From assembly GCF_003751445.1 (NCBI RefSeq), contig NZ_RJUU01000001.1:2113001-2177000 (forward strand): 64,000 bases of DNA. The letters run 5' to 3'. The stretch is from Streptomyces sp. 840.1 (lineage in GTDB: Bacteria; Actinomycetota; Actinomycetes; Streptomycetales; Streptomycetaceae). Under the pieces are notes generated by a model. That model searched no databases. It was not told the DNA's origin and saw only the letters and a list, made by a program, of their open reading frames with translations. The translations under genes and the position numbers were made by a program. Positions 1 to 64,000 of this stretch are shown here, piece by piece (the first letter of the stretch is position 1; each line of letters begins with the position of its first letter).

Positions 1-339
1 GTCTCCGAGGAGGACGTCGTCGACGGCCTCGCCGTGGGCAACGCCTACACCGCCTCCTCGCTGGACTCCCCCTCGCCCGAGGACGACGGCGGCGAGGGCT
101 CGCTGGCCGACCGGCTGGGGTACGAGGACTCGGCCCTGGAGGGCGTCGAGTACCGCGAGTCCCTGAAGCCGCTGCTGGCCAAACTCCCGCCCCGGGAGCG
201 GCAGATCATCATGCTGCGGTTCTTCGCCAACATGACCCAGTCGCAGATCGGCGAAGAGGTCGGCATCTCGCAGATGCACGTCTCGCGCCTGCTGACCCGG
301 ACGCTCGCCCAGCTCAGGGAGGGGCTCATCGCCGACTGA
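1..339 (+). CDS. Stress-type RNA polymerase sigma factor, C-terminal part (SigB/SigF family)
   Basis: The frame is open from the first base, so the 5' part lies outside the window and 112 residues are visible. They cover the end of region 3 and all of region 4: LPPRERQIIMLRF followed by the helix-turn-helix GISQMHVSRLL, which recognises the -35 element. This spacing and the short acidic linker before it are typical of the Streptomyces SigB/SigF/SigG group, controlled by anti-sigma and anti-anti-sigma proteins. ATPase and PP2C proteins of that kind occur further right in the window, but nothing here links them to this factor. A perfect palindrome right after the stop looks like its terminator. 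The exact paralogue cannot be told from this fragment. Confidence 0.85.
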   Translation, partial: VSEEDVVDGLAVGNAYTASSLDSPSPEDDGGEGSLADRLGYEDSALEGVEYRESLKPLLAKLPPRERQIIMLRFFANMTQSQIGEEVGISQMHVSRLLTRTLAQLREGLIAD

Positions 340-341
340 TT

Positions 342-361
342 CCGTGTGCGGCCGCACACGG
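342..361. terminator. Palindromic hairpin after the sigma gene
   Basis: CCGTGTGCGG is followed directly by its reverse complement CCGCACACGG, three bases after the sigma stop codon. As RNA it folds with GGCC at the loop. There is no long T tract, which is usual for Streptomyces terminators. Confidence 0.6.
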
Positions 362-397
362 GTTTCGATTTGACGGGCCGTCAGCCACACTGACGCG

Positions 398-1276
398 ATG
401 CGACGTCAGACATTCGGTCCGCACGGCCGCCGGGGCACCCTGATCGCCGCCTCGGCGGCCGTGCTGTGCCTGGGCGGCTCCCTGGCAGGCTGCGGCGACG
501 GAACGGGCGGCGAGGGCTACACGGCGGTCGGCGCGGCACAGTCGGGCCCCGGAAGGACCCCTTCGGGGGCGGTGGCGCCCTCGGGGAAGGTCACGCTGGT
601 CCCGCTGGACGGGGACCGGCGCGGGGGCGGCGACGGGAGACCGGGGAGCACCGCACCCTCGGGCTCACCGGGCTCACTGCGCTCACCGGGCTCATCGGCC
701 AAGGGACGCGGCACCGGAGGGCCGGGCGCACCCGGTACGCCCGGCCGTACGGCGGACGGCACCGGCTCGGGCACCGGCACCGGCTCGGGCGGAGGCGGCA
801 CGGGCCCCACAGGCGGCTCCGGCGGCTCCAACGGCTCCGGAAGCGGCGGCTCCACCCCGTCCGGCTCCAACGGCCCGGGAGACTCCGGCAGCTCGGGAGG
901 CTCCAACGGCTCCGGCGGCTCCACCGCCCCCGCCACCCCGCCCGCGCCCGGCTCCACCGCCCCCGCAGGCCCAGCCGTGCTGAAGGTCGGCGCTCCCGGC
1001 CGGGCGGCGGCGGACCACCGCTGGTGCGAGAAGGTGACCGTGGAGTTCCGCAACACCGGTGGCTCACCGGTGCGTTCGGGCACCGTCACCTTCGCCACGC
1101 ACATCATCGGCGGTCTCGGCATCGACTGGGCGACCCGGGAATCGACAGCGCCGCTGCCCGCGCCGATCGACGCGGGAGCGGCGCGGAAGAAGACGTACAC
1201 CGTCTGTATGGACGACTGGCGGGTGCCCCTGGGCATGCATGTCGAGACCCGGGACGTCACCGCCGTCTGGAAGTGA
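398..1276 (+). CDS. Putative lipoprotein with Gly/Ser-rich linker
   Basis: The 292-residue product begins with Arg residues, a hydrophobic stretch and a lipobox SLAGC (Cys near residue 32), so it should be a lipid-anchored exported protein. Residues about 35 to 195 are a disordered Gly/Ser/Pro/Thr linker with repeats such as GSGGS and GGSNGSG. The last 95 residues form a compact domain with two Cys (WCEKVTVEFRNTGG and YTVCMDDW), probably a disulfide-linked beta sandwich. The linker would hold this domain away from the membrane through the cell wall. I do not recognise the C-terminal domain and propose no function. The start follows 58 bases after the upstream sigma stop. Confidence 0.75.
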   Translation: MRRQTFGPHGRRGTLIAASAAVLCLGGSLAGCGDGTGGEGYTAVGAAQSGPGRTPSGAVAPSGKVTLVPLDGDRRGGGDGRPGSTAPSGSPGSLRSPGSSAKGRGTGGPGAPGTPGRTADGTGSGTGTGSGGGGTGPTGGSGGSNGSGSGGSTPSGSNGPGDSGSSGGSNGSGGSTAPATPPAPGSTAPAGPAVLKVGAPGRAAADHRWCEKVTVEFRNTGGSPVRSGTVTFATHIIGGLGIDWATRESTAPLPAPIDAGAARKKTYTVCMDDWRVPLGMHVETRDVTAVWK

Positions 1277-1319
1277 CGGGCTGGAAGTGACGGATGGGAC
1301 GGGGTGACCGGAGGGCCGG

Positions 1320-1532
1320 TCAGCCCAGCGCGAGCCAGGCGACCGCGCCGAGAACGATGATCACCGCGACGACGGCGGCGATCAGTCCGGTCCTCGGGCC
1401 GGACGACACGGCCGCGGGCTGCTGCCGGCGCTGCGGCTCGCCCTCGTCGACGAAGGCGCGGAACATCTGCGTGTTGCCTGCCGGGTCGCTTGTGCCCTCG
1501 GGACCCTGCGGGGCGTGGGGGTTGTGTGCCAT
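1320..1532 (-). CDS. Small single-span membrane protein
   Basis: A 70-residue protein starting MAHNPHAPQGPEGT. The first 45 residues are polar (Pro, Gln, Glu-rich, FRAFVDEGEPQRRQQ), and residues 48 to 68 form one transmembrane helix (GLIAAVVAVIIVLGAVAWLA) with only one residue after it. The topology suggests a tail-anchored or cytosol-facing membrane protein. The long upstream extension of this frame has biased composition and no ribosome binding site, so I start at the ATG of MAHNP. Function unknown. Confidence 0.6.
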   Translation of the reverse strand: MAHNPHAPQGPEGTSDPAGNTQMFRAFVDEGEPQRRQQPAAVSSGPRTGLIAAVVAVIIVLGAVAWLALG

Positions 1533-2076
1533 GTCGCAGGACCCTAGCGAACTCGGCGCGGGCGCCCAACCCCCGGGGCATTGAAGGCGCGAGGCCGCAG
1601 CGGGGCAAACGGTGCGCAAGCGCCGGGTGGGACTCGGGCGAGGACCGCGCGAGGGGCGGGGACGGCACGGGTGTGCGACGGGGAATCCGCCGGGCCCACC
1701 GGACCCCGCACCGCGCCCCGAACCGCCCCCGGCCCCTCCCCCGGCGCGCAACACCGCTGCGTCCCGGGCCACTTGGGCGTCACGGCCGTCCCCGCCCGCC
1801 CGCCTTCCCGTATATACGCGCGAAGGACGACCGCGCACCGTTCGCCGGCCGCGCGGCAGCGCCGGAGGGGTGTCCCGGCCCACCCGGAATCCGGGTCGCG
1901 GACCGCGTCACCCGAGCCCCTGGTGTGGCAGGAGACACATCCCGTTCCTTACACACCGCAGACGCTGGGGCTTTGACTTCGCCCCTACTCAGCCTTTTGG
2001 GTTCCTTTACTTATGCAAGCCCTATTTCGTTTGCCTGCAGCAACCAACGGCTTCTATGGTTGCCCTAAGCAACAAG
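1533..2076. other. Intergenic region between divergent genes, with MarR-type sites
   Basis: No gene is supported here; the open frames are Pro/Arg-rich artefacts of high GC. A perfect palindrome CGTATATACG sits at 1809-1818, and a TTGACT hexamer at 1973-1978 could be a -35 element, although no good -10 is spaced correctly. From about 1970 the base composition falls towards AT, as expected for a promoter ahead of the marR gene. Confidence 0.5.
2031..2073. promoter_or_regulatory. Paired TTGC-N5-GCAA inverted repeats, likely MarR operator
   Basis: TTGC-CTGCA-GCAA lies at 2031-2043 and GTTGC-CCTAA-GCAAC at 2059-2073, with centres 29 bp apart, and a further GCAA half-site lies near 2015. Two similar dyads directly at the start of a MarR gene that precedes an efflux gene are what autoregulation by a dimer would use. 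No binding data are implied. Confidence 0.45.
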
Positions 2077-2628
2077 ATGACCGGTGTGATGATGTCTGGG
2101 GGTCCCGTGGCCGCACGGAGTCAGTACGAAGAACTGGCCCGGCAGCTGAGCGCCATCGGCGCCGTGAAACGAGGACTCGCACGCACCCTGCCGGCCGAGT
2201 GTCCTGCGGGCTCAGCGGCCGTACTGGCTCTGCTGAGCCGGCACGGCGAGATGCGGATCAGCAGTCTGGCCGAACTGCTCGACGTCGACATGTCGGTCAC
2301 CAGCCGACATGTCGCCCATGTAGCGGAGCGCGGCTGGATCGAACGGTCCCCCGACCCGGCGGACAAGCGTTCCCGGATCCTGCGGCTGACCCCTGCGGGC
2401 GTGGGCGTGCTCTCCGACCTGAACTGCCGGACCACCGAAATGTTCGCCCACCACCTCCAGGATTGGTCCGACGAAGAGGTCGGGCAGCTCAACTCCTTGT
2501 TGGCCCGGCTGCGCGACAGCTTCTCCTGTCGCGGTTCCGGCGGGTGCGCCCCCGGAAGGCACAGCGGCGACTGCCGCTCCCGGCCGGCCGACAACAACGA
2601 CGGCTCGTACACCCGTACACCCGTGTAA
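2077..2628 (+). CDS. MarR-family transcriptional regulator with Cys-rich tail
   Basis: A 183-residue winged-helix protein. The N-terminal helix (SQYEELARQLSAIGAVKRGL) is followed by a DNA-binding core: LAELLDVDMSVTSRHVAHV is the helix-turn-helix and RGWIERSPDPADKRSRIL is the wing with the family's D-x-R-S motif. The last 30 residues contain three Cys (SFSCRGSGGC and SGDCRS) plus a polar tail, which could sense oxidants or metals. The start is uncertain: ATG at 2056, 2077 or 2092 and GTG at 2107 are all in frame, and only 2107 has a G-rich sequence at good spacing. It lies 23 bp before an MFS exporter and very probably represses it. Confidence 0.85.
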   Translation: MTGVMMSGGPVAARSQYEELARQLSAIGAVKRGLARTLPAECPAGSAAVLALLSRHGEMRISSLAELLDVDMSVTSRHVAHVAERGWIERSPDPADKRSRILRLTPAGVGVLSDLNCRTTEMFAHHLQDWSDEEVGQLNSLLARLRDSFSCRGSGGCAPGRHSGDCRSRPADNNDGSYTRTPV

Positions 2629-2651
2629 CAGAAGCAAAGACAAGGATTTAA

Positions 2652-5171
2652 ATGGCTACGACCACACCAACCGGTGTGCGGGGCGGCCACGCCAAGCACG
2701 GAGGGCACGACTCCTCCGACGGCACGCCGATGACACACCGGCAGATCATGGAAGCACTCACCGGGCTGCTGCTCGGTATGTTCGTCGCGATTCTGTCGTC
2801 CACCGTCGTCTCCAACGCCCTGCCGGAGATCATCTCCGACCTCGGCGGCAGCCAGAGCTCGTACACCTGGGTCGTCACGGCCTCGCTGCTGGCCATGACG
2901 GCGACCACCCCCCTGTGGGGCAAGCTCTCCGACCTGTTCAGCAAGAAGCTGCTGGTCCAGATAGCCCTGATCATCTACGTCCTGGGCTCGGTCGTCGCCG
3001 GTCTCTCGACCAGCAGCGGCATGCTCATCGCCTGCCGTGTGGTGCAGGGCATCGGCGTCGGCGGTCTCTCCGCCCTCGCCCAGATCGTGATGGCCGCGAT
3101 GATCGCCCCGCGCGAGCGCGGTCGCTACAGCGGCTACCTCGGCGCGGTCTTCGCCGTCGCCACCGTCGGCGGCCCGCTGCTCGGCGGTGTCATCACCGAC
3201 ACCAGCTGGATGGGCTGGCGCTGGTGCTTCTACGTCGGCGTGCCGTTCGCGGTCATCGCCCTCATCGTGCTCCAGAAGACCCTGAAGCTCCCGGTCGTCA
3301 AGCGCGAGGTCAAGGTCGACTGGACCGGCGCCTTCTTCATCAGCGCCGCGGTCTCGCTGCTGCTCCTCTGGGTGACCTTCGCGGGCGACAAGTACGACTG
3401 GATGTCCTGGCAGACCGGCGCCATGCTGGTCGGCTCCCTGGTTCTGGTCCTGCTCTTCATCTTCACCGAGTCCCGGGCCAGTGAGCCGATCATCCCGCTG
3501 CGGCTCTTCCGCAACCGCACCATCACGCTGGCCTCGGTGGCCTCGCTGTTCGTCGGTATCGGGATGTTCGCGGGCACCGTCTTCTTCAGCCAGTACTTCC
3601 AGCTGGCGCGCGGCAAGTCGCCGACGATGTCCGGTGTGATGACGATCCCGATGATCACGGGTCTGTTCCTCTCCTCCACCATCTCGGGCCAGATCATCAC
3701 CAAGACGGGCCGCTGGAAGATCTGGCTGGTCAGCGGTGGCTTCCTGCTCACCGCGGGGCTCGGCCTGCTCGGCACCATCCGGTACGACACCACGTACTGG
3801 CACATCGCGATCTTCATGTTCGTGATGGGTCTCGGCATCGGCATGATGATGCAGAACCTGGTGCTCGCCACGCAGAACCAGGTCGACCCCAAGGACCTCG
3901 GTTCGGCCAGCTCCGTCGTCACCTTCTTCCGTTCCCTCGGTGGTGCCATCGGTGTCTCGGCACTGGGCGCCGTCCTGGCGAACCGTGTCACCCACTACGT
4001 CAAGGACGGCCTGAGCGACCTCGGTCCCCAGGGCGCGTCCATGGGCACCGGCGGCGGGGGCATCCCCGACCTGGACAAGCTGCCCGCGCCGCTGCGTACG
4101 GTCGTCGAGGCGGCCTACGGACACGGCGTCGGTGACGTCTTCCTTTACGCGGCCCCGGCCGCACTGCTCGCCTTCCTCGTCACGATCTTCATCAAGGAGG
4201 TTGCGCTGCGGACGAACGCGGGGAACGACGCCCCGGCCCCGGCCGAGGCAGCACCCGTCGAGGCCGTCCCGGCACAGGCAGCGGCCCCGGTCGACGCGGC
4301 GGCCCTCGCCGACGCCACGTCCGGTACCACCGCGCTGGTCTCCGAGGGAACGGCCGGGGTCACCTCGGTCGACACCCACCAGGACGCTCCGGTGGCGACG
4401 CTGCAGGGCACCGCGGTACGCGGTGTGGTGCGCGGCGCCGAGGGCGCGCCCGTCGGGCACGCCGCCGTCACGCTGATCTCGCTGGGCGGCCGGCAGCTGG
4501 GCATCTCGGCCGCGCAGGCCGACGGCAGCTACGGCCTGGCCGCCCCGGGCGCCGGCTCGTACGTGCTGATCGCCTCCGCCGACGGCTTCCAGCCGCAGGC
4601 GTCCACCGTGGTGGTCGGCGAGGAGCCGCTCAGCTACGACATCCTGCTCGCGGGTACGAGCGGGCTGGCCGGAACCGTGCGGGCCGCCGAGGGCGGTGCG
4701 CCGGTCGAGGGCGCCATGATCATCGTGACCGATGTCCGCGGCGACGTGCTGGCCACCGGCAAGTCCGGCGAGGCGGGCGAGTTCGCCTTCGGTGAGCTGG
4801 TCCCCGGTTCGGTGACCGTCGCGGTCAACGCGGCCGGCTTCCGCCCGATGGCCCTGCCCGTCGAGGTCGGCGGCCAGGGTGTCACCCGGGTCGACGCCGC
4901 ACTGCGGGCCGGCGCGCTGGTCCAGGGCGTTGTGCGGGCCGGCTCCGGCCGGCGGCCGCTGCCGGACGCGCGTGTCACGCTGATCGACGCGGCGGGCAAC
5001 GTCATCGCCAACTCGACGACCGGGGAGGACGGGGCGTACGCCTTCACCGACCTGGACGCGGGCGAGTACTCGGTCATCGCGACCGGCTACCCGCCGGTGG
5101 CGGGCGCCCTGACCGTGGCCGGTCGCGGGGTCGACGGCCACGACATCGAGCTCGCCCACCCCGGCGAGTAA
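2652..5171 (+). CDS. DHA2-type MFS exporter fused to three carboxypeptidase-regulatory-like domains
   Basis: Residues about 25 to 520 form a 14-helix drug:H+ antiporter, with the family motif in loop 2-3 (WGKLSDLFSKK) and the helix 5 antiporter motif around GPLLGGVITD. After helix 14 (AALLAFLVTIFIKEV) comes an Ala/Pro linker to about residue 585. Then come three repeats of about 80 residues resembling transthyretin/carboxypeptidase-regulatory beta sandwiches, each with an x-G-x-V-R start and a D-G-x-Y/F-x-F/L turn (for example TGEDGAYAFTDL). Plain members of this family are about 500 residues, so 300 residues are extra. The start has AAGG eight bases upstream. It is probably co-transcribed with marR. 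The substrate is unknown. Confidence 0.9.
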   Translation: MATTTPTGVRGGHAKHGGHDSSDGTPMTHRQIMEALTGLLLGMFVAILSSTVVSNALPEIISDLGGSQSSYTWVVTASLLAMTATTPLWGKLSDLFSKKLLVQIALIIYVLGSVVAGLSTSSGMLIACRVVQGIGVGGLSALAQIVMAAMIAPRERGRYSGYLGAVFAVATVGGPLLGGVITDTSWMGWRWCFYVGVPFAVIALIVLQKTLKLPVVKREVKVDWTGAFFISAAVSLLLLWVTFAGDKYDWMSWQTGAMLVGSLVLVLLFIFTESRASEPIIPLRLFRNRTITLASVASLFVGIGMFAGTVFFSQYFQLARGKSPTMSGVMTIPMITGLFLSSTISGQIITKTGRWKIWLVSGGFLLTAGLGLLGTIRYDTTYWHIAIFMFVMGLGIGMMMQNLVLATQNQVDPKDLGSASSVVTFFRSLGGAIGVSALGAVLANRVTHYVKDGLSDLGPQGASMGTGGGGIPDLDKLPAPLRTVVEAAYGHGVGDVFLYAAPAALLAFLVTIFIKEVALRTNAGNDAPAPAEAAPVEAVPAQAAAPVDAAALADATSGTTALVSEGTAGVTSVDTHQDAPVATLQGTAVRGVVRGAEGAPVGHAAVTLISLGGRQLGISAAQADGSYGLAAPGAGSYVLIASADGFQPQASTVVVGEEPLSYDILLAGTSGLAGTVRAAEGGAPVEGAMIIVTDVRGDVLATGKSGEAGEFAFGELVPGSVTVAVNAAGFRPMALPVEVGGQGVTRVDAALRAGALVQGVVRAGSGRRPLPDARVTLIDAAGNVIANSTTGEDGAYAFTDLDAGEYSVIATGYPPVAGALTVAGRGVDGHDIELAHPGE

Positions 5172-5198
5172 CCGGTCCGGTCACGGACGCGCAAGAAC

Positions 5199-5276
5199 GC
5201 CCGGGAAATCGGGGGGTGGGTGAAGGAGCGGGGGCGCTTACCCACCCCCACGACGCCGCCCCCTGATTTCCCGGGC
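5199..5276. terminator. Nested two-stem hairpin after the MFS gene
   Basis: An outer stem pairs GCCCGGGAAATC (5199-5210) with GATTTCCCGGGC (5265-5276), and an inner stem pairs GGGGGTGGGT (5212-5221) with ACCCACCCCC (5240-5249). Both are perfect. It starts 28 bp after the MFS stop and most simply ends that transcript. Confidence 0.6.
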
Positions 5277-5336
5277 GGACCAGACCCCTGGCCGGACAGC
5301 ACTTCGAGCGGAGAGGCTGTCAGGGCCGGTGGAAAT

Positions 5337-5394
5337 GGGCCCCGGTGCGGGGACGGCAGGCAGGGGACGGCCTGCCGCGTCCGCCCCGGGGCCC
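5337..5394. promoter_or_regulatory. Second long hairpin in the leader of the yceI gene
   Basis: GGGCCCCGG (5337-5345) pairs with CCGGGGCCC (5386-5394), with further pairing inside (a GGCAGGC/GCCTGCC stem). It ends about 70 bp before the yceI start, so it is either a second terminator or a structured leader. Confidence 0.4.
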
Positions 5395-5462
5395 GACTCA
5401 TTGAGTGACCCGTACCGGGAGCGGATGGGCCATTGAGCAAGGACGCAAGGAGAGAAAACGGG

Positions 5463-6281
5463 ATGGGACTTCGCGCACAGGTACGGACGCGGGACGGCTG
5501 GGCCGTCCAGCACGCGGTCGTGACGGTCACCGACATGACCGGTACGCAGGTGCTGCGGGCCGCCGCCGACGAGGACGGGGCCGTACGGGCCGACGCCCGG
5601 CTGCCCGCCGGCGCCTACACGGTCATCGTCACCGCGGTCGGGTACGCCCCCGCCGCATCCACCGCCCTCGTCACGGCGAGCGGCCGGGTCGAGGCCGGCA
5701 CGGTGGTACTGGCCCGCCAGGGTGGTGTGGAGCTGCCGCCGCCGGGCGTCTGGTCGCTGGACCCGGCGCACTCCTCGGTGGGCGCGGTCGCCCAGCACCT
5801 GGGCATCTCCAGCGTGCACGGCCGGTTCACCGACTTCGGCGGCCGGATCGAGATCGCCGAGGACGTGCAGCGCTCCCGGGTGGACGCGGTCATCAGCGCG
5901 CCCAGTATCGACACCGGCAACGGCATGCGGGACAAGCACCTGCGGTCCCCGGACTTCCTCGACACGGACCGCTTCCCGGAGATCACCTACCGCTCCAGCG
6001 GGCTGACCCCGGCCGGACCCGACCGGTGGACCGTGCACGGCGAGCTCACACTGCACGGCGTCGCGCGCTCCGTCGACCTCGACCTGAGCTACCTCGGCAC
6101 CGGCCCCGACCCGTGGGGCGGCGTGCGCGCGGCCTTCCGGGCCACGGCCGAGCTGCGCCGCGAGGACTTCGCCATGAACTACAACCAGGTGATCCAGGCG
6201 GGCATCTCCGCGATCGGCACGACCCTGCGCGTGGAGCTCGACATCCAGGCCGTGCAGGGCGATTCCGTTCCGACGGCCTGA
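5463..6281 (+). CDS. YceI-family protein with N-terminal carboxypeptidase-regulatory-like domain
   Basis: Of 272 residues, the first 85 form a transthyretin-like sandwich (RAQVRTRDGWAVQHAVV, then LPAGAYTVIVTAVGY) like those at the end of the preceding MFS protein. Residues about 95 to 270 are a YceI lipocalin-like barrel, which in known members binds isoprenoid or amphiphilic ligands: WSLDPAHSSVGAVAQHLGIS, then DFLDTDRFPEITYRS and LTLHGVARSVDLDL. No signal peptide is present, so it should be cytosolic. The ATG chosen has AAGGAGAG nine bases upstream; a TTG ten codons earlier is less likely. It is followed 25 bp later by an F420-type oxidoreductase. Confidence 0.88.
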   Translation: MGLRAQVRTRDGWAVQHAVVTVTDMTGTQVLRAAADEDGAVRADARLPAGAYTVIVTAVGYAPAASTALVTASGRVEAGTVVLARQGGVELPPPGVWSLDPAHSSVGAVAQHLGISSVHGRFTDFGGRIEIAEDVQRSRVDAVISAPSIDTGNGMRDKHLRSPDFLDTDRFPEITYRSSGLTPAGPDRWTVHGELTLHGVARSVDLDLSYLGTGPDPWGGVRAAFRATAELRREDFAMNYNQVIQAGISAIGTTLRVELDIQAVQGDSVPTA

Positions 6282-6306
6282 CCCGCACGGTCGTAGGGTC
6301 TGTTCC

Positions 6307-6777
6307 ATGGCATCCAACATCGCGACCAACACCGCCGTGGAACTCGATGAACTGCTGGCGTTCGTACGGCCCCGGCACCGGGCGATCCTGCTGACCACCC
6401 GGTCCGACGGCCGCCCCCAGGGCTCCCCGCTCACCTGCGGCGTCGACGACGCCGGCCGGATCGTCGTCTCGACGTACCCCGAACGGGCCAAGACCCGCAA
6501 CGCCAAGCGGGACGAGCGGGTCAGCCTGATCGTGCTGTCCGACGAGTGGAACGGGCCCTGGGTACAGATCGACGGCTCGGCCGAGGTGATCGACTCACCG
6601 GATTCGGTCGAGCCGCTCGTCGAGTACTTCCGCAACATCTCGGGCGAGCACCCCGACTGGGACGAGTACCGGGCGGCGATGCTCAAGCAGGGCAAGTCCA
6701 TCATCAGGATCACCCCCGAGCGCTGGAGCCCGGTGGCGACGGGCGGCTTCCCGGCCCACCTGGCATCCGGTGGCTGA
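6307..6777 (+). CDS. PPOX-class F420-dependent oxidoreductase
   Basis: A 156-residue split-barrel flavin/deazaflavin protein. It has the N-terminal HRAILLTTRSDGRPQGSPLT strand pair, then RIVVSTYPERAKTRNAKRDE, the segment that in this family contacts the F420 phosphate tail, and WVQIDGSAEVID. Actinobacterial relatives use reduced F420 to reduce conjugated ketones, quinones or biliverdin; the substrate cannot be inferred here. It lies between yceI and a dehydrogenase gene on the same strand with short gaps, so the three may be one transcript. Confidence 0.8.
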   Translation: MASNIATNTAVELDELLAFVRPRHRAILLTTRSDGRPQGSPLTCGVDDAGRIVVSTYPERAKTRNAKRDERVSLIVLSDEWNGPWVQIDGSAEVIDSPDSVEPLVEYFRNISGEHPDWDEYRAAMLKQGKSIIRITPERWSPVATGGFPAHLASGG

Positions 6778-6819
6778 GGGCAGGCCCGGCCGGGCGACCG
6801 GGGGCGCCGGGGCCGCCCG

Positions 6820-7752
6820 GTGAACACGCCCCCGGTCAGTACCGAACTCCTCGCACGGGCAAGGCTGCTGGCCGCGCCCGGCCTCGCCGCGCCCGTGGCC
6901 CGCTCGCTGGAGCGGATCGCGGGCCGGCCGGTGGAGCGGGACGGCGGCGTACCGCAGGAGCCCTACGTGTACGTGGGCGCCACCCTGCCCGAGGCCCTGC
7001 GCGGGGACGGGCTGCTCTGGTTCCACAGCGTGAACGCCGGTACCGACGCCCTGCTGGACGCCGGACCGTGGCCGCCCGGGGCGCTGCTCACCCGGACAGT
7101 GGGGCGGATGGGCGAGCGGATCGCGCAGTACGTGCTGGCCTGGGTGCTGGCCGACTGCCAGTCCGTACCGGAGTTCGCCGCACAGCACGGGCGGGCCGAG
7201 TGGCGCCGCATCCCCTCCGAACTCGCCTCCGGGCAGACCGCGTTGATCCACGGCACCGGCCGGATCGGCTCGGCCGTCGCCGCGCTGCTGCGGGGCTGTG
7301 GCATCCGGACGGTGGGCGTGGCGCGCACCCCGCGCGAGCTGCCGCCCGGCTTCGACGCGCTGGCCGGGCCGGACGAGCCGGTGGACGCCCGCTGGGTGGT
7401 CGCCGCCCTTCCGCTGACCGGGACGACGGCCGGGTACTTCGGCGCCGAGCGGTTCGCGGCCATGGGCGGCGCCTCGTTCATCAACGTGGGCCGGGGCGCG
7501 ACCGTGGACCTGGCGGCGCTGGAGGGAGCGCTGCACGCGGGGACGGTGGGGCGGGCGGTGCTCGACGTGCTGGCGGACGAGCCTGCGGGACCGGGCGACC
7601 GCTGCTGGCGGCTGCCCCGGACGGTGGTCACCTCGCACTCGGCGGGCATCACGGCGGACGAGGACATCGTCACGGACTTCGCGGCGTGCCTGCGCGACCT
7701 CACGGCGGGCCGCGTCCCGGCGCTCGCGGTGGACCCGGCGCACGGTTACTGA
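6820..7752 (+). CDS. D-isomer-specific 2-hydroxyacid dehydrogenase family protein
   Basis: A 310-residue NAD(P)-linked oxidoreductase. The Rossmann motif is GTGRIGSAVAALL near residue 144. The catalytic set is visible as NVGRGATVD (Arg), DVLADEPA (Glu) and TSHSAGIT (His). Family members interconvert 2-keto and 2-hydroxy acids such as glyoxylate, hydroxypyruvate or phosphoglycerate. The N-terminal half is shorter and more divergent than in typical members of about 320 residues. The GTG start lies 42 bp after the preceding gene with only weak upstream pairing. Confidence 0.85.
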   Translation: MNTPPVSTELLARARLLAAPGLAAPVARSLERIAGRPVERDGGVPQEPYVYVGATLPEALRGDGLLWFHSVNAGTDALLDAGPWPPGALLTRTVGRMGERIAQYVLAWVLADCQSVPEFAAQHGRAEWRRIPSELASGQTALIHGTGRIGSAVAALLRGCGIRTVGVARTPRELPPGFDALAGPDEPVDARWVVAALPLTGTTAGYFGAERFAAMGGASFINVGRGATVDLAALEGALHAGTVGRAVLDVLADEPAGPGDRCWRLPRTVVTSHSAGITADEDIVTDFAACLRDLTAGRVPALAVDPAHGY

Positions 7753-7792
7753 TCCGCTGCCGCCCCGGAAGAAGCCGCCTGCGTACCGGGAA

Positions 7793-7823
7793 CGGTCTGC
7801 CGGAAGGTGCTTCCGGCAGACCG
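7793..7823. terminator. Bidirectional terminator between convergent genes
   Basis: Perfect 14-bp arms CGGTCTGCCGGAAG and CTTCCGGCAGACCG enclose a 3-base loop, midway between the dehydrogenase stop and the stop of the opposing secreted-protein gene. Confidence 0.8.
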
Positions 7824-7851
7824 CCTCACCGACCGACACTTCCCGCGCGGG

Positions 7852-8298
7852 TCAGCGTGTGATGTCGAACGTGGCGGCGCGGGGCACGAACGTCGTGCCC
7901 CCGTCCTCGGCCGTCGCCAGGGCCGAGAGGTGCCAGGTGCCCTTGTTCAGGTCGGCCTCCCGCTTCGTCACCTTCAGGGTGTAGACGCAGCGGGCGCTCC
8001 CCTCCGATGTGCTCCGGCACTTCGCCCTCTCCGCCGGGCCGAGCTCCGCCTCGGTCGGGTCGAGGTGCGAACTCGCGGGCCATGCCAGAACCTTGAGGCT
8101 GCGGATACCCGATTCGTCGCGTACGTCCACGGTGTAGGTGAACGAGCCCGCGCTGCTGCCGGACGGAGCCGTATAGCGAGCCGATCCGTGTTCCAGGGCC
8201 GGCTCCGTGGGGGTCGAGGCCAGGGCGAGGCTGCCGTAGGCCGTTGCGCCGAGGGCGACCGCGGCGATGAGCGAGGAAAAGAGAATGCGCTTGGACAT
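7852..8298 (-). CDS. Secreted protein of unknown function
   Basis: A 148-residue product with a clear signal peptide (MSKRILFSSLIAAVALGATA, cleavage probably after SLALA). The mature part looks like one beta-sandwich domain: FTYTVDVRDESGIRSLKVLA, two Cys at KCRSTS and ARCVYTLKV likely bridged, and a C-terminal TFVPRAATFDITR strand. It resembles the small Streptomyces secreted families given only DUF names. GGAGGG six bases before the ATG fixes the start. It stands alone, divergent from the kinase gene to its right. Confidence 0.75.
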   Translation of the reverse strand: MSKRILFSSLIAAVALGATAYGSLALASTPTEPALEHGSARYTAPSGSSAGSFTYTVDVRDESGIRSLKVLAWPASSHLDPTEAELGPAERAKCRSTSEGSARCVYTLKVTKREADLNKGTWHLSALATAEDGGTTFVPRAATFDITR

Positions 8299-8587
8299 GG
8301 GAGACCCTCCTGAGTGCGCCTGATGGCGCGGGAAAGCTGGACTGGATGCGTGCAAGAGCGTGGAAACACCGCCGGCAGGGACGGTCCTGGAAGAAGTCGC
8401 AGAAGCGGTGGCCGACCGCGTTCTCGATGTGATCGAGCCTATGACCGGGACAACCGCGTCGTCCTCGCGCTCCAGGACGACTGGCGCGTCGAACCACAGG
8501 CAGAGGCTCTCCAACCCAGGTAAGAGGCCGTCATCCGCCTCCAGCCGGAGGCGGGCCCCGCGCCTGCGGTCATAGCCTTGATCCGAC

Positions 8588-10966
8588 ATGAACCGAACCG
8601 ACGACCGGCTGCTTCCGGTCCTGCTGCTCTGCGCCCAGGCCGTGGTGTGGCCCGGGGCGCCGCTGCTGCGCGGAGACGTGCCGCCCGCGTCCGCTCTTCT
8701 CGCGGCGGCCATGGTCGCCGGTGTGGTGACGGCCGCGCTCGTCCTGCGGCGTAGCCGCCCGGTGGTCACCCCGGTCGTCGTCGCCGCCGCCTGCGCGCTG
8801 GGCGCCGGGCCGCTGCCCGCCGGGGCGACGGCGGTGCTCGGGACCGCGGGTGTCGCGCTGGCACTGTTCACCGTGGCGACCGGAACCGACGCCTTCACCG
8901 CCGTGACGTGCGTCGTGGCGCTTGCCGCCTGGCAGCTCCTGCAGGGGATCAGCCTGCACGGACTCAGCGACCGTAACGGGCTGGACGTCGTCCTGACCGC
9001 CCTGCTGTACGCCGCCGTGTGCGGCGCCGGGCTGCTCGTGCGGCGAACCCATCGCGCACGGCGGGCGGCCGAACAGCTACTGAAACGGGCCGAGTTCGAG
9101 CGCCATCGGCTTCCCTCGGCCGAGCAGCGCCGCATGGAGCGGGAGCTGCACGACGTGAGCGCCCACCATCTGACAGCCGTGGTGGTCACGGCGGGGGCGG
9201 CCCTCGGGTTGCGCGACCGCCGTCCCGAGCTCGCCGGGCAGGCACTGGAGTTCGCGGTCGAGACCGGCAGCGAGGTCACCCGCGCACTCGGTGCGGTACG
9301 AGCGCCGTCCCCTTCCCACGGGAGTGCGCCGTCGCCGCAGGAGCGGCTCCTGGACCTGGTCGCGGGGTTCCGGCGCCTGGACCAGCAGGTGGACTGCGAG
9401 ATCGCCCCGCTGCCGGAAGGCGCCGTCGCGGACGCGGCGTACGGCATCGTGCGCGAGGCCCTGACCAACGTGGCCCGGTATGCCCCCGGCGCGCAGACGA
9501 GGGTGCTGTGCCGGTACGGCGACACCCGCACCGACGTCGTCGTCACGAGCACGCGTTCGCCGGCCGGTGCGGTGGCGCACGGTGCGGGACTCGGCAGCGG
9601 CCGCGGGCAGGGATTCCTGCGCTCCCGCGCCCGGGAAGCGGGCGGCACGGTGCACAGCGGCCCGACGGCCGACGGCGGTTGGGAGGTCAGGGCGGAACTG
9701 CCGGGCCGGACGGCCACGACGGCGGAGCCGTCCGCGCCGAGGTCCTACCGCGTGGCACAGGTGGTGGCGGCGATGGCCCTGGTCACGCAGCCGCTGCTCC
9801 CCACCCTGGTCATCCGGTCCCAGGACGCGTCGAGCGGCACGCCGTCCGCGGGTGTCCTCTTCGCGCTGCTCGCTGCGGGCCAGGCGATGGCCCTGCTGTG
9901 GCTGGGGAGGGCTCCGCGGACGGTGTACGGGACGCTGCTGGGGCTGGCCCTGTTGTGGCCGGTGGCGATGGCGGCGGGGAACTACGGGGGCCCGGTCCTG
10001 CTCCCTCCCGCGTTGAGCCTGCTGGTCACGAGCGTGGCCCTCGCGATGGAACCGACCCGGATCGCAACGCCCCGCAAGGGGCGCGGAGCCGTACCGAAAC
10101 CCCGCCCCGCCCCGATGCGGGTCCCCCATGAGTACGGGGGCGACGAGCCCCCACCGGCCCGCGGCCACGTCACGGCCACTCTCCTCACGGTGCTGGTGCA
10201 CGCCGCGGCCGCCACCGCCGCAGTTCTGCACCGGGGTACGGCCGCTCCCGTCTGGACGGTCGTCGCGGGGACCGCGGTGGGCGCGGCCCTCACGGGCACC
10301 GCGGCTCACCTCACCGGACGCCGCCGCGCCCGGTGCCGGCGCCACGACCGCCGCGCCCACGACGAACGCGTCGCCGCCTGGACCGAGGAGGCCGTCCGCG
10401 ACGCATGGACAGAACGCCGCCGGATCGCCGCCGGTCTGGAAACGACGGTACTGGCCCGCACCGCCGACATGGTCACCGATGCGGAGGCGGGCCGGCTCGA
10501 CGCGACAGCGACCCGCGCCCGCGAGGCCCTGTCCGCGATGCGCGCCCTGCTCGACACCGTCCGGGACGGCGAGACAGCGCCCGGACTGCGGCCGCAGCCC
10601 ACCCTCCAGGCGCTCGACCTCCTCGCCCACCAACTCCGTGCCACCGGACGCGACATCGAGATACGGCTCACCGACCGGGTACCCGAACGACTGCCCATCG
10701 CCGTCGACCTGGCCGCCTACCGCGCCGCCGAGACAGTGCTGACGGCCGGCGGCGAGGAGCCCGCGACGCTCGAAGTCGATGTGGAGAGCGATACGCTGAC
10801 GCTCACGGCCACGGGGGTGCCCCGGGCCGCCGGCTCCGCCGTACGGGAACGGCTGACCACGCGGATCGCGGCGGTCGGCGGCACCCTGACCACCGGCCCG
10901 TGGGGGACGGTCCGCCTCCGGCTGCCACTCGCCGTTGTGCAGGACAACGAGGAGAGAAGCCGATGA
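8588..10966 (+). CDS. Tandem-duplicated NarL/DesK-type histidine kinase, second half degenerate
   Basis: The 792-residue protein contains two kinase modules. Module one has four or five membrane helices (residues 1-155), a HisKA_3 helix with the phospho-acceptor in RELHDVSAHHLTAV (near residue 187), and an ATPase domain with N-box REALTNVARYA and GLGSGRGQGFL. Module two repeats the plan: helices at about 385-475 and 525-565, a dimerisation helix RRRIAAGLETTVLART with no His at the expected place, and an ATPase-like domain (DLAAYRAAETVL) without a clear N-box or glycine loop. It overlaps the response regulator start by 4 bp (ATGA). Most kinases of this class have about 400 residues. Confidence 0.88.
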   Translation: MNRTDDRLLPVLLLCAQAVVWPGAPLLRGDVPPASALLAAAMVAGVVTAALVLRRSRPVVTPVVVAAACALGAGPLPAGATAVLGTAGVALALFTVATGTDAFTAVTCVVALAAWQLLQGISLHGLSDRNGLDVVLTALLYAAVCGAGLLVRRTHRARRAAEQLLKRAEFERHRLPSAEQRRMERELHDVSAHHLTAVVVTAGAALGLRDRRPELAGQALEFAVETGSEVTRALGAVRAPSPSHGSAPSPQERLLDLVAGFRRLDQQVDCEIAPLPEGAVADAAYGIVREALTNVARYAPGAQTRVLCRYGDTRTDVVVTSTRSPAGAVAHGAGLGSGRGQGFLRSRAREAGGTVHSGPTADGGWEVRAELPGRTATTAEPSAPRSYRVAQVVAAMALVTQPLLPTLVIRSQDASSGTPSAGVLFALLAAGQAMALLWLGRAPRTVYGTLLGLALLWPVAMAAGNYGGPVLLPPALSLLVTSVALAMEPTRIATPRKGRGAVPKPRPAPMRVPHEYGGDEPPPARGHVTATLLTVLVHAAAATAAVLHRGTAAPVWTVVAGTAVGAALTGTAAHLTGRRRARCRRHDRRAHDERVAAWTEEAVRDAWTERRRIAAGLETTVLARTADMVTDAEAGRLDATATRAREALSAMRALLDTVRDGETAPGLRPQPTLQALDLLAHQLRATGRDIEIRLTDRVPERLPIAVDLAAYRAAETVLTAGGEEPATLEVDVESDTLTLTATGVPRAAGSAVRERLTTRIAAVGGTLTTGPWGTVRLRLPLAVVQDNEERSR

Positions 10967-11643
10967 GCCTCAACGTGCTGGTCGCCGACGACCAGGGCAT
11001 CGTGCGGGCGGGGTTCGCCGCCGTGATCGACGCCGAGGAGGACATGACGGTCGTCGGCGAGGCCGCCGACGGCGCGGCCGCGGTGCGACTGGCCGAAGAG
11101 CTGGCCCCCGACGTGGTCGTCATGGACGTACGCATGCCGGAACTGGACGGCATCGCCGCCACCCGCATCATCACCGGACCGGAGAACGCGCCCCGCGTTC
11201 TCGTTCTGACCACCTTCGACCTCGACGCGTATGTCCTGGAGGCGCTGCGCGCCGGGGCGTCGGGTTTCCTCCTCAAGGACGTACACGCTTCGCAACTGCT
11301 GGAGGGTATAAGGCAGGTGGCGGCAGGCGAGAGTGTGCTGGCCCCCTCCGCGACCCGCCGCCTCATCGGCCACTTCGCAGCCGGGCCGCCCGCCGCGGTC
11401 CCGGCCGGGAGCTACCCCGCACTGGACAGCCTGACCGGCAGCCAGCGGGGCGTCCTCGCTCTGGTCGCGGCCGGACTCACCAACGCGGAGATCGCCGGCC
11501 GGCTCGGCATCACCGTGGGCACCGTGAAGTCCCACGTGAACGCGCTGCTCCGCAAGCTCGGCCTGCGTGACCGCGTGCAGGCGACGATCCTCGCGTACGA
11601 CCTCGGCCTCGCCCGCCCGAACCCGCCCGGCACCCACCTCTGA
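10963..11643 (+). CDS. NarL/LuxR-type response regulator
   Basis: The receiver domain (residues 1-120) has the acidic pair in VLVADDQGIVRAGF, phospho-acceptor Asp in VVVMDVRMPELDG, Thr in VLVLTTFD and Lys in FLLKDV. The LuxR-type DNA-binding domain at about 157-217 reads LTGSQRGVLALVAAGLTNAE and then LGITVGTVKSHVNALLRKL. It is translationally coupled to the double kinase and is its obvious partner. Confidence 0.95.
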   Translation: MSLNVLVADDQGIVRAGFAAVIDAEEDMTVVGEAADGAAAVRLAEELAPDVVVMDVRMPELDGIAATRIITGPENAPRVLVLTTFDLDAYVLEALRAGASGFLLKDVHASQLLEGIRQVAAGESVLAPSATRRLIGHFAAGPPAAVPAGSYPALDSLTGSQRGVLALVAAGLTNAEIAGRLGITVGTVKSHVNALLRKLGLRDRVQATILAYDLGLARPNPPGTHL

Positions 11644-11672
11644 CCACCGAGGCGTACCAAGGAGCTGATCCC

Positions 11673-11990
11673 ATGACCGATACCGATACCGGCCGGTCCG
11701 TCCCGCGCCGGCTGCGCGACCGCGTCGGCGTCGTCGGCCTCGTCTACCTCGGTCTCTGTGCCGTCCTGCTCGTGTGGGCCCTGGTGGTGACCGCCATGGA
11801 CAGCTCGGACGAGTCCATGGCCGGTGTCATCCCGGTTCTCGCCAGCGCCCCCGCCAGCCTCGTGTTCCTCGTGCTGCCGGACAACAACGCCATGTTCATC
11901 ACCGCCATCGCCCTCGGGGCGGCGGCGAACGCGGCGATCATCGGCTGGTGCACCCGCGCACTGCGTCGCGGCGGTCGCACGGACCGGTAG
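11673..11990 (+). CDS. Small three-helix membrane protein
   Basis: A 105-residue hydrophobic protein with helices at about 17-40 (VGLVYLGLCAVLLVWALVVT), 50-70 and 75-97, a short acidic loop SSDESM and a basic end RRGGRTDR. It starts 29 bp after the response regulator stop with AAGGAG upstream, so it belongs to the two-component operon and may be an output or accessory of that system. It looks like a small-membrane-protein family seen in many Streptomyces (possibly the SCO4225 type; that name is from memory). Confidence 0.75.
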   Translation: MTDTDTGRSVPRRLRDRVGVVGLVYLGLCAVLLVWALVVTAMDSSDESMAGVIPVLASAPASLVFLVLPDNNAMFITAIALGAAANAAIIGWCTRALRRGGRTDR

Positions 11991-11998
11991 TGCTTGAT

Positions 11999-12772
11999 TC
12001 AGGCCGGGCTCGCGCCGCGTGCGCGCATCGCCTCGATGCCGGCGATCAGCAGGTCGAGGGCGAAGGTGAAGTCCCGCTCGCGCATCTCCTCCACGGTGTC
12101 CCCGCCGCGCGCCTCGATCAGGCTCTGCGAGGCCGCCATCAGCTCCTTCAGCTGCGGCTGGGTGCGGATCGTGCCCAGCGCCTGCCGGTAGAACTCGTCC
12201 TGGCTGAGTCCCGCGTCCGCCGAGCGCTGCACGACGTGGCCCTCGATGGTGCCGAATCCGTACACGAACTGGAAGACCGCCGACATCGCGCCCGTCTGAT
12301 GCCTGAGCGGCAGCCCGGTGGCGCGGACGGCGTCCTGCATGGCGTACGAGAAGAGCAGCGAGTGCGGGCCGATGTTCAGGTAGTTCCCGGCCAGCGCGGA
12401 GGCCCAGGTGTGCCGGACGAGCATGCTCCGGTAGCTGGTGGCCAGTTCGCGCAGCCGCTCACGCCAGTCGGCTTCTGCGGGCGGGGGCGCGATCTCGGCG
12501 AAGACCGAGTCCAGGGCCAGTTCCAGCAGGTCGTCCTTGGTGTCCACGTACCAGTAGAGGGACATCGCCGTCACGTTCAGCTCGGCGGCGAGGCGGCGCA
12601 TGGAGAATTTGGCGAGGCCCTCGGCGTCCAGCAGCCGGACCGACGCCGCCGTGATCCTCTCCCGGTCGAGACCGTCCGGCTGGTCGGCCTTCCGGCTGCG
12701 CGTCGGTGACCTGCCGTCGAGCCACACACTGGTCCTGGCAGGGTTCTTCACGCGATCGGCCGCGGACACCAT
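11999..12772 (-). CDS. TetR-family regulator of the adjacent efflux gene
   Basis: A 257-residue TetR-type repressor. The helix-turn-helix is at about residues 41-80 (LDRERITAASVRLLDAEG, FSMRRLAAELNVTAMSLYWY), followed by VDTKDDLLEL, the usual first helix of the ligand domain. The C-terminal part resembles the tetracycline-repressor-like C domain. I start at the ATG with GAGGGAG upstream; a longer frame adds 30 unlikely residues. It lies downstream of the MFS gene on the same strand. A perfect 14-bp dyad in the MFS promoter is its likely operator. Confidence 0.9.
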   Translation of the reverse strand: MVSAADRVKNPARTSVWLDGRSPTRSRKADQPDGLDRERITAASVRLLDAEGLAKFSMRRLAAELNVTAMSLYWYVDTKDDLLELALDSVFAEIAPPPAEADWRERLRELATSYRSMLVRHTWASALAGNYLNIGPHSLLFSYAMQDAVRATGLPLRHQTGAMSAVFQFVYGFGTIEGHVVQRSADAGLSQDEFYRQALGTIRTQPQLKELMAASQSLIEARGGDTVEEMRERDFTFALDLLIAGIEAMRARGASPA

Positions 12773-12876
12773 GGCGCACTCCCTCGTCTCGCCGGCGGGA
12801 CGAACCGGATACGTACTCCATGCCCACTCCGTGCCCAAAAACCGGAGTCGTACGGTCCGCAACGTCCCGCCCGATG

Positions 12877-14400
12877 CTATGCCGCTGCCGCGGCCGGGTC
12901 AGCCCGAGCCGATTCTCCTCGCTCCGCACGGCGCAGCAGCACCGCGGCCAGCACTCCGCCCGCCAGCACCGCCACCGCGCCGGTCAGCTGGCTCGCCTCA
13001 AGACCCGAGGCGAAGGCGTCCGTGATGCGCTGCCGCTCCCCCGCCCCGCTCGCCGCGGCCAGTGCCGCGGGCAGCGAGGCCGCCCCCACGGCCGTCGGGA
13101 CGAGCGTGGAGAAACGGGAGTTGAGCACCGCGCCGAGCACCGCGACCCCGAGGCCGTTGCCGCATTCGGCGAGGGTGCCGTTGACGCCGGCGCCGACGCC
13201 CGCCCTCGCAGGCGGGATCGCGCTCATGATCGCGTTGGCCATGGCGGGCGCGGCGAGCGAGATGCCCGCGCCCATCACGACCAGGCCGAGCAGCATGCCC
13301 CCGTACCCGCTGCCGCCGAGCAGCGCGATCGAGGCCAGGCCTGCGGCGAGCAGGCCCATGCCGGAGGCGATGGTGACGGGCGTGCCGAGCCTGGGCAGCA
13401 GCCGGGCGCCCAGCCCGGCGAGGTTGAGCACGATGACGCTCACCGCCAGCGGAGCCGTCCGCAGACCGGTCTCCAGCGGGCCGTAGCCGAGGACGAACTG
13501 GAGCTGCTGGGTGAGCAGGAAGAGCGAGCCGCCCATCCCGAACGCGACCAGGATCGCGCCCGCGACCGCGCCGACGAACCGCTGGTTCCGGAAGAAGTGC
13601 ATGTCCAGCATGGGGTAGGGGATGTGCAGCTCCCACAGCACGAATCCGGTGAGGACGGCGACCCCGGTGAACGCGGTCAGCAGCACCTGGCCGGAGGTCC
13701 AGCCGTGCCCGGGTCCGGAGATGATCGCGTACACGACCGAGGCCATGCCGATGGTGGAGAGCAGCGCGCCGAGCAGGTCCGGGCGGTCCCCGGTGCGGCT
13801 CTTGGACTCCGGCACCAGCCGCGCCACGGCCACCAGGCCGAGGAGTGCGACCGGGATGTTGACCAGGAAGATCGCGCCCCACCAGAAGTGGTCGAGCATG
13901 ACCCCGCCGATCAGCGGGCCGACGGCGAAGCCGAGCGAACCGACGGTCGACCAGACGCCGATCGCCTTCACCCGCTCGGTGTCGTCGAAGATCTGGACGA
14001 CGACGGCCAGCGTCGTGGTCATCAGCAGGGCGCCGCCGATGCCCATGCCGGCCCGTGCGGCGATCAGCTGCGCGGAGGTCTGGGCGAGCCCGGCCACCAG
14101 CGAGCCGACGCCGAAGAGGGCGAGCCCGGCGAGCAGCATCTTCTTGCGGCCGTAGCGGTCGGCCGAGCTGCCGGCGGTCAGCAGCAGACCCGACTGGACG
14201 AGCGAGTAGGCGTTGATCATCCACTGCACGTCGGCGGTGGAGGCGTCCAGTTCCCGGGTGAGGGAGGGGATCGCGATGTTGAGGACGGTGTTGTCGAGCA
14301 CCACGGTGAGCTGGGCGAGGCAGATGACACCGAGGATCAGCCAGCGCTGCGGATGGCTCGTCTGCGTGAGGGGGTTCTGCTCGGCGGCGGACGCCGTCAT
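12877..14400 (-). CDS. DHA2-family MFS multidrug exporter
   Basis: A 507-residue 14-helix transporter. Signatures are LDNTVLNIAIPSL in helix 1, the loop 2-3 motif SSADRYGRKKM, and the antiporter motif around LGFAVGPLIGGVM in helix 5. Members such as QacA, EmrB and actinorhodin- or tetracenomycin-type pumps export hydrophobic drugs by proton exchange. An upstream in-frame ATG at 14424 lies 6 bp from the operator and has no ribosome binding site, whereas the ATG at 14400 has GGAG seven bases upstream, so I use the latter. It is probably co-transcribed with the downstream TetR gene. Confidence 0.92.
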   Translation of the reverse strand: MTASAAEQNPLTQTSHPQRWLILGVICLAQLTVVLDNTVLNIAIPSLTRELDASTADVQWMINAYSLVQSGLLLTAGSSADRYGRKKMLLAGLALFGVGSLVAGLAQTSAQLIAARAGMGIGGALLMTTTLAVVVQIFDDTERVKAIGVWSTVGSLGFAVGPLIGGVMLDHFWWGAIFLVNIPVALLGLVAVARLVPESKSRTGDRPDLLGALLSTIGMASVVYAIISGPGHGWTSGQVLLTAFTGVAVLTGFVLWELHIPYPMLDMHFFRNQRFVGAVAGAILVAFGMGGSLFLLTQQLQFVLGYGPLETGLRTAPLAVSVIVLNLAGLGARLLPRLGTPVTIASGMGLLAAGLASIALLGGSGYGGMLLGLVVMGAGISLAAPAMANAIMSAIPPARAGVGAGVNGTLAECGNGLGVAVLGAVLNSRFSTLVPTAVGAASLPAALAAASGAGERQRITDAFASGLEASQLTGAVAVLAGGVLAAVLLRRAERGESARADPAAAAA

Positions 14401-14430
14401 TCGGACTCCCGGGCGTTCGGTCATGAGGCC

Positions 14431-14468
14431 CTATACGGTGTACAGGGAAACTGTTGTACACCGTATAG
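14431..14468. promoter_or_regulatory. Perfect 14-bp inverted repeat, likely TetR operator
   Basis: CTATACGGTGTACA (14431-14444) and its exact reverse complement TGTACACCGTATAG (14455-14468) flank a 10-bp spacer. It sits between the divergent MFS and phosphatase genes, 31 bp before the chosen MFS start, where repressor binding would cover the promoter. Confidence 0.75.
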
Positions 14469-14543
14469 CCAGCTCTTCGCGGCCTACAACCGACTTTCCC
14501 GCGGTACGGTGCCGATCGCTGATCCGACAAGGGCTGGAGTGGT

Positions 14544-15407
14544 ATGTCACTGCGTCGCCGTACGGTGGAAGTCCTGGTTGCCGCAGGCCTGTTGGGGGCG
14601 GCACTCGCGCCTCCGGCGACGGCTGCGGGGCACGGGCCGCAGGGGTCGGTACCCCTGCGTGTGGCCACGTACAACATCCATGCGGGTGCGGGCATGGACA
14701 ACGTATTCGACCTCGACCGGCAGGTGGCGGAGCTCCGCTCGCTGCACGCGGACGTCATCGGGCTGCAGGAGGTCGACGTCCACTGGGGCGCGCGCAGCGA
14801 GTGGCGGGATCTGGCGGGCGAGCTGGGCCGGCGGCTCGGCATGCGGGTCTCGTTCGCCCCGATCTACAGCCTCGATCCGGCCACGCCGGGCGCGCCGCGC
14901 CGCGAGTTCGGGGTCGCGGTGCTGTCCCGGTACCGCGTGGTCGGCGCCGAGAACCACGACATCACCCGGCTCTCCACCCAGGACCCGAACCCGGTCCCGG
15001 CCCCCGGACCCGGCTTCGGTGAGGTGGTGCTGCGGGTGAAGGGGCTGCCCGTGCACGTCTACGCCACGCACCTGGACTACCGCGGCGACCCGTCCGTCCG
15101 GATCGCCCAGGTGGCCGACACCCGCGGGATCATGGCCGAGGACCGGAGGCAGGAGCGGGGCCCGGTGCGGCAGATCCTGCTCGGCGACTTCAACGCGGCC
15201 CCGGCCGCTCCGGAGCTGGCCCCGCTGTGGGAGGAGCTGACGGACGTCGAACCGGGCGGGCCCACCTTCCCGGCGCAGGACCCGGTGCAGCGGATCGACT
15301 ACGTGGCGGTGTCGAAGGACACCGTGCGGGTACGCGGCGCGGCGGTGGCCGGGACTCTCGCCTCGGACCACCGCCCCGTCGTCGCGGACCTGTTGCTGCG
15401 GCGCTGA
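14544..15407 (+). CDS. Secreted endonuclease/exonuclease/phosphatase-family hydrolase
   Basis: A 287-residue protein with a signal peptide (RRRTVEVLVAAGLLGAALAP, cleavage near PATAAG). The metal-dependent EEP fold motifs are all present: RVATYNIHAG, GLQEVDVHW (metal Glu), THLDYRGD, LLGDFNAAP (Asp/Asn), RIDYVAVS and SDHRPVVADL (catalytic His). The family includes DNases, sphingomyelinases and inositol phosphatases acting outside the cell; the substrate is not resolvable. GGAG lies upstream of the ATG. It ends 3 bp before the convergent glycosyltransferase gene. Confidence 0.9.
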   Translation: MSLRRRTVEVLVAAGLLGAALAPPATAAGHGPQGSVPLRVATYNIHAGAGMDNVFDLDRQVAELRSLHADVIGLQEVDVHWGARSEWRDLAGELGRRLGMRVSFAPIYSLDPATPGAPRREFGVAVLSRYRVVGAENHDITRLSTQDPNPVPAPGPGFGEVVLRVKGLPVHVYATHLDYRGDPSVRIAQVADTRGIMAEDRRQERGPVRQILLGDFNAAPAAPELAPLWEELTDVEPGGPTFPAQDPVQRIDYVAVSKDTVRVRGAAVAGTLASDHRPVVADLLLRR

Positions 15408-15410
15408 GTC

Positions 15411-17552
15411 TCAGCCGCTCGTCTGCCGGGTCAGGTCGTAGAAGGTGGCGCTGCCCGCGGTGACCTTCTCGAAGTTGGCCGCCACCCAGGCGGAGATCTT
15501 CGACGAGGTACCGCTGTTGCCGCCCATGCCGCCTCCCTCTCCGCCGGAGATGAAGTAGTGGATGCGGCCGTCCTCGACGTACTTCTTGAACTGGGAGAGC
15601 GTCGGGGACGGGTCGCTGCCGTTGAAGCCGCCGATCGCCATCACCGGGTCACCGGTGGCGAGCTGGTAGCTGGCGGCGTTCTGCGAGCCGATGGCCGCGG
15701 CGCTCCAGGTGTAGTCGTCGGCGTTCGCCGTCAGCAGTTTCTCGGCCGCCGCGTCGACGGTGGCGCCGTTGAGCAGTCCGCCCATGCCACCGCCGCCGCC
15801 CCGGAAGCGTTCCCCCGCGCCGGGCATACCGGTCATGCCACCGGGCTGCTGCCCCTGCTGCTGCCCTTGTCGGGAGGCGCCGGGCCCGCCCTGCTGCTGT
15901 CCCTGTCCCTGTCCCTGCTGTCCGCCGGTGGGCGGCAGCCCCATGCCCGCGCCCCGCTGGTTGCCGGTCGGGGGGCGCATGCCACCGCCCGGACCGCCGC
16001 GGCCGCCGCCACCGCCGAATCCGCCCATCCCGCCGCCCGACGGACCGGCCGTCACGATCGAGCCCTGGTGCCCGGTGTTCAGCGTGTTCAGGGTGTACGC
16101 GACCGGCCCGGCCAGTGACGCGGCGAAGCCGAGTCCCACGGCGACGAGAGCCAGTTGACGCCCCAGCCGGGCCGCGAGCACCAGGCCCACCGCCCCCACA
16201 AGGCCGGCGGCCAGGACCGCCTGGCGCAGCCACGGCAGGTAGTCCGGGGTCCGTCCCAGCAGCACGTACGCCCACCACGCCGTCACCGCCACCGTCAGCG
16301 CGAGCGCGGCCCCCGCCCACCAGCGGGAGCGCTCCTCCCACAGGACCGTGACGCCCATGCCGACCAGCGCCGCGATGTAGGGGACCAGGGCCACCGTGTA
16401 GTACTGGTGGAAGATCCCGGCCATGAAGCTGAACACGCCCGCCGTCATCAGCAGCGAGCTGCCCCAGGCGAGGAACGCCGCCCGGACCGCGTCCGTTCGC
16501 TTCGCCCGCCAGGTCAGCCACACACCCGCGACCAGCAGGATCAGCGCGGCGGGCAGCAGCCAGGAGATCTGGCTGCCGATCTCGGAGTTGAACATCCGGC
16601 CGATGCCGGTCTCGCCCCACTGACCGCCTGCCCCGCCGCCGGGGCCGCCCCCGCCGCCGACGCTGCCGGTCTCGTCGCCGTTGATCCGGCCGAGCCCGTT
16701 GTAGCCGAAGGTCAGCTCCAGGAACGAGTTGTTCTGCGAACCGCCGATGTACGGGCGTGAGGAGGCGGGCCACAGCTCGACGATCGCCACCCACCAGCCG
16801 CCCGCGACCAGCATCGCCAGCGCGGAGAGCCCCAGTTGGCCGAACCTCCGGCGTACGGAGACCGGCGCGAACACCGCGTACAGCACGGCCAGCGGCGGCA
16901 GGATCAGGAACGCCTGAAGGGTCTTGGACAGGAACGCCAGACCGACCGCGGCACCCGCCCACACCAGCCACTTGGTGCGGCCGTCCTCCATCGCGCGCAG
17001 CACGCAGTAGACGGTGACGGTCATCAGCAGCGCGAGCAGCGCGTCCGGGTTGTTGAAGCGGAACATCAGCGCGGCGACGGGCGTCAGCGCGAACACCGCC
17101 ATCGTGATCAGCCCGGCGGCCGCGCTGAAGCGGCGCCGCACGGAGGCGTACAGCACCCCGGCCGTCGCCGCGCCCATCAGCACCTGCGGGAACAGGATCG
17201 CCCAGGAGCTGAGGCCGAACACCCGCACCGACAGGGCCATCGGCCACAGGGTGGCCGGGGGCTTGTCGACGGTGATGGCGTTGGCCGAGTCCAGCGAGCC
17301 GAAGAAGAAGGCCTTCCAGCTCTGGCTGCCGGCCTGCGCGGCGGCGGAGTAGAAGGAGTTGGCGTAGCCGGAGGCGCTGAGGTTCCACAGGTAGGCCGCC
17401 GTGATGGCCAGCAGCATGCCGAGGAAGGCCGGCCGCGCCCACCCGGGGTCCTCGGGCCGCCCCCGCCACACGCGCTGCGGGAGTGAGCGGGCCGAGCGCG
17501 CGTGTCCGGTCGCGCCCCGGGGCGGTGCCGGGAGGTGGTCGAGCGTGGTCAT
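15411..17552 (-). CDS. GT39-type membrane glycosyltransferase (YkcB/ArnT-like)
   Basis: A 713-residue integral membrane protein with about 12 helices. The first extracytoplasmic loop holds ITVDKPPATLWP, where Asp serves as the acidic residue of this GT-C family. After the last helix a Gly/Gln-rich linker (residues about 510-590: QQGQGQGQQQGG type) leads to a small C-terminal domain (TVDAAAEKLLTANADDYTW, then GDPVMAIGGFNGSDP), a part also found in YkcB-type proteins. Such enzymes transfer sugars from polyprenyl-phosphate donors outside the membrane. Its start overlaps the stop of the GT2 gene by 4 bp, so the GT2 protein probably makes its lipid-linked sugar donor. Confidence 0.88.
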   Translation of the reverse strand: MTTLDHLPAPPRGATGHARSARSLPQRVWRGRPEDPGWARPAFLGMLLAITAAYLWNLSASGYANSFYSAAAQAGSQSWKAFFFGSLDSANAITVDKPPATLWPMALSVRVFGLSSWAILFPQVLMGAATAGVLYASVRRRFSAAAGLITMAVFALTPVAALMFRFNNPDALLALLMTVTVYCVLRAMEDGRTKWLVWAGAAVGLAFLSKTLQAFLILPPLAVLYAVFAPVSVRRRFGQLGLSALAMLVAGGWWVAIVELWPASSRPYIGGSQNNSFLELTFGYNGLGRINGDETGSVGGGGGPGGGAGGQWGETGIGRMFNSEIGSQISWLLPAALILLVAGVWLTWRAKRTDAVRAAFLAWGSSLLMTAGVFSFMAGIFHQYYTVALVPYIAALVGMGVTVLWEERSRWWAGAALALTVAVTAWWAYVLLGRTPDYLPWLRQAVLAAGLVGAVGLVLAARLGRQLALVAVGLGFAASLAGPVAYTLNTLNTGHQGSIVTAGPSGGGMGGFGGGGGRGGPGGGMRPPTGNQRGAGMGLPPTGGQQGQGQGQQQGGPGASRQGQQQGQQPGGMTGMPGAGERFRGGGGGMGGLLNGATVDAAAEKLLTANADDYTWSAAAIGSQNAASYQLATGDPVMAIGGFNGSDPSPTLSQFKKYVEDGRIHYFISGGEGGGMGGNSGTSSKISAWVAANFEKVTAGSATFYDLTRQTSG

Positions 17553-18895
17553 CGGGTGTTCCTCAGTTCGTGGTGGGTGTCGTCGGCCGGCTCGGCGGAC
17601 GGGCGGGGCGCCGGGGTATGCACCGGGCCGCCCGCGTCTCCGCCCCGGTCGCGGTCCGGGAAGACCCAGGCGCGGAAGAGCAGGAAGCGCAGCACCGTCG
17701 CCGCGAGGTTGGCCGCGATCAGCACGGCGAGTTCGGTGGAGTGGGACGGCGATCCGGCGGCCGCTCCCAGCGCGGCGAGCGAACCGCTGGTCAACGCGAG
17801 GCCGATGGCGAAGACGACGAGCCCCTGCGCCTGATGGCGTACGGCCCCGCCCCGGCCCCGTACGCCGAAGGTGAGTCTGCGGTTGGCCGCCGTGTTGGCG
17901 ACGGCCGACACCAGCAGCGCACCGCCGTTCGCCAACTGCGGTCCCACGCCCAGCCGGAAGAGCGAGTACAGGGCCAGGTAGGCGAGCGTCGACAGCGCGC
18001 CCACCACGCAGAACCCGACCAGCTGCCGGGCCAGTCCGCGCGGCACCCCGCCGATGCCCCGGTCGCGCGGATCGTCGCCGAAGGGCCGGGCCAGCCGGTC
18101 CAGCGGCAGCGCGCCCACGGCCAGCGCCCGCCCGACGCGCCAGACGCCCTTCAGGTCATCGGCCGCGGTCCGCACGAGGTGCACGGTCGAATCGGGGTCG
18201 TCGACCCAGTCGACCGGCACCTCGTGGATGCGCAGCCCGGCCCGCTCGGCCAGCACCAGCAGCTCGGTGTCGAAGAACCACCCGGTGTCCTCGACCATCG
18301 GCAGCAGCCGCTGCGCGACGTCGCGGCGGATCGCCTTGAACCCGCACTGCGCGTCGCTGAACCGGGCGGCCAGCGACGAGCGCAGGATGATGTTGTACGC
18401 CCGCGAGATGAACTCCCGCTTCGTCCCCCGCACCACCCGCGAACTGCGGGCCAGCCGCGAGCCGATGGCGAGGTCGGAGTGACCGGAGATCAGCGGGGCG
18501 ACCAGCGGGAGCAGCGCGTTCAGGTCGGTGGAGAGGTCCACGTCCATGTAGGCGAGGACCGGGGCGTCGGAGTGCGACCAGACGGTCCGCAGGGCCCGCC
18601 CACGCCCCTTCTCCTCGAGGCGGTACGAGCGCACCCCCGGGAGGGTCCGCGCGAGCCGCCGCGCCACCTCGGGCGTCCGGTCGGTGCTGGCGTTGTCCGC
18701 GACGGTGATCCGGAAGGCGTACGGGAAGGTGCGTGCGAGATGGCCGTGCAGCCGCAGCACGCACGGTTCGAGGTCCTTCTCCTCGTTGTAGACGGGTACC
18801 ACCACATCGAGCACGGGGGCCCCTGCCGCATCGGCCTCGCCGGCCAGGAGGTGGTCCCGGGCCGGCAAGGCGCTCCAGGGAGTGTCGGTTCGCAT
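17549..18895 (-). CDS. Bifunctional GT2 glycosyltransferase/GtrA-family protein
   Basis: Residues about 28-250 are a GT2 domain of the dolichyl-phosphate sugar synthase type: VLDVVVPVYNEEKDLEP, NASTDRTPEVARRL, then YMDVDLSTDLNALL with the DxD motif and TGWFFDTELLVLAERAG. Residues about 310-430 form a four-helix GtrA domain (GLARQLVGFCVVGALSTLAY) that would flip the polyprenyl-phosphate sugar. I start at the ATG of MRTDTPW; the longer frame reads back into repeats of the kinase gene. It lies 25 bp after the kinase gene and overlaps the GT39 gene. Confidence 0.9.
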   Translation of the reverse strand: MRTDTPWSALPARDHLLAGEADAAGAPVLDVVVPVYNEEKDLEPCVLRLHGHLARTFPYAFRITVADNASTDRTPEVARRLARTLPGVRSYRLEEKGRGRALRTVWSHSDAPVLAYMDVDLSTDLNALLPLVAPLISGHSDLAIGSRLARSSRVVRGTKREFISRAYNIILRSSLAARFSDAQCGFKAIRRDVAQRLLPMVEDTGWFFDTELLVLAERAGLRIHEVPVDWVDDPDSTVHLVRTAADDLKGVWRVGRALAVGALPLDRLARPFGDDPRDRGIGGVPRGLARQLVGFCVVGALSTLAYLALYSLFRLGVGPQLANGGALLVSAVANTAANRRLTFGVRGRGGAVRHQAQGLVVFAIGLALTSGSLAALGAAAGSPSHSTELAVLIAANLAATVLRFLLFRAWVFPDRDRGGDAGGPVHTPAPRPSAEPADDTHHELRNTR

Positions 18896-18920
18896 GCCAC
18901 GACACTCGCCAACCGCGCTG

Positions 18921-20723
18921 TCACGCCTGTGTGCTGAGCCTGTGGTCCCGCTGTGAGTGCACCGGGTTCGTGTCTGCGCGGACTGGGTTCGCATACGGGT
19001 GGGCCGGATGAGCGTCCGCACGGACCGGGTGCGCGTCCGTGTGGGCCGGATGAGCGTCCGCACGGACCGGGTGCGCGTCCGTGTGGGCCGGGTGCGCGTC
19101 CGTGTGGGCCGGATGAGCGTCCGCACGGACCGGGTGCGCGTCCGTGTGGGCCGGGTGCGCGTCCGTGTGGGCCGGGTTGGCGTCCGCACGGACCGGCTCC
19201 GCCGGCAGGTGTACGGCGAACACCGTGTCGCCCGGCACCGACCGCACCTCGACGACACCGCCGTGCGCGGCGACGACGGCCTGCACGATGGCGAGTCCGA
19301 GCCCCGTCGACCCGGCGTGCCGGGAGCGCGAGGCGTCCCCGCGCGCGAACCGCTCGAAGACGTGCGGCAGCAGCTCCGGCGGGATGCCGGGCCCGTCGTC
19401 GCAGACCTCCAGTGTCACCCAGGAACTCCCGGCCCCCGCGCGCACCCGGGCCGTGACCGTAGTCCCGGGCGGGGTGTGCGTACGGGCGTTGGCCAGCAGG
19501 TTGACCAGCACCTGCTGGATCCTGGGCGGATCGGCCCGCACGGTCGCGGGCGCCTCGGGCAGCTCCAGGCGCCAGTGGTGGGCCGGGCCCGGGTCACCCG
19601 GGTCACCCGGTCCTGCGGCCGTCGCGCCCGCGACCCGGGCATCGCTCACCGCGTCCACGACGAGCGGCGAGAGATCGGTGCTCTCGTGGGAGAGCGGCCG
19701 TCCGGCATCCAGCCGGGCGAGCAGCAGCAGATCCTCCACCATGCCCGTCATACGCTCCGCCTCCGACTCGATCCGGCCCAGCGCGTGCCGGGTGTCGGTG
19801 CCGGTCTCCTCCCGGCCGCGCCGGGTCAGTTCGGCGTAGCCGCGGATCGAGGCGAGCGGGGTGCGCAACTCGTGACTGGCGTCCGCGACGAACTGGCGGA
19901 CCCGCACCTCGCTCTTCTGCCGCGCGTCCAGGGCCGAACCGACGTGGCCCAGCATCCGGTTGAGGGCAGCGCCGACCTGCCCCACCTCGGTGCGCGGATC
20001 GGCCTCGGCCCCCGGGACCCGCTCGAACAGGGCGACCTCGCCGCTGTGCAGCGGTATCTCGGAGACCCGCGTCGCGGTGGCGGCCACCCGGCGCAGCGGG
20101 CGCAGGGCGACCGTGACCATGGCAGCGCCCGCGATCCCGGCGGCGATGAGCCCGGCCGCGGTCACGCAGACCTCGACGAGGATCAGGGTGCTGAGCGCCT
20201 TGCTCACCTCGGCGGTGGGGATCCCGACCAGCACGGTCGTGCCGTCGTCCATCGGGACGGCCTCCACCCGGTAGCCGCCGAGTCCGGGCAGCTCGACATC
20301 GTGCGCGTCCCGGTCCGCGCGGATCCCGGCCGCCTCCAGGACGTCCTGCTGGGCGCCGGTCAGCGGCTCGTTGCCCGGCTGCGCGTCAAGCCTGCCCGCC
20401 TTCACGACCAGGGAGGAGGTGACGGCGCCGTCGCTGAGGACGGCGCCGAACGTCTTGAGCGGCTGGCCCCCTCCACCTATGAAGCCGAGCGGCTCCTTGT
20501 TCTTGAGCCCGCCGGGGACGGGCGCCCCCGGCAGGTGCTCGGCCCGGACCGCGATGTCGCGCAGCTGGTCGTCGAGCTTGCCGTACATGTAGCTGTGGAA
20601 CGCGATCGCGGTGACCGAGCCGATGACGGCCGCGACGACCGCGATCAGCGTCACCGCCGAGACGACGAGCCGGGTCCGCAGCGTCCACGGCCCCTTCCGC
20701 AGCCACCGCACCGGGTCACTCAC
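18921..20723 (-). CDS. Sensor histidine kinase with a 6-residue tandem-repeat tail
   Basis: A 600-residue OmpR-class sensor kinase. TM1 is at about 17-45, an extracellular sensor at 46-175 and TM2 at 177-205, followed by HAMP. The HisKA motif FVADASHELRTPLASIRGY and ATPase boxes NLLANARTHT, CDDGPGIPPE and STGLGLAIV are intact. The kinase core ends near residue 512. The last 88 residues are repeats of P-[AV]-[HR]-[TA]-D-A-[HN] (HPAHTDA, HPVRADA), absent from ordinary kinases. The GTG start lies inside the end of the response regulator gene (8-bp overlap), so the two are coupled. Confidence 0.92.
   Translation of the reverse strand: MSDPVRWLRKGPWTLRTRLVVSAVTLIAVVAAVIGSVTAIAFHSYMYGKLDDQLRDIAVRAEHLPGAPVPGGLKNKEPLGFIGGGGQPLKTFGAVLSDGAVTSSLVVKAGRLDAQPGNEPLTGAQQDVLEAAGIRADRDAHDVELPGLGGYRVEAVPMDDGTTVLVGIPTAEVSKALSTLILVEVCVTAAGLIAAGIAGAAMVTVALRPLRRVAATATRVSEIPLHSGEVALFERVPGAEADPRTEVGQVGAALNRMLGHVGSALDARQKSEVRVRQFVADASHELRTPLASIRGYAELTRRGREETGTDTRHALGRIESEAERMTGMVEDLLLLARLDAGRPLSHESTDLSPLVVDAVSDARVAGATAAGPGDPGDPGPAHHWRLELPEAPATVRADPPRIQQVLVNLLANARTHTPPGTTVTARVRAGAGSSWVTLEVCDDGPGIPPELLPHVFERFARGDASRSRHAGSTGLGLAIVQAVVAAHGGVVEVRSVPGDTVFAVHLPAEPVRADANPAHTDAHPAHTDAHPVRADAHPAHTDAHPAHTDAHPVRADAHPAHTDAHPVRADAHPAHPYANPVRADTNPVHSQRDHRLSTQA
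18957..19196. repeat. 18-bp tandem repeat array in the kinase 3' end
   Basis: About 12 units of 18 bp in two alternating versions (GCGTCCGTGTGGGCCGG and GCGTCCGCACGGACCGG types) encode the kinase's C-terminal repeats. Every unit is a multiple of 3, so copy-number change keeps the frame. It lacks the spacer structure of a CRISPR. Confidence 0.9.
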
Positions 20724-21456
20724 CCGGCTTGATGAGGTATCCCGCCCCGCGCCGGGTGTGGATCATCGGTGTCCGGCCCGCGTCGATCTTCTTGCGCAGG
20801 TAGGAGATGTACAGCTCGACGACATTGGCCTGGCCGCCGAAGTCGTAGTTCCAGACCCGGTCCAGGATCTGCGCCTTGCTCAGCACCCGGCGCGGATTGC
20901 GCATCAGGAAGCGCAGCAGCTCGAACTCGGTGGCCGTGAGGTGGATGTTGGCGCCGCCCCGGCTCACCTCGTGGCTGTCCTCGTCCAGCAGCAGGTCCCC
21001 GACGGCGAGCGTCGACTCGCTGCGCACCGCCGCCGTACCCGAGCGCCGGATCAGCCCGCGCAGCCGGGCCACGACCTCCTCCAGGCTGAACGGCTTCGTG
21101 ACGTAGTCGTCGCCGCCCGCCGTGAGCCCGGCGATCCGGTCCTCGACGGAGTCCCGGGCGGTCAGGAACAGCACCGGTACGTCGGACAGCTCCCGGCGCA
21201 GCCTGCCGAGGACGGCGAGCCCGTCCGTGTCGGGCAGCATCACGTCCAGGACCACCGCGTCGGGCCGGAAGTCCCGGGCGGTACGGACGGCCCCGGCACC
21301 GTCCCCGGCGCTGCGCACCTCCCAGCCCTCGTAGCGCAGCGCCATGGAGAGCAGCTCCGCCAGCGGGGCCTCGTCGTCCACGACCAGGACCCGGACGGGG
21401 CTGTGGTCCGGCCTGAGCAGTTCGCTGCGCCCCTGGGGCGAGATCGTCGTCGTCAT
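20716..21456 (-). CDS. OmpR-type response regulator
   Basis: A 246-residue regulator. The receiver has VLVVDDEAPLAELL, the phospho-acceptor in AVVLDVMLPDTDG, VLFLTARD and VTKPFSLEE (Lys). The winged-helix domain has the end pattern VVELYISYLRKKID and RRGAGYLIKP. The ATG of MTTTISPQG is preceded by GGGTGGGG; the longer frame adds an unlikely 24 residues. It is the first gene of a four-gene operon with the kinase and two glycosyltransferases, so cell-surface glycosylation is its likely output. Confidence 0.93.
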   Translation of the reverse strand: MTTTISPQGRSELLRPDHSPVRVLVVDDEAPLAELLSMALRYEGWEVRSAGDGAGAVRTARDFRPDAVVLDVMLPDTDGLAVLGRLRRELSDVPVLFLTARDSVEDRIAGLTAGGDDYVTKPFSLEEVVARLRGLIRRSGTAAVRSESTLAVGDLLLDEDSHEVSRGGANIHLTATEFELLRFLMRNPRRVLSKAQILDRVWNYDFGGQANVVELYISYLRKKIDAGRTPMIHTRRGAGYLIKPGE

Positions 21457-21546
21457 GGCCCCACCCTGTGAGACGCCCCTGAGAGAGTTCTTTTCCGATT
21501 CTGTGAATTCCCTGAGAAAGGCGCGCAAACGTGTGACCGCACCGCC

Positions 21547-22434
21547 TCAGAGGTCGAACAGGGCCTTCGCGTTGTCGTGGCAGACCGCCCGCAGCCAGTC
21601 GTCCCCGAGCTCCAGCCGCTCCAGGGCGTGCAGCTGGTGGGCGTACGGATAGGGGATGTTCGGGAAGTCCGTGCCCAGCAGGATCCGGTCCCCGAGCGCG
21701 GCGAGCCGCCCCCGCTCCACCGCCGGGAAGGGGGTGAAGCGCTCGGTGAAGTCGGTGAACGCCATCGTCGTGTCGAGCCGCACCTGCGGGTACGTCTCCG
21801 CGAGCGTCAGGAACTCCGCGTACTCCGGCATCCCCATGTGGGCCACGATCAGCGGCAGCCGGGGGTGCCTGGCGAGCAGCCGGCCGACGGGCTGCGGCCC
21901 GGTGTGCTTGCCCGGCGCGGGCCCGGAGCCGCAGTGCATCACGACCGGGACGCCCGCGTCCGCGAGCAGCCCCCACACGGGGTCGAGGAGCGGGTCGTTC
22001 GGGTCGTACGCGCCGACCTGGAGGTGCGACTTGAAGACCCGCGCCCCGGCGCCGACCGCCTCGGCCACGTACCGCTCCACGCCCTCCTCCGGGAAGAACG
22101 TGGCGGTGTGCAGGCAGTCGGGCACCCGGTCCGCGAAGCCGGCCGCCCAGCCGTTCAGCCAGTCAGCCATCCCCGCCTTGTGCGGGTAGAGCATCGAGGT
22201 GAACCGCAGAACGCCGAACGAACGCAGCAGCGCGAGCCGTTCGTCCTCGTCGTGCCGGTAGGCGATCGGCCACTCCATGCCGGTCAGCGGACCGACGGCG
22301 TCGAAGTAGGCCCAGACCTTGCGGAGCACCTGCTCCGGCATGAAGTGCGTGTGGACGTCGATCAGTCCTGGCAGCCCGAGCCGTTCCCAGAACCGCACCA
22401 CGTCCTCGCGGCCGCCGAGTTCGCCGTCACTCAT
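21547..22434 (-). CDS. Amidohydrolase-2-family metal-dependent hydrolase
   Basis: A 295-residue TIM-barrel protein with the metal motif LIDVHTHFMP at residues 22-31, RVFKSHLQVGAYD, VVMHCGSGPAP (His), IVAHMGMPE (His) and LGTDFPNIPYP (Asp). The group includes decarboxylases such as ACMS decarboxylase and hydrolases of aromatic or lactone substrates. No neighbouring pathway gene narrows it down. The gene appears to be a single transcription unit. Confidence 0.85.
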   Translation of the reverse strand: MSDGELGGREDVVRFWERLGLPGLIDVHTHFMPEQVLRKVWAYFDAVGPLTGMEWPIAYRHDEDERLALLRSFGVLRFTSMLYPHKAGMADWLNGWAAGFADRVPDCLHTATFFPEEGVERYVAEAVGAGARVFKSHLQVGAYDPNDPLLDPVWGLLADAGVPVVMHCGSGPAPGKHTGPQPVGRLLARHPRLPLIVAHMGMPEYAEFLTLAETYPQVRLDTTMAFTDFTERFTPFPAVERGRLAALGDRILLGTDFPNIPYPYAHQLHALERLELGDDWLRAVCHDNAKALFDL

Positions 22435-22508
22435 CCCGCACCCTCTCCGTCCGTCCGCCCGCCGGCCGCCCGGTTCTCCCCGGCCGTCCGTACCCGCGCC
22501 CGACGATC

Positions 22509-23408
22509 TCAGAACAGCCCGTCCTGCGAGACGCCGCCCCCGATACCGAGGGTCGGCACACTCACCCCGGCCTCCGGACCGGCCGCCGCCAGCGCCCAGC
22601 CGGTCATCAGCCGGGTGTCCACCACGACGACACCGTCCGCGCCGGTCTCCAGATGCAGATCCGGCCCGGCCGCCGCGACCAGCCGCCCGGCGACCACCCC
22701 GCCATCCACCAGCCCGGTCACCGCCCGCACGGTCCCACCGCCCCCGCCGCCTCCACTGATCCCGAAGATCCCCGCGTGGTCGACGGCCTCGAACGGCAGC
22801 CGCTCCAGCGCCTCGGGCCAGCCGCCCCCGTCGAGCGCCGCGAGCGCCGCGGCACGCCCGTACAGCTCGGCCACCTCACCGGCCCGCTCGGCCGCCCCCG
22901 GGAGCTCAGCCCGCACCGCCCGCTTTTTCGCGTACGGAATCCGGTCCGGCACCCCGAGCGCGGCCCGCAGCAGCTCCTCCGCCCGGCGCGCCGCCATCAG
23001 CGGCCCCCGCCCCAGCCAGCTGAAGACCACCGCGCCCTGCTCCCGCAGCCGGGCCGCGCCACGCTCCTGCGCGGTGATCCCGACCTTCACCATCCCGGGC
23101 CCGAACCAGGCCAGGTACACGCGGTAGGTGCGCGGATCATCCGGAATCGTGTCGGCCGCCACCGAGTGCGCCCGGTCCAGCCGCCCGCACTCCGGGCACC
23201 GCCCCCCGGTGCTCCGCGCGGGCACCACCGCGCCCACCGGGCACGCGTTCCCCCGGGCCCCCGAGCAGCCCCGCTCCCCCTCGGCACGGAACCCGAACCC
23301 GGCCCCGTACGCCAGCGCGCTCCCCCGGACCTCGCGCCCCCTGCGCCACCCGAGCACGGGGCCGCCCCGCTCCTCGGGCCAGCGGAGCCCGGTGCATTGC
23401 CATTCCAC
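22509..23408 (-). CDS. DUF2797 family protein
   Basis: A 299-residue protein with a zinc-ribbon-like start (ERGCSGARGNACPVG and GGRCPECGRLDRAHS) followed by TYRVYLAWFGPGMVKVGITA, a GIY-YIG-like strand pair that marks the DUF2797 family. The rest is Ala-rich, with a stretch of eight Gly at about residues 229-236. Function is not established for the family. I use the GTG preceded by AGGG; a GTG eight codons upstream is possible but has no ribosome binding site. It is divergent from the ECF41 sigma gene. Confidence 0.75.
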   Translation of the reverse strand: MEWQCTGLRWPEERGGPVLGWRRGREVRGSALAYGAGFGFRAEGERGCSGARGNACPVGAVVPARSTGGRCPECGRLDRAHSVAADTIPDDPRTYRVYLAWFGPGMVKVGITAQERGAARLREQGAVVFSWLGRGPLMAARRAEELLRAALGVPDRIPYAKKRAVRAELPGAAERAGEVAELYGRAAALAALDGGGWPEALERLPFEAVDHAGIFGISGGGGGGGTVRAVTGLVDGGVVAGRLVAAAGPDLHLETGADGVVVVDTRLMTGWALAAAGPEAGVSVPTLGIGGGVSQDGLF

Positions 23409-23488
23409 GCGGGAAACCCTACGACCGGACACTGACAGCGGACACCGACAAGGGCGCTGCTGATCAGACAGGCCCTAGGATTCGGGCC

Positions 23489-24436
23489 ATGCCCCTGAGC
23501 GCGAACGACGTGGCGCGGTTCGAGGCCGCCAGGCCCCGCCTGGAGGCCATCGCCTACCGCCTCCTCGGCTCCGCGAGCGAGGCCGAGGACGCCGTGCAGG
23601 ACACGTTCCTGCGCTGGCAGGCCGCCGACACCGGCCGGATCGAGGTCCCCGAGGCCTGGCTGACGAAGGCCCTCACCAACCTCTGCCTCAACCAGCTCAC
23701 CTCGGCCCGCGCCCGGCGCGAGACCTATGTGGGCCAGTGGCTGCCCGAACCGCTGCTCGCCGGGGACTCGATGCTCGGCCCCGCCGACACCGCCGAACAG
23801 CGCGAGTCTCTCTCGTACGCGGTGCTCGTCGTCATGGAACGCCTCTCCCCCAACGAGCGGGCCGTGTACGTGCTCCGGGAGGCCTTCGGCTACCGGCACC
23901 GCGAGATCGCGGAGATCCTCGACATCACCGAAGCCTCCTGCCAGCAGATCCTGCACCGCGCCAAGAAGCACGTCGCGGACGGCAGGACCCGCACCGAGGT
24001 CGACGAGGAGACCGCCCGGCGGATCGTCGGGGAGTTCCTCGCCGCCGCCACCAGCGGCCGGACCGAACCGCTGGTGCGGCTGCTCACCGCGGACGCCGTC
24101 TCCGTCGGTGACGGCGGCGGGAAGGTCCCGGCCCGCGCCAAGGCGTTCGAGGGCGCCGTCGCGGTCGCCACGTTCATGCGGGGCCTGTTCAAGCCCGGCA
24201 AGGCCAAGCGCAATCTGGTCGGCGGCTCACCCGGTGTCCACGTCACCACCGCCAACGGCGCCCCCGCCGTCGTGGCGGTCTTCGAGGGCCGGGTCATCGG
24301 GATCATGTGCCTGGACATCACCACCGACGGCATCACGGCGATCCTCAACCAGGTCAACCCCGACAAGCTCGAACGCGCCACCCGGCACTGGGCGGCCGCC
24401 GGGGACCACGGGGACCCCCTGTTCAACACCTTCTAG
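23489..24436 (+). CDS. ECF41-type RNA polymerase sigma factor with SnoaL-like C-terminal extension
   Basis: A 315-residue sigma factor. Region 2 reads FEAARPRLEAIAYRLLGSAS and AEDAVQDTFLRW; region 4 reads REIAEILDITEASCQQILHR. The linker contains the ECF41 hallmark WLPEP and the C-terminal extension contains NPDKL. In characterised ECF41 factors this extension replaces the anti-sigma factor and tunes activity. ECF41 genes usually sit beside a carboxymuconolactone decarboxylase, oxidoreductase or epimerase gene that they transcribe. Here an FAD-dependent oxidoreductase gene follows after 92 bp. No signal peptide or anti-sigma gene is present. Confidence 0.93.
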   Translation: MPLSANDVARFEAARPRLEAIAYRLLGSASEAEDAVQDTFLRWQAADTGRIEVPEAWLTKALTNLCLNQLTSARARRETYVGQWLPEPLLAGDSMLGPADTAEQRESLSYAVLVVMERLSPNERAVYVLREAFGYRHREIAEILDITEASCQQILHRAKKHVADGRTRTEVDEETARRIVGEFLAAATSGRTEPLVRLLTADAVSVGDGGGKVPARAKAFEGAVAVATFMRGLFKPGKAKRNLVGGSPGVHVTTANGAPAVVAVFEGRVIGIMCLDITTDGITAILNQVNPDKLERATRHWAAAGDHGDPLFNTF

Positions 24437-24440
24437 CGCC

Positions 24441-24458
24441 ATGTGACGCACGTCACAT
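24441..24458. promoter_or_regulatory. Crp-like palindrome ATGTGACG-CA-CGTCACAT
   Basis: A perfect 8-bp dyad containing TGTGA-N6-TCACA, the textbook Crp-family pattern; it also fits GTG-N6-GNCAC as I recall it for S. coelicolor Crp. It lies just after the sigma stop and 71 bp before the oxidoreductase start. A TGTCAGG hexamer-like element at 24467-24473 may be part of an ECF41 promoter. Confidence 0.5.
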
Positions 24459-24528
24459 TTCACCCCTGTCAGGAAACGGCGGGCTGCCCGGTTCAAGGGG
24501 CGAACCCGCGTGAGACAGGAGCAGGGAA

Positions 24529-25737
24529 ATGCAGCACCGAATCATCGTTCTCGGAGCCGGCTACGCCGGAGCCGTCGCTGCCGGGCGCCTCGCCAAGCGC
24601 CTGCGCCGCGAAGACGTCGCCATCACCCTCGTCAACGCCGAGCCCGACTTCGTCGAGCGGGTCCGGATGCACCAGCTGGCCACCGGCCAGAACCTGAGGC
24701 CACGCCCCTTCCGCGAGATGTTCGCGGGGACCGGGGTCGAGCTGAAGCTCGCCGAGGTCACCGCCGTCGACGTGGACCGCAGGACGGTCACCGTCACGGA
24801 CGCGGACAGCGCCGAGGCGCAGGAGCTGGCCTACGACAGCCTCGTGTACGCCCTCGGCAGCCACTGGAACACCCACGGCGTCCCCGGCACCGCCGAGCAC
24901 GCCCACGAGATCGCCGGCCGCCCCGGAGCCCTCCGGCTGCGCGAACGCCTGGCCCGGCTGGAGGCCGGAGAGCCCGTGGTCGTCGTCGGCGGCGGCCTCA
25001 CCGGCCTGGAGGCCGCGACCGAGATCGCCGAGGCCCGCCCGGACCTCGACGTCGCCCTCGCCGCCCGGGGCTCCCTGGGCGACTGGCTCTCGCCCAAGGG
25101 CCGCGGCCACCTGCGCGACGTCTGCGCCGGACTCGGCATCACCGTCCACGAGAACACCGCCGTCACCCGCGTCGACGCCGACCACGTGACCACCGCCGAC
25201 GGCACCTCCGTCCCGGCCGCGGTCACCGTGTGGACCACCGGCTTCGCCGTCCACCCGATCGCGAGGGCCACCACCCTGGAGGTCTCCGACACCGGCCAGA
25301 TCGTGGTCGACGCGACCATGCGCTCGGTCTCCCACCCGGACGTCTACGCCGTGGGCGACGCGGCGATGGCGATGGGCCCAGGCGACAAACCCCTGCGCAT
25401 GTCCTGCGCCTCGGGCACCCCCGCCGCCTGGCACGCCGCGGACACCCTCGCGGCACGCCTGACCGGCGGCAAGCTCCCGAACGCCTCGCTGCGCTACTTC
25501 AACCAGTGCATCTCCCTGGGCCGCAAGGAGGGCCTGATCCAGTACGTCACCGCCGACGACCGCGCGGTCCGGGCAGCCCTGACCGGACGGCTCGCCGCCC
25601 TCTACAAGGAACTGGTCTGTAAGGGCGCGGCCTGGGGCGTCGCCAACCCCACCCTCGGCATGCCGACCCGCCGCCGGCCGGTCGTCGGGTCGGGCACCCG
25701 CGCCCAGGAACCCTCGGCCGTCGACGCGGAGGCCTGA
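24529..25737 (+). CDS. NAD(P)/FAD-dependent oxidoreductase (type II NADH dehydrogenase-like)
   Basis: A 402-residue two-dinucleotide-fold flavoprotein: FAD motif IIVLGAGYAGAVAAG at the N-terminus, NAD motif VVVVGGGLTGLEAATEI near residue 156, and the second FAD contact VYAVGDAAMAMG near residue 279. It lacks the CxxC redox pair of disulfide reductases, so it resembles NDH-2 and related quinone or dye reductases. AGGAG lies upstream of the ATG. Its position directly behind an ECF41 sigma factor matches the conserved arrangement of that family and suggests it is the target gene. Confidence 0.88.
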   Translation: MQHRIIVLGAGYAGAVAAGRLAKRLRREDVAITLVNAEPDFVERVRMHQLATGQNLRPRPFREMFAGTGVELKLAEVTAVDVDRRTVTVTDADSAEAQELAYDSLVYALGSHWNTHGVPGTAEHAHEIAGRPGALRLRERLARLEAGEPVVVVGGGLTGLEAATEIAEARPDLDVALAARGSLGDWLSPKGRGHLRDVCAGLGITVHENTAVTRVDADHVTTADGTSVPAAVTVWTTGFAVHPIARATTLEVSDTGQIVVDATMRSVSHPDVYAVGDAAMAMGPGDKPLRMSCASGTPAAWHAADTLAARLTGGKLPNASLRYFNQCISLGRKEGLIQYVTADDRAVRAALTGRLAALYKELVCKGAAWGVANPTLGMPTRRRPVVGSGTRAQEPSAVDAEA

Positions 25738-25845
25738 GCTGCGGCGCGGCGGGCCCGTGCCGGGCCCAGGGGCTCCAACGCCTCTGCGCCCGGCATCACC
25801 CGCCGGCCCGAGGAGCTGTCGCTGTCGACGTCCGGGCTCCGCACC

Positions 25846-25895
25846 GGTCAGGTCAGGTCAGGTCAGGTCAGGTCAGGTCAGGTCAGGTCAGGTCA
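25846..25895. repeat. Ten tandem copies of GGTCA
   Basis: Fifty bases consist of exactly ten GGTCA units (TGACC on the other strand). The array spans the 3' end and stop codon of the minus-strand gene beginning at 25883. Arrays of 5-bp units change length by slippage. Confidence 0.95.
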
Positions 25896-27151
25896 GGGTC
25901 GCGCCGAGCACCGGTACGCCCACGCTGCGCCCCGGTGAACTCGTACAGCAGCACCTCGTCCACGAGCCGGTTCGTGTACAGACGGCGGGTGTCCCTCTCC
26001 CCGAGGTTCTCCAGGGCGGCGAGCACCAGCCCGGGGTCCGTCGCGGCGGCCGAACGCAACTGGACGACCTCCTCCCGGGTCAGCCCTTCGACGCCGTACG
26101 ACGGACCGTCGGCGCACACCACGGCCCACGGCTCCCCCGCATCGGCCACAGCGCGACGGAAGGCCCCGGGCGGGTCCGTACGCCCATGAGCCACCGGCTC
26201 CTCCCGGTCACGCGCCAGAGCGACGGTGATCCAGGCCGCCGGGCGGACCGGCCGCCATCCGGGGGCCAGACCGCAGAGCTCGGCGGCGATGTCACGGGCG
26301 TCGAGGCCGCGGTCGATGAGCGGGCGCAGCGCGTACGCGAGGCGGCGCAGCCCCTCGTGCTGGGTCCAGGCGACGAGCGGCCGCACCTGCCGGGCGACGG
26401 CGATGTCACGGGCGACCCGTAACGGGGACCGCCGCGTCGCGCGGCCGGGCGTCGCGCGCCCGCGCGAGGTGTGGTTCGTGCGCGGGGTGTAGTTCACCCT
26501 CCCACTCACATCAGCCGTGCGTACGTTGTGGCGGGGCCCGGAAGAATGGGGCGCACGCCCGCCTGGACTGCGGTTTTCCACAGGCGAGTTGCCCACGGGC
26601 CGGGAGTCCACCCGCGCCGCCTCCACCGCACGCTCCCGGCCGGCGTCCGTCAGCCCGCACACCCGCGCCTCATGACCGGCGCCCTCCAGGCGGTGGCCCA
26701 TCGCCGAGTCGTACACGGGCGGAATGGTCGCGGCGTAGACCGTCGCCGTGCCCGCGTACCGACGCCCGGACAGGTGCAGATTCCGTTTCGACCCGTGCCG
26801 CCGCCAGACCAGCGCCCCCAGCTCTCGCAACACGCGGACGTGCCGCTTCACCGTGGCCACCGACACCCCGCACCGGGTGGCGGTGCCCTCCAGGTCGTAC
26901 AGCACGAAGCCGAGCCGGTAGTCCATCCGCCCGGCCAGGTCGCGCGCGACGGCCAGCGTCGTCGCCCCCGCCCGGCGGTGCAGGCCCGCCTCGACGAGCC
27001 ACACCACCGCACGCAGCCACGCAGGCGGCCGGGCCCTCCGGGAGGGCGTCGTATCGAGCTCCTGAAGGATGCGGGGTACGGGGATCCGGTCCGGATCAGG
27101 GCATGACGGAGAAGCGCAGCACGAAGCCGCGCCGTTGGGGTGGCGCATCAC
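25883..27151 (-). CDS. Winged-helix replication/regulator-like protein of mobile-element type
   Basis: A 422-residue protein. Residues about 35-130 carry AWLRAVVWLVEAGL, DYRLGFVLYDLEGTATRCGV and the helix-turn-helix SVATVKRHVRVLRELGALVW, then KRNLHLSGRRY. A basic disordered middle (about 175-240) is followed by VARQVRPLVAWTQHEGLRRL and LRPLIDRGLDARDIAAEL. I know this arrangement from Streptomyces multicopy genes near tRNAs and integrated elements, where it is called HTH or replication-like; its role is unproven. The final residues and the stop are encoded by the GGTCA array. GTG at 27151 and ATG at 27148 are both possible starts, and neither has a strong ribosome binding site. Confidence 0.7.
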   Translation of the reverse strand: MMRHPNGAASCCASPSCPDPDRIPVPRILQELDTTPSRRARPPAWLRAVVWLVEAGLHRRAGATTLAVARDLAGRMDYRLGFVLYDLEGTATRCGVSVATVKRHVRVLRELGALVWRRHGSKRNLHLSGRRYAGTATVYAATIPPVYDSAMGHRLEGAGHEARVCGLTDAGRERAVEAARVDSRPVGNSPVENRSPGGRAPHSSGPRHNVRTADVSGRVNYTPRTNHTSRGRATPGRATRRSPLRVARDIAVARQVRPLVAWTQHEGLRRLAYALRPLIDRGLDARDIAAELCGLAPGWRPVRPAAWITVALARDREEPVAHGRTDPPGAFRRAVADAGEPWAVVCADGPSYGVEGLTREEVVQLRSAAATDPGLVLAALENLGERDTRRLYTNRLVDEVLLYEFTGAQRGRTGARRDPDLT

Positions 27152-27365
27152 AGTCCGTGGGGTGAGGGGCGGCCGGAGGGGCCGCAGAAGGTCACAGCTG
27201 GGCGGGGCCGTTCGGCCGGCTCAAGGCGTGGGAGTGGTCACCACGCGGGGGTTGGCCCTACGATCGAACGCGAATCCTTCTCTTCACATGGGTGGATTTC
27301 GGATCGGCGGGGTGATGACCCGCTGGTCACCACGGCCGGGCGGTCTCTACACCGCTCGGCCGTTC

Positions 27366-27686
27366 TTATCCGGCGGCAGGCCCCTGTGCTTCCCGATCGG
27401 CCCTGCGCCGTTGCGCTCCGCTCTGGCCCTTGCCGATCTGCTGGGCACGGGCGGCCGAGACCCCTCCGAGGAGTTGCCCGATTTCCCTCCATGTCCTGCC
27501 TTGCTCCTTCAGGGCGTTGACACGCTGCTGCCGCAGCTCTCGCAGCTTCGTCTGATAGCCGGGCCAGCTCTCCAACGCCCGCGACACGGCCAAGGCGCAA
27601 GCCTCGTCGTCCTCGATGTCCTTGAATGCCGCGATGGCTTCCATCAGGCGTTTCACCTCCTTGACCTGCTCGGAGTCATTCGCCAT
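27366..27686 (-). CDS. Small HTH protein with a sigma-like recognition helix
   Basis: A 106-residue charged protein: N-terminal helical part SEQVKEVKRLMEAIAAFKDI, then LRQQRVNALKEQGRTWREIG followed by QLLGGVSAARAQQIGKG, which reads as a helix-turn-helix of the sigma region 4 kind, and a basic end. GGAGGGAG lies ten bases before the ATG. A well-spaced promoter (TTGATT-17 bp-TACAGT) lies just upstream inside an inverted repeat. Function unknown; probably a DNA-binding regulator of the accessory region. Confidence 0.65.
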   Translation of the reverse strand: MANDSEQVKEVKRLMEAIAAFKDIEDDEACALAVSRALESWPGYQTKLRELRQQRVNALKEQGRTWREIGQLLGGVSAARAQQIGKGQSGAQRRRADREAQGPAAG

Positions 27687-27719
27687 CCCCGCGCTCCCTC
27701 CTGCGGTGCGGCCCACACG

Positions 27720-27760
27720 ACTGTAAACCCCGGGCTTGACGCAATCAACCCCGGGGTTTA
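27720..27760 (-). promoter_or_regulatory. Sigma-70-type promoter within an 11-bp inverted repeat
   Basis: On the minus strand TTGATT (27748-27743) and TACAGT (27725-27720) are 17 bp apart and face the small HTH gene. Perfect arms TAAACCCCGGG (27724-27734) and CCCGGGGTTTA (27750-27760) overlap the promoter, and the spacer holds a smaller dyad TTGA-CGCAA-TCAA. Repression through this dyad is likely. Confidence 0.6.
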
Positions 27761-27878
27761 ACTTCGTTCTCGCGAGGCCGACCAACGGTCCCGTAGCAAC
27801 AGAACGGCCCCGGCCCGGAGTTCGCACCTCCATGTGGCCGGGGCCAGTCAGAAACCTGAGATCACCAGGAGACCGACC

Positions 27879-28115
27879 ATGCGCCATCCTTCCACCCCGG
27901 ACCCCGCACCCGACAGGCGGCTCGTCACGCTGCCTCCACTCCCCACGCTGTCCACCGAGCAGCAGCGAGGCGTGCACTGCGTCTTCTGCGGTACGAGCCT
28001 GCACACAGGCGCGGTCCGCGACCTCGGTCCACGACTGGTCGAGGCGCACGGATCGGTGGTCCGCTGGTTTCCGCGCAGCTGTCCGTCCTGCCCGGGGGAG
28101 CAGGAATGCCGCTGA
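27879..28115 (+). CDS. Small zinc-ribbon-like protein
   Basis: A 78-residue protein. After a Pro-rich start (MRHPSTPDPAPDRRLVTLPP) come HCVFCGTSLHTGAV and RSCPSCPGEQEC, two CxxC pairs that could bind one zinc. AGGAG precedes the ATG by seven bases. Similar tiny genes accompany HTH regulators in many Streptomyces accessory regions. It overlaps the next small gene by 10 bp. No function can be assigned. Confidence 0.6.
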   Translation: MRHPSTPDPAPDRRLVTLPPLPTLSTEQQRGVHCVFCGTSLHTGAVRDLGPRLVEAHGSVVRWFPRSCPSCPGEQECR

Positions 28116-28264
28116 TGTGCGACCGGTGCGGGAAGCCGATCGCCGCCGGAGAGGAGGAGCGCGCAGCGATCCACGGGGCGTCGGGGCCGGGCGGCACGAT
28201 CATCGTGCACGCGGCGTACTGCCTCGCCCCACGGTCACGCCCAGCCACTGCGCATCGCGCATAG
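28106..28264 (+). CDS. Very small zinc-binding-like protein (52 aa)
   Basis: The frame reads MPLMCDRCGKPIAAGEEER and continues to IIVHAAYCLAPRSRP. The CxxC pair with a later His and Cys looks like a treble-clef or zinc-ribbon knuckle. GGGGGAG and AGGA lie upstream of the ATG, and it is coupled to the preceding 78-residue gene by overlap, so both are probably translated together. Its 3' end coincides with the break point of the truncated lipoprotein frame on the other strand. Confidence 0.5.
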   Translation: MPLMCDRCGKPIAAGEEERAAIHGASGPGGTIIVHAAYCLAPRSRPATAHRA

Positions 28265-28281
28265 GACACGACAGCGGACGG

Positions 28282-28491
28282 GGCGACAGGACTGGTCGCC
28301 TCGGGCTCCGAGGCAGCCCATGTCCACCACCGGCCCTGTAACTCTGCTGAAGGAATGGCCCTGTTCTCCGTCACCGGCGCGGTGCTCGCCGATGCCGGCC
28401 CCTCCGCGCCACCCGAGCCTCGGACCGACCGCGTCCCACACCCCGCCATCGCCACCAGCACTACAGCCGTCAGGCCCGCTGCACGCACCAC
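28282..28491 (-). pseudogene. N-terminal fragment of a secreted lipoprotein gene
   Basis: The first 70 codons read as a lipoprotein: MVRAAGLTAVVLVAMAGCGT with lipobox, then an LQGRWWTWAASEPEAT segment that I recognise from a Streptomyces family of exported proteins (recognition from memory). After SPVA the frame continues antisense to the zinc-ribbon gene in a composition unlike such proteins, and the family's Cys-rich remainder is missing. I read it as the stump of a gene cut by the arrival of the neighbouring accessory genes. Confidence 0.45.
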
Positions 28492-28558
28492 CCCGGCATA
28501 GCAGCCGACGCGACATGAGCGGACGCCTTATCCACGGGTATGGAACCAGGCGGGCAAC

Positions 28559-28596
28559 GCGAGAGGCCCCCAGGATTGCTCCTGGGGGCCTCTCGC
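28559..28596 (-). terminator. Strong hairpin downstream of tRNA-Arg
   Basis: GCGAGAGGCCCCCAGG (28559-28574) pairs perfectly with CCTGGGGGCCTCTCGC (28581-28596); one more A-T pair leaves a TTGC loop. It begins 7 bp beyond the tRNA 3' end. Confidence 0.85.
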
Positions 28597-28602
28597 CTGC
28601 TG

Positions 28603-28675
28603 TGCACTCGGCAGGATTCGAACCTGCAACCTTCTGATCCGTAGTCAGATGCTCTATCCGTTAAGCTACGAGTGC
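28603..28675 (-). tRNA. tRNA-Arg (ACG)
   Basis: The minus strand folds as a 73-base tRNA. The acceptor GCACTCG pairs with CGAGTGC, the anticodon loop CTACGGA gives ACG, the T arm is GCAGGTTCGAATCCTGC, and the discriminator base is A. CCA is not encoded. The genes on its 3' side have accessory character, so it is a possible integration site, though no integrase or duplicated tRNA end was found. Confidence 0.97.
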
Positions 28676-28838
28676 TTGGCGTCCTGGGCTTTTCTGCCCC
28701 GTCGGCGTTGCGAGAACAACATTACATGACCTGCGGCGTCACGCGAAATCCATTAGCCGTACCGCTGCTGAGCTGCGAGAACACCGGTTCGAGGCGTCCC
28801 CGATCGACCTCGCCGCAAGCTGTTCCGGCCCGGGAACG

Positions 28839-28872
28839 ACCGAAGCCCCGGCCAGTGGCTCGGGGCTTCGGT
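28839..28872 (-). terminator. Hairpin downstream of tRNA-Ser (GCT)
   Basis: ACCGAAGCCCCG (28839-28850) and CGGGGCTTCGGT (28861-28872) are exact reverse complements around a 10-base loop, eight bases past the tRNA end. Confidence 0.8.
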
Positions 28873-28879
28873 GATCACG

Positions 28880-28970
28880 CGGAGGCGGAGGGATTTGAAC
28901 CCTCGATGGGCTTTAAGACCCAAACCGCATTAGCAGTGCGGCGCCATAGACCGGACTAGGCGACGCCTCC
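28880..28970 (-). tRNA. tRNA-Ser (GCT)
   Basis: A 91-base class II tRNA on the minus strand: acceptor GGAGGCG/CGCCTCC, anticodon loop CTGCTAA giving GCT, a long variable arm, T arm GAGGGTTCAAATCCCTC, and discriminator G. CCA is not encoded. Confidence 0.97.
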
Positions 28971-29194
28971 AGCACACCCACGCGAGCGCGGGTGGTGCGT
29001 GCAGATGATGACACAGCTGCTCGCCGTGTCACCAATCGGTGCCTACGGTACTAGGCAGTCGGCCGCGAGGGCAAAGTGCCTGCGGTTGCGCAACGCCGTG
29101 GCGTGCGAAGCGTTAGTCATGCGGGGGCGCCGCCCCCTCCGTTCCCCTCGGTCGCCGGCCACCGCCGCCGGCGTGCACGACCACAGGAGCCCGC

Positions 29195-29656
29195 ATGCTG
29201 CGTCGCCTCGCCCTCACCACTGTCGTGTCCCTCGCCGTACTGTCCGCAGCCGCCCCCGGCGCCCTGGCTTCGGAGGGTCCGCTGCCCCGGCCGTTGCTGC
29301 CGCTGCCGCTGCTCCAGGGCGCGGACGGCCCGACGCACCTGACCGTGGTCGTCTCGGGGTCCGGTGACCCGGCGGCGGACGGCAGCTACGAGCTGGAGTG
29401 CGAGCCGGCGGGCGGCAGCCACCCCGTGGCGCAGCAGGCCTGCGACCGGCTGGCGCAGCTGCCCGGCGAGCGCACGGACCCGTTCACGCCGGTGTCCCGG
29501 GACGCCATGTGCACGCAGCAGTTCGGCGGGCAGGCCACCGCCCGGATCACCGGTAGCTGGCGGGGGCGAAGCATTGATGCCGCGTTCGACCGGAGCAACG
29601 GGTGCGAGATCGGGCGCTGGAACAACCTGCGTCCGGTGCTCCCGAACGTCCGCTGA
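29195..29656 (+). CDS. Subtilisin inhibitor-like (SSI-family) secreted protease inhibitor
   Basis: A 153-residue precursor. The signal peptide (RRLALTTVVSLAVLSAAAPG) is probably cut after GALA. The SSI fold is recognised from LTVVVSGSG, SYELECEPAGGSHP, QQACDRLAQLPGE, MCTQQF, GSWRGRSIDAAFDRSNGCEI and the end RWNNLRPVLP, with the four conserved Cys. By alignment with SSI (C-P-M before the scissile bond) the reactive site is C-T-Q-Q, giving Gln at P1, where Met or Lys is more usual. AGGAG precedes the ATG. These inhibitors control extracellular proteases during development. Confidence 0.9.
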   Translation: MLRRLALTTVVSLAVLSAAAPGALASEGPLPRPLLPLPLLQGADGPTHLTVVVSGSGDPAADGSYELECEPAGGSHPVAQQACDRLAQLPGERTDPFTPVSRDAMCTQQFGGQATARITGSWRGRSIDAAFDRSNGCEIGRWNNLRPVLPNVR

Positions 29657-29869
29657 GCAGCGGCTGCACGGGGCGCGGGAGGGCGCGCGGGGGCACGTAA
29701 TGGGCCAGAGTCGTGCACCGTATGTACAGAACCTTGGTGAGAGCTCCCCCTCATCCGCCGCCCCTTGCCCCTCCCCTGCCTTTAGACTCCTTCAGTGACA
29801 GCCTGAGGCCCGAGGGGCAAGATGGGGCCGCTGTCGGCAAGGTGCAGTAATCAGGGAGGAAGCGTCGTC

Positions 29870-32800
29870 GTGAGCAGCAGGCCATCCCGAGGCGCTGCTC
29901 GCCTCGCAGCCATACTCGACGCCCTGCCGGACGGGCTCCTGCTCGTCAACTGCAACGGCACGGTCGTCAACGCCAACACCATCGCCCTCGAAATGTTCGA
30001 GACGCCGGGCACCGCGCTCGTCGGACGCGGACTGCTCGATCTGCTGCCGGAGTTCGACTCCAAGCTGATCCCGGGGTCGATGCGGAGGCCAGAGGCTGCG
30101 GACGAGCGGGGCCGTACCAAGCCCACGCGGATGACCGCGCGGCGGACCGACGGCAACGAGTACCCCGTCGAGGTGACGAGCGCCAGCCTGGAGGACGGGC
30201 AGGCCGCGTACAACGACGTCCAGGTGAGCTACAACGGCACCTATACGGGTGACGAACTGCTGATGCTCGTCGTGCGCGACCTCTCGGGCACCGTCGACAC
30301 CGAGGCCGAGCTGGCCCGCTCGCAGCGGCAGACCGAGATGATCCTGCGGGCCGCGTCCGAGGGCGTCGTCGGTACGGACACGGACGGCCGGGTCGTCCTG
30401 GTCAACCCCGCCGCCGCCCAGATCCTCGGCTTCCGCGCCACCGACCTCGGCGGCCAGGAGCTGCACCCGCTGATCCTGCACTCGCGGGCCGAGGGCGAGC
30501 CGTTCCCGTACGAGGAATCGCCGCTGGCCGACACCCTCAAGTCCGGGCGCAAGCACCGGGTGCGCGGGCAGGTGCTGTGGTCCAAGAGCGGCGCGCAGGT
30601 GCCGGTCGACCTGACGACGGCCCCGGTGCGGGACGGCGACCAGCTGGTCGGCGCCGTGATGACGTTCACCGACCGCCGGCCGTACGAGGAGCTCGGCGAG
30701 CAGCACGCGGCCGAGCTCGCCGCGCTGAGCGCGAACCACACCGGCGCGGTCACCGAGCTCACCGCGAACCACGCCGCCGAGATCACCGGGCTCACGGAAC
30801 AGCACGCGGCCGAGCTGGCCGACCGGACCGAGCGCTACGCCTCCGCGCTGGAGGAGCAGGCCGACCGGATGCAGGAACAGGCCGGACGGCTGGCGGAGCT
30901 GTCCGCCCGTCACACCCAGCTGACCGCGGTGCTGGGCGAGTCGCTGCGCGGACCGCTGGAGGAGCTGCGCGGCGAGCTGTCCACGCTCGCCGCCGACCCC
31001 GCGGGCCAGCTGTGGCCCGAGGCCAACCAGATCCTGCACCACCTGGCCGCCGGCTACGCACGGATGACGACACTCGTCGACAACGTACTGAGCTACCAGC
31101 GTCTGGACGGCGGTGCCGAGGCGCTCGTCAAGACGAACGTGCTGCTGGACGGCGTGGTGACCGCCGGTATCGACGCCGCCGTCGAGCTGATCGGCCCCGG
31201 CCGCGCCCAGTTCGCCGTCCACGCCCCGCCGATCGAGGCCGAGGTCGACGCGGGGCGGCTGGTGACCGCGCTCGCGCACCTCGTCGCGGACGTCGCCGGG
31301 GTCGACTCGACCGGCAAGGCCCGGCTGGTGCCGGGCGGCGGCTACGTCGACTCGACGGTGGTCGTCGCGGCCGCACAGCGTGGTGACGTCGTACGGATCG
31401 AGGTACGCGGACCGTTCGCCGGGGGAGACCCGGTGCACGAGCCGATCGTGCGCGGGATCGTACGGGCGCACGGCGGCGTGCTCCAGACCCACGAGATGCC
31501 GGGCATGAGCGGGAGCGCGTACGTGCTCGAGGTACCGCTCGGCGCGGGCTCGGGCACCGTAATGTCTCCCATGGCCCCGGCGGCTCCGGAGGTTCCGGGA
31601 GTTCTCGACGGTCCGGGAGCTCTCGACGGTTCGGGGGGTCTGGACGGTTCGGGAGTGCTGGACGGTCTCGGGGGGCCGGCGAGCTCCACCGGGCTGGAGG
31701 TGGCTCAGGCACCTCAGAACGCTCAGGTTCCTCAGACGCCTCAGGTACCCCAGGCTCCTCAGACGCCTCAGGTTTCCCAGGCGCCTCAGGTTCCTCAGAC
31801 GCCGCACGTTCCTCAGGTCGACGCGGCTCCCGGGGGCGCGGGTGTTCAGCAGGGCGGCGGGGGGCGGCGCCGGGCGCGCAGGGGCTCCACCGACGCCTTC
31901 CTGGAGAGCCCCGGGGGCGGTTCCGAGGGTGCGGGCGAGCCCGGGGCCGCGAGCGGGGACACCGGGGCGGCCGAACCGACCGGCCGGCGGCGGGCCCGGC
32001 ACCGGCCTGCGGCCGAAACCGTCGACGAGTCCGCGGCCCAGGCCATGGACCCGTCCGCGACTGCCGCAGCCGTGACCTCGGCCGCGGCCGTCCTCGACCA
32101 CGACGGCCAGATCCCGAACGAGATGGTTCCGGCCGAGCGGAGCGGGGGCTCCGGGCGCAGGCGCGGCCGGCCCAGTCCGGCGGAGACCGGTGCCCAGGCA
32201 GCCGACGGGCGGCAGGGGCCGGGGCAGGCCCTGGCGCTGCCCGCTGCTTCCGGGGCGCCGTCGGAGGGGTCCGTAGTGACGGCCGCCGAGGGCGCTCAGG
32301 GGGCAGGGGGCCGCCCGCAGCGCGGGCAGACCGTGCCGCCGCAGGGCGTTCCGGCCGAGGCGCCGACGCCCGTACCGGCCGGCGGACACCGGGCGCGCCG
32401 GGGCGGCGCGAACCAGGGCGGCGAGAACCGGCTGGCCCTCCCGGCCGCCATGCCGTCGGTGAACGCCGTCGCGTCCGAGGGCTCCGGCGCCTTCTCCGAC
32501 CTGGACGACGCCGCCCGGATGCAGGCCCCGGCGCAGGAGGCCCGTCCCGCGGCGCCCGCTCCGGAATCCGCCCCCGTACCCGCGCGGCAGCAGCCGACCG
32601 GGCGACGGGCCCGGCGCGCGCTCTCCGCCGCGCAGGACCGGGCAGCGCAGGCCGAGCCGACGGGCCCCCGGGTCCCCTTCGCGCTGCCGCCCGCCGCCGC
32701 CGACCGGCTGCCGTCGCCCGCCGAGGCCGACGCCTCGCTGCCGGGGCGGCACGACACCGTGTCCGGCCCGGTGGACCACGACCACACCCCGCCGCAGGCC

Positions 32801-34309
32801 CACCCGCTCCCGACCGGACGCCGCCGCGCCCGCCACTCGGACGCGACCGCCGGCCCGGAGGCCGCAGCGGCGACGGCAGGGGCACCGGAAGCAGAGCCCC
32901 CGGCCGTCCCGGCGGCCGCCGGGCCCTCCGGGGAGCAGTCCGACCGCGACGCGGAGTGGCCCGGGACGGGTCACACCACGCACACCACCGGCACGACCAC
33001 GGCCGCCGGCCACGCGCGCGGCTCCGGCCCCGACGACGGCTCCGCAGGTCACGGCGGTCACGTGGGGCCCGAGGAGACCCGTCCGCGGCCCCTCGTGCCC
33101 GGACCCGACGCGCGAAGGCAGCCGTTGCCCGCCGAGGCGCCGATGCCCGGAGGGTCCTCGGACTCGACGCACGGGCGCGCGTTCAGCGTGCGGACGCTCG
33201 GACAGGGGGTGCCGTTCGCCCAGCACATCGCGCACCAGCAGAACCAGACGCTCGGCGGCGCCGGCCGGCGCCGCAAGCTGGCCGCACCGCCCGAGACCGA
33301 CCTGGCTGAACAGGCCGCCCTGCCGGCGTCCGCCGCCCCGGCACCGCAGCAGACGAACACGCAGTCCGGTGCGGCTACCGGCGGCCCCGGCCCCGGCGGC
33401 ACCGGCGGCACGGTGCAGGGTTCGGGATCGGGGACGCTGCTCCCCGCTCAGGCGGCCGAAGGACGCGCGTACGCCATAGGCGCGCCCGACGAGGGAGCAG
33501 CCGAGGGCCCGGAGCCGCTGGACGGCCCCGGTGGCGCGGTCGAGGTCGCCAACCGCCCCTCCCCGCAGCCCGTGGACGACGAGCTGCCCCCGGAGCCGCT
33601 GGACAACCCGCGCCGGCTGCTCGTCTGGCCGGCGCCCGACGTCTCCACCCAGCAGGCCCTGAGCGACCGCGGCTACCGGCCGGTGATCGTGCACTCGCGC
33701 GAGGAGGTCGACGCCCAGATCGCGGCCTTCCCCGCCGCGCTCTTCGTCGACCCGCTGACCGGCCCCATCACCCGCAAGGCGCTCCAGTCGCTGCGCCAGG
33801 CGGCGGTGGCGGCCGAGGTGCCGGTGCTGGTGACGGCCGGCCTGGGGCAGGCCTCGCGGGAGGCCGCGTACGGCGCCGACCCGGCCGTGCTCCTGAAGGC
33901 GCTCGCCCCGCGCGACAGCGAGCAGCACCCGCCCCGGGTCCTCCTGATCGAGGAGCACGAGGACATCGCGCACGCGCTGACGCAGACGCTGGAGCGCCGC
34001 GGCATGCAGGTCGCCTGTGCCGCCACGGACAGCGAGGCGGTCTCGCTCGCGACCCGGATGCGGCCGAACCTGGTGGTGATGGACCTGATGCAGGTACGCC
34101 GCCGCCGGGCCGGGATCGTCGACTGGCTGCGCGCCAACGGCCAGCTGAACCGCACCCCGCTGGTCGTCTACACCTCGGCGGACATGAGCCAGTCGGATCT
34201 GCCGAAGCTGAGTTCGGGCGAGACCGTGCTCTTCCTCGCCGAGCGTTCGACGAGCGACGAGGTGCAGGCCCGCATCGTCGACCTGCTCGCGAAGATCGGC
34301 ACGAACTGA
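29870..34309 (+). CDS. Giant PAS-PAS/degenerate kinase/tandem receiver protein with a 600-residue disordered linker
   Basis: The 1,479-residue protein contains, in order: PAS 1 (about 10-130: ILDALPDGLLLVNCNGTVVN), PAS 2 (about 150-270: RAASEGVVGTDTDGRVVLVN), a coiled coil with HAAEL-type repeats (285-350), a HisKA-like helix (GESLRGPLEELRGEL) with Glu in place of the phospho-acceptor His, and a HATPase-like domain (about 420-560) without N-box Asn or glycine loop. A Pro/Ala-rich linker (570-1240) has PQ repeats and seven GRRRAR-type basic motifs. Two receiver-like domains follow; the last keeps Asp in VVMDLMQ and Thr in VYTS but has FLAE where Lys is expected. The GTG has AGGGAGGA nine bases upstream. 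Most likely a non-catalytic scaffold or signal integrator. Confidence 0.85.
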   Translation: MSSRPSRGAARLAAILDALPDGLLLVNCNGTVVNANTIALEMFETPGTALVGRGLLDLLPEFDSKLIPGSMRRPEAADERGRTKPTRMTARRTDGNEYPVEVTSASLEDGQAAYNDVQVSYNGTYTGDELLMLVVRDLSGTVDTEAELARSQRQTEMILRAASEGVVGTDTDGRVVLVNPAAAQILGFRATDLGGQELHPLILHSRAEGEPFPYEESPLADTLKSGRKHRVRGQVLWSKSGAQVPVDLTTAPVRDGDQLVGAVMTFTDRRPYEELGEQHAAELAALSANHTGAVTELTANHAAEITGLTEQHAAELADRTERYASALEEQADRMQEQAGRLAELSARHTQLTAVLGESLRGPLEELRGELSTLAADPAGQLWPEANQILHHLAAGYARMTTLVDNVLSYQRLDGGAEALVKTNVLLDGVVTAGIDAAVELIGPGRAQFAVHAPPIEAEVDAGRLVTALAHLVADVAGVDSTGKARLVPGGGYVDSTVVVAAAQRGDVVRIEVRGPFAGGDPVHEPIVRGIVRAHGGVLQTHEMPGMSGSAYVLEVPLGAGSGTVMSPMAPAAPEVPGVLDGPGALDGSGGLDGSGVLDGLGGPASSTGLEVAQAPQNAQVPQTPQVPQAPQTPQVSQAPQVPQTPHVPQVDAAPGGAGVQQGGGGRRRARRGSTDAFLESPGGGSEGAGEPGAASGDTGAAEPTGRRRARHRPAAETVDESAAQAMDPSATAAAVTSAAAVLDHDGQIPNEMVPAERSGGSGRRRGRPSPAETGAQAADGRQGPGQALALPAASGAPSEGSVVTAAEGAQGAGGRPQRGQTVPPQGVPAEAPTPVPAGGHRARRGGANQGGENRLALPAAMPSVNAVASEGSGAFSDLDDAARMQAPAQEARPAAPAPESAPVPARQQPTGRRARRALSAAQDRAAQAEPTGPRVPFALPPAAADRLPSPAEADASLPGRHDTVSGPVDHDHTPPQAHPLPTGRRRARHSDATAGPEAAAATAGAPEAEPPAVPAAAGPSGEQSDRDAEWPGTGHTTHTTGTTTAAGHARGSGPDDGSAGHGGHVGPEETRPRPLVPGPDARRQPLPAEAPMPGGSSDSTHGRAFSVRTLGQGVPFAQHIAHQQNQTLGGAGRRRKLAAPPETDLAEQAALPASAAPAPQQTNTQSGAATGGPGPGGTGGTVQGSGSGTLLPAQAAEGRAYAIGAPDEGAAEGPEPLDGPGGAVEVANRPSPQPVDDELPPEPLDNPRRLLVWPAPDVSTQQALSDRGYRPVIVHSREEVDAQIAAFPAALFVDPLTGPITRKALQSLRQAAVAAEVPVLVTAGLGQASREAAYGADPAVLLKALAPRDSEQHPPRVLLIEEHEDIAHALTQTLERRGMQVACAATDSEAVSLATRMRPNLVVMDLMQVRRRRAGIVDWLRANGQLNRTPLVVYTSADMSQSDLPKLSSGETVLFLAERSTSDEVQARIVDLLAKIGTN

Positions 34310-34398
34310 CCGCCGTACGGTGACGAAGAGGGCCGGCGCGGGATCACTCCCGTACGGACCGGAAGAGGGCGCACGGGAGTGATCCCGTACGGACCGGG

Positions 34399-34434
34399 AG
34401 AGGGCGGCACGGGAGTGGTCCCGTGCCGCCCTCT
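34399..34434. terminator. Hairpin between convergent genes
   Basis: A 16-bp stem (AGAGGGCGGCACGGGA with its complement, the right arm ending at 34434) and a GTGG loop lie between two opposing stop codons. The preceding 70 bp repeat related pieces (GGGATCACTCCCGTACGGACC and variants) that form alternative stems. Confidence 0.8.
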
Positions 34435-34454
34435 TCGTCTGAGCCCCGCGGGGC

Positions 34455-36104
<1,650 letters not shown>

Positions 36105-36156
36105 GGCGTCCTCCCGGTGGGCGCTACGCGGCAGTAAGGTTCCGCTGATTCTGCGC

Positions 36157-36174
36157 ACATACCGAGCGGTATGT
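36157..36174. promoter_or_regulatory. ACATACCG-AG-CGGTATGT palindrome, likely TetR-type operator
   Basis: A perfect 8-bp dyad with a 2-bp centre in the promoter region of the acyl-CoA ligase. ACCG-NN-CGGT cores are used by several TetR-family regulators of acyl-CoA metabolism. No regulator gene lies next to it. Confidence 0.6.
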
Positions 36175-36288
36175 CACTACTCCTGGATGTACGGATCGGT
36201 GTGGCCCGACAAAATCACACCATCCGTACGCTTTCCCCCGCCCCGTACGCTCTCCCCGGCCCGCAAGCCCTCCCCCGGCGCCGGCGCA

Positions 36289-37062
36289 TCACCTGACCGG
36301 CGTCAGCTCCGGGTCCTGGCGCAGCTTGCCGAGCGCCCGGGACACGGCACTCTTGACCGTGCCGATGGACACTCCCAGCACTTCGGCCGTCTGCGCCTCG
36401 CTGAGGTCCTCGTAGTAGCGCAGGACGACCATCGCCCGCTGGCGGTCGGGCAGCTTCAGCACCGCCCGCCACATGGCATCGTGCAGGGACTGCTGCTCCG
36501 CGGGGTCGGGTCCCGGGGCCGTCTCCTGCTCGGGCACCTCGTCGCAGGCGAACTCGTCGACCTTGCGCTTGCGCCACTGCGAGGTCCTGGTGTTCAGCAG
36601 CGCCCGGCGGACATAGCCGTCGAGAGCCCGGTGGTCCTCGATCCGCTCCCAGGCGACGTACGTCTTGGTGAGGGCGGTCTGCAGCAGGTCCTCGGCGTCG
36701 CTGGGGTTCGCGGTGAGCGAGCGCGCCGCGCGCAGCAGCACGGGCCCCCGGGCCTTCACGAAGGACGTGAACGACGGATACGGGACGTACGGAGCGCGTG
36801 CACCGTACGAGGTGCGCGCGGCGGCCGACGTGCGCGGCACCGCGTACGGAGCGGCGGACGTCTGTGGAGCACGCGGGGCCGTCGATGCGTGTGTCGGTAC
36901 GTCCGTCGACACGAGCGTCGACCCGTGTGCCGATACGTGTGCCGATACGTGTGCCGATACGAGTGGCGGATGTCCGGCGAGCGGCGCATGCGGGTTGTGC
37001 GGCGTGCGTCCGGCGCCGGCAGCGGCTCCCCTGAAGGTGTCCGTGCAGACTGGCGTGGTCAT
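36289..37062 (-). CDS. SigE-family ECF sigma factor with extended repeat-bearing N-terminus
   Basis: A 257-residue protein. Region 2 starts near residue 97 (FTSFVKARGPVLLRAARSLT, DAEDLLQTALTKTYVAW), and region 4 reads YYEDLSEAQTAEVLGVSIGT, VKSAVSRALGKL. The core is of the SigE group of actinobacterial ECFs (about 170 residues). The first 95 residues are extra, disordered and His/Ser/Thr-rich, with VSAHVSAHVSAHG encoded by three perfect 12-bp repeats. Such an extension could be a pro-sequence or an unfolded leader. The ATG has GTGGAGGC seven bases upstream. No anti-sigma gene is adjacent. Confidence 0.85.
   Translation of the reverse strand: MTTPVCTDTFRGAAAGAGRTPHNPHAPLAGHPPLVSAHVSAHVSAHGSTLVSTDVPTHASTAPRAPQTSAAPYAVPRTSAAARTSYGARAPYVPYPSFTSFVKARGPVLLRAARSLTANPSDAEDLLQTALTKTYVAWERIEDHRALDGYVRRALLNTRTSQWRKRKVDEFACDEVPEQETAPGPDPAEQQSLHDAMWRAVLKLPDRQRAMVVLRYYEDLSEAQTAEVLGVSIGTVKSAVSRALGKLRQDPELTPVR
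36925..36960. repeat. Three perfect 12-bp repeats (GTGTGCCGATAC)
   Basis: Three back-to-back copies lie within the 5' part of the sigma gene and encode the SAHV repeats on the minus strand; related half-copies flank them. Confidence 0.9.
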
Positions 37063-37146
37063 GCCTCCACGCTAGGAGCGGGCGCCGCCCCGGGGATCGG
37101 CCCCAGGTCCCGACCCCGGGTCCGCCTCAGGGTGTAGGGCCGGTCC

Positions 37147-37173
37147 CCCCTCCACCTCCTGTAGGTGGAGGGG
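37147..37173 (-). terminator. Hairpin at the end of the igr-like operon
   Basis: CCCCTCCACCT (37147-37157) and AGGTGGAGGGG (37163-37173) form a perfect 11-bp stem with a 5-base loop, about 60 bp beyond the stop of the lipid-transfer protein gene. Confidence 0.75.
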
Positions 37174-37233
37174 CCGCACGGCGGTACTCAGGGTCGCCCC
37201 GGACACCGCGCTCCGCGGGCCCGGCCGCGCCCC

Positions 37234-38400
37234 TCACTCCCCCCGGCCCAGGACCAGGCCCGAGGTGGGCACCCCCGTGCCGGCCGTGACCAGGGACCGG
37301 GCCGCGCCGGGTATCTGGTTCACCGAGGTGCCCCGGATCTGCCGGACCGCCTCCGCGATGCCGTTCATGCCGTGCAGGTACGCCTCCCCCAACTGGCCGC
37401 CATGGGTGTTCAGCGGCAGCGCGTCCGCCGCCACGAAGTCGGCGGCCTCGCCCGGTCCGCAGAAGCCGAACTCCTCCAACTGCATCAGCACGAACGGGGT
37501 GAAGTGGTCGTACAGGATCGCCACGTCGATGTCGGCGGGGGAAAGGCCGGAGTTCCGCCAGAGCTGGCGGGCGACGACATCCATCTCCGGCAGCCCGGTC
37601 AGCCCGTCACGGTAGAAGCTGGTCATCTGCTCCTGTGCCCGCCCGGCCCCCTGAGCGGCGGCGACGATCACCGCGGGCGGCTGCCGAAGATCCCTGGCCC
37701 GTTCCGCGCTGGTGACGACGATCGCCTGGCCGCCATCGGTCTCCTGGCAGCAGTCGAGCAGCCGCAGGGGCTCGACGATCCAGCGGGACGCGGCATGCTC
37801 GGCGAGAGTGATCGGCTTCTCGTAGAAGTACGCCGCCGGGTTGCGCGCGGCATGGCGCCGGTCGGTGACCGCGACATGGCCGAAGGCCTCCGGCGTCAGC
37901 CCGTAGGTGTGCAGGTACCGCTGGGCGGCCATGGCCACCCAGGAGGCCGGGGTGAGCAGTCCGAAGGGCAGGTTCCAGCCGAGCGCCGCGCCCTCGGCGG
38001 TGGGCTCCCGCTGCTGCACCCCCGAGCCGAAGCGCCGCCCCGACCGCTCGTTGAACGCGCGGTAGCAGACGACCACGTCGGCCACCCCGCAGGCGACGGC
38101 GAGGGCCGCCTGCTGGACGGTGGCACAGGCCGCCCCGCCGCCGTAGTGGATGCGGGAGAAGAACGACAGCTCACCGATGCCGGCCGCCTGGGCGACGGTG
38201 ATCTCGGGGCTGGTGTCCATGGTGAAGGTGACCATCCCGTCGACGTCGGCGGGGCTGAGCCCCGCGTCGTCGAGCGCCGCCCGCACCGCCTCGACGGCCA
38301 GCTTGAGTTCGCTGCGGCCCGAGTCCTTGGAGAACTCCGTCGCGCCGATCCCGGCCACGGCCGCCCGTCCGCCGAGCGAATCGGCTCTGCGCACGCTCAT
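37234..38400 (-). CDS. Lipid-transfer protein/thiolase-like retro-aldolase (Ltp2-like)
   Basis: A 388-residue thiolase-fold protein of the SCP-x/lipid-transfer group: AAVAGIGATEFSKDSGRSEL at the start, RIHYGGGAACATVQQAALAV (nucleophile-Cys region), AILYDHFTPFVLMQLEEFGF and LNTHGGQLGEAYLHGMNG near the end. In M. tuberculosis Ltp2 works as an aldolase on steroid 3-carbon side chains and needs the DUF35 part of ChsH2. Here the same partners are encoded immediately upstream. It overlaps the preceding MaoC gene by 4 bp and is the last gene of the operon. Confidence 0.9.
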   Translation of the reverse strand: MSVRRADSLGGRAAVAGIGATEFSKDSGRSELKLAVEAVRAALDDAGLSPADVDGMVTFTMDTSPEITVAQAAGIGELSFFSRIHYGGGAACATVQQAALAVACGVADVVVCYRAFNERSGRRFGSGVQQREPTAEGAALGWNLPFGLLTPASWVAMAAQRYLHTYGLTPEAFGHVAVTDRRHAARNPAAYFYEKPITLAEHAASRWIVEPLRLLDCCQETDGGQAIVVTSAERARDLRQPPAVIVAAAQGAGRAQEQMTSFYRDGLTGLPEMDVVARQLWRNSGLSPADIDVAILYDHFTPFVLMQLEEFGFCGPGEAADFVAADALPLNTHGGQLGEAYLHGMNGIAEAVRQIRGTSVNQIPGAARSLVTAGTGVPTSGLVLGRGE

Positions 38401-38846
38401 GCGGGCCCCTCCGGAAGGCTGACGGTCACCGTGCCGGTGACATGGCTGCCGAGCCCGTTGGCACCGACCACCGACACCTCGGCCGTCCCGTCGCCGGCGA
38501 GGGCGGTCACCTTGCCCCTCAACACCATCGTGTCGCCGGGATAGTTCGGAGCGCCCAGTCTGATGGCGACCCTTCTGAGCACCGCCGAGGGCCCGAAGTG
38601 GTCGGTGACGTACCGCCCGACCAGGCCGTTGGTCGTCAGGATGTTCATGAAGATGTCCGGGGAGCCCTTCTCCCGGGCCAGCTCCGCGTCATGGTGCACG
38701 TCCTGGTAGTCGCGGGAGGCGACCGCCCCCGCCACGATCAGGGTGCGGGTCACCGCGATCTCCAGCGGTGCCAGCTCTTCTCCGACCTTCAGCACTCTTC
38801 CGGCCTTCGTTCCTTCTCCGACCTTCGTTCCTTCTCCGGCCTTCAT
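38397..38846 (-). CDS. Small MaoC-fold enoyl-CoA hydratase subunit (ChsH1-like)
   Basis: A 149-residue hot-dog protein. The hydratase motif is SRDYQDVHHDAELAREKGSP, with Asp/His as the catalytic pair, followed by FMNILTTNGLVGRYVTDHFG and LRRVAIRLGAPNYPGDTM. ChsH1-type proteins pair with the MaoC half of ChsH2 to hydrate the steroid side-chain enoyl-CoA. The first 20 residues are a K-[AV]-GEGT repeat encoded by 18-bp DNA repeats and look dispensable. The start has GGAGGGATCG upstream. It overlaps its neighbours by 4 bp on both sides. Confidence 0.88.
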   Translation of the reverse strand: MKAGEGTKVGEGTKAGRVLKVGEELAPLEIAVTRTLIVAGAVASRDYQDVHHDAELAREKGSPDIFMNILTTNGLVGRYVTDHFGPSAVLRRVAIRLGAPNYPGDTMVLRGKVTALAGDGTAEVSVVGANGLGSHVTGTVTVSLPEGPA

Positions 38847-39877
38847 CGCGATCCCTCCTCCACGAGCAGTCCGCCGAGTTCCTGAAGCACTTCGCTGCCG
38901 CAGCCGAGGTAGGCGTCGAGCTGGCGTCCCCAGAGGAAGTGCCGGTGCACGGGATGGTCGAGGTCGGCGCCCGTGCCCCCGTGCAGATGCTGGGCCGCGT
39001 GCACGACCCGCCGCCCCGCCTCGGACGCCCACCACGCGGCGGTCAGTGCCTGCGCCGCACGGGGCAGCGACCGGTCGTGCAGCCAGGCCGCCTCGTAGGC
39101 CGTGACCCGTATCGCCTCGGTGTCCATGTGGGCGTCGGCGGCGCGCAGCAGCACGCCCTGGTTCGTCGAGAGAGGACGCCCGAACTGCTCACGTGTGCCG
39201 GTGTGTTCGACAGCGCGCGCCACCGCGCCCGCGCACACCCCCGCCTGTAGACCCGCGAACGCCGTCCGGGCCGTCGCCAGCACCTCCTCGTACGCCGCCG
39301 CCCCGCCGAGCCGCTCGCCCGCCACCCCGTCGAGCACGAGCCGTCCCGCCGCCCACGGGGCGGTCGTCTCCACGGGCTCGGTGAGAACCCCCGCGTCGGC
39401 CGTCCGCACCATCCACAGCGAGCGGTCCGCGGCCGCCACCAGGACGTGGGTGGCCTCCCGCAGCCACGGCACCAGCGGCACCGTGCCGCTCAAGCCCCCC
39501 TCGGGCCCGACCCGCACGGCGCCGGCTGCCGGGAAGGCCCCCGTCGCCACCGCCGTGCCGTCCCGGAACCGTGACAGCAGCCGCTCGCGCTGTTCGTCCG
39601 TACCGTGTCCGGCGACGGCGAGCAGCCCATACACGCAGCTCGCCGCGAGGGGCACCTGCGCGGTCGTCCGGCCCTGTTCCTCCAGCAGAAGAACCAGGCC
39701 GAGGAGTCCGATCTCCTCGACCGCCCCCGGCAGTCCGGCCGCGCAGAGCTCCTTCCAGAGCTCGGAGTCCGTACCGGTACCGGCCGCGACCAGGCGCTCG
39801 TGCGTCGACAGATCACCGAAGATCCGGGCGGCGAGCCCCTGTGCGGCGGCCTGCTCCTCAGTGGGTGTGAAGTCCAT
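38843..39877 (-). CDS. Acyl-CoA dehydrogenase, short alpha-type subunit (FadE28-like)
   Basis: A 344-residue acyl-CoA dehydrogenase of the short form (full-length enzymes have 380-390 residues): MDFTPTEEQAAAQGLAARIF start, GLLGLVLLLEEQGRTTAQVP, weakly conserved central FAD region, then REQFGRPLSTNQGVLLRAAD and the C-terminal QHLHGGTGADLDHPVHRHF. The middle is Ala/Gly-rich and diverged, as in FadE28-type subunits that need a partner dehydrogenase for a complete active site. The fellow subunit is two genes upstream. It is 1 bp from the ChsH2-like gene. Confidence 0.88.
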   Translation of the reverse strand: MDFTPTEEQAAAQGLAARIFGDLSTHERLVAAGTGTDSELWKELCAAGLPGAVEEIGLLGLVLLLEEQGRTTAQVPLAASCVYGLLAVAGHGTDEQRERLLSRFRDGTAVATGAFPAAGAVRVGPEGGLSGTVPLVPWLREATHVLVAAADRSLWMVRTADAGVLTEPVETTAPWAAGRLVLDGVAGERLGGAAAYEEVLATARTAFAGLQAGVCAGAVARAVEHTGTREQFGRPLSTNQGVLLRAADAHMDTEAIRVTAYEAAWLHDRSLPRAAQALTAAWWASEAGRRVVHAAQHLHGGTGADLDHPVHRHFLWGRQLDAYLGCGSEVLQELGGLLVEEGSR

Positions 39878-39878
39878 G

Positions 39879-40988
39879 TCAGCCCTCGCTCCCCCGGAAG
39901 ACCGGCAGTTCCAGTTCAGGGTCCGCTCGCAGGAATTCCAGCCGGACCGGCATCCCCACCCGCACCTTGTCGTACGGCACCCCGATGACGTTGCTGACCA
40001 TCCGGACCCCCTCCGCGAGCTCCACCAGCGCCACCGCGTACGGCCCGGCCTCCTCGGACGTGCTGAACGCGGGGAAGGGCGGGTGGTGCATCACCACGTA
40101 CGAGAAGACGGTGCCCTCGCCGGATGCCTCGACCGTCTCCCACTCGGACGAGCCGCAGGCGTTGCAGCCGGGCAGCCAGGGGAAGCGGAGCGTGTCGCAT
40201 GCCCGGCAGCGCTGGATCAGCAGCCGGTGCGACGGGATGCCCTGCCAGAAACCGGCGTTGTCCCGGTTGATCACCGGCCTCGGCCGCAGGCTCCTGCCGC
40301 CCCGCGTCTCCCCGGACCGCTCGGCCCCCCTGCCCCGGCCCGCCCCTCCGGCCCGCGCCGACTCCTCGGCCGGGGCCCCTGCATCGAGCGCCTCCTGCGG
40401 CTTATGTGGCTTATGCAGCTCCTGTACCTTCTCCGACTCCTGTGACTCCGGGCCGCCGGTGCCACTCGTTGTCACTGCCCTCGCTGCCGCCCTCGCCGCA
40501 GGCCGGTACTTGAGGATCCGGAAGCGGTGCGTCCCCGCCGGCTCGTCCTGTGCCCGGACGTCCATACGCGTGGTGATGAAGTAGCCCGTCCCCAGCTTCG
40601 TCGTCTTCCGCTCCGACACCGCCTCGATCACCGCGTCGAAGGTGATCCGGTCACCGGGCCGCAGCGGCCGCAGGTACTCCTGCTCGCAGTCGGTCGCGAC
40701 CACCGAGGCGTACCCCGCCCCGTCGAGCAGGCCGAACAGCTCGTCGTAGGCCTCGCCCCGGTCCGTGTGCCCCGAGAGCCCGCCCATCGTCCAGGCCTGC
40801 AGCATGGCCGGAGGGGCGATGGCGCCGGGTCCGGTGTATGCCGGGTTCGTGTCTCCCATCGCCTCGCACCAGTGTCTGATCATGGGCTCGTTGACCAGGT
40901 CCTTGCCGCTGCCGGCGATGGCGGCCGGCTGCCCCTCGTACGCCCTGAGCCGCTCGTACAGTTCGTCCCGCACGCCCTGCCCGCCCAT
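39879..40988 (-). CDS. MaoC-N-terminal/DUF35 zinc-ribbon fusion (ChsH2-like)
   Basis: A 369-residue two-domain protein. Residues 1-170 form a MaoC-type hot-dog (MIRHWCEAMGDTNPAYTGPG, ITFDAVIEAVSERKTTKLGT). A linker of about 60 residues is Glu/Lys- then Gly/Arg-rich. Residues about 245-369 are DUF35: WQGIPSHRLLIQRCRACDTL, PGCNACGSSEWE (zinc-binding Cys4), then an OB fold (GTVFSYVVMHHPPFPAF). In mycobacteria the MaoC part acts with ChsH1 and the DUF35 part with the Ltp2 aldolase, channelling the product. Its ATG overlaps the upstream stop by one base (TGATG), with GAGGGGG upstream. Confidence 0.9.
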   Translation of the reverse strand: MGGQGVRDELYERLRAYEGQPAAIAGSGKDLVNEPMIRHWCEAMGDTNPAYTGPGAIAPPAMLQAWTMGGLSGHTDRGEAYDELFGLLDGAGYASVVATDCEQEYLRPLRPGDRITFDAVIEAVSERKTTKLGTGYFITTRMDVRAQDEPAGTHRFRILKYRPAARAAARAVTTSGTGGPESQESEKVQELHKPHKPQEALDAGAPAEESARAGGAGRGRGAERSGETRGGRSLRPRPVINRDNAGFWQGIPSHRLLIQRCRACDTLRFPWLPGCNACGSSEWETVEASGEGTVFSYVVMHHPPFPAFSTSEEAGPYAVALVELAEGVRMVSNVIGVPYDKVRVGMPVRLEFLRADPELELPVFRGSEG

Positions 40989-42163
40989 CACCGTTTCCCC
41001 CTCTTCATCCCGAGCCGCATCGTCGCGACGATCTCCCGCTGCACCTCGCTCACCCCGCCCCCGAAGGTGTTGATCTGTGCCGCCCTGTTCATCCGCTCCA
41101 GCTCCCCGTCCCCGAAGGAGCCGGACGAACCGGCCCGGATCATTCCGGCCTGCCCCGTGATTTCCTGGCACATTCGGTACACCTCCACAGCGCTCTCGGT
41201 TCCCACGAACTTCACGCCGCTCGCGTCGCCGGGGGCCAGCGCACCGGCCCCGACATCCCCCACCAAGCGCCAGCTGAGCAGGCGTGTCGCCGCCAGCCGG
41301 GCATAGGCCTCGGCCAGCCTGGACCGAATCCACGGCTCGTCGGCCGGTCGCCGTCCAGTCAGCGGATCGGGCGTACGGGCGAAGGTGAGCGCCGCGTCGT
41401 AGAAGTCCTCGGCCTGCATCCCGATCGCGGCCAGCGCGACCCGCTCATGGTTCAACTGGTTGGTGATCAGCCCCCAGCCGCCGTTCTCGGCGCCGACCAG
41501 CCCGGTGGCGGGTACCTGCACGCCGTCGTAGTACGTGGCGGTCGTGGTCAACCCGCCGACCGTCTCAATGGGTGTCCAGGAGAAGCCGGGCGCGTCCGTC
41601 GGTACCAGGATGATCGAGATGCCCCGGTGCTTGGGCGCCTCCGGATCCGTGCGGCAGGCGAGCCAGATCCAGTCGGCGTTCTGCGCGTTGCTGGTGAAGA
41701 TCTTCTGCCCGTCGATGACCCACGAGTCGCCCTGCCGCACCGCCCTGGTCCGCAGCGCCGCCAGGTCGGTTCCGGCCTCCGGTTCGCTGTAGCCGATGGC
41801 GAAGACGATCTCCCCGGCCAGGATCCGGGGCAGGAAGTAGTCCTTCTGCGCCTCGGTCCCGTACTTCATCAGGGTGGGACCCACTGTGTTGAGGGTGACC
41901 ATCGAAACCGGGGCGCCCGCCCGGTAGGCCTCGTCGAAGAAGACGAACTGTTCGTCCGCGCCGCGTCCCTGGCCGCCGTACTCGACGGGCCAGCCGAGTC
42001 CCAGCATCCCGTCCGCACCGATGCGGCGCAGCAGCCGTCGCTGCTCGGCCGGACTGCCGGCCGTCGGCCCGGTCCGGTCACCGGGCTCCGGCATCACCTC
42101 GCGGAAGTACGTGCGGAGTTCGGCGCGCAGCTGTAGCTGGCGGTCCGTAGGGGCCAGATGCAC
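40988..42163 (-). CDS. Acyl-CoA dehydrogenase, catalytic subunit (FadE29-like)
   Basis: A 391-residue acyl-CoA dehydrogenase: RIGADGMLGLGWPVEYGGQG, FAIGYSEPEAGTDLAALRT (FAD/substrate loop), FTSNAQNADWIWLACRTD, TNQLNHERVALAAIGMQ (candidate catalytic Glu) and INTFGGGVSEVQREIVATMR. With the 344-residue partner it should form an alpha2beta2 enzyme, as FadE28-FadE29 do. It is the first gene of the operon; the GTG has GGGAGGC seven bases upstream, and a palindrome 39-55 bp upstream is the likely operator. Confidence 0.92.
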   Translation of the reverse strand: MHLAPTDRQLQLRAELRTYFREVMPEPGDRTGPTAGSPAEQRRLLRRIGADGMLGLGWPVEYGGQGRGADEQFVFFDEAYRAGAPVSMVTLNTVGPTLMKYGTEAQKDYFLPRILAGEIVFAIGYSEPEAGTDLAALRTRAVRQGDSWVIDGQKIFTSNAQNADWIWLACRTDPEAPKHRGISIILVPTDAPGFSWTPIETVGGLTTTATYYDGVQVPATGLVGAENGGWGLITNQLNHERVALAAIGMQAEDFYDAALTFARTPDPLTGRRPADEPWIRSRLAEAYARLAATRLLSWRLVGDVGAGALAPGDASGVKFVGTESAVEVYRMCQEITGQAGMIRAGSSGSFGDGELERMNRAAQINTFGGGVSEVQREIVATMRLGMKRGKR

Positions 42164-42201
42164 GACGGCTGCCTCCCGGGAAAGGCCTGCGGATCAGGGT
42201 T

Positions 42202-42218
42202 TCTGACTGTCCGTCAGA
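42202..42218. promoter_or_regulatory. TCTGAC-TGTCC-GTCAGA palindrome, likely operator of the igr-like operon
   Basis: Perfect 6-bp arms flank a 5-bp centre, 39 bp before the first gene of the operon. CTGAC...GTCAG dyads are typical of TetR-family regulators of acyl-CoA dehydrogenase genes. It does not match the KstR or KstR2 patterns I know. Confidence 0.55.
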
Positions 42219-42472
42219 TTCCGTTCACCTGTCAAGCCACCCGACAGCTCACCGCTCCTGTCGCTCCCCGTTTCGCCCCTTCCGTCCCGGACCCGGCCCA
42301 CCACCTCCGCCCCGCCGCCGATTCCCTTTCACAGACCCACCACTGCGTCGTCCTCGCCCGAGAACCGAGAACGACGAACGGCCCGCGCGCCGCCACCGAA
42401 GTGACGCCGCGCGGGCCGTCGTTCCCCCCGACCGCGGCCCGGCCCCCCGACCGGCCCGCGGCAGGCGCCGGA
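42219..42472. other. Intergenic region with a GC-rich hairpin
   Basis: Between the igr-like operon start and the end of a small secreted-protein gene I see no gene. A stem of CGGCCCGCGCG (42379-42389) with CGCGCGGGCCG (42408-42418) probably ends the minus-strand transcript of the secreted protein. Confidence 0.55.
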
Positions 42473-42784
42473 TCACCAGAGATTGGTGAAGTTCACCGCG
42501 AGGTTGTGGCTGGACTGGTCGATGGCGGTGAACGCGGAACCGTTCACCTGGGCGGAGTTGCTGTGATTCGACGCCCCGTCACCGATGGCCTGCTGCTGCG
42601 AGGTGGACGAGTTGCCGAGGTTGGCCCCACCGACGCCACTGCCGCTGATGGCGGCCACACCGGCGTTCGATCCGTCGTTCGCGAACGAGCCGTTGTCGGC
42701 CTGGGCCACACCACCGAGGAGAGCGGCGGCGAGGGGCAGAGCGGCAACAATGGCGAGGGCACGAGCGGTACGGATGCTTGCCAT
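42473..42784 (-). CDS. Small secreted Asn/Ser/Gly-rich protein
   Basis: A 103-residue precursor with a clear signal peptide (SIRTARALAIVAALPLAAAL, cleavage after AQA). The 70-residue mature part is rich in Asn, Ser, Gly and Ala (DNGSFANDGSNAGVAAISGS, AFTAIDQSSHNLAVNFTNLW) and has no Cys. Composition and size recall small cell-surface proteins of Streptomyces such as rodlins or chaplins, but I see no definite signature of either. GGAGGA lies seven bases before the ATG. Confidence 0.65.
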   Translation of the reverse strand: MASIRTARALAIVAALPLAAALLGGVAQADNGSFANDGSNAGVAAISGSGVGGANLGNSSTSQQQAIGDGASNHSNSAQVNGSAFTAIDQSSHNLAVNFTNLW

Positions 42785-43070
42785 GTCTATTCCTCCAGGA
42801 ACCGAAAGTAAGGCCGGCCCCGGGCCGGTTGGCCGACCGCCCGGGTGATGGTCACGACGTCGCGAGCTCAAGGCTGCCCACCGCCGCCCCGACGAACCAC
42901 CCATGCATTTCGATTCCCTCGCAAGCGTGAGGAAGAGCCGATAAACCCCTGAACAGCACAGACCGCCGGGTTAGCCCGACGCATGCCGACAACCCTTGCC
43001 CCGCAGGAGAAGAAGCGTTCCGCCACAACGCTCCGCACCCCGCCCGCAGACCCGCCCCCTCTTCCTTTAT
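42785..43070. other. Divergent promoter region
   Basis: No gene supported. It serves the minus-strand secreted protein and the plus-strand prim-pol gene. The stretch nearest the prim-pol start is AT-richer and carries a LexA-like box. Confidence 0.5.
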
Positions 43071-43086
43071 TCGAACATTCGTACGA
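43071..43086. promoter_or_regulatory. LexA (SOS)-like box TCGAACATTCGTACGA
   Basis: The actinobacterial SOS box is a dyad TCGAAC-N4-GTTCGA; this sequence matches at 11 of the 12 fixed positions (GTACGA in the right half). It ends 10 bp before the prim-pol ATG, where LexA would block transcription or initiation. Confidence 0.5.
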
Positions 43087-43096
43087 ACATAGAACC

Positions 43097-43978
43097 ATGG
43101 CCATCCACGATCGTCGGACCTTCACCCTGGCCCTGGCCCACGCACTGTCGGCGGCCGAACACGGGCTCCCCGTGATCCCGCTGTCCGCCACCAAGCTCCC
43201 CGCCCTGCGCTCCCCGCACCGCGACGACGACCGGCCGAGCCAGTGCCGAGGCGCCTGCGGCCTGCCCGGACACGGCGTCCACGACGCCACCACCGACCCC
43301 GTCGCCGTCCGCGCCCTCTTCGAAGCCGCCCCCTGGGCCAGCGGCTACGGCATCGCCTGCGGCCGCGCCCCGCACCACCTCATCGGTATCGACCTCGACA
43401 TCGACACCACCGGCCGGAACGACTCCGTGGCGGCCCTGCGACAGCTGGCACTGCACCACCTGTTCACCATCCCGCCGACCGTCACGGTGCTCACCCCCAG
43501 CGGGGGCCGTCACATCTGGCTGTCCGGACCACCCGGAGTGGCCGTACCGAACTCCGCGGGACGCCTCGCCCCCGGCATCGACATCCGCGGCACGGGCGGC
43601 TACCTGGTGGGCCCCGGCTCATCCACCACCCACGGCTCCTACCGGCTCGTCCCGGGCACCGGCAGCCTCCCCCCGGCCCCCTGCCCCGACGCCCTCCTCC
43701 AACTGCTGACGCCCCCGCCCCGTACGCATCGCCGCCTCGACCACTCCGACGACCGGGGCCGGGGGCTGGTCCGGTTCGTCCTCGCGGCAGCCGAGGGCCA
43801 GCGCAACACGCGGCTCTTCTGGGCCGCCTGCCGCGCCTACGAACACGGCTTCGGCGACAGCCTGGCGAACGCCCTCACCGAAGCCGCCGTCCGCACCGGC
43901 CTCCCCGAACACGAGGCCCGCGCGACAATCGCCTCGGCGGCCCGCCTCACCACGACCCGCTGCGAACCCCCGGGCTAA
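43097..43978 (+). CDS. Bifunctional DNA primase/polymerase (prim-pol) domain protein
   Basis: A 293-residue protein whose residues about 10-200 are an archaeo-eukaryotic primase-type prim-pol domain: AAEHGLPVIPLSATKLPAL, SGYGIACGRA, LIGIDLDIDTTG (catalytic acidic motif), VTVLTPSGGRHIWL (His motif) and IDIRGTGGYLVGPGS. The C-terminal 70 residues are helical (RNTRLFWAACRAYEHGFGDS) and may be a primase-C-terminal-like helper. No helicase is fused. I start at MAIHD, since the longer frame reads through the LexA-like box. It may take part in DNA repair or damage tolerance. Confidence 0.85.
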   Translation: MAIHDRRTFTLALAHALSAAEHGLPVIPLSATKLPALRSPHRDDDRPSQCRGACGLPGHGVHDATTDPVAVRALFEAAPWASGYGIACGRAPHHLIGIDLDIDTTGRNDSVAALRQLALHHLFTIPPTVTVLTPSGGRHIWLSGPPGVAVPNSAGRLAPGIDIRGTGGYLVGPGSSTTHGSYRLVPGTGSLPPAPCPDALLQLLTPPPRTHRRLDHSDDRGRGLVRFVLAAAEGQRNTRLFWAACRAYEHGFGDSLANALTEAAVRTGLPEHEARATIASAARLTTTRCEPPG

Positions 43979-44174
43979 AACGGGAAGTTCCCGTCACCCT
44001 CTCGCACTTCTGGACATCTGGACATCTACACATCCGCACTTCCGCACTTCTGCACATCGGTAGGAGGGAGGCGTCTCAGCAGCGCGACGGACTGACCCGT
44101 CCGAGATCGGGGGGGGCTGGCAATATACGGCGACGACGAGGCATTCGAAGCCTCCTGTCGACGGGGGAAATGAC

Positions 44175-45071
44175 ATGACGACGCACACCGTGGAAGCTCA
44201 GCAGAACCAGTCGCCCCGTCCCGGGCAGACACGGAAGCGCCGCGCCGGACGGCAGGCCCTGCTCCTCACGGTGACAGCGCTCGTCGCCGGCGCCACCGGA
44301 GTGGCGGGCACCCTGCTCCAGCAGCGGACCGCCGCTCCGGACACATCAGCCGTCGACGCCCAGGCCGCCGAACTCGCCCAGGACCTGCGCCACGACCTGA
44401 ACGCAGGCTTCTTGTCACCGGGCAACACCTTCGGTGGACAGTTCACCGAGGGCACGCTCGTCTCCCACGCCGAGGCGCACGGCGGAGCACTGCTGAGCGT
44501 CGGCTCGGAGGAGGGGGAATCGGCCGCCCGCACCCACACGGCAACCGTGATGCTGGGACTGCTGCCGCCGTCCGGTACGAAGACGCTGGCCGCGAACGCG
44601 TACCCCGTTCGCTGCTACCGCTACACCTTCGCCCTCGGCGCTCACAGCGTGCATCAGTCCACGACGGACTGCCCCACCTCACGCACCGACGACAAGCCCG
44701 GCAGCCTCGTGGCACAGCTGGGCGCACTCCTCGCGCGGCAGCCCACCGGAACAAACCTGTACCGGCAGACCCCGACCACAGGCCACCCGCATACCCCGGC
44801 AGGCGCCGCCGACTTGCTCAAGGACAAGCGGCTGGCATCGGCCGAGGACACCGTGCGCGTGATCGCGGGCAAGGCAGCCGGCAAAGACGTCTACGTGCTC
44901 GCGCTGCGCATCAACGGCAGCTGCCACTACCTGCGCATGGACTCCTCGCCCTCCGCATCCCGCCTGATACCCCTGTGGCTCGCCCCCGCCTCCGAGCAGG
45001 AGCCCTGCGGCGCGGACCAGGCGGCGACCGCTTCCGCCCTGTACGGAATCGACCCGGCCAAGGCCGGATAA
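44175..45071 (+). CDS. Membrane-anchored extracytoplasmic protein of unknown function
   Basis: A 298-residue protein with a basic cytosolic start (TRKRRAGRQ), one helix at about 28-48 (LLLTVTALVAGATGVAGTLL) and an extracytoplasmic domain. The domain has four Cys (VRCYRYTF, TTDCPTSR, GSCHYLRM, QEPCGADQ) that could form two disulfides. The helix lacks a clear cleavage site, so it is probably an anchor. GGGG precedes the ATG. I know no family for it. It ends just before tRNA-Ser, which runs the other way. Confidence 0.65.
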   Translation: MTTHTVEAQQNQSPRPGQTRKRRAGRQALLLTVTALVAGATGVAGTLLQQRTAAPDTSAVDAQAAELAQDLRHDLNAGFLSPGNTFGGQFTEGTLVSHAEAHGGALLSVGSEEGESAARTHTATVMLGLLPPSGTKTLAANAYPVRCYRYTFALGAHSVHQSTTDCPTSRTDDKPGSLVAQLGALLARQPTGTNLYRQTPTTGHPHTPAGAADLLKDKRLASAEDTVRVIAGKAAGKDVYVLALRINGSCHYLRMDSSPSASRLIPLWLAPASEQEPCGADQAATASALYGIDPAKAG

Positions 45072-45115
45072 CGGCAGGCGCCGGGGAACTCGGCGGCGAG
45101 CGGGCGTGACCAGGA

Positions 45116-45151
45116 ACGGCCCCCGACCATACGTACTGGTCGGGGGCCGTT
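45116..45151 (-). terminator. Hairpin downstream of tRNA-Ser (TGA)
   Basis: AACGGCCCCGACCA (45116-45129) pairs with TGGTCGGGGGCCGTT (45137-45151), with one bulged base, seven bases past the tRNA 3' end. It may also serve the converging gene to the left. Confidence 0.75.
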
Positions 45152-45157
45152 CACCTG

Positions 45158-45244
45158 CGGTGGGTGTGGGATTTGAACCCACGGTGACATCGCTGCCACG
45201 ACGGTTTTCAAGACCGTTCCCTTAGGCCGCTCGGGCAACCCACC
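45158..45244 (-). tRNA. tRNA-Ser (TGA)
   Basis: An 87-base class II tRNA: acceptor GGTGGGT/ACCCACC, anticodon loop CTTGAAA giving TGA, long variable arm, T arm GTGGGTTCAAATCCCAC, and discriminator G. CCA is not encoded. Confidence 0.97.
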
Positions 45245-45297
45245 TCGTGCCGGCGGCGGGCAGCTGCCCGCTTTCGACGCGAGGACAGCCTAGCCGG

Positions 45298-46803
45298 TCA
45301 GCTGTCGCCCTTGCGCTCGCCCAGGGTGACTTCGGCGGTCGACGTCTTGCCGTCGCGCTTGTACGTCAGCGTGACCTTGTCGCCCGGCTTGTGGGTCCAG
45401 ATCTCACCGATCAGGGTCGGGCCGCTGTCGACCACAGTGTCGTTGAACTTCGTGATGACGTCGCCCGGCTTGAGGCCCGCCTCGGCCGCGGGGCCGCCCT
45501 TCGTCACCGCTTCCGTGCCGCTCGCGCCCTGGTCCGAGATGACCGCGCCGCCGGTCTTCTCGTCCATGGTCACCGTGGCGCCGATGACCGGGTAGACCGG
45601 CTTGCCGGTCTTGATCAGTTGCTCGGCGACGTTCTTCGCCTGGTTGATCGGGATCGCGAAGCCGAGGCCGATGGAGCCGGCCTGGCTCTGGCCGGTGCTG
45701 CTGCCGGTCGACTGGATCGCCGAGTTGATCCCGATGACCGCGCCGCCGGCGCTCAGCAGCGGACCGCCGGAGTTGCCCGGGTTGATCGAGGCGTCGGTCT
45801 GCAGGGCGCTCATGTACGAGTTGCTGCCGCCGGAGCCGTCACCGGAGGCGACCGGGCGGTTCTTGGCGCTGATGATGCCCGTGGTGACCGTGTTGGACAG
45901 GCCGAACGGGGCGCCGATCGCGATCGTCGAATCGCCCACCGCCACCTGGTCCGAGTTGCCCAGCGCCAGCGGGGTGAGCCCCTTCGGCGGGTCCTTCAGC
46001 TTCAGCACCGCGACGTCGTAGCCCTCGGCCCGGCCGACCACCTCGGCGCCGTACTTCTTGCCGTTCGAGAATGTCGCCGTGAGCTGGCCGTTGTCCGCTG
46101 CGGAGGCCACCACGTGGTTGTTCGTGAGGATGTGGCCCTCCTTGTCGTACACGAAGCCGGTGCCGGTGCCGCCCTCGCCGTCGCCGCCCTGCGCGTCGAT
46201 GGTGACCACGCTCGGCAGCGCCTTGGCCGCCACACCCGCGACCGTGCCCGGGTCGCGCTTGAGGTCCTGCGGGTTGGCCGACGCCGCGACGGTGGTCGAA
46301 CCGGACGAGCCGGAGCTGTCGTTGCTGTCCGCGGCCCAGTAGCCGAGGGCTCCGCCGACTCCGCCCGCCACGAGCGCTGCCACGACCGCCGCCGCCACCA
46401 GACCGCCCGCCCCTCGCTTACGGGGAGCGTCGGGGGTCTGCAGCTGGCCGGGCGGGCCCCACACCGGGCCGCCGCCGTGGCCTCCTTGGGCTCCATGGGC
46501 ACCGTGGGCGTAGGCGGGAACTGCGGGCGGCGGCGGGGGCCAGCCGGCGTCCGCCGCCGACTGCGGTACGGGGGGAGGCGTGTGCGGCTGCGGCGCCGGG
46601 GGGACCTGGGCCATGGGCGTGGTCGCCGGGTCGTGCGCAGGCGGGACCTGCGGCTGCGCGGCGGTCACGTCCGGCTGCGGCGGTGCCGGAGGCGTGCTTC
46701 CAGGAAAGCCCTGGGGAGCATCGGCCGGCACTGGAGGTGCGGACGGAACGGACGGGGCGGCCTCGGCCGCGTTGCCCTCGTTGTCCTCGTTCTCTGTGCT
46801 CAC
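45298..46803 (-). CDS. HtrA/DegP-like membrane-anchored S1C serine protease with PDZ domain
   Basis: A 501-residue protein. Residues 1-130 are a Pro/Ala-rich cytosolic leader and 137-160 a transmembrane helix (VAALVAGGVGGALGYWAA). The trypsin-like domain holds the catalytic triad: His in ILTNNHVVASAAD, Asp in GYDVAVLKLKD and Ser in INPGNSGGPLLSAGG. The last 100 residues form a PDZ domain (AGLKPGDVITKFNDTVVDSG). It degrades or senses misfolded exported proteins outside the membrane. The GTG start has GAGGAG ten bases upstream. It is divergent from the phosphodiesterase gene. Confidence 0.94.
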   Translation of the reverse strand: MSTENEDNEGNAAEAAPSVPSAPPVPADAPQGFPGSTPPAPPQPDVTAAQPQVPPAHDPATTPMAQVPPAPQPHTPPPVPQSAADAGWPPPPPAVPAYAHGAHGAQGGHGGGPVWGPPGQLQTPDAPRKRGAGGLVAAAVVAALVAGGVGGALGYWAADSNDSSGSSGSTTVAASANPQDLKRDPGTVAGVAAKALPSVVTIDAQGGDGEGGTGTGFVYDKEGHILTNNHVVASAADNGQLTATFSNGKKYGAEVVGRAEGYDVAVLKLKDPPKGLTPLALGNSDQVAVGDSTIAIGAPFGLSNTVTTGIISAKNRPVASGDGSGGSNSYMSALQTDASINPGNSGGPLLSAGGAVIGINSAIQSTGSSTGQSQAGSIGLGFAIPINQAKNVAEQLIKTGKPVYPVIGATVTMDEKTGGAVISDQGASGTEAVTKGGPAAEAGLKPGDVITKFNDTVVDSGPTLIGEIWTHKPGDKVTLTYKRDGKTSTAEVTLGERKGDS

Positions 46804-47000
46804 AGCTCTATACTCCTCGGTTCCACATCATCATTCGGCAAGAGATCCGCTGTGTACGTGTCTGGAGTCAGCTTTTCCCACAGCACGTCAGACCACTGTA
46901 AGCAGGACCTGTGCATCCGCGCACGCGTCTTTACATCGGGCAAAACGGCCTCCCTCCGCAGGGTTCGCGCACCCGGGCCCGCCGGTGACACCATGACGCG

Positions 47001-47837
47001 GTGACCCAAGCACGGCAGCAGCACACCACGCAGCATCCCATCCAGGTCATCGCACACCGAGGCGCGTCCGACGACGCCCCCGAGCACACCCTGGCCGCGT
47101 ACCGGAAGGCGATCGAGGACGGCGCCGACGCCCTGGAGTGCGACGTACGGCTCACCGCCGACGGCCACCTCGTATGCGTGCATGACCGTCGGGTGAACCG
47201 TACGTCCAACGGTCGCGGCGCCGTCTCCGCCCTGGAGCTCTCCGAGCTCGCCGCACTCGACTTCGGCTCGTGGAAGGACCGCGACGAGTCGGAGTCCCCG
47301 GACTGGGACCCGGTGCCGGGCGAGCTCACCTCCGTACTGACCCTGGAACGGCTGCTGGAACTGCTCGTCGAGACGAGAGCGGCCGGGCGGCCGCTGCAGC
47401 TGGCCATCGAGACCAAGCACCCGACCCGCTGGGCCGGGCAGGTCGAGGAGCGGCTGCTGCATCTGCTGAAGCGCTTCGAACTCGACGCACCACCGGCCGA
47501 GGGCCCCTCACCGGTCCGCATCATGAGCTTTTCGGCCCGCTCCCTGCACCGCATCCGGGAGGCCGCACCGAGTCTGCCCACCGTCTATCTGATGCAGTTC
47601 GTCTCGCCGCGGCTGCGTGACGGACGGCTGCCGGCCGGGGCCCTGATCGCAGGTCCCGGCATGCGGATCGTGCGCAGCCACCCCGGCTACATCGACCGCC
47701 TGCACCGCGCGGGCCACCGGGCCCACGTCTGGACGGTGAACGAACCGGAGGACGTCGACCTCTGCATCCGGCTCGGAGTCGAGGCGATCATCACCAACCG
47801 CCCGAAGCAGGTCCTGTCCCAATTGGGCCGCTCTTAG
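47001..47837 (+). CDS. Glycerophosphodiester phosphodiesterase
   Basis: A 278-residue GDPD-family TIM barrel: VIAHRGASDDAPEHTLAAYR (catalytic His and Glu/Asn motif), DALECDVRLTADGHLVCVHD (metal Glu/Asp and second His), LQLAIETKHP, and VWTVNEPEDVDLCIRLGVEA with IITNRP at the end. It hydrolyses glycerophosphodiesters to glycerol-3-phosphate and an alcohol, using a metal ion. No signal peptide is seen, so it is cytosolic. The GTG start has a weak ribosome binding site. Confidence 0.93.
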   Translation: MTQARQQHTTQHPIQVIAHRGASDDAPEHTLAAYRKAIEDGADALECDVRLTADGHLVCVHDRRVNRTSNGRGAVSALELSELAALDFGSWKDRDESESPDWDPVPGELTSVLTLERLLELLVETRAAGRPLQLAIETKHPTRWAGQVEERLLHLLKRFELDAPPAEGPSPVRIMSFSARSLHRIREAAPSLPTVYLMQFVSPRLRDGRLPAGALIAGPGMRIVRSHPGYIDRLHRAGHRAHVWTVNEPEDVDLCIRLGVEAIITNRPKQVLSQLGRS

Positions 47838-47850
47838 TATCAGTAACAGG

Positions 47851-47879
47851 GAGTACACCGGCGCATTCGAGGTGTACTC
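47851..47879. terminator. GAGTACACC/GGTGTACTC inverted repeat
   Basis: Perfect 9-bp arms around an 11-base loop, 13 bp after the phosphodiesterase stop. Its place suggests a terminator; it could also be an operator for the ATPase gene 100 bp further on. Confidence 0.5.
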
Positions 47880-47977
47880 GATCGTTGCGAGTGCGTCACT
47901 GTCAGACCACTGGCCGGTTTCCGGCCCAGCCCAGGGGGGCATCCACACCGTGGCGTGGGGCAAAGGAGGTCTCGGGG

Positions 47978-48601
47978 GTGGCGTTGGTGGTGGCACAAGA
48001 AGTGCCCACGTCGTCGAGCATGGCCGTACCCCATGGCCCTGCGGGCGTGGGTCAGGCACGACACCGGATGCGTGAGCAGTTGCGCACCCACGGAGTGTCG
48101 GATTCGGTCGTCGACGATGCTGTATTGATCCTTTCCGAACTGCTCAGCAACGCCTGCCGTCACGGCAGGCCACTGGGCCGGCACAGCGACGTGGGCGAGG
48201 GCGACGTGCGCGCCGCCTGGCGCGTCGACAGAACAGGCGGGCTGACCGTCGAGGTGACGGACGGAGGCGGTCCGACCCGACCGGTTCCGGCCACTCCATC
48301 GGTAACCGCCCGCGGCGGCCGGGGGCTCAACATCATCAGCGCGCTCGCCAAGAAGTGGGGCGTACGCGACGACTCCTCCGGCGAGGTCACGGTCTGGGTG
48401 CTGGTCGACGAAGGAGCCGACGAGAGTGCCGGCGGCGGCGTCGGTGGAGGACTCGGCGAGGGAGCCGGCGGACGGGTCGGCGACGGACCGCAGCGCCCCG
48501 GCGGACGGGGCAACGGCCGGGTGACGGGCGCATCCGCGCTGCCCGTCGTACCGGGGCTCGACGGGCTGGATCTCGCCGACGCGTTCGACGACGCGGGCTG
48601 A
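47978..48601 (+). CDS. Anti-sigma-type ATP-binding protein (RsbW-like HATPase)
   Basis: A 207-residue protein with a single GHKL ATPase domain at about 30-145: VLILSELLSNACRHGRPLGR (N-box), VEVTDGGGPTRP (G1) and RGGRGLNIISALAKKWGVRD (G2). Stand-alone ATPases of this type in Streptomyces act as Ser/Thr kinases or binders of sigma or anti-sigma antagonists. The last 55 residues are a Gly-rich tail (GGGVGGGLGEGAGGR). A near-ideal AAAGGAGGT seven bases before GTG fixes the start; the longer frame is not needed. Confidence 0.88.
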   Translation: MALVVAQEVPTSSSMAVPHGPAGVGQARHRMREQLRTHGVSDSVVDDAVLILSELLSNACRHGRPLGRHSDVGEGDVRAAWRVDRTGGLTVEVTDGGGPTRPVPATPSVTARGGRGLNIISALAKKWGVRDDSSGEVTVWVLVDEGADESAGGGVGGGLGEGAGGRVGDGPQRPGGRGNGRVTGASALPVVPGLDGLDLADAFDDAG

Positions 48602-48651
48602 CCCGGGGGCAGAGCACTCCGCCCGGCCCCCGGTGAAGCACGCCGCGGTAG

Positions 48652-48720
48652 CGGGAGCGCGACACCGGGAGCGCGACACCGGGAGCGCCATACCGGCAGA
48701 GCCATACGGCAGCGCGATAG
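48652..48720. repeat. 14-bp tandem repeats in an intergenic region
   Basis: Two perfect copies of CGGGAGCGCGACAC are followed by about three decaying copies (CGGGAGCGCCATAC and so on). Nothing else is seen between the ATPase gene and the DUF5926 gene. Confidence 0.8.
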
Positions 48721-48888
48721 CGGGAAGGCCCAGCCGTGCAGGTGCCTTCGGCCGGCCGCCTTCCCCGCGCTCCGTGGCTGTCGGCGGCCGGTGCGGCCGG
48801 GCAGCTGCGCAACGGGCACCGTAAGGACGGCTAGGCTCGCGGCCCAGACCGCACTGTCGCAACCGTCGCAACCGGGAGAAAGCCCACC

Positions 48889-49854
48889 ATGGCCAAGAAG
48901 CGCCCTCAGACCAAGGCCGGGAAGCAGCAACTCAAGGACGGCGAGATCCCGGTGGTCGGGGCTCGCGAGCCCTGCCCGTGCGGTTCGGGCCGCCGTTACA
49001 AGGCCTGCCACGGCCGCGCCGCCGCCCAGGCCGTGACCGAGCTGGTCCAGCGCCCCTTCGAGGGGCTGGCCGGCGAATGCGACTGGGTCGCGCTGCGCGA
49101 GCTGGTCCCCGCAGCCACGGTCGAGCTGACGCTGAAGGGCGGGCTGCCCTCGGGCGTACCGTCCGTCACGCTCGCGACCGTGCTCCCGATGGCCTGGCCC
49201 GCGCTGCGCCGTGACGACGGCTCGGTCCTGCTCGCCCTGCAGAACGACACCTCCTCCGGCGACCTCAGCCGGGACCTCGCCGACACCCTGCAGCGGGCCC
49301 TGGAGACCGAGCCCGGTTCGCCGGTCGCCGCCCGCCGCGTCCCGGCCGACGGCCCCCGGCTGCAGGATGTACTGGACCCGGACGCGCCGTTCGCGCCCGC
49401 CGTGCACTCCGGCTTCGAGTTCTGGGTGCCGGACTCGGAGAACGCCACGGCCGAGGTGTCCGCCTCCCTGGAGCGCGCGAACGAAGCCGCGATCCCGACC
49501 GTCCTGCTCACCGGGGTCGACGCCGCCTACTGGTGCGAGACGCCGGACAAGAACCACCTCCGGTGGGTCATGCCGCACCCCGAGGAGCAGCTCCTCGACG
49601 CGCTCGCCCGGCTGCACGCCGCCGGCGTCTCGTCCCTCGGCGAGGGCACCCGGCTGGTCGGCTCCTTCCGCGCGCACGGCCTGATGGTCCCGGTCTGGGA
49701 TCTGCCGAGCGCGATGGGGGCCGAGGAGTGCGAGAAGCCCGCAGCGGTATTCGCCGAGCGGCTGGCAACGGCGCTCGCTTCGGACGCGCCCCTCACCCCC
49801 GAGGAGCGCCGGGCGCGCGGCGGGCTCACCAACCGCCAGGTGACGCTCAGCTGA
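48889..49854 (+). CDS. DUF5926 family protein with SEC-C zinc motif
   Basis: A 321-residue protein. Residues 25-45 hold the SEC-C motif PCPCGSGRRYKACHGRAA, a zinc knuckle known from the C-terminus of SecA. The remainder is an alpha/beta region (VSGF-like WVPDSENATAEVSASLERA, then YWCETPDKNHLRWVMPHPEE) that I associate with DUF5926, an actinobacterial family of unknown role. The ATG has GGGAG nine bases upstream. No transcriptional partner is evident. Confidence 0.85.
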   Translation: MAKKRPQTKAGKQQLKDGEIPVVGAREPCPCGSGRRYKACHGRAAAQAVTELVQRPFEGLAGECDWVALRELVPAATVELTLKGGLPSGVPSVTLATVLPMAWPALRRDDGSVLLALQNDTSSGDLSRDLADTLQRALETEPGSPVAARRVPADGPRLQDVLDPDAPFAPAVHSGFEFWVPDSENATAEVSASLERANEAAIPTVLLTGVDAAYWCETPDKNHLRWVMPHPEEQLLDALARLHAAGVSSLGEGTRLVGSFRAHGLMVPVWDLPSAMGAEECEKPAAVFAERLATALASDAPLTPEERRARGGLTNRQVTLS

Positions 49855-49879
49855 CAGTGACCACTACCCGGGCCGTACG

Positions 49880-49893
49880 GTGACTCGCGTCAC
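49880..49893. promoter_or_regulatory. Second Crp-like site GTGAC-TCGC-GTCAC
   Basis: It has the same arms and spacing as the dyad at 24443-24456 and fits GTG-N6-GNCAC. It lies 26 bp past the DUF5926 stop. Confidence 0.35.
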
Positions 49894-49978
49894 AACTCGC
49901 CGTACTGACAGGTAAATCGCTGTCCGAATACGTGAGATCGAATTTGCGAACGGCAGATCTCTTGTTACCGTTCTAGAA

Positions 49979-50018
49979 GCCCGGTCGCTGGTGCATCCCC
50001 CGTCGCCAGCGATCGGGC
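49979..50018 (+). terminator. Hairpin 125 bp after the DUF5926 gene
   Basis: A 13-bp stem with one G-T pair and a 14-base loop. It could end the DUF5926 transcript or a short RNA begun in the AT-rich stretch before it. Confidence 0.45.
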
Positions 50019-50722
50019 ATCCTCATTTCCGGGTACGGCGCCCACCGGCGCATCACGCGGCGCGCGCGCCGCGCACAGACCTGATGCAGGTCCCCGGACG
50101 AGCCCCCCGGAAACACCGGCCCCGCGCCGCCCTTTCCCCTGGCCCCGCCACGTCTCACAACGCCCCCAGCAGCCCGGACAGCCGGGGCGGGCAAGCAGGA
50201 CCGCAGGTAGGCAGCGCAGCCGTGGCCTCGGGGCCTGCGCCAACCCGACGCGGGCGGCAGGGCGCAGTCGCGTTCCAGCACGTGCCCGAAGGTCCGGACG
50301 GCGCCGGACAACTACCGGCGCGGTCCCCCTAAAGAGAACCTCGAACATTCCTCGAACGTGTTTCGCGTGAAGTGTCGGACGGAGCATCGGATGACACATG
50401 GGACCAGGCATCGGATGAGGCACCGAGCGAGGCATCGCGCGAGTTCGAATGAGGCATCAGAAAGCCCACCTTCGAACGGCTTTGTAGCGGCGGGCTTTGC
50501 GCACAGCCGTTACGAGCCCGGCCGGCGGCCGATGAGAGCCGAAGGCCCGGCAACGCACCGTTCCGGGCGCCGGGCAATTCCCGGCGGGGCGCCCGCTTCC
50601 CCGGCCCGAGGGAATTTCTGACGGTGCGCCGGGAATTGCACCCCGCCCCCGCACCACCGCCGCCCCACGCCCCCGGCTCACGCCTCGAGCCCCCGCCCCG
50701 TTCCCCGTCCCCCCGTCCCTCG

Positions 50723-51433
50723 TCAGTAGGCGAGCCGGCTTCCGCCGTCCGGTGCACCGTTGCTCGCCTCGACCAGCGCGTCCAGCACCGTCCCCACATC
50801 CGGCAGCCACGGCGAGGCGGCCGCCGCGACGGGCGCTCCGCCCGTCAGGCGCAGCCGGGAGACCCGGGCCGGCGCCCGCACCCAGCGCACCTGCCCCGCG
50901 CCGGTTCCGGACGGCGGAAGGACGAGGTAGCCGCCCTCACCGTGGAACCGCAGCGAGCTGGGCACCCAGTCCTGTGCGTGCAGCAGTTCCCCGAGCCGTT
51001 CGAGGGTGTACGGGGCGACCAGCAGCGACCACCGGGTCGGCGTCGCCACCACGGGGCCCAGCCGCACCCCCATCCGGTCGAGTTCGGCCAGCGCTCCGGC
51101 GCCGACCGCCGCCGGCAGGCTCAGCGCGCACGGCGCCCGCCCGCCGGTGGCCAGTACGACCGGCGCGGTCGGCCGGTTCGTCCACCACCAGCGGACCATT
51201 CGCGGGTCGGTGGTCGCCGCGAGCAGTCCGGGGTCGAAGGGGTGTGCGCCGGGCACGGCGCACTCTGGATCGGGGCAGGCGCAGCCGCGCTCACCGCGGC
51301 CGTCGGCCGCCCGCAGCCCCGCTCCCGGGAGTACGGGCCACTGCCACTCGGTAGCACAGGTCAGGGCCGCGTCGAGCTGGGCGGGCCCGTCCCGGAACCG
51401 GAGCCTGCGTCGCCTTCCGAGGATCTCGCGCAT
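50723..51433 (-). CDS. Prim-pol-like protein lacking the acidic catalytic motif
   Basis: A 236-residue protein with the layout of a bifunctional DNA primase/polymerase N-terminal domain: ALTCATEWQWPVLPGAGLRA, CACPDPECAVPGAHPFDPGL, DPRMVRWWWTNRPTAPVVLA, VVATPTRWSLLVAPYTLERL and FHGEGGYLVLPPSG. Where active members have an I-D-x-D motif this one reads PCALSLPAAV, with no acid, so catalysis is doubtful. AAGGAA lies upstream of the ATG. It probably has a binding or regulatory role, if any. Confidence 0.75.
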   Translation of the reverse strand: MREILGRRRRLRFRDGPAQLDAALTCATEWQWPVLPGAGLRAADGRGERGCACPDPECAVPGAHPFDPGLLAATTDPRMVRWWWTNRPTAPVVLATGGRAPCALSLPAAVGAGALAELDRMGVRLGPVVATPTRWSLLVAPYTLERLGELLHAQDWVPSSLRFHGEGGYLVLPPSGTGAGQVRWVRAPARVSRLRLTGGAPVAAAASPWLPDVGTVLDALVEASNGAPDGGSRLAY

Positions 51434-52032
51434 GAGCGCTCGTTCCTTTCCGTTGAACGCCGAGGGTCCACATCACACCACGCGTGCGTCACATCGCGTG
51501 TGCGGAATTTCACTGTGTGTACGTGCTCGTCGAGCCTGCGGTACGGGTTGGTCGTCGCTACCGAGCGTGAGCCGTGCTGAGCCGAATCGAGCCGGTTCCA
51601 GTCGAAAATCGTGGCCAGGCGCAGAGCGCGTATCGCGCCTGCCGTCCGTGCGTACAACCTCGCCACTCGGGGGTGGGGCGTGGCCGTCACAGAAGAGGAC
51701 GTCCGGGCCCGCTGCCAGGTTCCGGGGGCGGTGGGAACCACCCCTGGCCATCTATCGATTACGTACCCAGCATGCCCGCAATGACGCTCCCCCCGGGACT
51801 TCACCCCGAGAGCACCCCCTGCCGAGCAGCCCCAGTCGACCGCAAATGGCTACAGCTGGGTGCATTTTTTGGCCAAGTTCACTATCACTTGGACACCACA
51901 AATCCCGTGGGGACAATGCTGGACATCACGTTACTTGTGCGTGTACATGTGGATGCACTGATAGCGGCGCAGAATGACATGGGGGTTTGCGATGCTATTC
52001 GACGAAACACACCAGTCGGAAAGCCGGCAACC
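51434..52032. other. Long, partly AT-rich leader before the PP2C phosphatase gene
   Basis: About 600 bp without a separate gene. At 51873-51892 CCAAGT and ACTTGG form a dyad in an AT-richer stretch. The phosphatase frame is open throughout, and in-frame ATGs at 51916 and 51979 could give a longer N-terminus (GVCDAIRRNTPVGKPA). Confidence 0.45.
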
Positions 52033-53403
52033 ATGAGCGCCCCACACCTTCCGAAAGTGGCTGGAATCGATCCCACAGTTCCGGTTTCGACGCACACTGA
52101 CGGGCCTCTCTCCGAGGTTCCCGCCGCCCCCAGCGCGTTCCTCCAGGACCGTCTGGCGGGCTGGGTCTCCGACCTCACCACGCTGCACGAGCTCACCGAG
52201 CGGCTGGCCAGAACCAGCACCCTGGACGACGCACTTCACGAGCTGCTCGACGCCGGTGCCGCTCTGGTGGGCGCCCGCCGCGGGCTGATCGTCTTCGAAC
52301 CGTCCGACCGCCGTGGCCCCGTCAGCACCATCGGCCTCGGCCTGGCCCACGCCGAGCTCGGCCAGATCGAGACGGTGCCGCGCAGCGCGACGTCCTACGG
52401 GCGCATCCTGGAAGGTCTGCCCAACCCCGAGGGCCCGCTGACCACCCCCGACCTGCTCGGCGACACCGGTCTCGACCCCCGCAGACGCGAGGTGGCCGCC
52501 CGGCTCGGCTACGCCGCCAGCTACGCACTGCCGATCACCACCGACCGGACCGGCCGGCTCGCCGCCGCCGTCTGGCTGTACGACGAACCCGCCGAACCCC
52601 TGGAGCGCCAGCGCCACCTGGCAGGTCTGTACGCCGGATACGCCGCCGAGCACCTGGCCCGGCTGCTGGAGCTGGAACGGGCCAGGGCCGATGTCGCCAC
52701 CGTCACCGAGGAGCTCCTGCCCAGCCGGATGCCCCGGGTCCCCGGCGTGGAACTGGCGGTACGCCACCACGCGGCCCCGCAGGGCGGCAACGACTGGTAC
52801 GACGCGCTGGCCCTGCCGGAGGGTGCGCTCGGCCTCGCCGTCGGCTCGGTGAGCGGTTCCGGGCCGAGCGCCCTGGCCGCGATGGGCCGGCTGCGGGCCG
52901 GTCTGCGGGCGTACGCGGTGATGGAGGGCGAGGACCCGGTCGCCGTACTCTCCGATCTTGAGCTCCTGCTGCGGCTCACCGAACCCGCCCGGTCCGCGAC
53001 CGCTCTCTTCGCCTACTGCGAGCCGGCCCGGCGCAAGATCCTGCTGGCCGGGGCCGGGCACACCCCGCCGCTGATCATCGGTGAGCGGCGCACCGAGTAC
53101 GTCGAGACGACCCTGTCCGCGCCGCTGGGCATGCTCGCCTGCTGGGAGGCGCCGAGCGTGGAGATCGAACCGGCGCCCGGCGAGACCGTACTGCTGTACA
53201 CCGACGGCCTGCTGCGCCGGGCCGGGGACTCGATGGACCGGGCGTTCACCCGGCTCCACTCGGCGGCGGCGAGCGTCCCGAGGGCGCTGCGCCATGACGC
53301 CGCCTCGGTTGCCGACCATGTGCTGCGCACCGTGCTGCCCGACGGGCCCGAGCAGGGTGACGACACCGAGGACGTGGTCCTGCTGGCGGCACGGTTCGGC
53401 TGA
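52033..53403 (+). CDS. GAF-containing PP2C (SpoIIE-type) protein phosphatase
   Basis: A 456-residue protein. Residues about 40-205 are a GAF-type sensor (LTERLARTSTLDDALHELLD, AALVGARRGLIVF, VAARLGYAASYALPITTDR). Residues about 220-455 are a PP2C SpoIIE/RsbU-type phosphatase (LLPSRMPRVPGVELAVRHHA, GGNDWYDALALPEGALGLAV with metal Asp, RKILLAGAGHTPPLII, LLYTDGLLRR, DDTEDVVLLAARF). Such enzymes dephosphorylate anti-sigma antagonists to free stress sigma factors. GGAAAG nine bases before the ATG supports this start, with earlier ones possible. Confidence 0.9.
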   Translation: MSAPHLPKVAGIDPTVPVSTHTDGPLSEVPAAPSAFLQDRLAGWVSDLTTLHELTERLARTSTLDDALHELLDAGAALVGARRGLIVFEPSDRRGPVSTIGLGLAHAELGQIETVPRSATSYGRILEGLPNPEGPLTTPDLLGDTGLDPRRREVAARLGYAASYALPITTDRTGRLAAAVWLYDEPAEPLERQRHLAGLYAGYAAEHLARLLELERARADVATVTEELLPSRMPRVPGVELAVRHHAAPQGGNDWYDALALPEGALGLAVGSVSGSGPSALAAMGRLRAGLRAYAVMEGEDPVAVLSDLELLLRLTEPARSATALFAYCEPARRKILLAGAGHTPPLIIGERRTEYVETTLSAPLGMLACWEAPSVEIEPAPGETVLLYTDGLLRRAGDSMDRAFTRLHSAAASVPRALRHDAASVADHVLRTVLPDGPEQGDDTEDVVLLAARFG

Positions 53404-53530
53404 GCCGCCCCGCGCGCCCCGGACGCTCCCGGTACGGGACCTTCCGGTAAGAGGTCTTCCGGCCCTGGGCCCCCTTCCGTACGCCCGTACGATGGTGGGG
53501 GTCCAGTGTCGTATCAAGGAGAGACAAGTC

Positions 53531-54994
53531 GTGTCTGAGGAGCTCACCCCGGAGAACCCGGAGACCGAAGAGGCAGAGCCGGTCAAGCAGCGGAAGAACG
53601 GCCTGTACCCGGGCGTCTCCGACGAGCTCGCCGCGAGCATGAAGTCCGGTTGGGCCGACACCGAGCTGCACGGGCTGGAGCCGATCGCTCAGGCCGGGCA
53701 CACCGCCGACCGCCGCGCCGCGCTCTCCGCGCGCTTCCCCGGTGAGCGGCTGGTCATTCCGGCAGGCAGGCTGAAGACCCGTTCCAACGACACCGAGTAC
53801 GCCTTCCGCGCCTCCACCGAGTACGCGTACCTCACCGGTGACCAGACCCAGGACGGCGTCCTCGTACTGGAGCCGAAGGACGGCGGCCACGAGGCGACCG
53901 TCTACCTGCTGCCGCGCTCCGACCGTGAGAACGGCGAGTTCTGGCTCGACGGACAGGGCGAGCTGTGGGTCGGCCGCCGTCACTCCCTCACCGAGGCCGA
54001 GCAGCTGCTCGGCATCCCGGCGAAGGACGTACGGGAGCTGCCCGCCGCGCTGACCGAGGCCACCGGCCCGGTCCGCAGCGTCCGCGGCCACGACGCCGTC
54101 ATCGAGGCCGCGCTGACCGACAAGGTCACCGCGGAGCGCGACGAGGAACTGCGCGTCTTCCTCTCCGAGGCACGCGTGGTCAAGGACGCCTTCGAGGTCT
54201 CCGAGCTGACGAAGGCCTGCGACATCACCGCGCGCGGCTTCGAGGACGTCGTGAAGGTCCTCGACAAGGCCGAGGCGACGAGCGAGCGCTACATCGAGGG
54301 AACGTTCTTCCTGCGCGCCCGCATCGAGGGCAACGACATCGGCTACGGCTCGATCTGTGCCGCGGGCCCGCACGCCACCACCCTGCACTGGGTACGCAAC
54401 GACGGCGCGGTGCGCTCCGGCGAGCTGCTGCTGCTCGACGCCGGCGTGGAGACCAACGACCTCTACACCGCCGACGTGACCCGCACCCTTCCCATCAACG
54501 GCACATTCACGCCGCTGCAGCGGAAGATCTACGACGCGGTGTACGAGGCCCAGGAAGCCGGTATCGCCGCGGTGAAGCCCGGCGCGGCCTTCCGGGACTT
54601 CCACGACGCCGCGCAGCGCGTCCTGACCGAGAAGCTCGTCGAGTGGGGCCTGCTCGGCGACCGGACCGTGGACGAGGTCCTGGAGCTGGGGCTCCAGCGC
54701 CGCTGGACCCTGCACGGCACCGGCCACATGCTCGGCATGGACGTCCACGACTGCGCCGCCGCGCGGACGGAGTCGTACGTCAACGGAACGCTGGAGCCCG
54801 GGGTGTGCCTCACCGTCGAGCCCGGTCTCTACTTCCAGGCCGACGACCTGACCGTCCCCGAGGAGTACCGAGGCATCGGCGTCCGGATCGAGGACGACAT
54901 CCTCGTCACCGAGGACGGCAACCGGAACCTCTCGGACAAGCTGCCCCGGCAGGCCGACGAGGTCGAGGCGTGGATGGGCCGGCTCAAGGGCTGA
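53531..54994 (+). CDS. pepP: Xaa-Pro aminopeptidase (aminopeptidase P)
   Basis: A 487-residue M24 metallopeptidase. The N-terminal creatinase-like domain (about 45-190) includes FRASTEYAYLTGDQTQDGVL. The pita-bread catalytic domain holds the five metal ligands: the Asp pair in LLLDAGVETNDLYTADVTRT, His in LHGTGHMLGMDVHD, Glu in CLTVEPGLYF and Glu in GVRIEDDILV. It removes the N-terminal residue before proline and is cytosolic. AAGGAGAG lies upstream of the GTG. An acidic 25-residue leader precedes the family core. Confidence 0.96.
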   Translation: MSEELTPENPETEEAEPVKQRKNGLYPGVSDELAASMKSGWADTELHGLEPIAQAGHTADRRAALSARFPGERLVIPAGRLKTRSNDTEYAFRASTEYAYLTGDQTQDGVLVLEPKDGGHEATVYLLPRSDRENGEFWLDGQGELWVGRRHSLTEAEQLLGIPAKDVRELPAALTEATGPVRSVRGHDAVIEAALTDKVTAERDEELRVFLSEARVVKDAFEVSELTKACDITARGFEDVVKVLDKAEATSERYIEGTFFLRARIEGNDIGYGSICAAGPHATTLHWVRNDGAVRSGELLLLDAGVETNDLYTADVTRTLPINGTFTPLQRKIYDAVYEAQEAGIAAVKPGAAFRDFHDAAQRVLTEKLVEWGLLGDRTVDEVLELGLQRRWTLHGTGHMLGMDVHDCAAARTESYVNGTLEPGVCLTVEPGLYFQADDLTVPEEYRGIGVRIEDDILVTEDGNRNLSDKLPRQADEVEAWMGRLKG

Positions 54995-55030
54995 CCCGCC
55001 GCCGGCCGGTCACGGCCGTCGACGCGCGCC

Positions 55031-55072
55031 GGAGGGCGCCCTGCTCAGGAGACCATGAGCAGGGCGCCCTCC
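55031..55072. terminator. 17-bp perfect hairpin overlapping a gene end
   Basis: GGAGGGCGCCCTGCTCA (55031-55047) and TGAGCAGGGCGCCCTCC (55056-55072) flank an 8-base loop. It ends the pepP transcript, while its sequence also encodes the stop and last residues (REGALLMVS) of the converging ATPase gene. Confidence 0.85.
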
Positions 55073-55674
55073 CGCCATTTCAGGATCTTGTCGAAGCTCA
55101 CCACGGCACCGCCGCGCCCCGGCCTGTTGCCGAAGTGGACGTGATCGGCGAGCTCCTCGATCAGACAGAGCCCGCGCCCGCTCTCTGCGGCCGGCGGCGG
55201 ATGCCCGGCCTGCTTCGGCTGGCACTGCCGAAGTTGGTGCTGCGGCTGCTGCTGCGACTGCTGTTGGTGCTGCGGTTGGTGCTTGTTCTGCTGTTGCTGA
55301 GGTTGCTGCTGCTGTTGCTGTGCGGCGTCGCGAAGCGTGCGTCGCGCGGGGAAGCCGGGGCCCGAGTCCGCGACTTCGATACGGCACTTCTCGCCGTCCA
55401 GATACGCGGTGACCCGGTACTGCCCGCAGGCCGTAGCGGACGGCTCCTCCCAAGCGTCCCAGTGATCCCCGGCCTCGTCCGTGCCTCCACGGGCCCCGTC
55501 GCGCGCACCGCCGTGCTCGACGGCGTTCGCACAGGCCTCGCTGAGCGCGACCGACAGGTCGAAGGAGATATCCGGGTCCACGCCTGCGGATTCCATCGTG
55601 CCCAGCAGGAAACGACGGGCGAGCGGAACGCTCGCAGCTTCGCGCCGCAGATGGAGTGACCACCAAATGCTCAT
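55045..55674 (-). CDS. Anti-sigma-type ATP-binding protein with Gln-rich insertion
   Basis: A 209-residue GHKL ATPase: VALSEACANAVEHGG (N-box), RIEVADSGPGFP (G1), then AESGRGLCLIEELADHVHFG (G2). Between G1 and G2, where the ATP lid lies, about 40 residues are mostly Gln, His and Pro (QQQQQQPQQQQNKH type). A second, milder insertion (ARDGARGGTDEAGDHWDAW) follows the N-box. The plain family has about 140 residues. AGGAGG lies seven bases before the ATG of MSIWWSLHL. It is likely a partner-switching regulator of a sigma factor. Confidence 0.88.
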   Translation of the reverse strand: MSIWWSLHLRREAASVPLARRFLLGTMESAGVDPDISFDLSVALSEACANAVEHGGARDGARGGTDEAGDHWDAWEEPSATACGQYRVTAYLDGEKCRIEVADSGPGFPARRTLRDAAQQQQQQPQQQQNKHQPQHQQQSQQQPQHQLRQCQPKQAGHPPPAAESGRGLCLIEELADHVHFGNRPGRGGAVVSFDKILKWREGALLMVS

Positions 55675-55932
55675 GCTCCAGCCTCCTGGCTGCGGCTCGA
55701 CATACCGATACGTATTGCCGCCCTGTGCCATTCGTAAGCACGGACGGGATGTGAGACCGCTCATTCGGCGGATACCCGGGCTCACCACACCTGTGCATGC
55801 CCGGCCCACAGGACCTCTCCTACCCCGTCCGCAACCGTCCCCAACAGCGCGGTGTGCAGCCAATCGGGCGGAAGGTGACCTTCCGGACCTGCCGTACGGC
55901 GGACGGGGGCGCAGTGCGATGATGACCCCGCC

Positions 55933-56754
55933 ATGTCTACGTCTGTGGGACGCGCCGGAGCCGGTCTGCGGCTTTTGAGGGCCGCGGTGTTCGCCGCGGT
56001 CTGCGTCGCGTTGTCCGCGGCCGGACACGCGATGGCGGCCTGCGCGGCGGTACCCGGGTGGACCCTGCTCGCCGGGTTCCTCGGGATCCTGGCGGTGGCG
56101 GTGGCACTGGCCGGCCGCGAACGCTCACTGCCGTCGATCGCCGCGGCCCTGGCCGGCGGACAGATCGCCCTGCACACGCTCTTCGGTGTCGGTACGCACG
56201 CCGCCGCGCCGCAGACCGCGGCGGCCGGTGACGACTCGCTGATCCGGTTCGCGGCGAGCCTCGTCTGCGGTGCGGGCCCCGCCCAGTTGAACGCGGCGGA
56301 CGCCCATCGCATCGTCACCACCGCGGGCATCGACCCGGCATCGGTCACCGCGCAGGCGCATCAGCACATGGCCGCCGCGCCCTCCGACGGCATGACCGGC
56401 TCCGGTGCGGCCGGCCTCGCCGGAATGTTCCCCAGCCTGCCCATGCTGCTCGGCCACCTGCTGGCGGCGCTGGCCACCGGCTGGCTGCTGCGGCGCGGCG
56501 AGATCGCCCTGTTCCGGCTCGCCCGGCTCTCGGCGCACGGCGCCCAGCAGGTCGCGGCCGGAGCCCGGCTGCGGGCGCTGCGCGCGGCGCTCGTCCTCGT
56601 ATCCGCGCTGCACACCGGCCTTCCGGACGGGCCCGCGAACGGGCCTCGCACGCTGCGCACGGCGGTGGACGCACCGGCCCCGGCCACCGGGGATCCCCTG
56701 CAGCACATGGTGATCAGGCGCGGGCCGCCACCCGCATTCGCTCTCGCAGCCTGA
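55933..56754 (+). CDS. Multi-helix membrane protein ahead of the copper genes
   Basis: A 273-residue protein with four or five helices (FAAVCVALSAAGHAMAACAA, TLLAGFLGILAVAVALAGRE, AALAGGQIALHTLFGVG, MLLGHLLAALATGWLL). An extracytoplasmic loop between helices 3 and 4 is rich in His and Met (AQAHQHMAAAPSDGMTGSG), as in copper-handling membrane proteins. It directly precedes the extracellular copper cluster on the same strand, which supports a metal-related role; this is inference. The ribosome binding site is weak. Confidence 0.65.
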   Translation: MSTSVGRAGAGLRLLRAAVFAAVCVALSAAGHAMAACAAVPGWTLLAGFLGILAVAVALAGRERSLPSIAAALAGGQIALHTLFGVGTHAAAPQTAAAGDDSLIRFAASLVCGAGPAQLNAADAHRIVTTAGIDPASVTAQAHQHMAAAPSDGMTGSGAAGLAGMFPSLPMLLGHLLAALATGWLLRRGEIALFRLARLSAHGAQQVAAGARLRALRAALVLVSALHTGLPDGPANGPRTLRTAVDAPAPATGDPLQHMVIRRGPPPAFALAA

Positions 56755-56927
56755 CGCGACACCCGCCACCTCCACACGACGCACGCGCAACCCTCGCAGG
56801 CACCTCACCGGTGCGGGCGCGGGGCGGCGCGCACGCGCCGCTCGTGAGGGGAAGAGGTGTCGCGATGCCGCCGCGCACCCGCGTGGCGGAGCACCTCTCC
56901 TTCGTGCTTTGTGGAGTGATCCCTGAC

Positions 56928-57662
56928 ATGAACGTTTCCCGCATCGCCCTCGCCGGCGGCGTCGCCGCGTCCACCGTGCTGATCCTCGCCGGTACGGCCT
57001 CCGCCCACGTCAGCGTCCAGCCGCAGGGCGAGGCCGCCAAGGGCGGTTACGCCGTCATCAACTTCAAGGTCCCCAACGAGCGCGACGACGCCGCGACGAC
57101 CAAGCTCGAGGTCAACTTCCCGACCGACCACCCGCTGGCCTCCGTCATGCCGCAGCCCGTGCCCGGCTGGAACATCAAGGTCACCACGAGCAAGCTGGCC
57201 AAGCCGCTCGACATGCACGGCAAGAAGATCAACGAGGCCGTCTCCAAGGTCACCTGGACCGCGGACGGCGGCAAGATCGAGCCCGGCCGCTTCCAGCAGT
57301 TCCCGCTCTCCGTCGGCCAGCTCCCCGAGGACGCCGACCAGCTGGTGTTCAAGGCCATCCAGACGTACGACAACAAGGAAGTCGTCCGCTGGATCGAGGA
57401 GCAGAAGGACGGGGCCGAGGAGCCCGAGAGCCCCGCTCCGGTCCTCAAGCTGACCGCCGCCACCGACGACGCGCACGGCGCGGCCGCCGGCTCCGAGGAC
57501 AAGAACGCCGCGGCGGAACAGTCGAAGGACGAGAAGACGACGGCCTCGGCGTCCTCCTCCGCGAGCGACACCACGGCCCGCGTTCTCGGCATCGTCGGCA
57601 TCGTCATCGGCGTCGCCGGTGTCGCCTTCGGCGTTCTGGCCGGCCGGCGCCGTACCGCCTGA
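56928..57662 (+). CDS. YcnI-like copper-binding exported protein (DUF1775)
   Basis: A 244-residue precursor. The signal peptide (NVSRIALAGGVAASTVLILA) is cut after TASA so the mature protein starts with His (HVSVQPQGEAAKGG); in YcnI this N-terminal His with a Trp binds Cu(II). The beta domain covers about 28-165 (INFKVPNERDDAATTKLEVN, WNIKVTTSKLAKPLDMHGKK). A Glu/Lys/Ser-rich stalk leads to a C-terminal helix (VLGIVGIVIGVAGVAFGVLA) and RRR, which anchors it outside the membrane. The ATG at MNVSRIA has GGAG upstream. Confidence 0.9.
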   Translation: MNVSRIALAGGVAASTVLILAGTASAHVSVQPQGEAAKGGYAVINFKVPNERDDAATTKLEVNFPTDHPLASVMPQPVPGWNIKVTTSKLAKPLDMHGKKINEAVSKVTWTADGGKIEPGRFQQFPLSVGQLPEDADQLVFKAIQTYDNKEVVRWIEEQKDGAEEPESPAPVLKLTAATDDAHGAAAGSEDKNAAAEQSKDEKTTASASSSASDTTARVLGIVGIVIGVAGVAFGVLAGRRRTA

Positions 57663-57713
57663 CCATCTCCACAAGCCCCACCCGCCACACCCACCCTCAG
57701 GAATCAGTGCTCC

Positions 57714-58367
57714 ATGGTTAAGAAGTCTGTGCTGGCCGCGGCGCTCGTCGCCGCGGCCGCGCTCACCCTGTCCGCCTGCGGCGGCAGTGACAACGAAAGC
57801 AAGAAGCCGATCGCCGATGTCTCGACGGAGGCGAAGACCAAGGCCGCGACGGTGCTCGACGATCCGTTCACCAAGCCGAATCTCGTCCTCACCGACACCC
57901 ACGGCAAGAAGTACGACCTCCGCGAGAAGACCAAGGGCAAGCCGACACTCATCTACTTCGGCTACACCAACTGCCCCGACGTCTGCCCGCTCATCATGAG
58001 CAACATCGCGATCGCCAAGAAGTCCCTCCCGCAGGCAGAGCGGGACAAGCTCCAGGTCGTCTTCGTCACCACCGACCCGGAGCGGGACACCCCGTCCTCG
58101 CTGGGCAGCTGGCTCAAGTCCCAGGATCCGTCGTTCATCGGTCTCACCGGCGACTTCCCGACCATCCAGGCGGGCGCCCGGCAGATCGGCATCGGTATCG
58201 ACGCGCCGAAGAAGGAGAAGGACGGCACGATCGTCTCGATGCACGGCTCGCAGGTCATGGCGTTCTCGCCGAAGACCGACAAGGGATACGTGCTGTACAG
58301 CGAGGACACCACGCCCGACGACTACACCAAGGACCTCCCCAAGCTTCTCAAGGGGGGGACTCCGTGA
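57714..58367 (+). CDS. sco: Sco-family copper chaperone lipoprotein
   Basis: A 217-residue lipoprotein (lipobox LSAC at residue 22). The thioredoxin fold has YFGYTNCPDVCPLIMSN with the CxxxC copper pair and the distal copper His in VSMHGSQVMAF. Sco proteins pass Cu to cytochrome c oxidase, and in S. lividans/S. coelicolor Sco is also needed for copper-dependent morphological development. AGGAA lies upstream of the ATG. It overlaps the PCuAC gene start by 4 bp. Confidence 0.94.
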   Translation: MVKKSVLAAALVAAAALTLSACGGSDNESKKPIADVSTEAKTKAATVLDDPFTKPNLVLTDTHGKKYDLREKTKGKPTLIYFGYTNCPDVCPLIMSNIAIAKKSLPQAERDKLQVVFVTTDPERDTPSSLGSWLKSQDPSFIGLTGDFPTIQAGARQIGIGIDAPKKEKDGTIVSMHGSQVMAFSPKTDKGYVLYSEDTTPDDYTKDLPKLLKGGTP

Positions 58368-58813
58368 ACCGCCGCACCGTCCTCGCCGGCGTCCTGGCCC
58401 TCTCCACGGGCCTGGCGCTGGCGGGGTGCTCCTCCCCGGACAGCAAGCCGGAGCTGAAGGTCACCGGCGCGTTCATGCCGCAGCCCGTCAACGACATGGC
58501 GGCAGCCTTCCTCGTCGTGCAGAACAGCGGCGGCAGTTCCGACCGGCTGACCTCTGTCACCAGCCCGCTCTCGGACAACGTCACGATCCACGAGACGAAG
58601 AACCAGGCGATGCGCATGGTGACGTCCTTCGCCGTGCCCGCAGGCGGTGAGCTGGACCTCGAACGCGGTGGAAACCACATCATGTTCATGAAGCTCAAGC
58701 AGCAGCCGAAGCAGGGCGAGAAGGTGTCCATGGAGCTGCACTTCGAGAAGGCCGGCCCGATCAAGGTCGACCTTCCCGTGAAGGAGACCACCCACAACCC
58801 GAAGAAGCAGTGA
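58364..58813 (+). CDS. ecuC: PCuAC-type extracellular copper chaperone
   Basis: A 149-residue lipoprotein (lipobox LAGC at residue 22) of the PCuAC/DUF461 fold. The conserved copper ligands are spread as His in NVTIHETKNQ, Met in MRMVTSF, His in GGNHIMFM and the following Met. It binds Cu(I) outside the membrane and hands it to Sco. The same gene in S. lividans, in this order, is called ECuC. The GTG start overlaps the sco stop (GTGA). Confidence 0.92.
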   Translation: MNRRTVLAGVLALSTGLALAGCSSPDSKPELKVTGAFMPQPVNDMAAAFLVVQNSGGSSDRLTSVTSPLSDNVTIHETKNQAMRMVTSFAVPAGGELDLERGGNHIMFMKLKQQPKQGEKVSMELHFEKAGPIKVDLPVKETTHNPKKQ

Positions 58814-58827
58814 GGGACTGACACACC

Positions 58828-60921
58828 ATGACAGCCACCGCCCCGCCCTTCGGGCCGCCCCCGTCCGTACCCGCCATACGCAGGCCGCTCGCCGCGGCCG
58901 GACTCCTCGCCGCGCTCGTCGGCGTGGTGTTCGGCCTGCTGCTGGCGGTCGCGGGTCCCGCGTCGGCTCACGCCGCACTCACAGGGAGCGATCCACAGGA
59001 CGGGGCGGTCGTCGCGACCGCCCCCGAACAGGTCACGCTGACCTTCTCCGAGCAGGTCGCCGTGGGCGAGGGCTCCATCCGGATCCTGGACCCGAACGGC
59101 AAGCGCGCCGACACCGAGGCCGCCCCGCTCGACCTGCACAGCGGCTCCACCGTGAAATACGGCGTCGCCCTGCACACCGGTCTGCCCGACGGCACGTACA
59201 CCGTCGCCTGGCAGGCCGTCTCCGCCGACAGCCATCCGGTCTCCGGCGCCTTCACCTTCTCCATCGGAGCCCCCTCCAAGACCGCCGTCGCCCTCCCCGA
59301 CAGCGAGGCCGGAGGCGGCCTCGTCGGCACGCTCTACGGCATCGCGCGCTACGCCGCGTACGCCGGCTTCATCGTGCTCGCGGGCGGCGCGGCCTTCGTC
59401 CTGGCCTGCTGGCAGCGCGGGGCGGGCGCCCGCCCGCTGCAACGCCTCGTGGTACGCGGCTGGATGACCCTCACCGCGGCCACCCTCGCCATGCTGCTGC
59501 TGCGCACCCCCTACACCGGTTCCGGGAAGCTCGCGGACGCCTTCGACCTCGACGGACTGCAGGCGGTCCTCGACACCAAGCCGGGCGCAGCACTCGTCTC
59601 ACGGCTGCTGCTGCTCGGCGCCAGTGCGCTGTTCATCGCCGTCCTGTTCGGGGCGTACGCGAAGCGCGAGGACGCGCGCGAGAAGGCGGACCTCACCTTC
59701 GGCCTCGCCGCCGGCGGCGCGGTCATCGCCGCCGGGATCGCCGCGACCTGGGCGCTCGCCGAGCACGCGTCGACCGGCATCCAGTCGGGGATCGCCATGC
59801 CGGTCGACGTACTCCACCTGCTCGCCGTGGCCACCTGGCTGGGCGGGCTCGCGGCGCTGCTGGTCGCCCTGTACCGCACCCCCGATGTCACCGCCGACGC
59901 CGTGCGGCGCTTCTCCCGGATCGCGTTCGGCAGTGTGCTCGTGGTCGTCGCCACCGGGATCTACCAGTCCTGGCGCCAGCTCGGTTCCTGGTCCGCGCTG
60001 ACCGACACCGGATACGGGCAGCTGCTGCTCGTGAAGGTGGGGCTCGTCGCGGTCCTGGTCGGGGTCGCGTCGTTCTCCCGCCGGTGGACGGGGAGGCTGG
60101 CGTCGGGCGGGAGCGCGGGTACGGCACCGGCGGCTGCGGCTGCGGCTGCGGCTGCGGCTGCGGCTGCGGCTGCGGCTGCGGCTGACAACGAAGGCGCAGC
60201 GGCGGCGGGGGCAGTTGGGGAGGCCGAAGCAGAAGTAGAGCCCCAGGCCGCGCTCAATGTCGCGGCCCAGGCCGAGGCCCCGTCGGTGCCGACGTCGTCG
60301 TCGGACGGCCCTACGCCGTCGTCGGACGGCTCGGCGTCGCAGGACCCCGCGCGGGCCGTCCAGCTCGCACGGCAGAAGGCCGCCGTGGCCACCGCCGAGA
60401 AGAAGCGGGTGCGTGACGCCGACCCCGACCGCTCCGGCCTCCGCCGCTCGGTGCTGGCCGAAGTCGGCGTCGCGGTGGCCCTGCTGGTGGTAACCACCAT
60501 CCTGACGTCGACCGAGCCGGGCCGTACCGAGGAGGAGGCGGCCCGTGCGTCGAACGCGGCCGCCGCCCCGGCCGCGAGCGGTCCCGTCAACCTCACGCTG
60601 CCGTTCGACACCGGCGGCAAGAACGGCAAGGGCACGGTCGAGGTGGACATCGACCCGGGCGGTACCGGGGCCAATGCGGTCCACGTCTGGATCGAGGGCG
60701 CCAGCGGGAAGGCCATGGACGTCCCCGAGGTGAAACTCGCCCTCACCCTGAAGTCCAAGGACATCGGCCCCCTTCCGGTGGTTCCGGTCCGGCTGACCGA
60801 GGGGCACTGGACCGCCACCGGCCTCCAGATCCCGATGGCGGGCGACTGGACCGTCGCGGCGACCGTACGGACGTCGGACATCGACCAGACGACGGTCGAG
60901 AAGAACGTGAAGATCGGCTGA
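58828..60921 (+). CDS. CopC-CopD fusion copper transport protein
   Basis: A 697-residue fusion. After a signal-type helix, residues about 48-150 are a CopC domain beginning with His (HAALTGSDPQDGAVVATAPE, VSADSHPVSGAFTFSIG). Residues about 165-420 are the eight-helix CopD membrane part (EHASTGIQSGIAMPVDVLHL). A cytosolic linker contains 18 Ala encoded by nine GCGGCT repeats, then acidic and Ser-rich stretches. One more helix (AEVGVAVALLVVTTIL) leads to an extracellular immunoglobulin-like C-terminal domain (LTLPFDTGGKNGKG). It likely brings copper across or to the membrane for the neighbouring chaperones. Confidence 0.9.
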   Translation: MTATAPPFGPPPSVPAIRRPLAAAGLLAALVGVVFGLLLAVAGPASAHAALTGSDPQDGAVVATAPEQVTLTFSEQVAVGEGSIRILDPNGKRADTEAAPLDLHSGSTVKYGVALHTGLPDGTYTVAWQAVSADSHPVSGAFTFSIGAPSKTAVALPDSEAGGGLVGTLYGIARYAAYAGFIVLAGGAAFVLACWQRGAGARPLQRLVVRGWMTLTAATLAMLLLRTPYTGSGKLADAFDLDGLQAVLDTKPGAALVSRLLLLGASALFIAVLFGAYAKREDAREKADLTFGLAAGGAVIAAGIAATWALAEHASTGIQSGIAMPVDVLHLLAVATWLGGLAALLVALYRTPDVTADAVRRFSRIAFGSVLVVVATGIYQSWRQLGSWSALTDTGYGQLLLVKVGLVAVLVGVASFSRRWTGRLASGGSAGTAPAAAAAAAAAAAAAAAAAADNEGAAAAGAVGEAEAEVEPQAALNVAAQAEAPSVPTSSSDGPTPSSDGSASQDPARAVQLARQKAAVATAEKKRVRDADPDRSGLRRSVLAEVGVAVALLVVTTILTSTEPGRTEEEAARASNAAAAPAASGPVNLTLPFDTGGKNGKGTVEVDIDPGGTGANAVHVWIEGASGKAMDVPEVKLALTLKSKDIGPLPVVPVRLTEGHWTATGLQIPMAGDWTVAATVRTSDIDQTTVEKNVKIG
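60130..60183 (+). repeat. Nine GCGGCT hexamer repeats (poly-Ala)
   Basis: Fifty-four bases repeat GCGGCT nine times, in frame, coding for 18 alanines in the CopCD linker. Confidence 0.97.
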
Positions 60922-60929
60922 GCAGGACC

Positions 60930-62309
60930 GTGAGCAAAGACAGTTCGAACATCGCAGGCAAGACAGCCAAGGCAGGCAGCCGCGGCGGCTCCGGCACCGC
61001 AGGCCGCTCCGGCAGCGGAAGCAGCGCGGCCGGCGGCGCCGGTTCACAGCCGCCCGGCGCCCTCTCGCGGCGGCGGCTGCTCGGCACAGCAGGCGCGGCC
61101 GGGGCCACCGGGCTGGTGCTCGGGGCCGCCGGTGGGGCGACCGGCTACGCCGCGACGCGGGACGAGGCGCCCACCGCCCTGACCTCCGTGGGCTCCTCCG
61201 AGGTGATGTTTCACGGGAAACATCAGCCGGGCATCACCACCCCGCTCCAGGCGAGCGGCCATCTCATCGCCTTCGACCTGGCCCCCGGCACCGGCCGGAA
61301 GGAGGCGGCCGCGCTGATGCGCCGCTGGTCAGCCGCCACGCAGCGACTGATGGCAGGCGAGCCCACCGCCGGTGGCGCGGCGGACGGCACGGGGCACGAC
61401 ACCGGTATCGCACTGGATGCCGGGCCGTCATCGCTGACCGTCACCTTCGGCTTCGGCGCCACCTTCTTCGAACGCACGGGCCTGGCCGACCGCCGGCCGC
61501 CGGGGCTCGACCCGCTGCCGCCGTTCTCCGCCGACCACCTCGACAGCGCCCGTTCCAACGGCGACCTCTGGGTGCAGATCGGCGCCGACGACGCGCTCGT
61601 CGCGTTCCACGCACTGCGGGCCGTGCAGAAGGAGGCCGCTTCGACGGCCACCGTGCGCTGGCAGATGAACGGCTTCAACCGCACACCCGGCGCCACCGCC
61701 AAGCCGATGACCGCCCGCAATCTGATGGGCCAGATCGACGGCACCGGCAATCCGAAACCGGCCGACAACGACTTCGACCGGCGCATCTTCGTCCCGTCCG
61801 GCGCCGCTGACACGAAGTACGAATGGCTGGCCGGCGGCTCGTACGCGGTCGTCCGGCGGATCAGGATGCTGCTCGACGACTGGGAGAAGCTCCCGGTGGA
61901 ACGCCAGGAACGGGTCATCGGCAGACGCAAGGCGGACGGGGCCCCGCTCAGCGGCGGCACCGAGACCACCACCATGGATCTCGACAAGGCGGGCCCCGAC
62001 GGCAAGCTCCTGATCCCCGACAACGCGCACGCCCGGATCTCCTCCCCGGAGCGCAACAGCGGAGCGGCCATGCTCCGCCGCCCGTTCTCGTACCACGACG
62101 GAATCGCCACCGACGGCACCCCGGACGCCGGGCTGCTGTTCATCTGCTGGCAGGCGGATCCGCTGCGGGGCTTCGTACCGGTGCAGCGCAAACTCGACCG
62201 GGGAGACGCCCTGTCGCCCTTCCTCCGTCACGAGGCGAGCGGCCTCTTCGCGGTGCCGGGCGGTGCGGCGGCCGGGGAGTACGTGGGGCAGCGGTTGTTG
62301 GAGTCCTGA
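60930..62309 (+). CDS. dtpA: Tat-exported DyP-type haem peroxidase (DtpA-like)
   Basis: A 459-residue protein. The Tat signal is at about 40-65 (LSRRRLLGTAGAAGATGLVL), after an unusually long Gly/Ser-rich leader. The DyP fold carries the signature GQIDGTGNPKP (distal Asp) near residue 266, the proximal haem His in DNAHARISSPERNSG near 367, and the distal Arg in PERNSGAAMLRRPF. In S. lividans DtpA acts with Sco, ECuC and the copper oxidase GlxA in development; the gene order here is the same. A parS-like palindrome lies within the coding sequence. Confidence 0.93.
   Translation: MSKDSSNIAGKTAKAGSRGGSGTAGRSGSGSSAAGGAGSQPPGALSRRRLLGTAGAAGATGLVLGAAGGATGYAATRDEAPTALTSVGSSEVMFHGKHQPGITTPLQASGHLIAFDLAPGTGRKEAAALMRRWSAATQRLMAGEPTAGGAADGTGHDTGIALDAGPSSLTVTFGFGATFFERTGLADRRPPGLDPLPPFSADHLDSARSNGDLWVQIGADDALVAFHALRAVQKEAASTATVRWQMNGFNRTPGATAKPMTARNLMGQIDGTGNPKPADNDFDRRIFVPSGAADTKYEWLAGGSYAVVRRIRMLLDDWEKLPVERQERVIGRRKADGAPLSGGTETTTMDLDKAGPDGKLLIPDNAHARISSPERNSGAAMLRRPFSYHDGIATDGTPDAGLLFICWQADPLRGFVPVQRKLDRGDALSPFLRHEASGLFAVPGGAAAGEYVGQRLLES
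61208..61221. other. parS-like ParB site GTTTCACGGGAAAC inside dtpA
   Basis: Streptomyces parS is GTTTCACGTGAAAC; this sequence differs by one central base (13 of 14). The flanking bases extend the dyad to GATGTTTC...GAAACATC. In the gene it encodes FHGKH, so the match is not forced by a conserved haem motif. Confidence 0.6.
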
Positions 62310-62336
62310 GCCACCCCGGCGCATTAGGGTGACGGT

Positions 62337-63272
62337 ATGTCCGCCACGCGCTACGCCTATCTCGGCCCCGAAGGCACCTTCACCGAGGTCGCCCTCCGTA
62401 CGCTCCCGGAAGCCGCCACCCGCGAACTCGTCCCGATGGTCTCCGTGCCGGCGGCGCTGGACGCGGTGCGCAACGGCACGGCGGCAGCGGCACTCGTACC
62501 GATCGAGAATTCCGTCGAGGGCGGCATCACCACCACCCTGGACCAGCTCACCAGCGGCGAACCGCTGATGATCTACCGCGAGGTGCTGCTGTCCATCACC
62601 TTCGCGCTGCTGGTGCGCCCCGGTACCAAGCTGTCCGACGTCAAGACGGTCACCGCGCACCCGGCCGCGCAGCCGCAGGTACGCAACTGGATGGCCGCCC
62701 ATCTCCCGCAGGCCGTATGGGAGTCGGCGGCGTCCAACGCGGACGGTGCCCGGCTGGTGCAGGAGGGCCGGTACGACGCCGCGTTCGCCGGTGAGTTCGC
62801 CGCGGCGACGTACGGGCTCGAACCGCTCGTGACCGAGATCCACGACGCGGAGAACGCCCAGACCCGGTTCGTGCTGGTGGGCCGCCCGGCCCGGCCGGCG
62901 GCGCCGACGGGTGCGGACAAGACATCGGTGGTCATCTGGCTGGGCGACGACCACCCCGGTGCGCTGCTCGAACTGCTCCAGGAGTTCGCGGTGCGCGGGG
63001 TGAACCTGATGCTGATCCAGTCCCGGCCGACGGGTGCGGGCATCGGCAACTACTGCTTCGCCGTGGACGCCGAGGGCCATATCTCCGACCGCCGGGTGGG
63101 CGAGGCCCTGATGGGGCTGAAGCGGATCTGCCCGAACGTCCGCTTCCTCGGCTCGTATCCGCGGGCAGGCGTGACGGCGGCGGACGTAGGTCCGTTGCGT
63201 GCGGGTACGTCGGACGCGGAGTTCACCGTGGCCTCGGACTGGCTGGCCCGGAACCAGGACGGGCGGGCCTGA
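62337..63272 (+). CDS. pheA: Prephenate dehydratase
   Basis: A 311-residue enzyme for phenylalanine synthesis (prephenate to phenylpyruvate). The catalytic part (1-185) has YAYLGPEGTFTEVALRTL, VPIENSVEGGITTTLDQL and AAFAGEFAAATYGLEPL. The ACT domain (200-285: GALLELLQEFAVRGVNLMLI, QSRPTGAGIGNYCFAVD) binds phenylalanine for feedback control; it carries QSRPT where ESRP is usual. Three glutamine/alanine-rich joins are normal for actinobacteria. It is followed by serS, as in other Streptomyces. Confidence 0.95.
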   Translation: MSATRYAYLGPEGTFTEVALRTLPEAATRELVPMVSVPAALDAVRNGTAAAALVPIENSVEGGITTTLDQLTSGEPLMIYREVLLSITFALLVRPGTKLSDVKTVTAHPAAQPQVRNWMAAHLPQAVWESAASNADGARLVQEGRYDAAFAGEFAAATYGLEPLVTEIHDAENAQTRFVLVGRPARPAAPTGADKTSVVIWLGDDHPGALLELLQEFAVRGVNLMLIQSRPTGAGIGNYCFAVDAEGHISDRRVGEALMGLKRICPNVRFLGSYPRAGVTAADVGPLRAGTSDAEFTVASDWLARNQDGRA

Positions 63273-63930
63273 CGGTCCGCAGCCCGTCGGCGCCCTGCGC
63301 CCGACAGGCTCGGTGCGCCGACGCTTCCGCCCTTCCACACTCCCGCACACCCGCCCTTCCTCACTTCCGCACGTCCACAGGTCCGGTGCGATCAGCGGAT
63401 TGTCATCAACGAAAAGTTATCCACAGGCACACGTCTCGACCTGGGGACAAGTCGACACCGCAATGCGACATGGTCGACAAATCTCCCCAGTCCACTCAGA
63501 CCCGTCCACAGACCAGCAGGACGCCCGGTGTCACCCCAATTCCATTGATCAACTCTTTAGGGCGAGGAATTCCCACCCGAACGAGCGTGCAGGAGGGGTT
63601 TGAAGGGGGATTCCGCGAGCCCTCGCACCGCTTTCGGAATGATCTACCTCGCGTCCACAGATCTTCTTCACAGCCTGTGGATAACTTTTGGAAGCCGCTC
63701 ACCCCTGTGGACAAGCGGGCGCCAACTCCCCTTCCAGGCAAGGCCGATACGTCAAGAGCCGCGAACCCTTCTGCCCCATTTAGGGGAATAGGGCCTCTTT
63801 ATTGACGATGGCGCCCAAACACTCGCGACGGATTCCCCTTCAGCATTACCAATACCGGCAATTCGGGCAAAGTGACACGCTCGTCAATATCGGTTCGAGC
63901 TACGGAAGCCGACACCGGTAGCCTGGAGGG
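63273..63930. other. AT-rich intergenic region with DnaA boxes
   Basis: About 660 bp without a gene between pheA and serS, clearly richer in A and T than its surroundings. It holds a cluster of DnaA-box sequences between 63371 and 63714. A TTGACG at 63802 could be a -35 element for serS, but no convincing -10 is spaced from it. Confidence 0.7.
63371..63714. other. Cluster of DnaA boxes
   Basis: Boxes matching the Streptomyces pattern (T/C)(T/C)(G/A/C)TCCACA are: TTATCCACA at 63417-63425 (+), CCGTCCACA at 63502-63510 (+), TTATCCACA at 63676-63684 (-) and TTGTCCACA at 63706-63714 (-). One-mismatch boxes lie at 63371, 63442 (-) and 63651. The first and third sit in a 15-bp inverted repeat, AAAAGTTATCCACAG at 63412 and its complement at 63675. 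Confidence 0.7.
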
Positions 63931-64000
63931 GTGATTGACCTTCGCCTGCTTCGTGAGGACCCCGACCGTGTTCGCGCCTCCCAGCGCGCCCGTGGAGAGG
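63931..64000 (+). CDS. serS: Seryl-tRNA synthetase, N-terminal start (partial)
   Basis: The last 70 bases read MIDLRLLREDPDRVRASQRA, the conserved start of the seryl-tRNA synthetase coiled-coil arm; the gene continues beyond the window. A GGAGGG abuts the GTG start directly, much closer than the usual 5 to 9 bases, so initiation may be atypical. It charges tRNA-Ser, two of which are encoded in this window. Confidence 0.93.
   Translation, partial: MIDLRLLREDPDRVRASQRARGE

Follow-up and report, generated by a model that had tools for sequence, protein, structure and literature searches.

A putative steroid side-chain operon in Streptomyces sp. 840.1 and its coupling to HIP-type genes in the genus

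Introduction

The genome of Streptomyces sp. 840.1 carries five tightly coupled genes that a preliminary description likened to the mycobacterial igr operon. They lie in the window analysed here, a stretch of DNA of 64,000 nucleotides. Do these genes form a steroid side-chain module, and what would such a module act on in this particular genome? A literature search of titles and the beginnings of abstracts, which covered few subscription journals, returned no description of the operon or its pathway in Streptomyces, and a search on S. rubescens with cholic acid returned nothing.

Structure of the operon

The operon is located on the minus strand at positions 37234-42163. It is built of five open reading frames free of internal stops, and is intact. 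The first gene encodes a chsE1-type large acyl-CoA dehydrogenase ("E29", 40988..42163, 391 aa, GTG start). It is followed by chsH2 (39879..40988, 369 aa), whose product contains a predicted non-catalytic MaoC domain and a DUF35 part composed of a zinc ribbon and an OB fold, and by the gene of a small acyl-CoA dehydrogenase subunit ("E28", 38843..39877, 344 aa). The last two genes are chsH1, encoding the predicted catalytic MaoC subunit (38397..38846, 149 aa), and ltp2, encoding a thiolase-fold aldolase (37234..38400, 388 aa). E29 and chsH2 share one base (TGATG, 40988), chsH2 and E28 are separated by 1 bp (39878), and the E28-chsH1 and chsH1-ltp2 junctions overlap by 4 bp each (38843-38846 and 38397-38400). 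The gene set, coordinates and junctions thus agree with the preliminary description, which had reported five coupled genes with overlaps of 1 or 4 bp or a gap of 1 bp. By Pfam, genes 1 and 3 carry acyl-CoA dehydrogenase domains. Gene 2 has a dehydratase-like (MaoC-type) region together with the zf-ChsH2 zinc ribbon and the OB_ChsH2_C OB fold, gene 4 a MaoC domain and gene 5 a thiolase fold.

The five-gene block is syntenic across many Streptomyces, and all five genes show dN/dS values under 0.5 in each usable comparison (seven genomes, after exclusion of one sigE row and two chsH1 rows in which the wrong ORF had been taken). The block is therefore more than a chance arrangement. Purifying selection on the operon is seen in genomes without KshA.

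Identity and catalytic residues of the encoded proteins

The best solved relative of each protein is the matching steroid enzyme. The large dehydrogenase scores 441 bits to Tcur3483 of Thermomonospora curvata (6wy8_B) and 381 to 4x28_A, with the next family at 145. The small subunit scores 214 bits to Tcur3481 (6wy8_A) and 110 to 4x28_D (next family 61). The MaoC part of ChsH2 reaches 109 bits to 4w78_A, and its DUF35 part 156 to 6ok1_B (first other family 71). ChsH1 scores 119 bits to 4wnb_B (first other family 37), and Ltp2 scores 564 to 6ok1_A (first other family 173) and 669 to NCBIfam PRK07855 (cut-off 469). The proposed igr protein set of ChsE1/ChsE2, ChsH1/ChsH2 and Ltp2 is thereby supported, each protein scoring far above ordinary relatives, and the same bit margins led us to reject a role in ordinary fatty-acid oxidation.

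Ltp2 contains the YDHF motif, with a tyrosine as base and a histidine in the oxyanion hole, and a second tyrosine as acid. Tyr297, His299 and Tyr341 align with Tyr294, His296 and Tyr344 of TcLtp2. The removal of three carbons, put forward previously, is supported insofar as residues predicted to serve a three-carbon retro-aldol cleavage are conserved. The dehydrogenase keeps, in alignment to Tcur3483, a glutamate, which we take to be the catalytic residue, and the glycine that differs between 6wy8 and 6wy9, which is presumably linked to short side chains. ChsH1 retains the Asp/His dyad (RDYQDVHHD aligned with RDFQDVHHD), and ChsH2 lacks it (GDTNPAY aligned with GDRNPIY). This division matches PMC11321319, in which ChsH1 carries the dyad and ChsH2 has tyrosine instead of histidine. 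The DUF35 domain of ChsH2 has a Cys4 zinc finger (Cys-x2-Cys-x10-Cys-x2-Cys), in line with the rule given in PMC12329534. The Sal/Shy hydratase and aldolase of Comamonas are likewise joined through a DUF35 domain. According to PMC12329534, however, Sal has YDCY, a glutamine replacing the second tyrosine and a Cys3His1 zinc finger, and cleaves C5 side chains, whereas the proteins described here have YDHF, Tyr341 and Cys4.

Ring-degradation genes in the genome

A HIP-type C/D-ring cluster, homologous to the HIP (KstR2) cluster of steroid degraders, is located at C2:588-600 kb of this genome. Its CoA-transferase subunit scores 348 bits to 6co6 versus 88. Identities to Nocardia farcinica proteins are 66% for the FabK-like IpdC, 70% for the EchA20-like protein, 67% for the thiolase, 73% for the hydratase, and 65 and 51% for the acyl-CoA dehydrogenases. 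The name IpdC is a putative assignment from context and similarity to FabK. Unlike in steroid degraders, the cluster is not accompanied by KshA (one remote 76-bit match only), HsaC (at 1e-40) or KstD (at 1e-110), so that, of the ring-degradation parts of a complete 9,10-seco steroid pathway that were searched for, the HIP part was found at these cut-offs. A divergent A/B-ring system could have escaped our queries. The lack of these matches contrasts with T. curvata, a species that metabolises steroids.

The absence of ring-degradation genes from the window, as previously described, holds for 16 genes outside the operon that were scanned with Pfam or NCBIfam and cover part of the 64 kb; none resembles a ring-degradation gene. 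A steroid-type substrate becomes more likely, because C/D-ring genes are present elsewhere in the genome; the half not found is that for the A/B rings.

Distribution in Streptomyces and coupling to IpdC

Among 295 Streptomyces genomes, 209 carry an Ltp2 orthologue and 206 carry IpdC. Both are present in 202 genomes, Ltp2 alone in seven, IpdC alone in four and neither in 82. The genomes counted as Ltp2-negative include G073, G142, G201 and G237 (sole match 1e-89 to 1e-102); the call for G073 was examined at the locus, and those for the other three were made by score alone. A cyclase tree of 60 genomes, picked among the cyclase matches listed with coordinates, requires at least nine Ltp2 changes and provides six independent pairs. 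IpdC changes in the same direction in 5.9 of these on average and in the opposite direction in none (p 0.03). This co-occurrence would extend the setting of the proposed lower-half steroid pathway to most of the sampled Streptomyces.

KshA is present in 28 of the 295 genomes. HsaC matches occur in 63 genomes; the strong kind (at least 272 bits, 47-51%) is found in 26, all with KshA, and the weaker matches are probably other extradiol dioxygenases. A second Ltp2 copy in G103 (L099) has no hsa or ksh match within its 19 kb.

Gene order and dehydrogenase-free loci

The mycobacterial igr operon consists of the same five families, and the catalytic residues agree wherever they were compared. The claim that its gene order is also shared, however, had to be abandoned after locus comparison: the order here is E29-H2-E28-H1-ltp2, whereas mycobacteria and Rhodococcus have E28-E29-H2-H1-ltp2, which was read in five mycobacterial loci (L174, L176, L177, L178 and L181) and 14 other loci. 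The arrangement found here recurs in Acidimicrobiales and other actinobacterial MAGs, and a few Streptomyces have it in a second copy. To judge by its gene numbers, this order also holds in T. curvata, which supplies the closest solved relatives of both dehydrogenases, the DUF35 domain and Ltp2 (Tcur3481/Tcur3483 and TcChsH2-TcLtp2; 6wy8, 6ok1).

Both dehydrogenase subunits are absent from 27 of 67 readable core loci, and loss of a single subunit occurs in none of the 67. Since the 80 named loci are the best of at least 591 and 20 regions were chosen by hand, 27/67 is not a random sample. L140 and L145, at contig ends, were left unclassified, and two of the 67 Ltp2 rows were excluded from the architecture tree because of stops or length. 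The dehydrogenase-free loci indicate that the full five-gene module is not always needed.

A conserved palindrome upstream of the operon

The palindrome CTGAC-N5-GTCAG (42203..42217), a putative operator, is located 39 bp upstream of the E29 GTG. It is present upstream of 67/67 core operons with upstream DNA, drawn from the best 80 of at least 591 loci. The genome contains 38 exact sites, compared with two for the reversed control. Ten of the 38 are inside predicted ORFs, and many have no evident link to acyl-CoA genes; two more of the 38 (in L063 and L071) are within ORFs taken to be spurious. Five of the six Ltp2-like loci of this genome have the palindrome within 4 kb, a limit set after the sites had been seen. 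The sixth, at C1:1481943, has no exact copy within that distance, and a 9-of-10 variant just upstream. Of 39 acyl-CoA dehydrogenase matches (one of 40, on contig C4, was excluded), seven are within 4 kb of an exact site, and three loci account for six of these.

The HIP cluster has none of the 38 exact sites; the closest one, C2:578636, is located within a predicted ORF. A single regulon shared by the side-chain operon and the HIP cluster is therefore not supported. A TetR protein of family PF19352 (L067:4243-4890) might, to judge by its location, be the regulator. The palindrome differs from the known KstR operator. The strings TGAC and GTCA are absent from the searched passages of PMC3511530 and PMC8728441. 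The spread of Ltp2, its tracking with IpdC, the loss of dehydrogenases as whole pairs and the upstream palindrome are new here.

Proposed function and alternatives

We propose, at about an even chance, that the operon is the side-chain module of a lower-half steroid pathway, feeding on partially degraded steroids beside the HIP-type cluster. The ChsE-like pair would desaturate a ring-CH(CH3)-CO-CoA ester, and ChsH1/ChsH2 would hydrate the product at the ring carbon. Docking to the ChsH2 DUF35 domain, Ltp2 would then cleave the hydrated product by a retro-aldol reaction to a ring ketone and propionyl-CoA. The module would work next to C/D-ring degradation without KshA, HsaC or KstD, and its likeliest substrates would be steroid fragments with A/B rings opened by other organisms and the C17 side chain still present. 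The proposal draws support from purifying selection in genomes without KshA and from MOODA, which PMC5380842 reports for a streptomycete cultured on HIP. It is weakened by the dehydrogenase-free loci, by the missing exact palindromes at the HIP cluster and by the occurrence of Ltp2 in nearly all KshA-positive genomes.

Alternatively, these Streptomyces may degrade whole steroids, with the A/B-ring steps performed by divergent enzymes or by different chemistry, and the operon would be an ordinary igr operon. Ltp2 is present in 27 of the 28 KshA-positive Streptomyces, so the operon can also serve whole-steroid pathways. In the four KshA-positive genomes examined that lack a KshA-linked Ltp2 copy (G012, G181, G257 and G268), the core-operon Ltp2 is the only close one. 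The palindrome is also found next to genes for two monooxygenases, for a flavin reductase with 46% similarity to HsaB of Nocardia and for a ferredoxin reductase. However, KshA, HsaC and KstD were not found in this genome at the cut-offs applied, and in the survey of PMC4810484, 55 of 57 Streptomyces showed no steroid pathway. We regard whole-steroid degradation as rather unlikely. The module might instead act on a ring compound that is not a steroid but bears a CH(CH3)-CO-CoA arm, for example a hopanoid, another terpenoid or a polyketide. Each of the 13 genomes in which squalene-hopene cyclase is absent is also without Ltp2, many other clusters carried on plasmids contain Ltp2-like proteins (51 records, E 1e-40), and the dehydrogenase pair is often absent. 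Yet the cyclase is present in 282 of the 295 genomes, 73 of which have no Ltp2, so its link to Ltp2 is weak and may reflect ancestry; the coupling of Ltp2 to IpdC is far tighter. A hopanoid link was rejected as the main reading for this reason, and we consider a non-steroid substrate improbable.

We give little credence to the view that the operon is the decaying remnant of a full steroid pathway inherited from an ancestor. In G036, G180 and G224, Ltp2 is distributed over different frames or fragments, both dehydrogenase genes of G224 are fragmented as well, and the missing dehydrogenase pairs could be read in the same way. Against decay stand the ltp2 dN/dS of 0.03-0.14 in all seven comparisons, the palindrome retained at every core locus with upstream DNA, and the loss of the dehydrogenases as whole pairs.

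Returning to the lower-half pathway, we tentatively generalize it, with less than even confidence. Most Streptomyces might possess a genus-wide "bottom half" (C17 side-chain removal and C/D-ring degradation) with its own side-chain palindrome regulon, and live on steroid fragments from other microbes. In dehydrogenase-free lineages, a hydratase-aldolase unit might take an already unsaturated substrate, which would show that this unit can serve alone. If so, most Streptomyces would be likely consumers of soil steroid debris, gaining propionyl-CoA, in contrast to the PMC4810484 survey. The old observation on a streptomycete cultured with HIP would then lead to gene-level predictions.

Neighbouring genes

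No P450 was found by Pfam among the neighbours scanned, whereas cyp125 adjoins the mycobacterial igr operon. The label "rodlin" for a 103-aa protein (42476-42784) is unsupported, with no NCBIfam match at 1e-10. Two syntenic neighbours are on the minus strand. A SigE-family sigma factor (36289..37062; TIGR02983, 207 bits, cut-off 142) is placed outside the proposed pathway. An AMP-binding, FadD-like acyl-CoA ligase (34455..36158; PRK06187, 666 bits, cut-off 476) scores 214 against the steroid-24-oyl-CoA synthetase model (cut-off 750), and so is not of that steroid-specific family; it may activate the substrate.

Identity of the operon-encoded proteins

The genome of Streptomyces sp. 840.1 (G000) comprises 8.84 Mb in four contigs, and the window corresponds to C1:2113001-2177000. 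ORFs and Pfam domains define a minus-strand operon of five genes, chsE29, chsH2, chsE28, chsH1, and ltp2, extending from window position 42163 to 37234. The genes are coupled as the preliminary description had claimed, with overlaps of 1 or 4 bp or spacings of 1 bp. In a search of all solved structures, the top match of each protein is its steroid side-chain-degrading counterpart, with the next family far below, which bears out the proposed assignment to ChsE, ChsH, and Ltp2. The large acyl-CoA dehydrogenase (ACAD) scores 441 bits with Tcur3483 of Thermomonospora curvata and 381 bits with 4x28_A, versus 145 for the next family; the small ACAD scores 214 bits with Tcur3481 and 110 bits with 4x28_D, versus 61. 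The best scores of Ltp2 and ChsH1 are 564 and 119 bits, versus 173 and 37, and the DUF35 and MaoC parts of ChsH2 reach 156 (next 71) and 109 bits. The NCBIfam model PRK07855 takes in Ltp2 with 669 bits (cut-off 469).

One glycine retained by the large ACAD occupies a position at which 6wy8 and 6wy9 differ; we take this residue to be linked to short side chains. Residues Tyr297, His299, and Tyr341 of Ltp2 align with Tyr294, His296, and Tyr344 of TcLtp2, described in the available text of PMC12329534 as the base, oxyanion hole, and acid of C3 side-chain cleavage. The Asp/His motif is retained in ChsH1 and a tyrosine appears to replace the histidine in ChsH2, a pattern described in the accessible part of PMC11321319. 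The zinc finger of ChsH2 is of the Cys4 type, like that of TcChsH2. The enzyme chemistry predicted for the operon is well supported by these residues and by orthology. Alignments are frequently interrupted at the start of ChsH1, which contains repeated GEGTK-type residues (window 38795-38846, minus strand), and at the low-complexity linker that joins the MaoC part of ChsH2 to its DUF35 part (40260-40500, minus strand). In seven comparisons, six of them with partners lacking KshA, dN/dS is 0.03-0.14 for ltp2, 0.12-0.22 for chsE29, 0.13-0.21 for chsE28, 0.19-0.45 for chsH2, and 0.19-0.42 for chsH1 (five usable rows of seven). Just upstream, positions 42476-42784 of the minus strand encode a secreted-looking protein of 103 residues, kept in many Streptomyces, with no NCBIfam match at 1e-10.

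Gene order and loss of the dehydrogenase pair

The operon had been likened to the mycobacterial igr operon in both gene set and order. The five families are the same; the order differs, as chsE28 is third in the window (E29-H2-E28-H1-ltp2) and first in Mycobacterium and Mycolicibacterium (E28-E29-H2-H1-ltp2). Complete Streptomyces core loci, the counterparts of the window operon, have the window's order. We compared 38 other loci, 34 from named genome records (best 80 of 591 loci) and four second copies in Streptomyces; the compared core regions were partly hand-chosen and are not a random sample. The mycobacterial order occurs in 19 of the 38 (Mycobacterium, Mycolicibacterium, Rhodococcus, Prescottella, Gordonia, Nonomuraea, Sphaerisporangium, Lentzea, and two MAGs) and the window's order in 13 (11 MAG records plus two of the second copies). 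The ACADs are absent from two, a Frankiales MAG and Nonomuraea corallina, and four proved untypable. Nonomuraea gerenzanensis and Nocardia farcinica (L041, L042) have consecutive E29-H2-H1-ltp2 genes, with an E28-like gene ahead of E29.

A partly hand-chosen sample of 69 Streptomyces core loci contains 40 with five genes, 27 with chsH2-chsH1-ltp2 alone, and two that are unreadable. None of the 67 readable loci has one ACAD subunit without its partner. The hydratase genes are separated by at most 199 bp in 25 of the 27 ACAD-less loci; the remaining two have gaps of 582 and 603 bp and incomplete chsH2 matches. On the Ltp2 tree, from which two sequences were left out owing to stops or length, ACAD presence requires nine changes, at least four of them on supported branches. 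The two ACADs are thus gained and lost as a single enzyme, and the hydratase-aldolase part endures without them.

Several further loci were observed. A MAG labelled Bifidobacterium breve (L169) carries a type-B igr operon arranged like that of another actinobacterial MAG (L170), and its label looks wrong. In a Myxococcota MAG contig, ltp2 occurs twice, once per strand, with identities of 70 and 64% (L162:8001-9158 and 13395-14549). A Rhodococcus rhodochrous plasmid (L040:18529-21161) encodes two MaoC proteins, an OB-fold protein, and an Ltp2-like protein (63%), next to a hydroxylase and CoA-transferases, with no adjacent ACADs.

Distribution in Streptomyces and A/B-ring genes

Named Streptomyces records with the same locus have Ltp2 identities of 82-94% among the best 80 of 591 loci. 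An Ltp2 match at E 1e-60 or better is present in 213 of 295 Streptomyces genomes, and an orthologous Ltp2, by score, in 209; G073, G142, G201, and G237, with a sole match of 1e-89 to 1e-102, were counted as negative. KshA is found in 28 of the 295 genomes, 27 of which also have Ltp2, so that 182 of the 209 Ltp2-bearing genomes lack it. The one KshA-bearing genome without Ltp2, G152, has a fragmented assembly. According to the available text of PMC4810484, the steroid pathway is absent from 55 of 57 Streptomyces genomes. Six of 24 genomes examined have a second Ltp2 (70-72% identity), which adjoins hsa and ksh genes in G179, G195, and G155; in G195 this is the sole Ltp2.

A genome-wide search for kstD and hsaC, proposed in the preliminary description, detected neither in Streptomyces sp. 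840.1 at the cut-offs used. HsaC has no match at 1e-40 with a Nocardia query that itself scores 579 bits to 2zi8, and KstD none at 1e-110 with a query named from position and motif, which is positive in 107 of 295 genomes. The only KshA match is remote and scores 76 bits, whereas the 28 positive genomes reach 288-321 bits.

A palindrome upstream of the operon

The palindrome (A)TCTGAC-N5-GTCAGA(T) lies 6 to 165 bp ahead of the point where the first gene is estimated to begin and precedes all 67 core loci with upstream sequence, including ACAD-less operons. Under the pattern used, it is absent from 40 other loci, some with little upstream DNA; a looser variant occurs in L169 and L170. Streptomyces sp. 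840.1 has 38 exact CTGAC-N5-GTCAG sites, versus two for the reversed control. Five of its six Ltp2-like loci have a site within 4 kb, a limit chosen after the sites were seen, and random placement of six loci reached this number in 0 of 200,000 draws. Other sites lie by genes for acyl-CoA ligases, hydratases, an amidohydrolase, a MaoC hydratase, and FMO-like and luciferase-like monooxygenases. Site neighbors also comprise a set of Ltp3-, Ltp4-, and DUF35-like genes, 68, 56, and 44% identical to their Nocardia counterparts.

Two further loci of this genome were observed. The interval C1:1469.9-1474.0 kb (L071:13898-17986) contains a DUF35 gene, an enoyl-CoA hydratase gene, and a second Ltp2-like gene (47%), the last separated by a palindrome from a divergent acyl-CoA ligase gene, 52% like a Nocardia ligase; genome counts suggest that this locus and the window operon are retained or lost jointly. 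At C2:1307-1313 kb (L193:4316-10092), a palindrome separates a ligase gene from divergent hydratase, DUF35, PRK07937, and Ltp3-like genes, a set close to that of the Nocardia steroid region.

Coupling to C/D-ring degradation

A HIP-type cluster of C/D-ring degradation genes was identified by homology at C2:588-600 kb, on a different contig from the operon; its genes were also run against NCBIfam. The top match of its CoA-transferase subunit is 6co6, with 348 bits versus 88 for the first other family. Identities to Nocardia farcinica are 66% for a FabK-like reductase, 70% for an EchA20-like hydratase, 73% for another hydratase, 67% for a thiolase, and 65 and 51% for ACADs. Two cluster genes and an SDR gene share 80-93% identity with ring-cluster neighbors in KshA-positive Streptomyces. 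The reductase is putatively IpdC, a name resting on genomic context and FabK similarity; IpdC resembles FabK according to the available text of PMC5380842.

IpdC is present in 206 of 295 Streptomyces genomes. Ltp2 and IpdC occur together in 202 and are both absent from 82; seven have Ltp2 alone (G001, G079, G144, G168, G178, G224, and G242) and four IpdC alone (G073, G152, G198, and G201). These 11 mismatches are mostly incomplete or fragmented assemblies. Because related genomes share both genes, we built a quick squalene-hopene cyclase gene tree of 60 genomes with listed coordinates, 30 with and 30 without Ltp2. It requires nine Ltp2 changes and provides six independent pairs on well-supported branches, in which IpdC changes in the same direction in 5.9 on average and in the opposite direction in none (sign test, p 0.03), although a single-gene tree is open to misleading by gene transfer.

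From this co-occurrence we infer that the side-chain module of the operon would feed the HIP pathway with products of steroid fragments. Against this role, the ACAD pair is missing in many strains, and the HIP-type cluster has none of the 38 exact palindrome sites of the genome. Furthermore, the enzymatic activity is deduced, and A/B-ring enzymes were possibly missed. A literature search of titles and abstract openings found no description of this operon in Streptomyces. Among the 295 genomes, all 13 that are negative for squalene-hopene cyclase also lack Ltp2, a joint absence that ancestry or genome size may explain.
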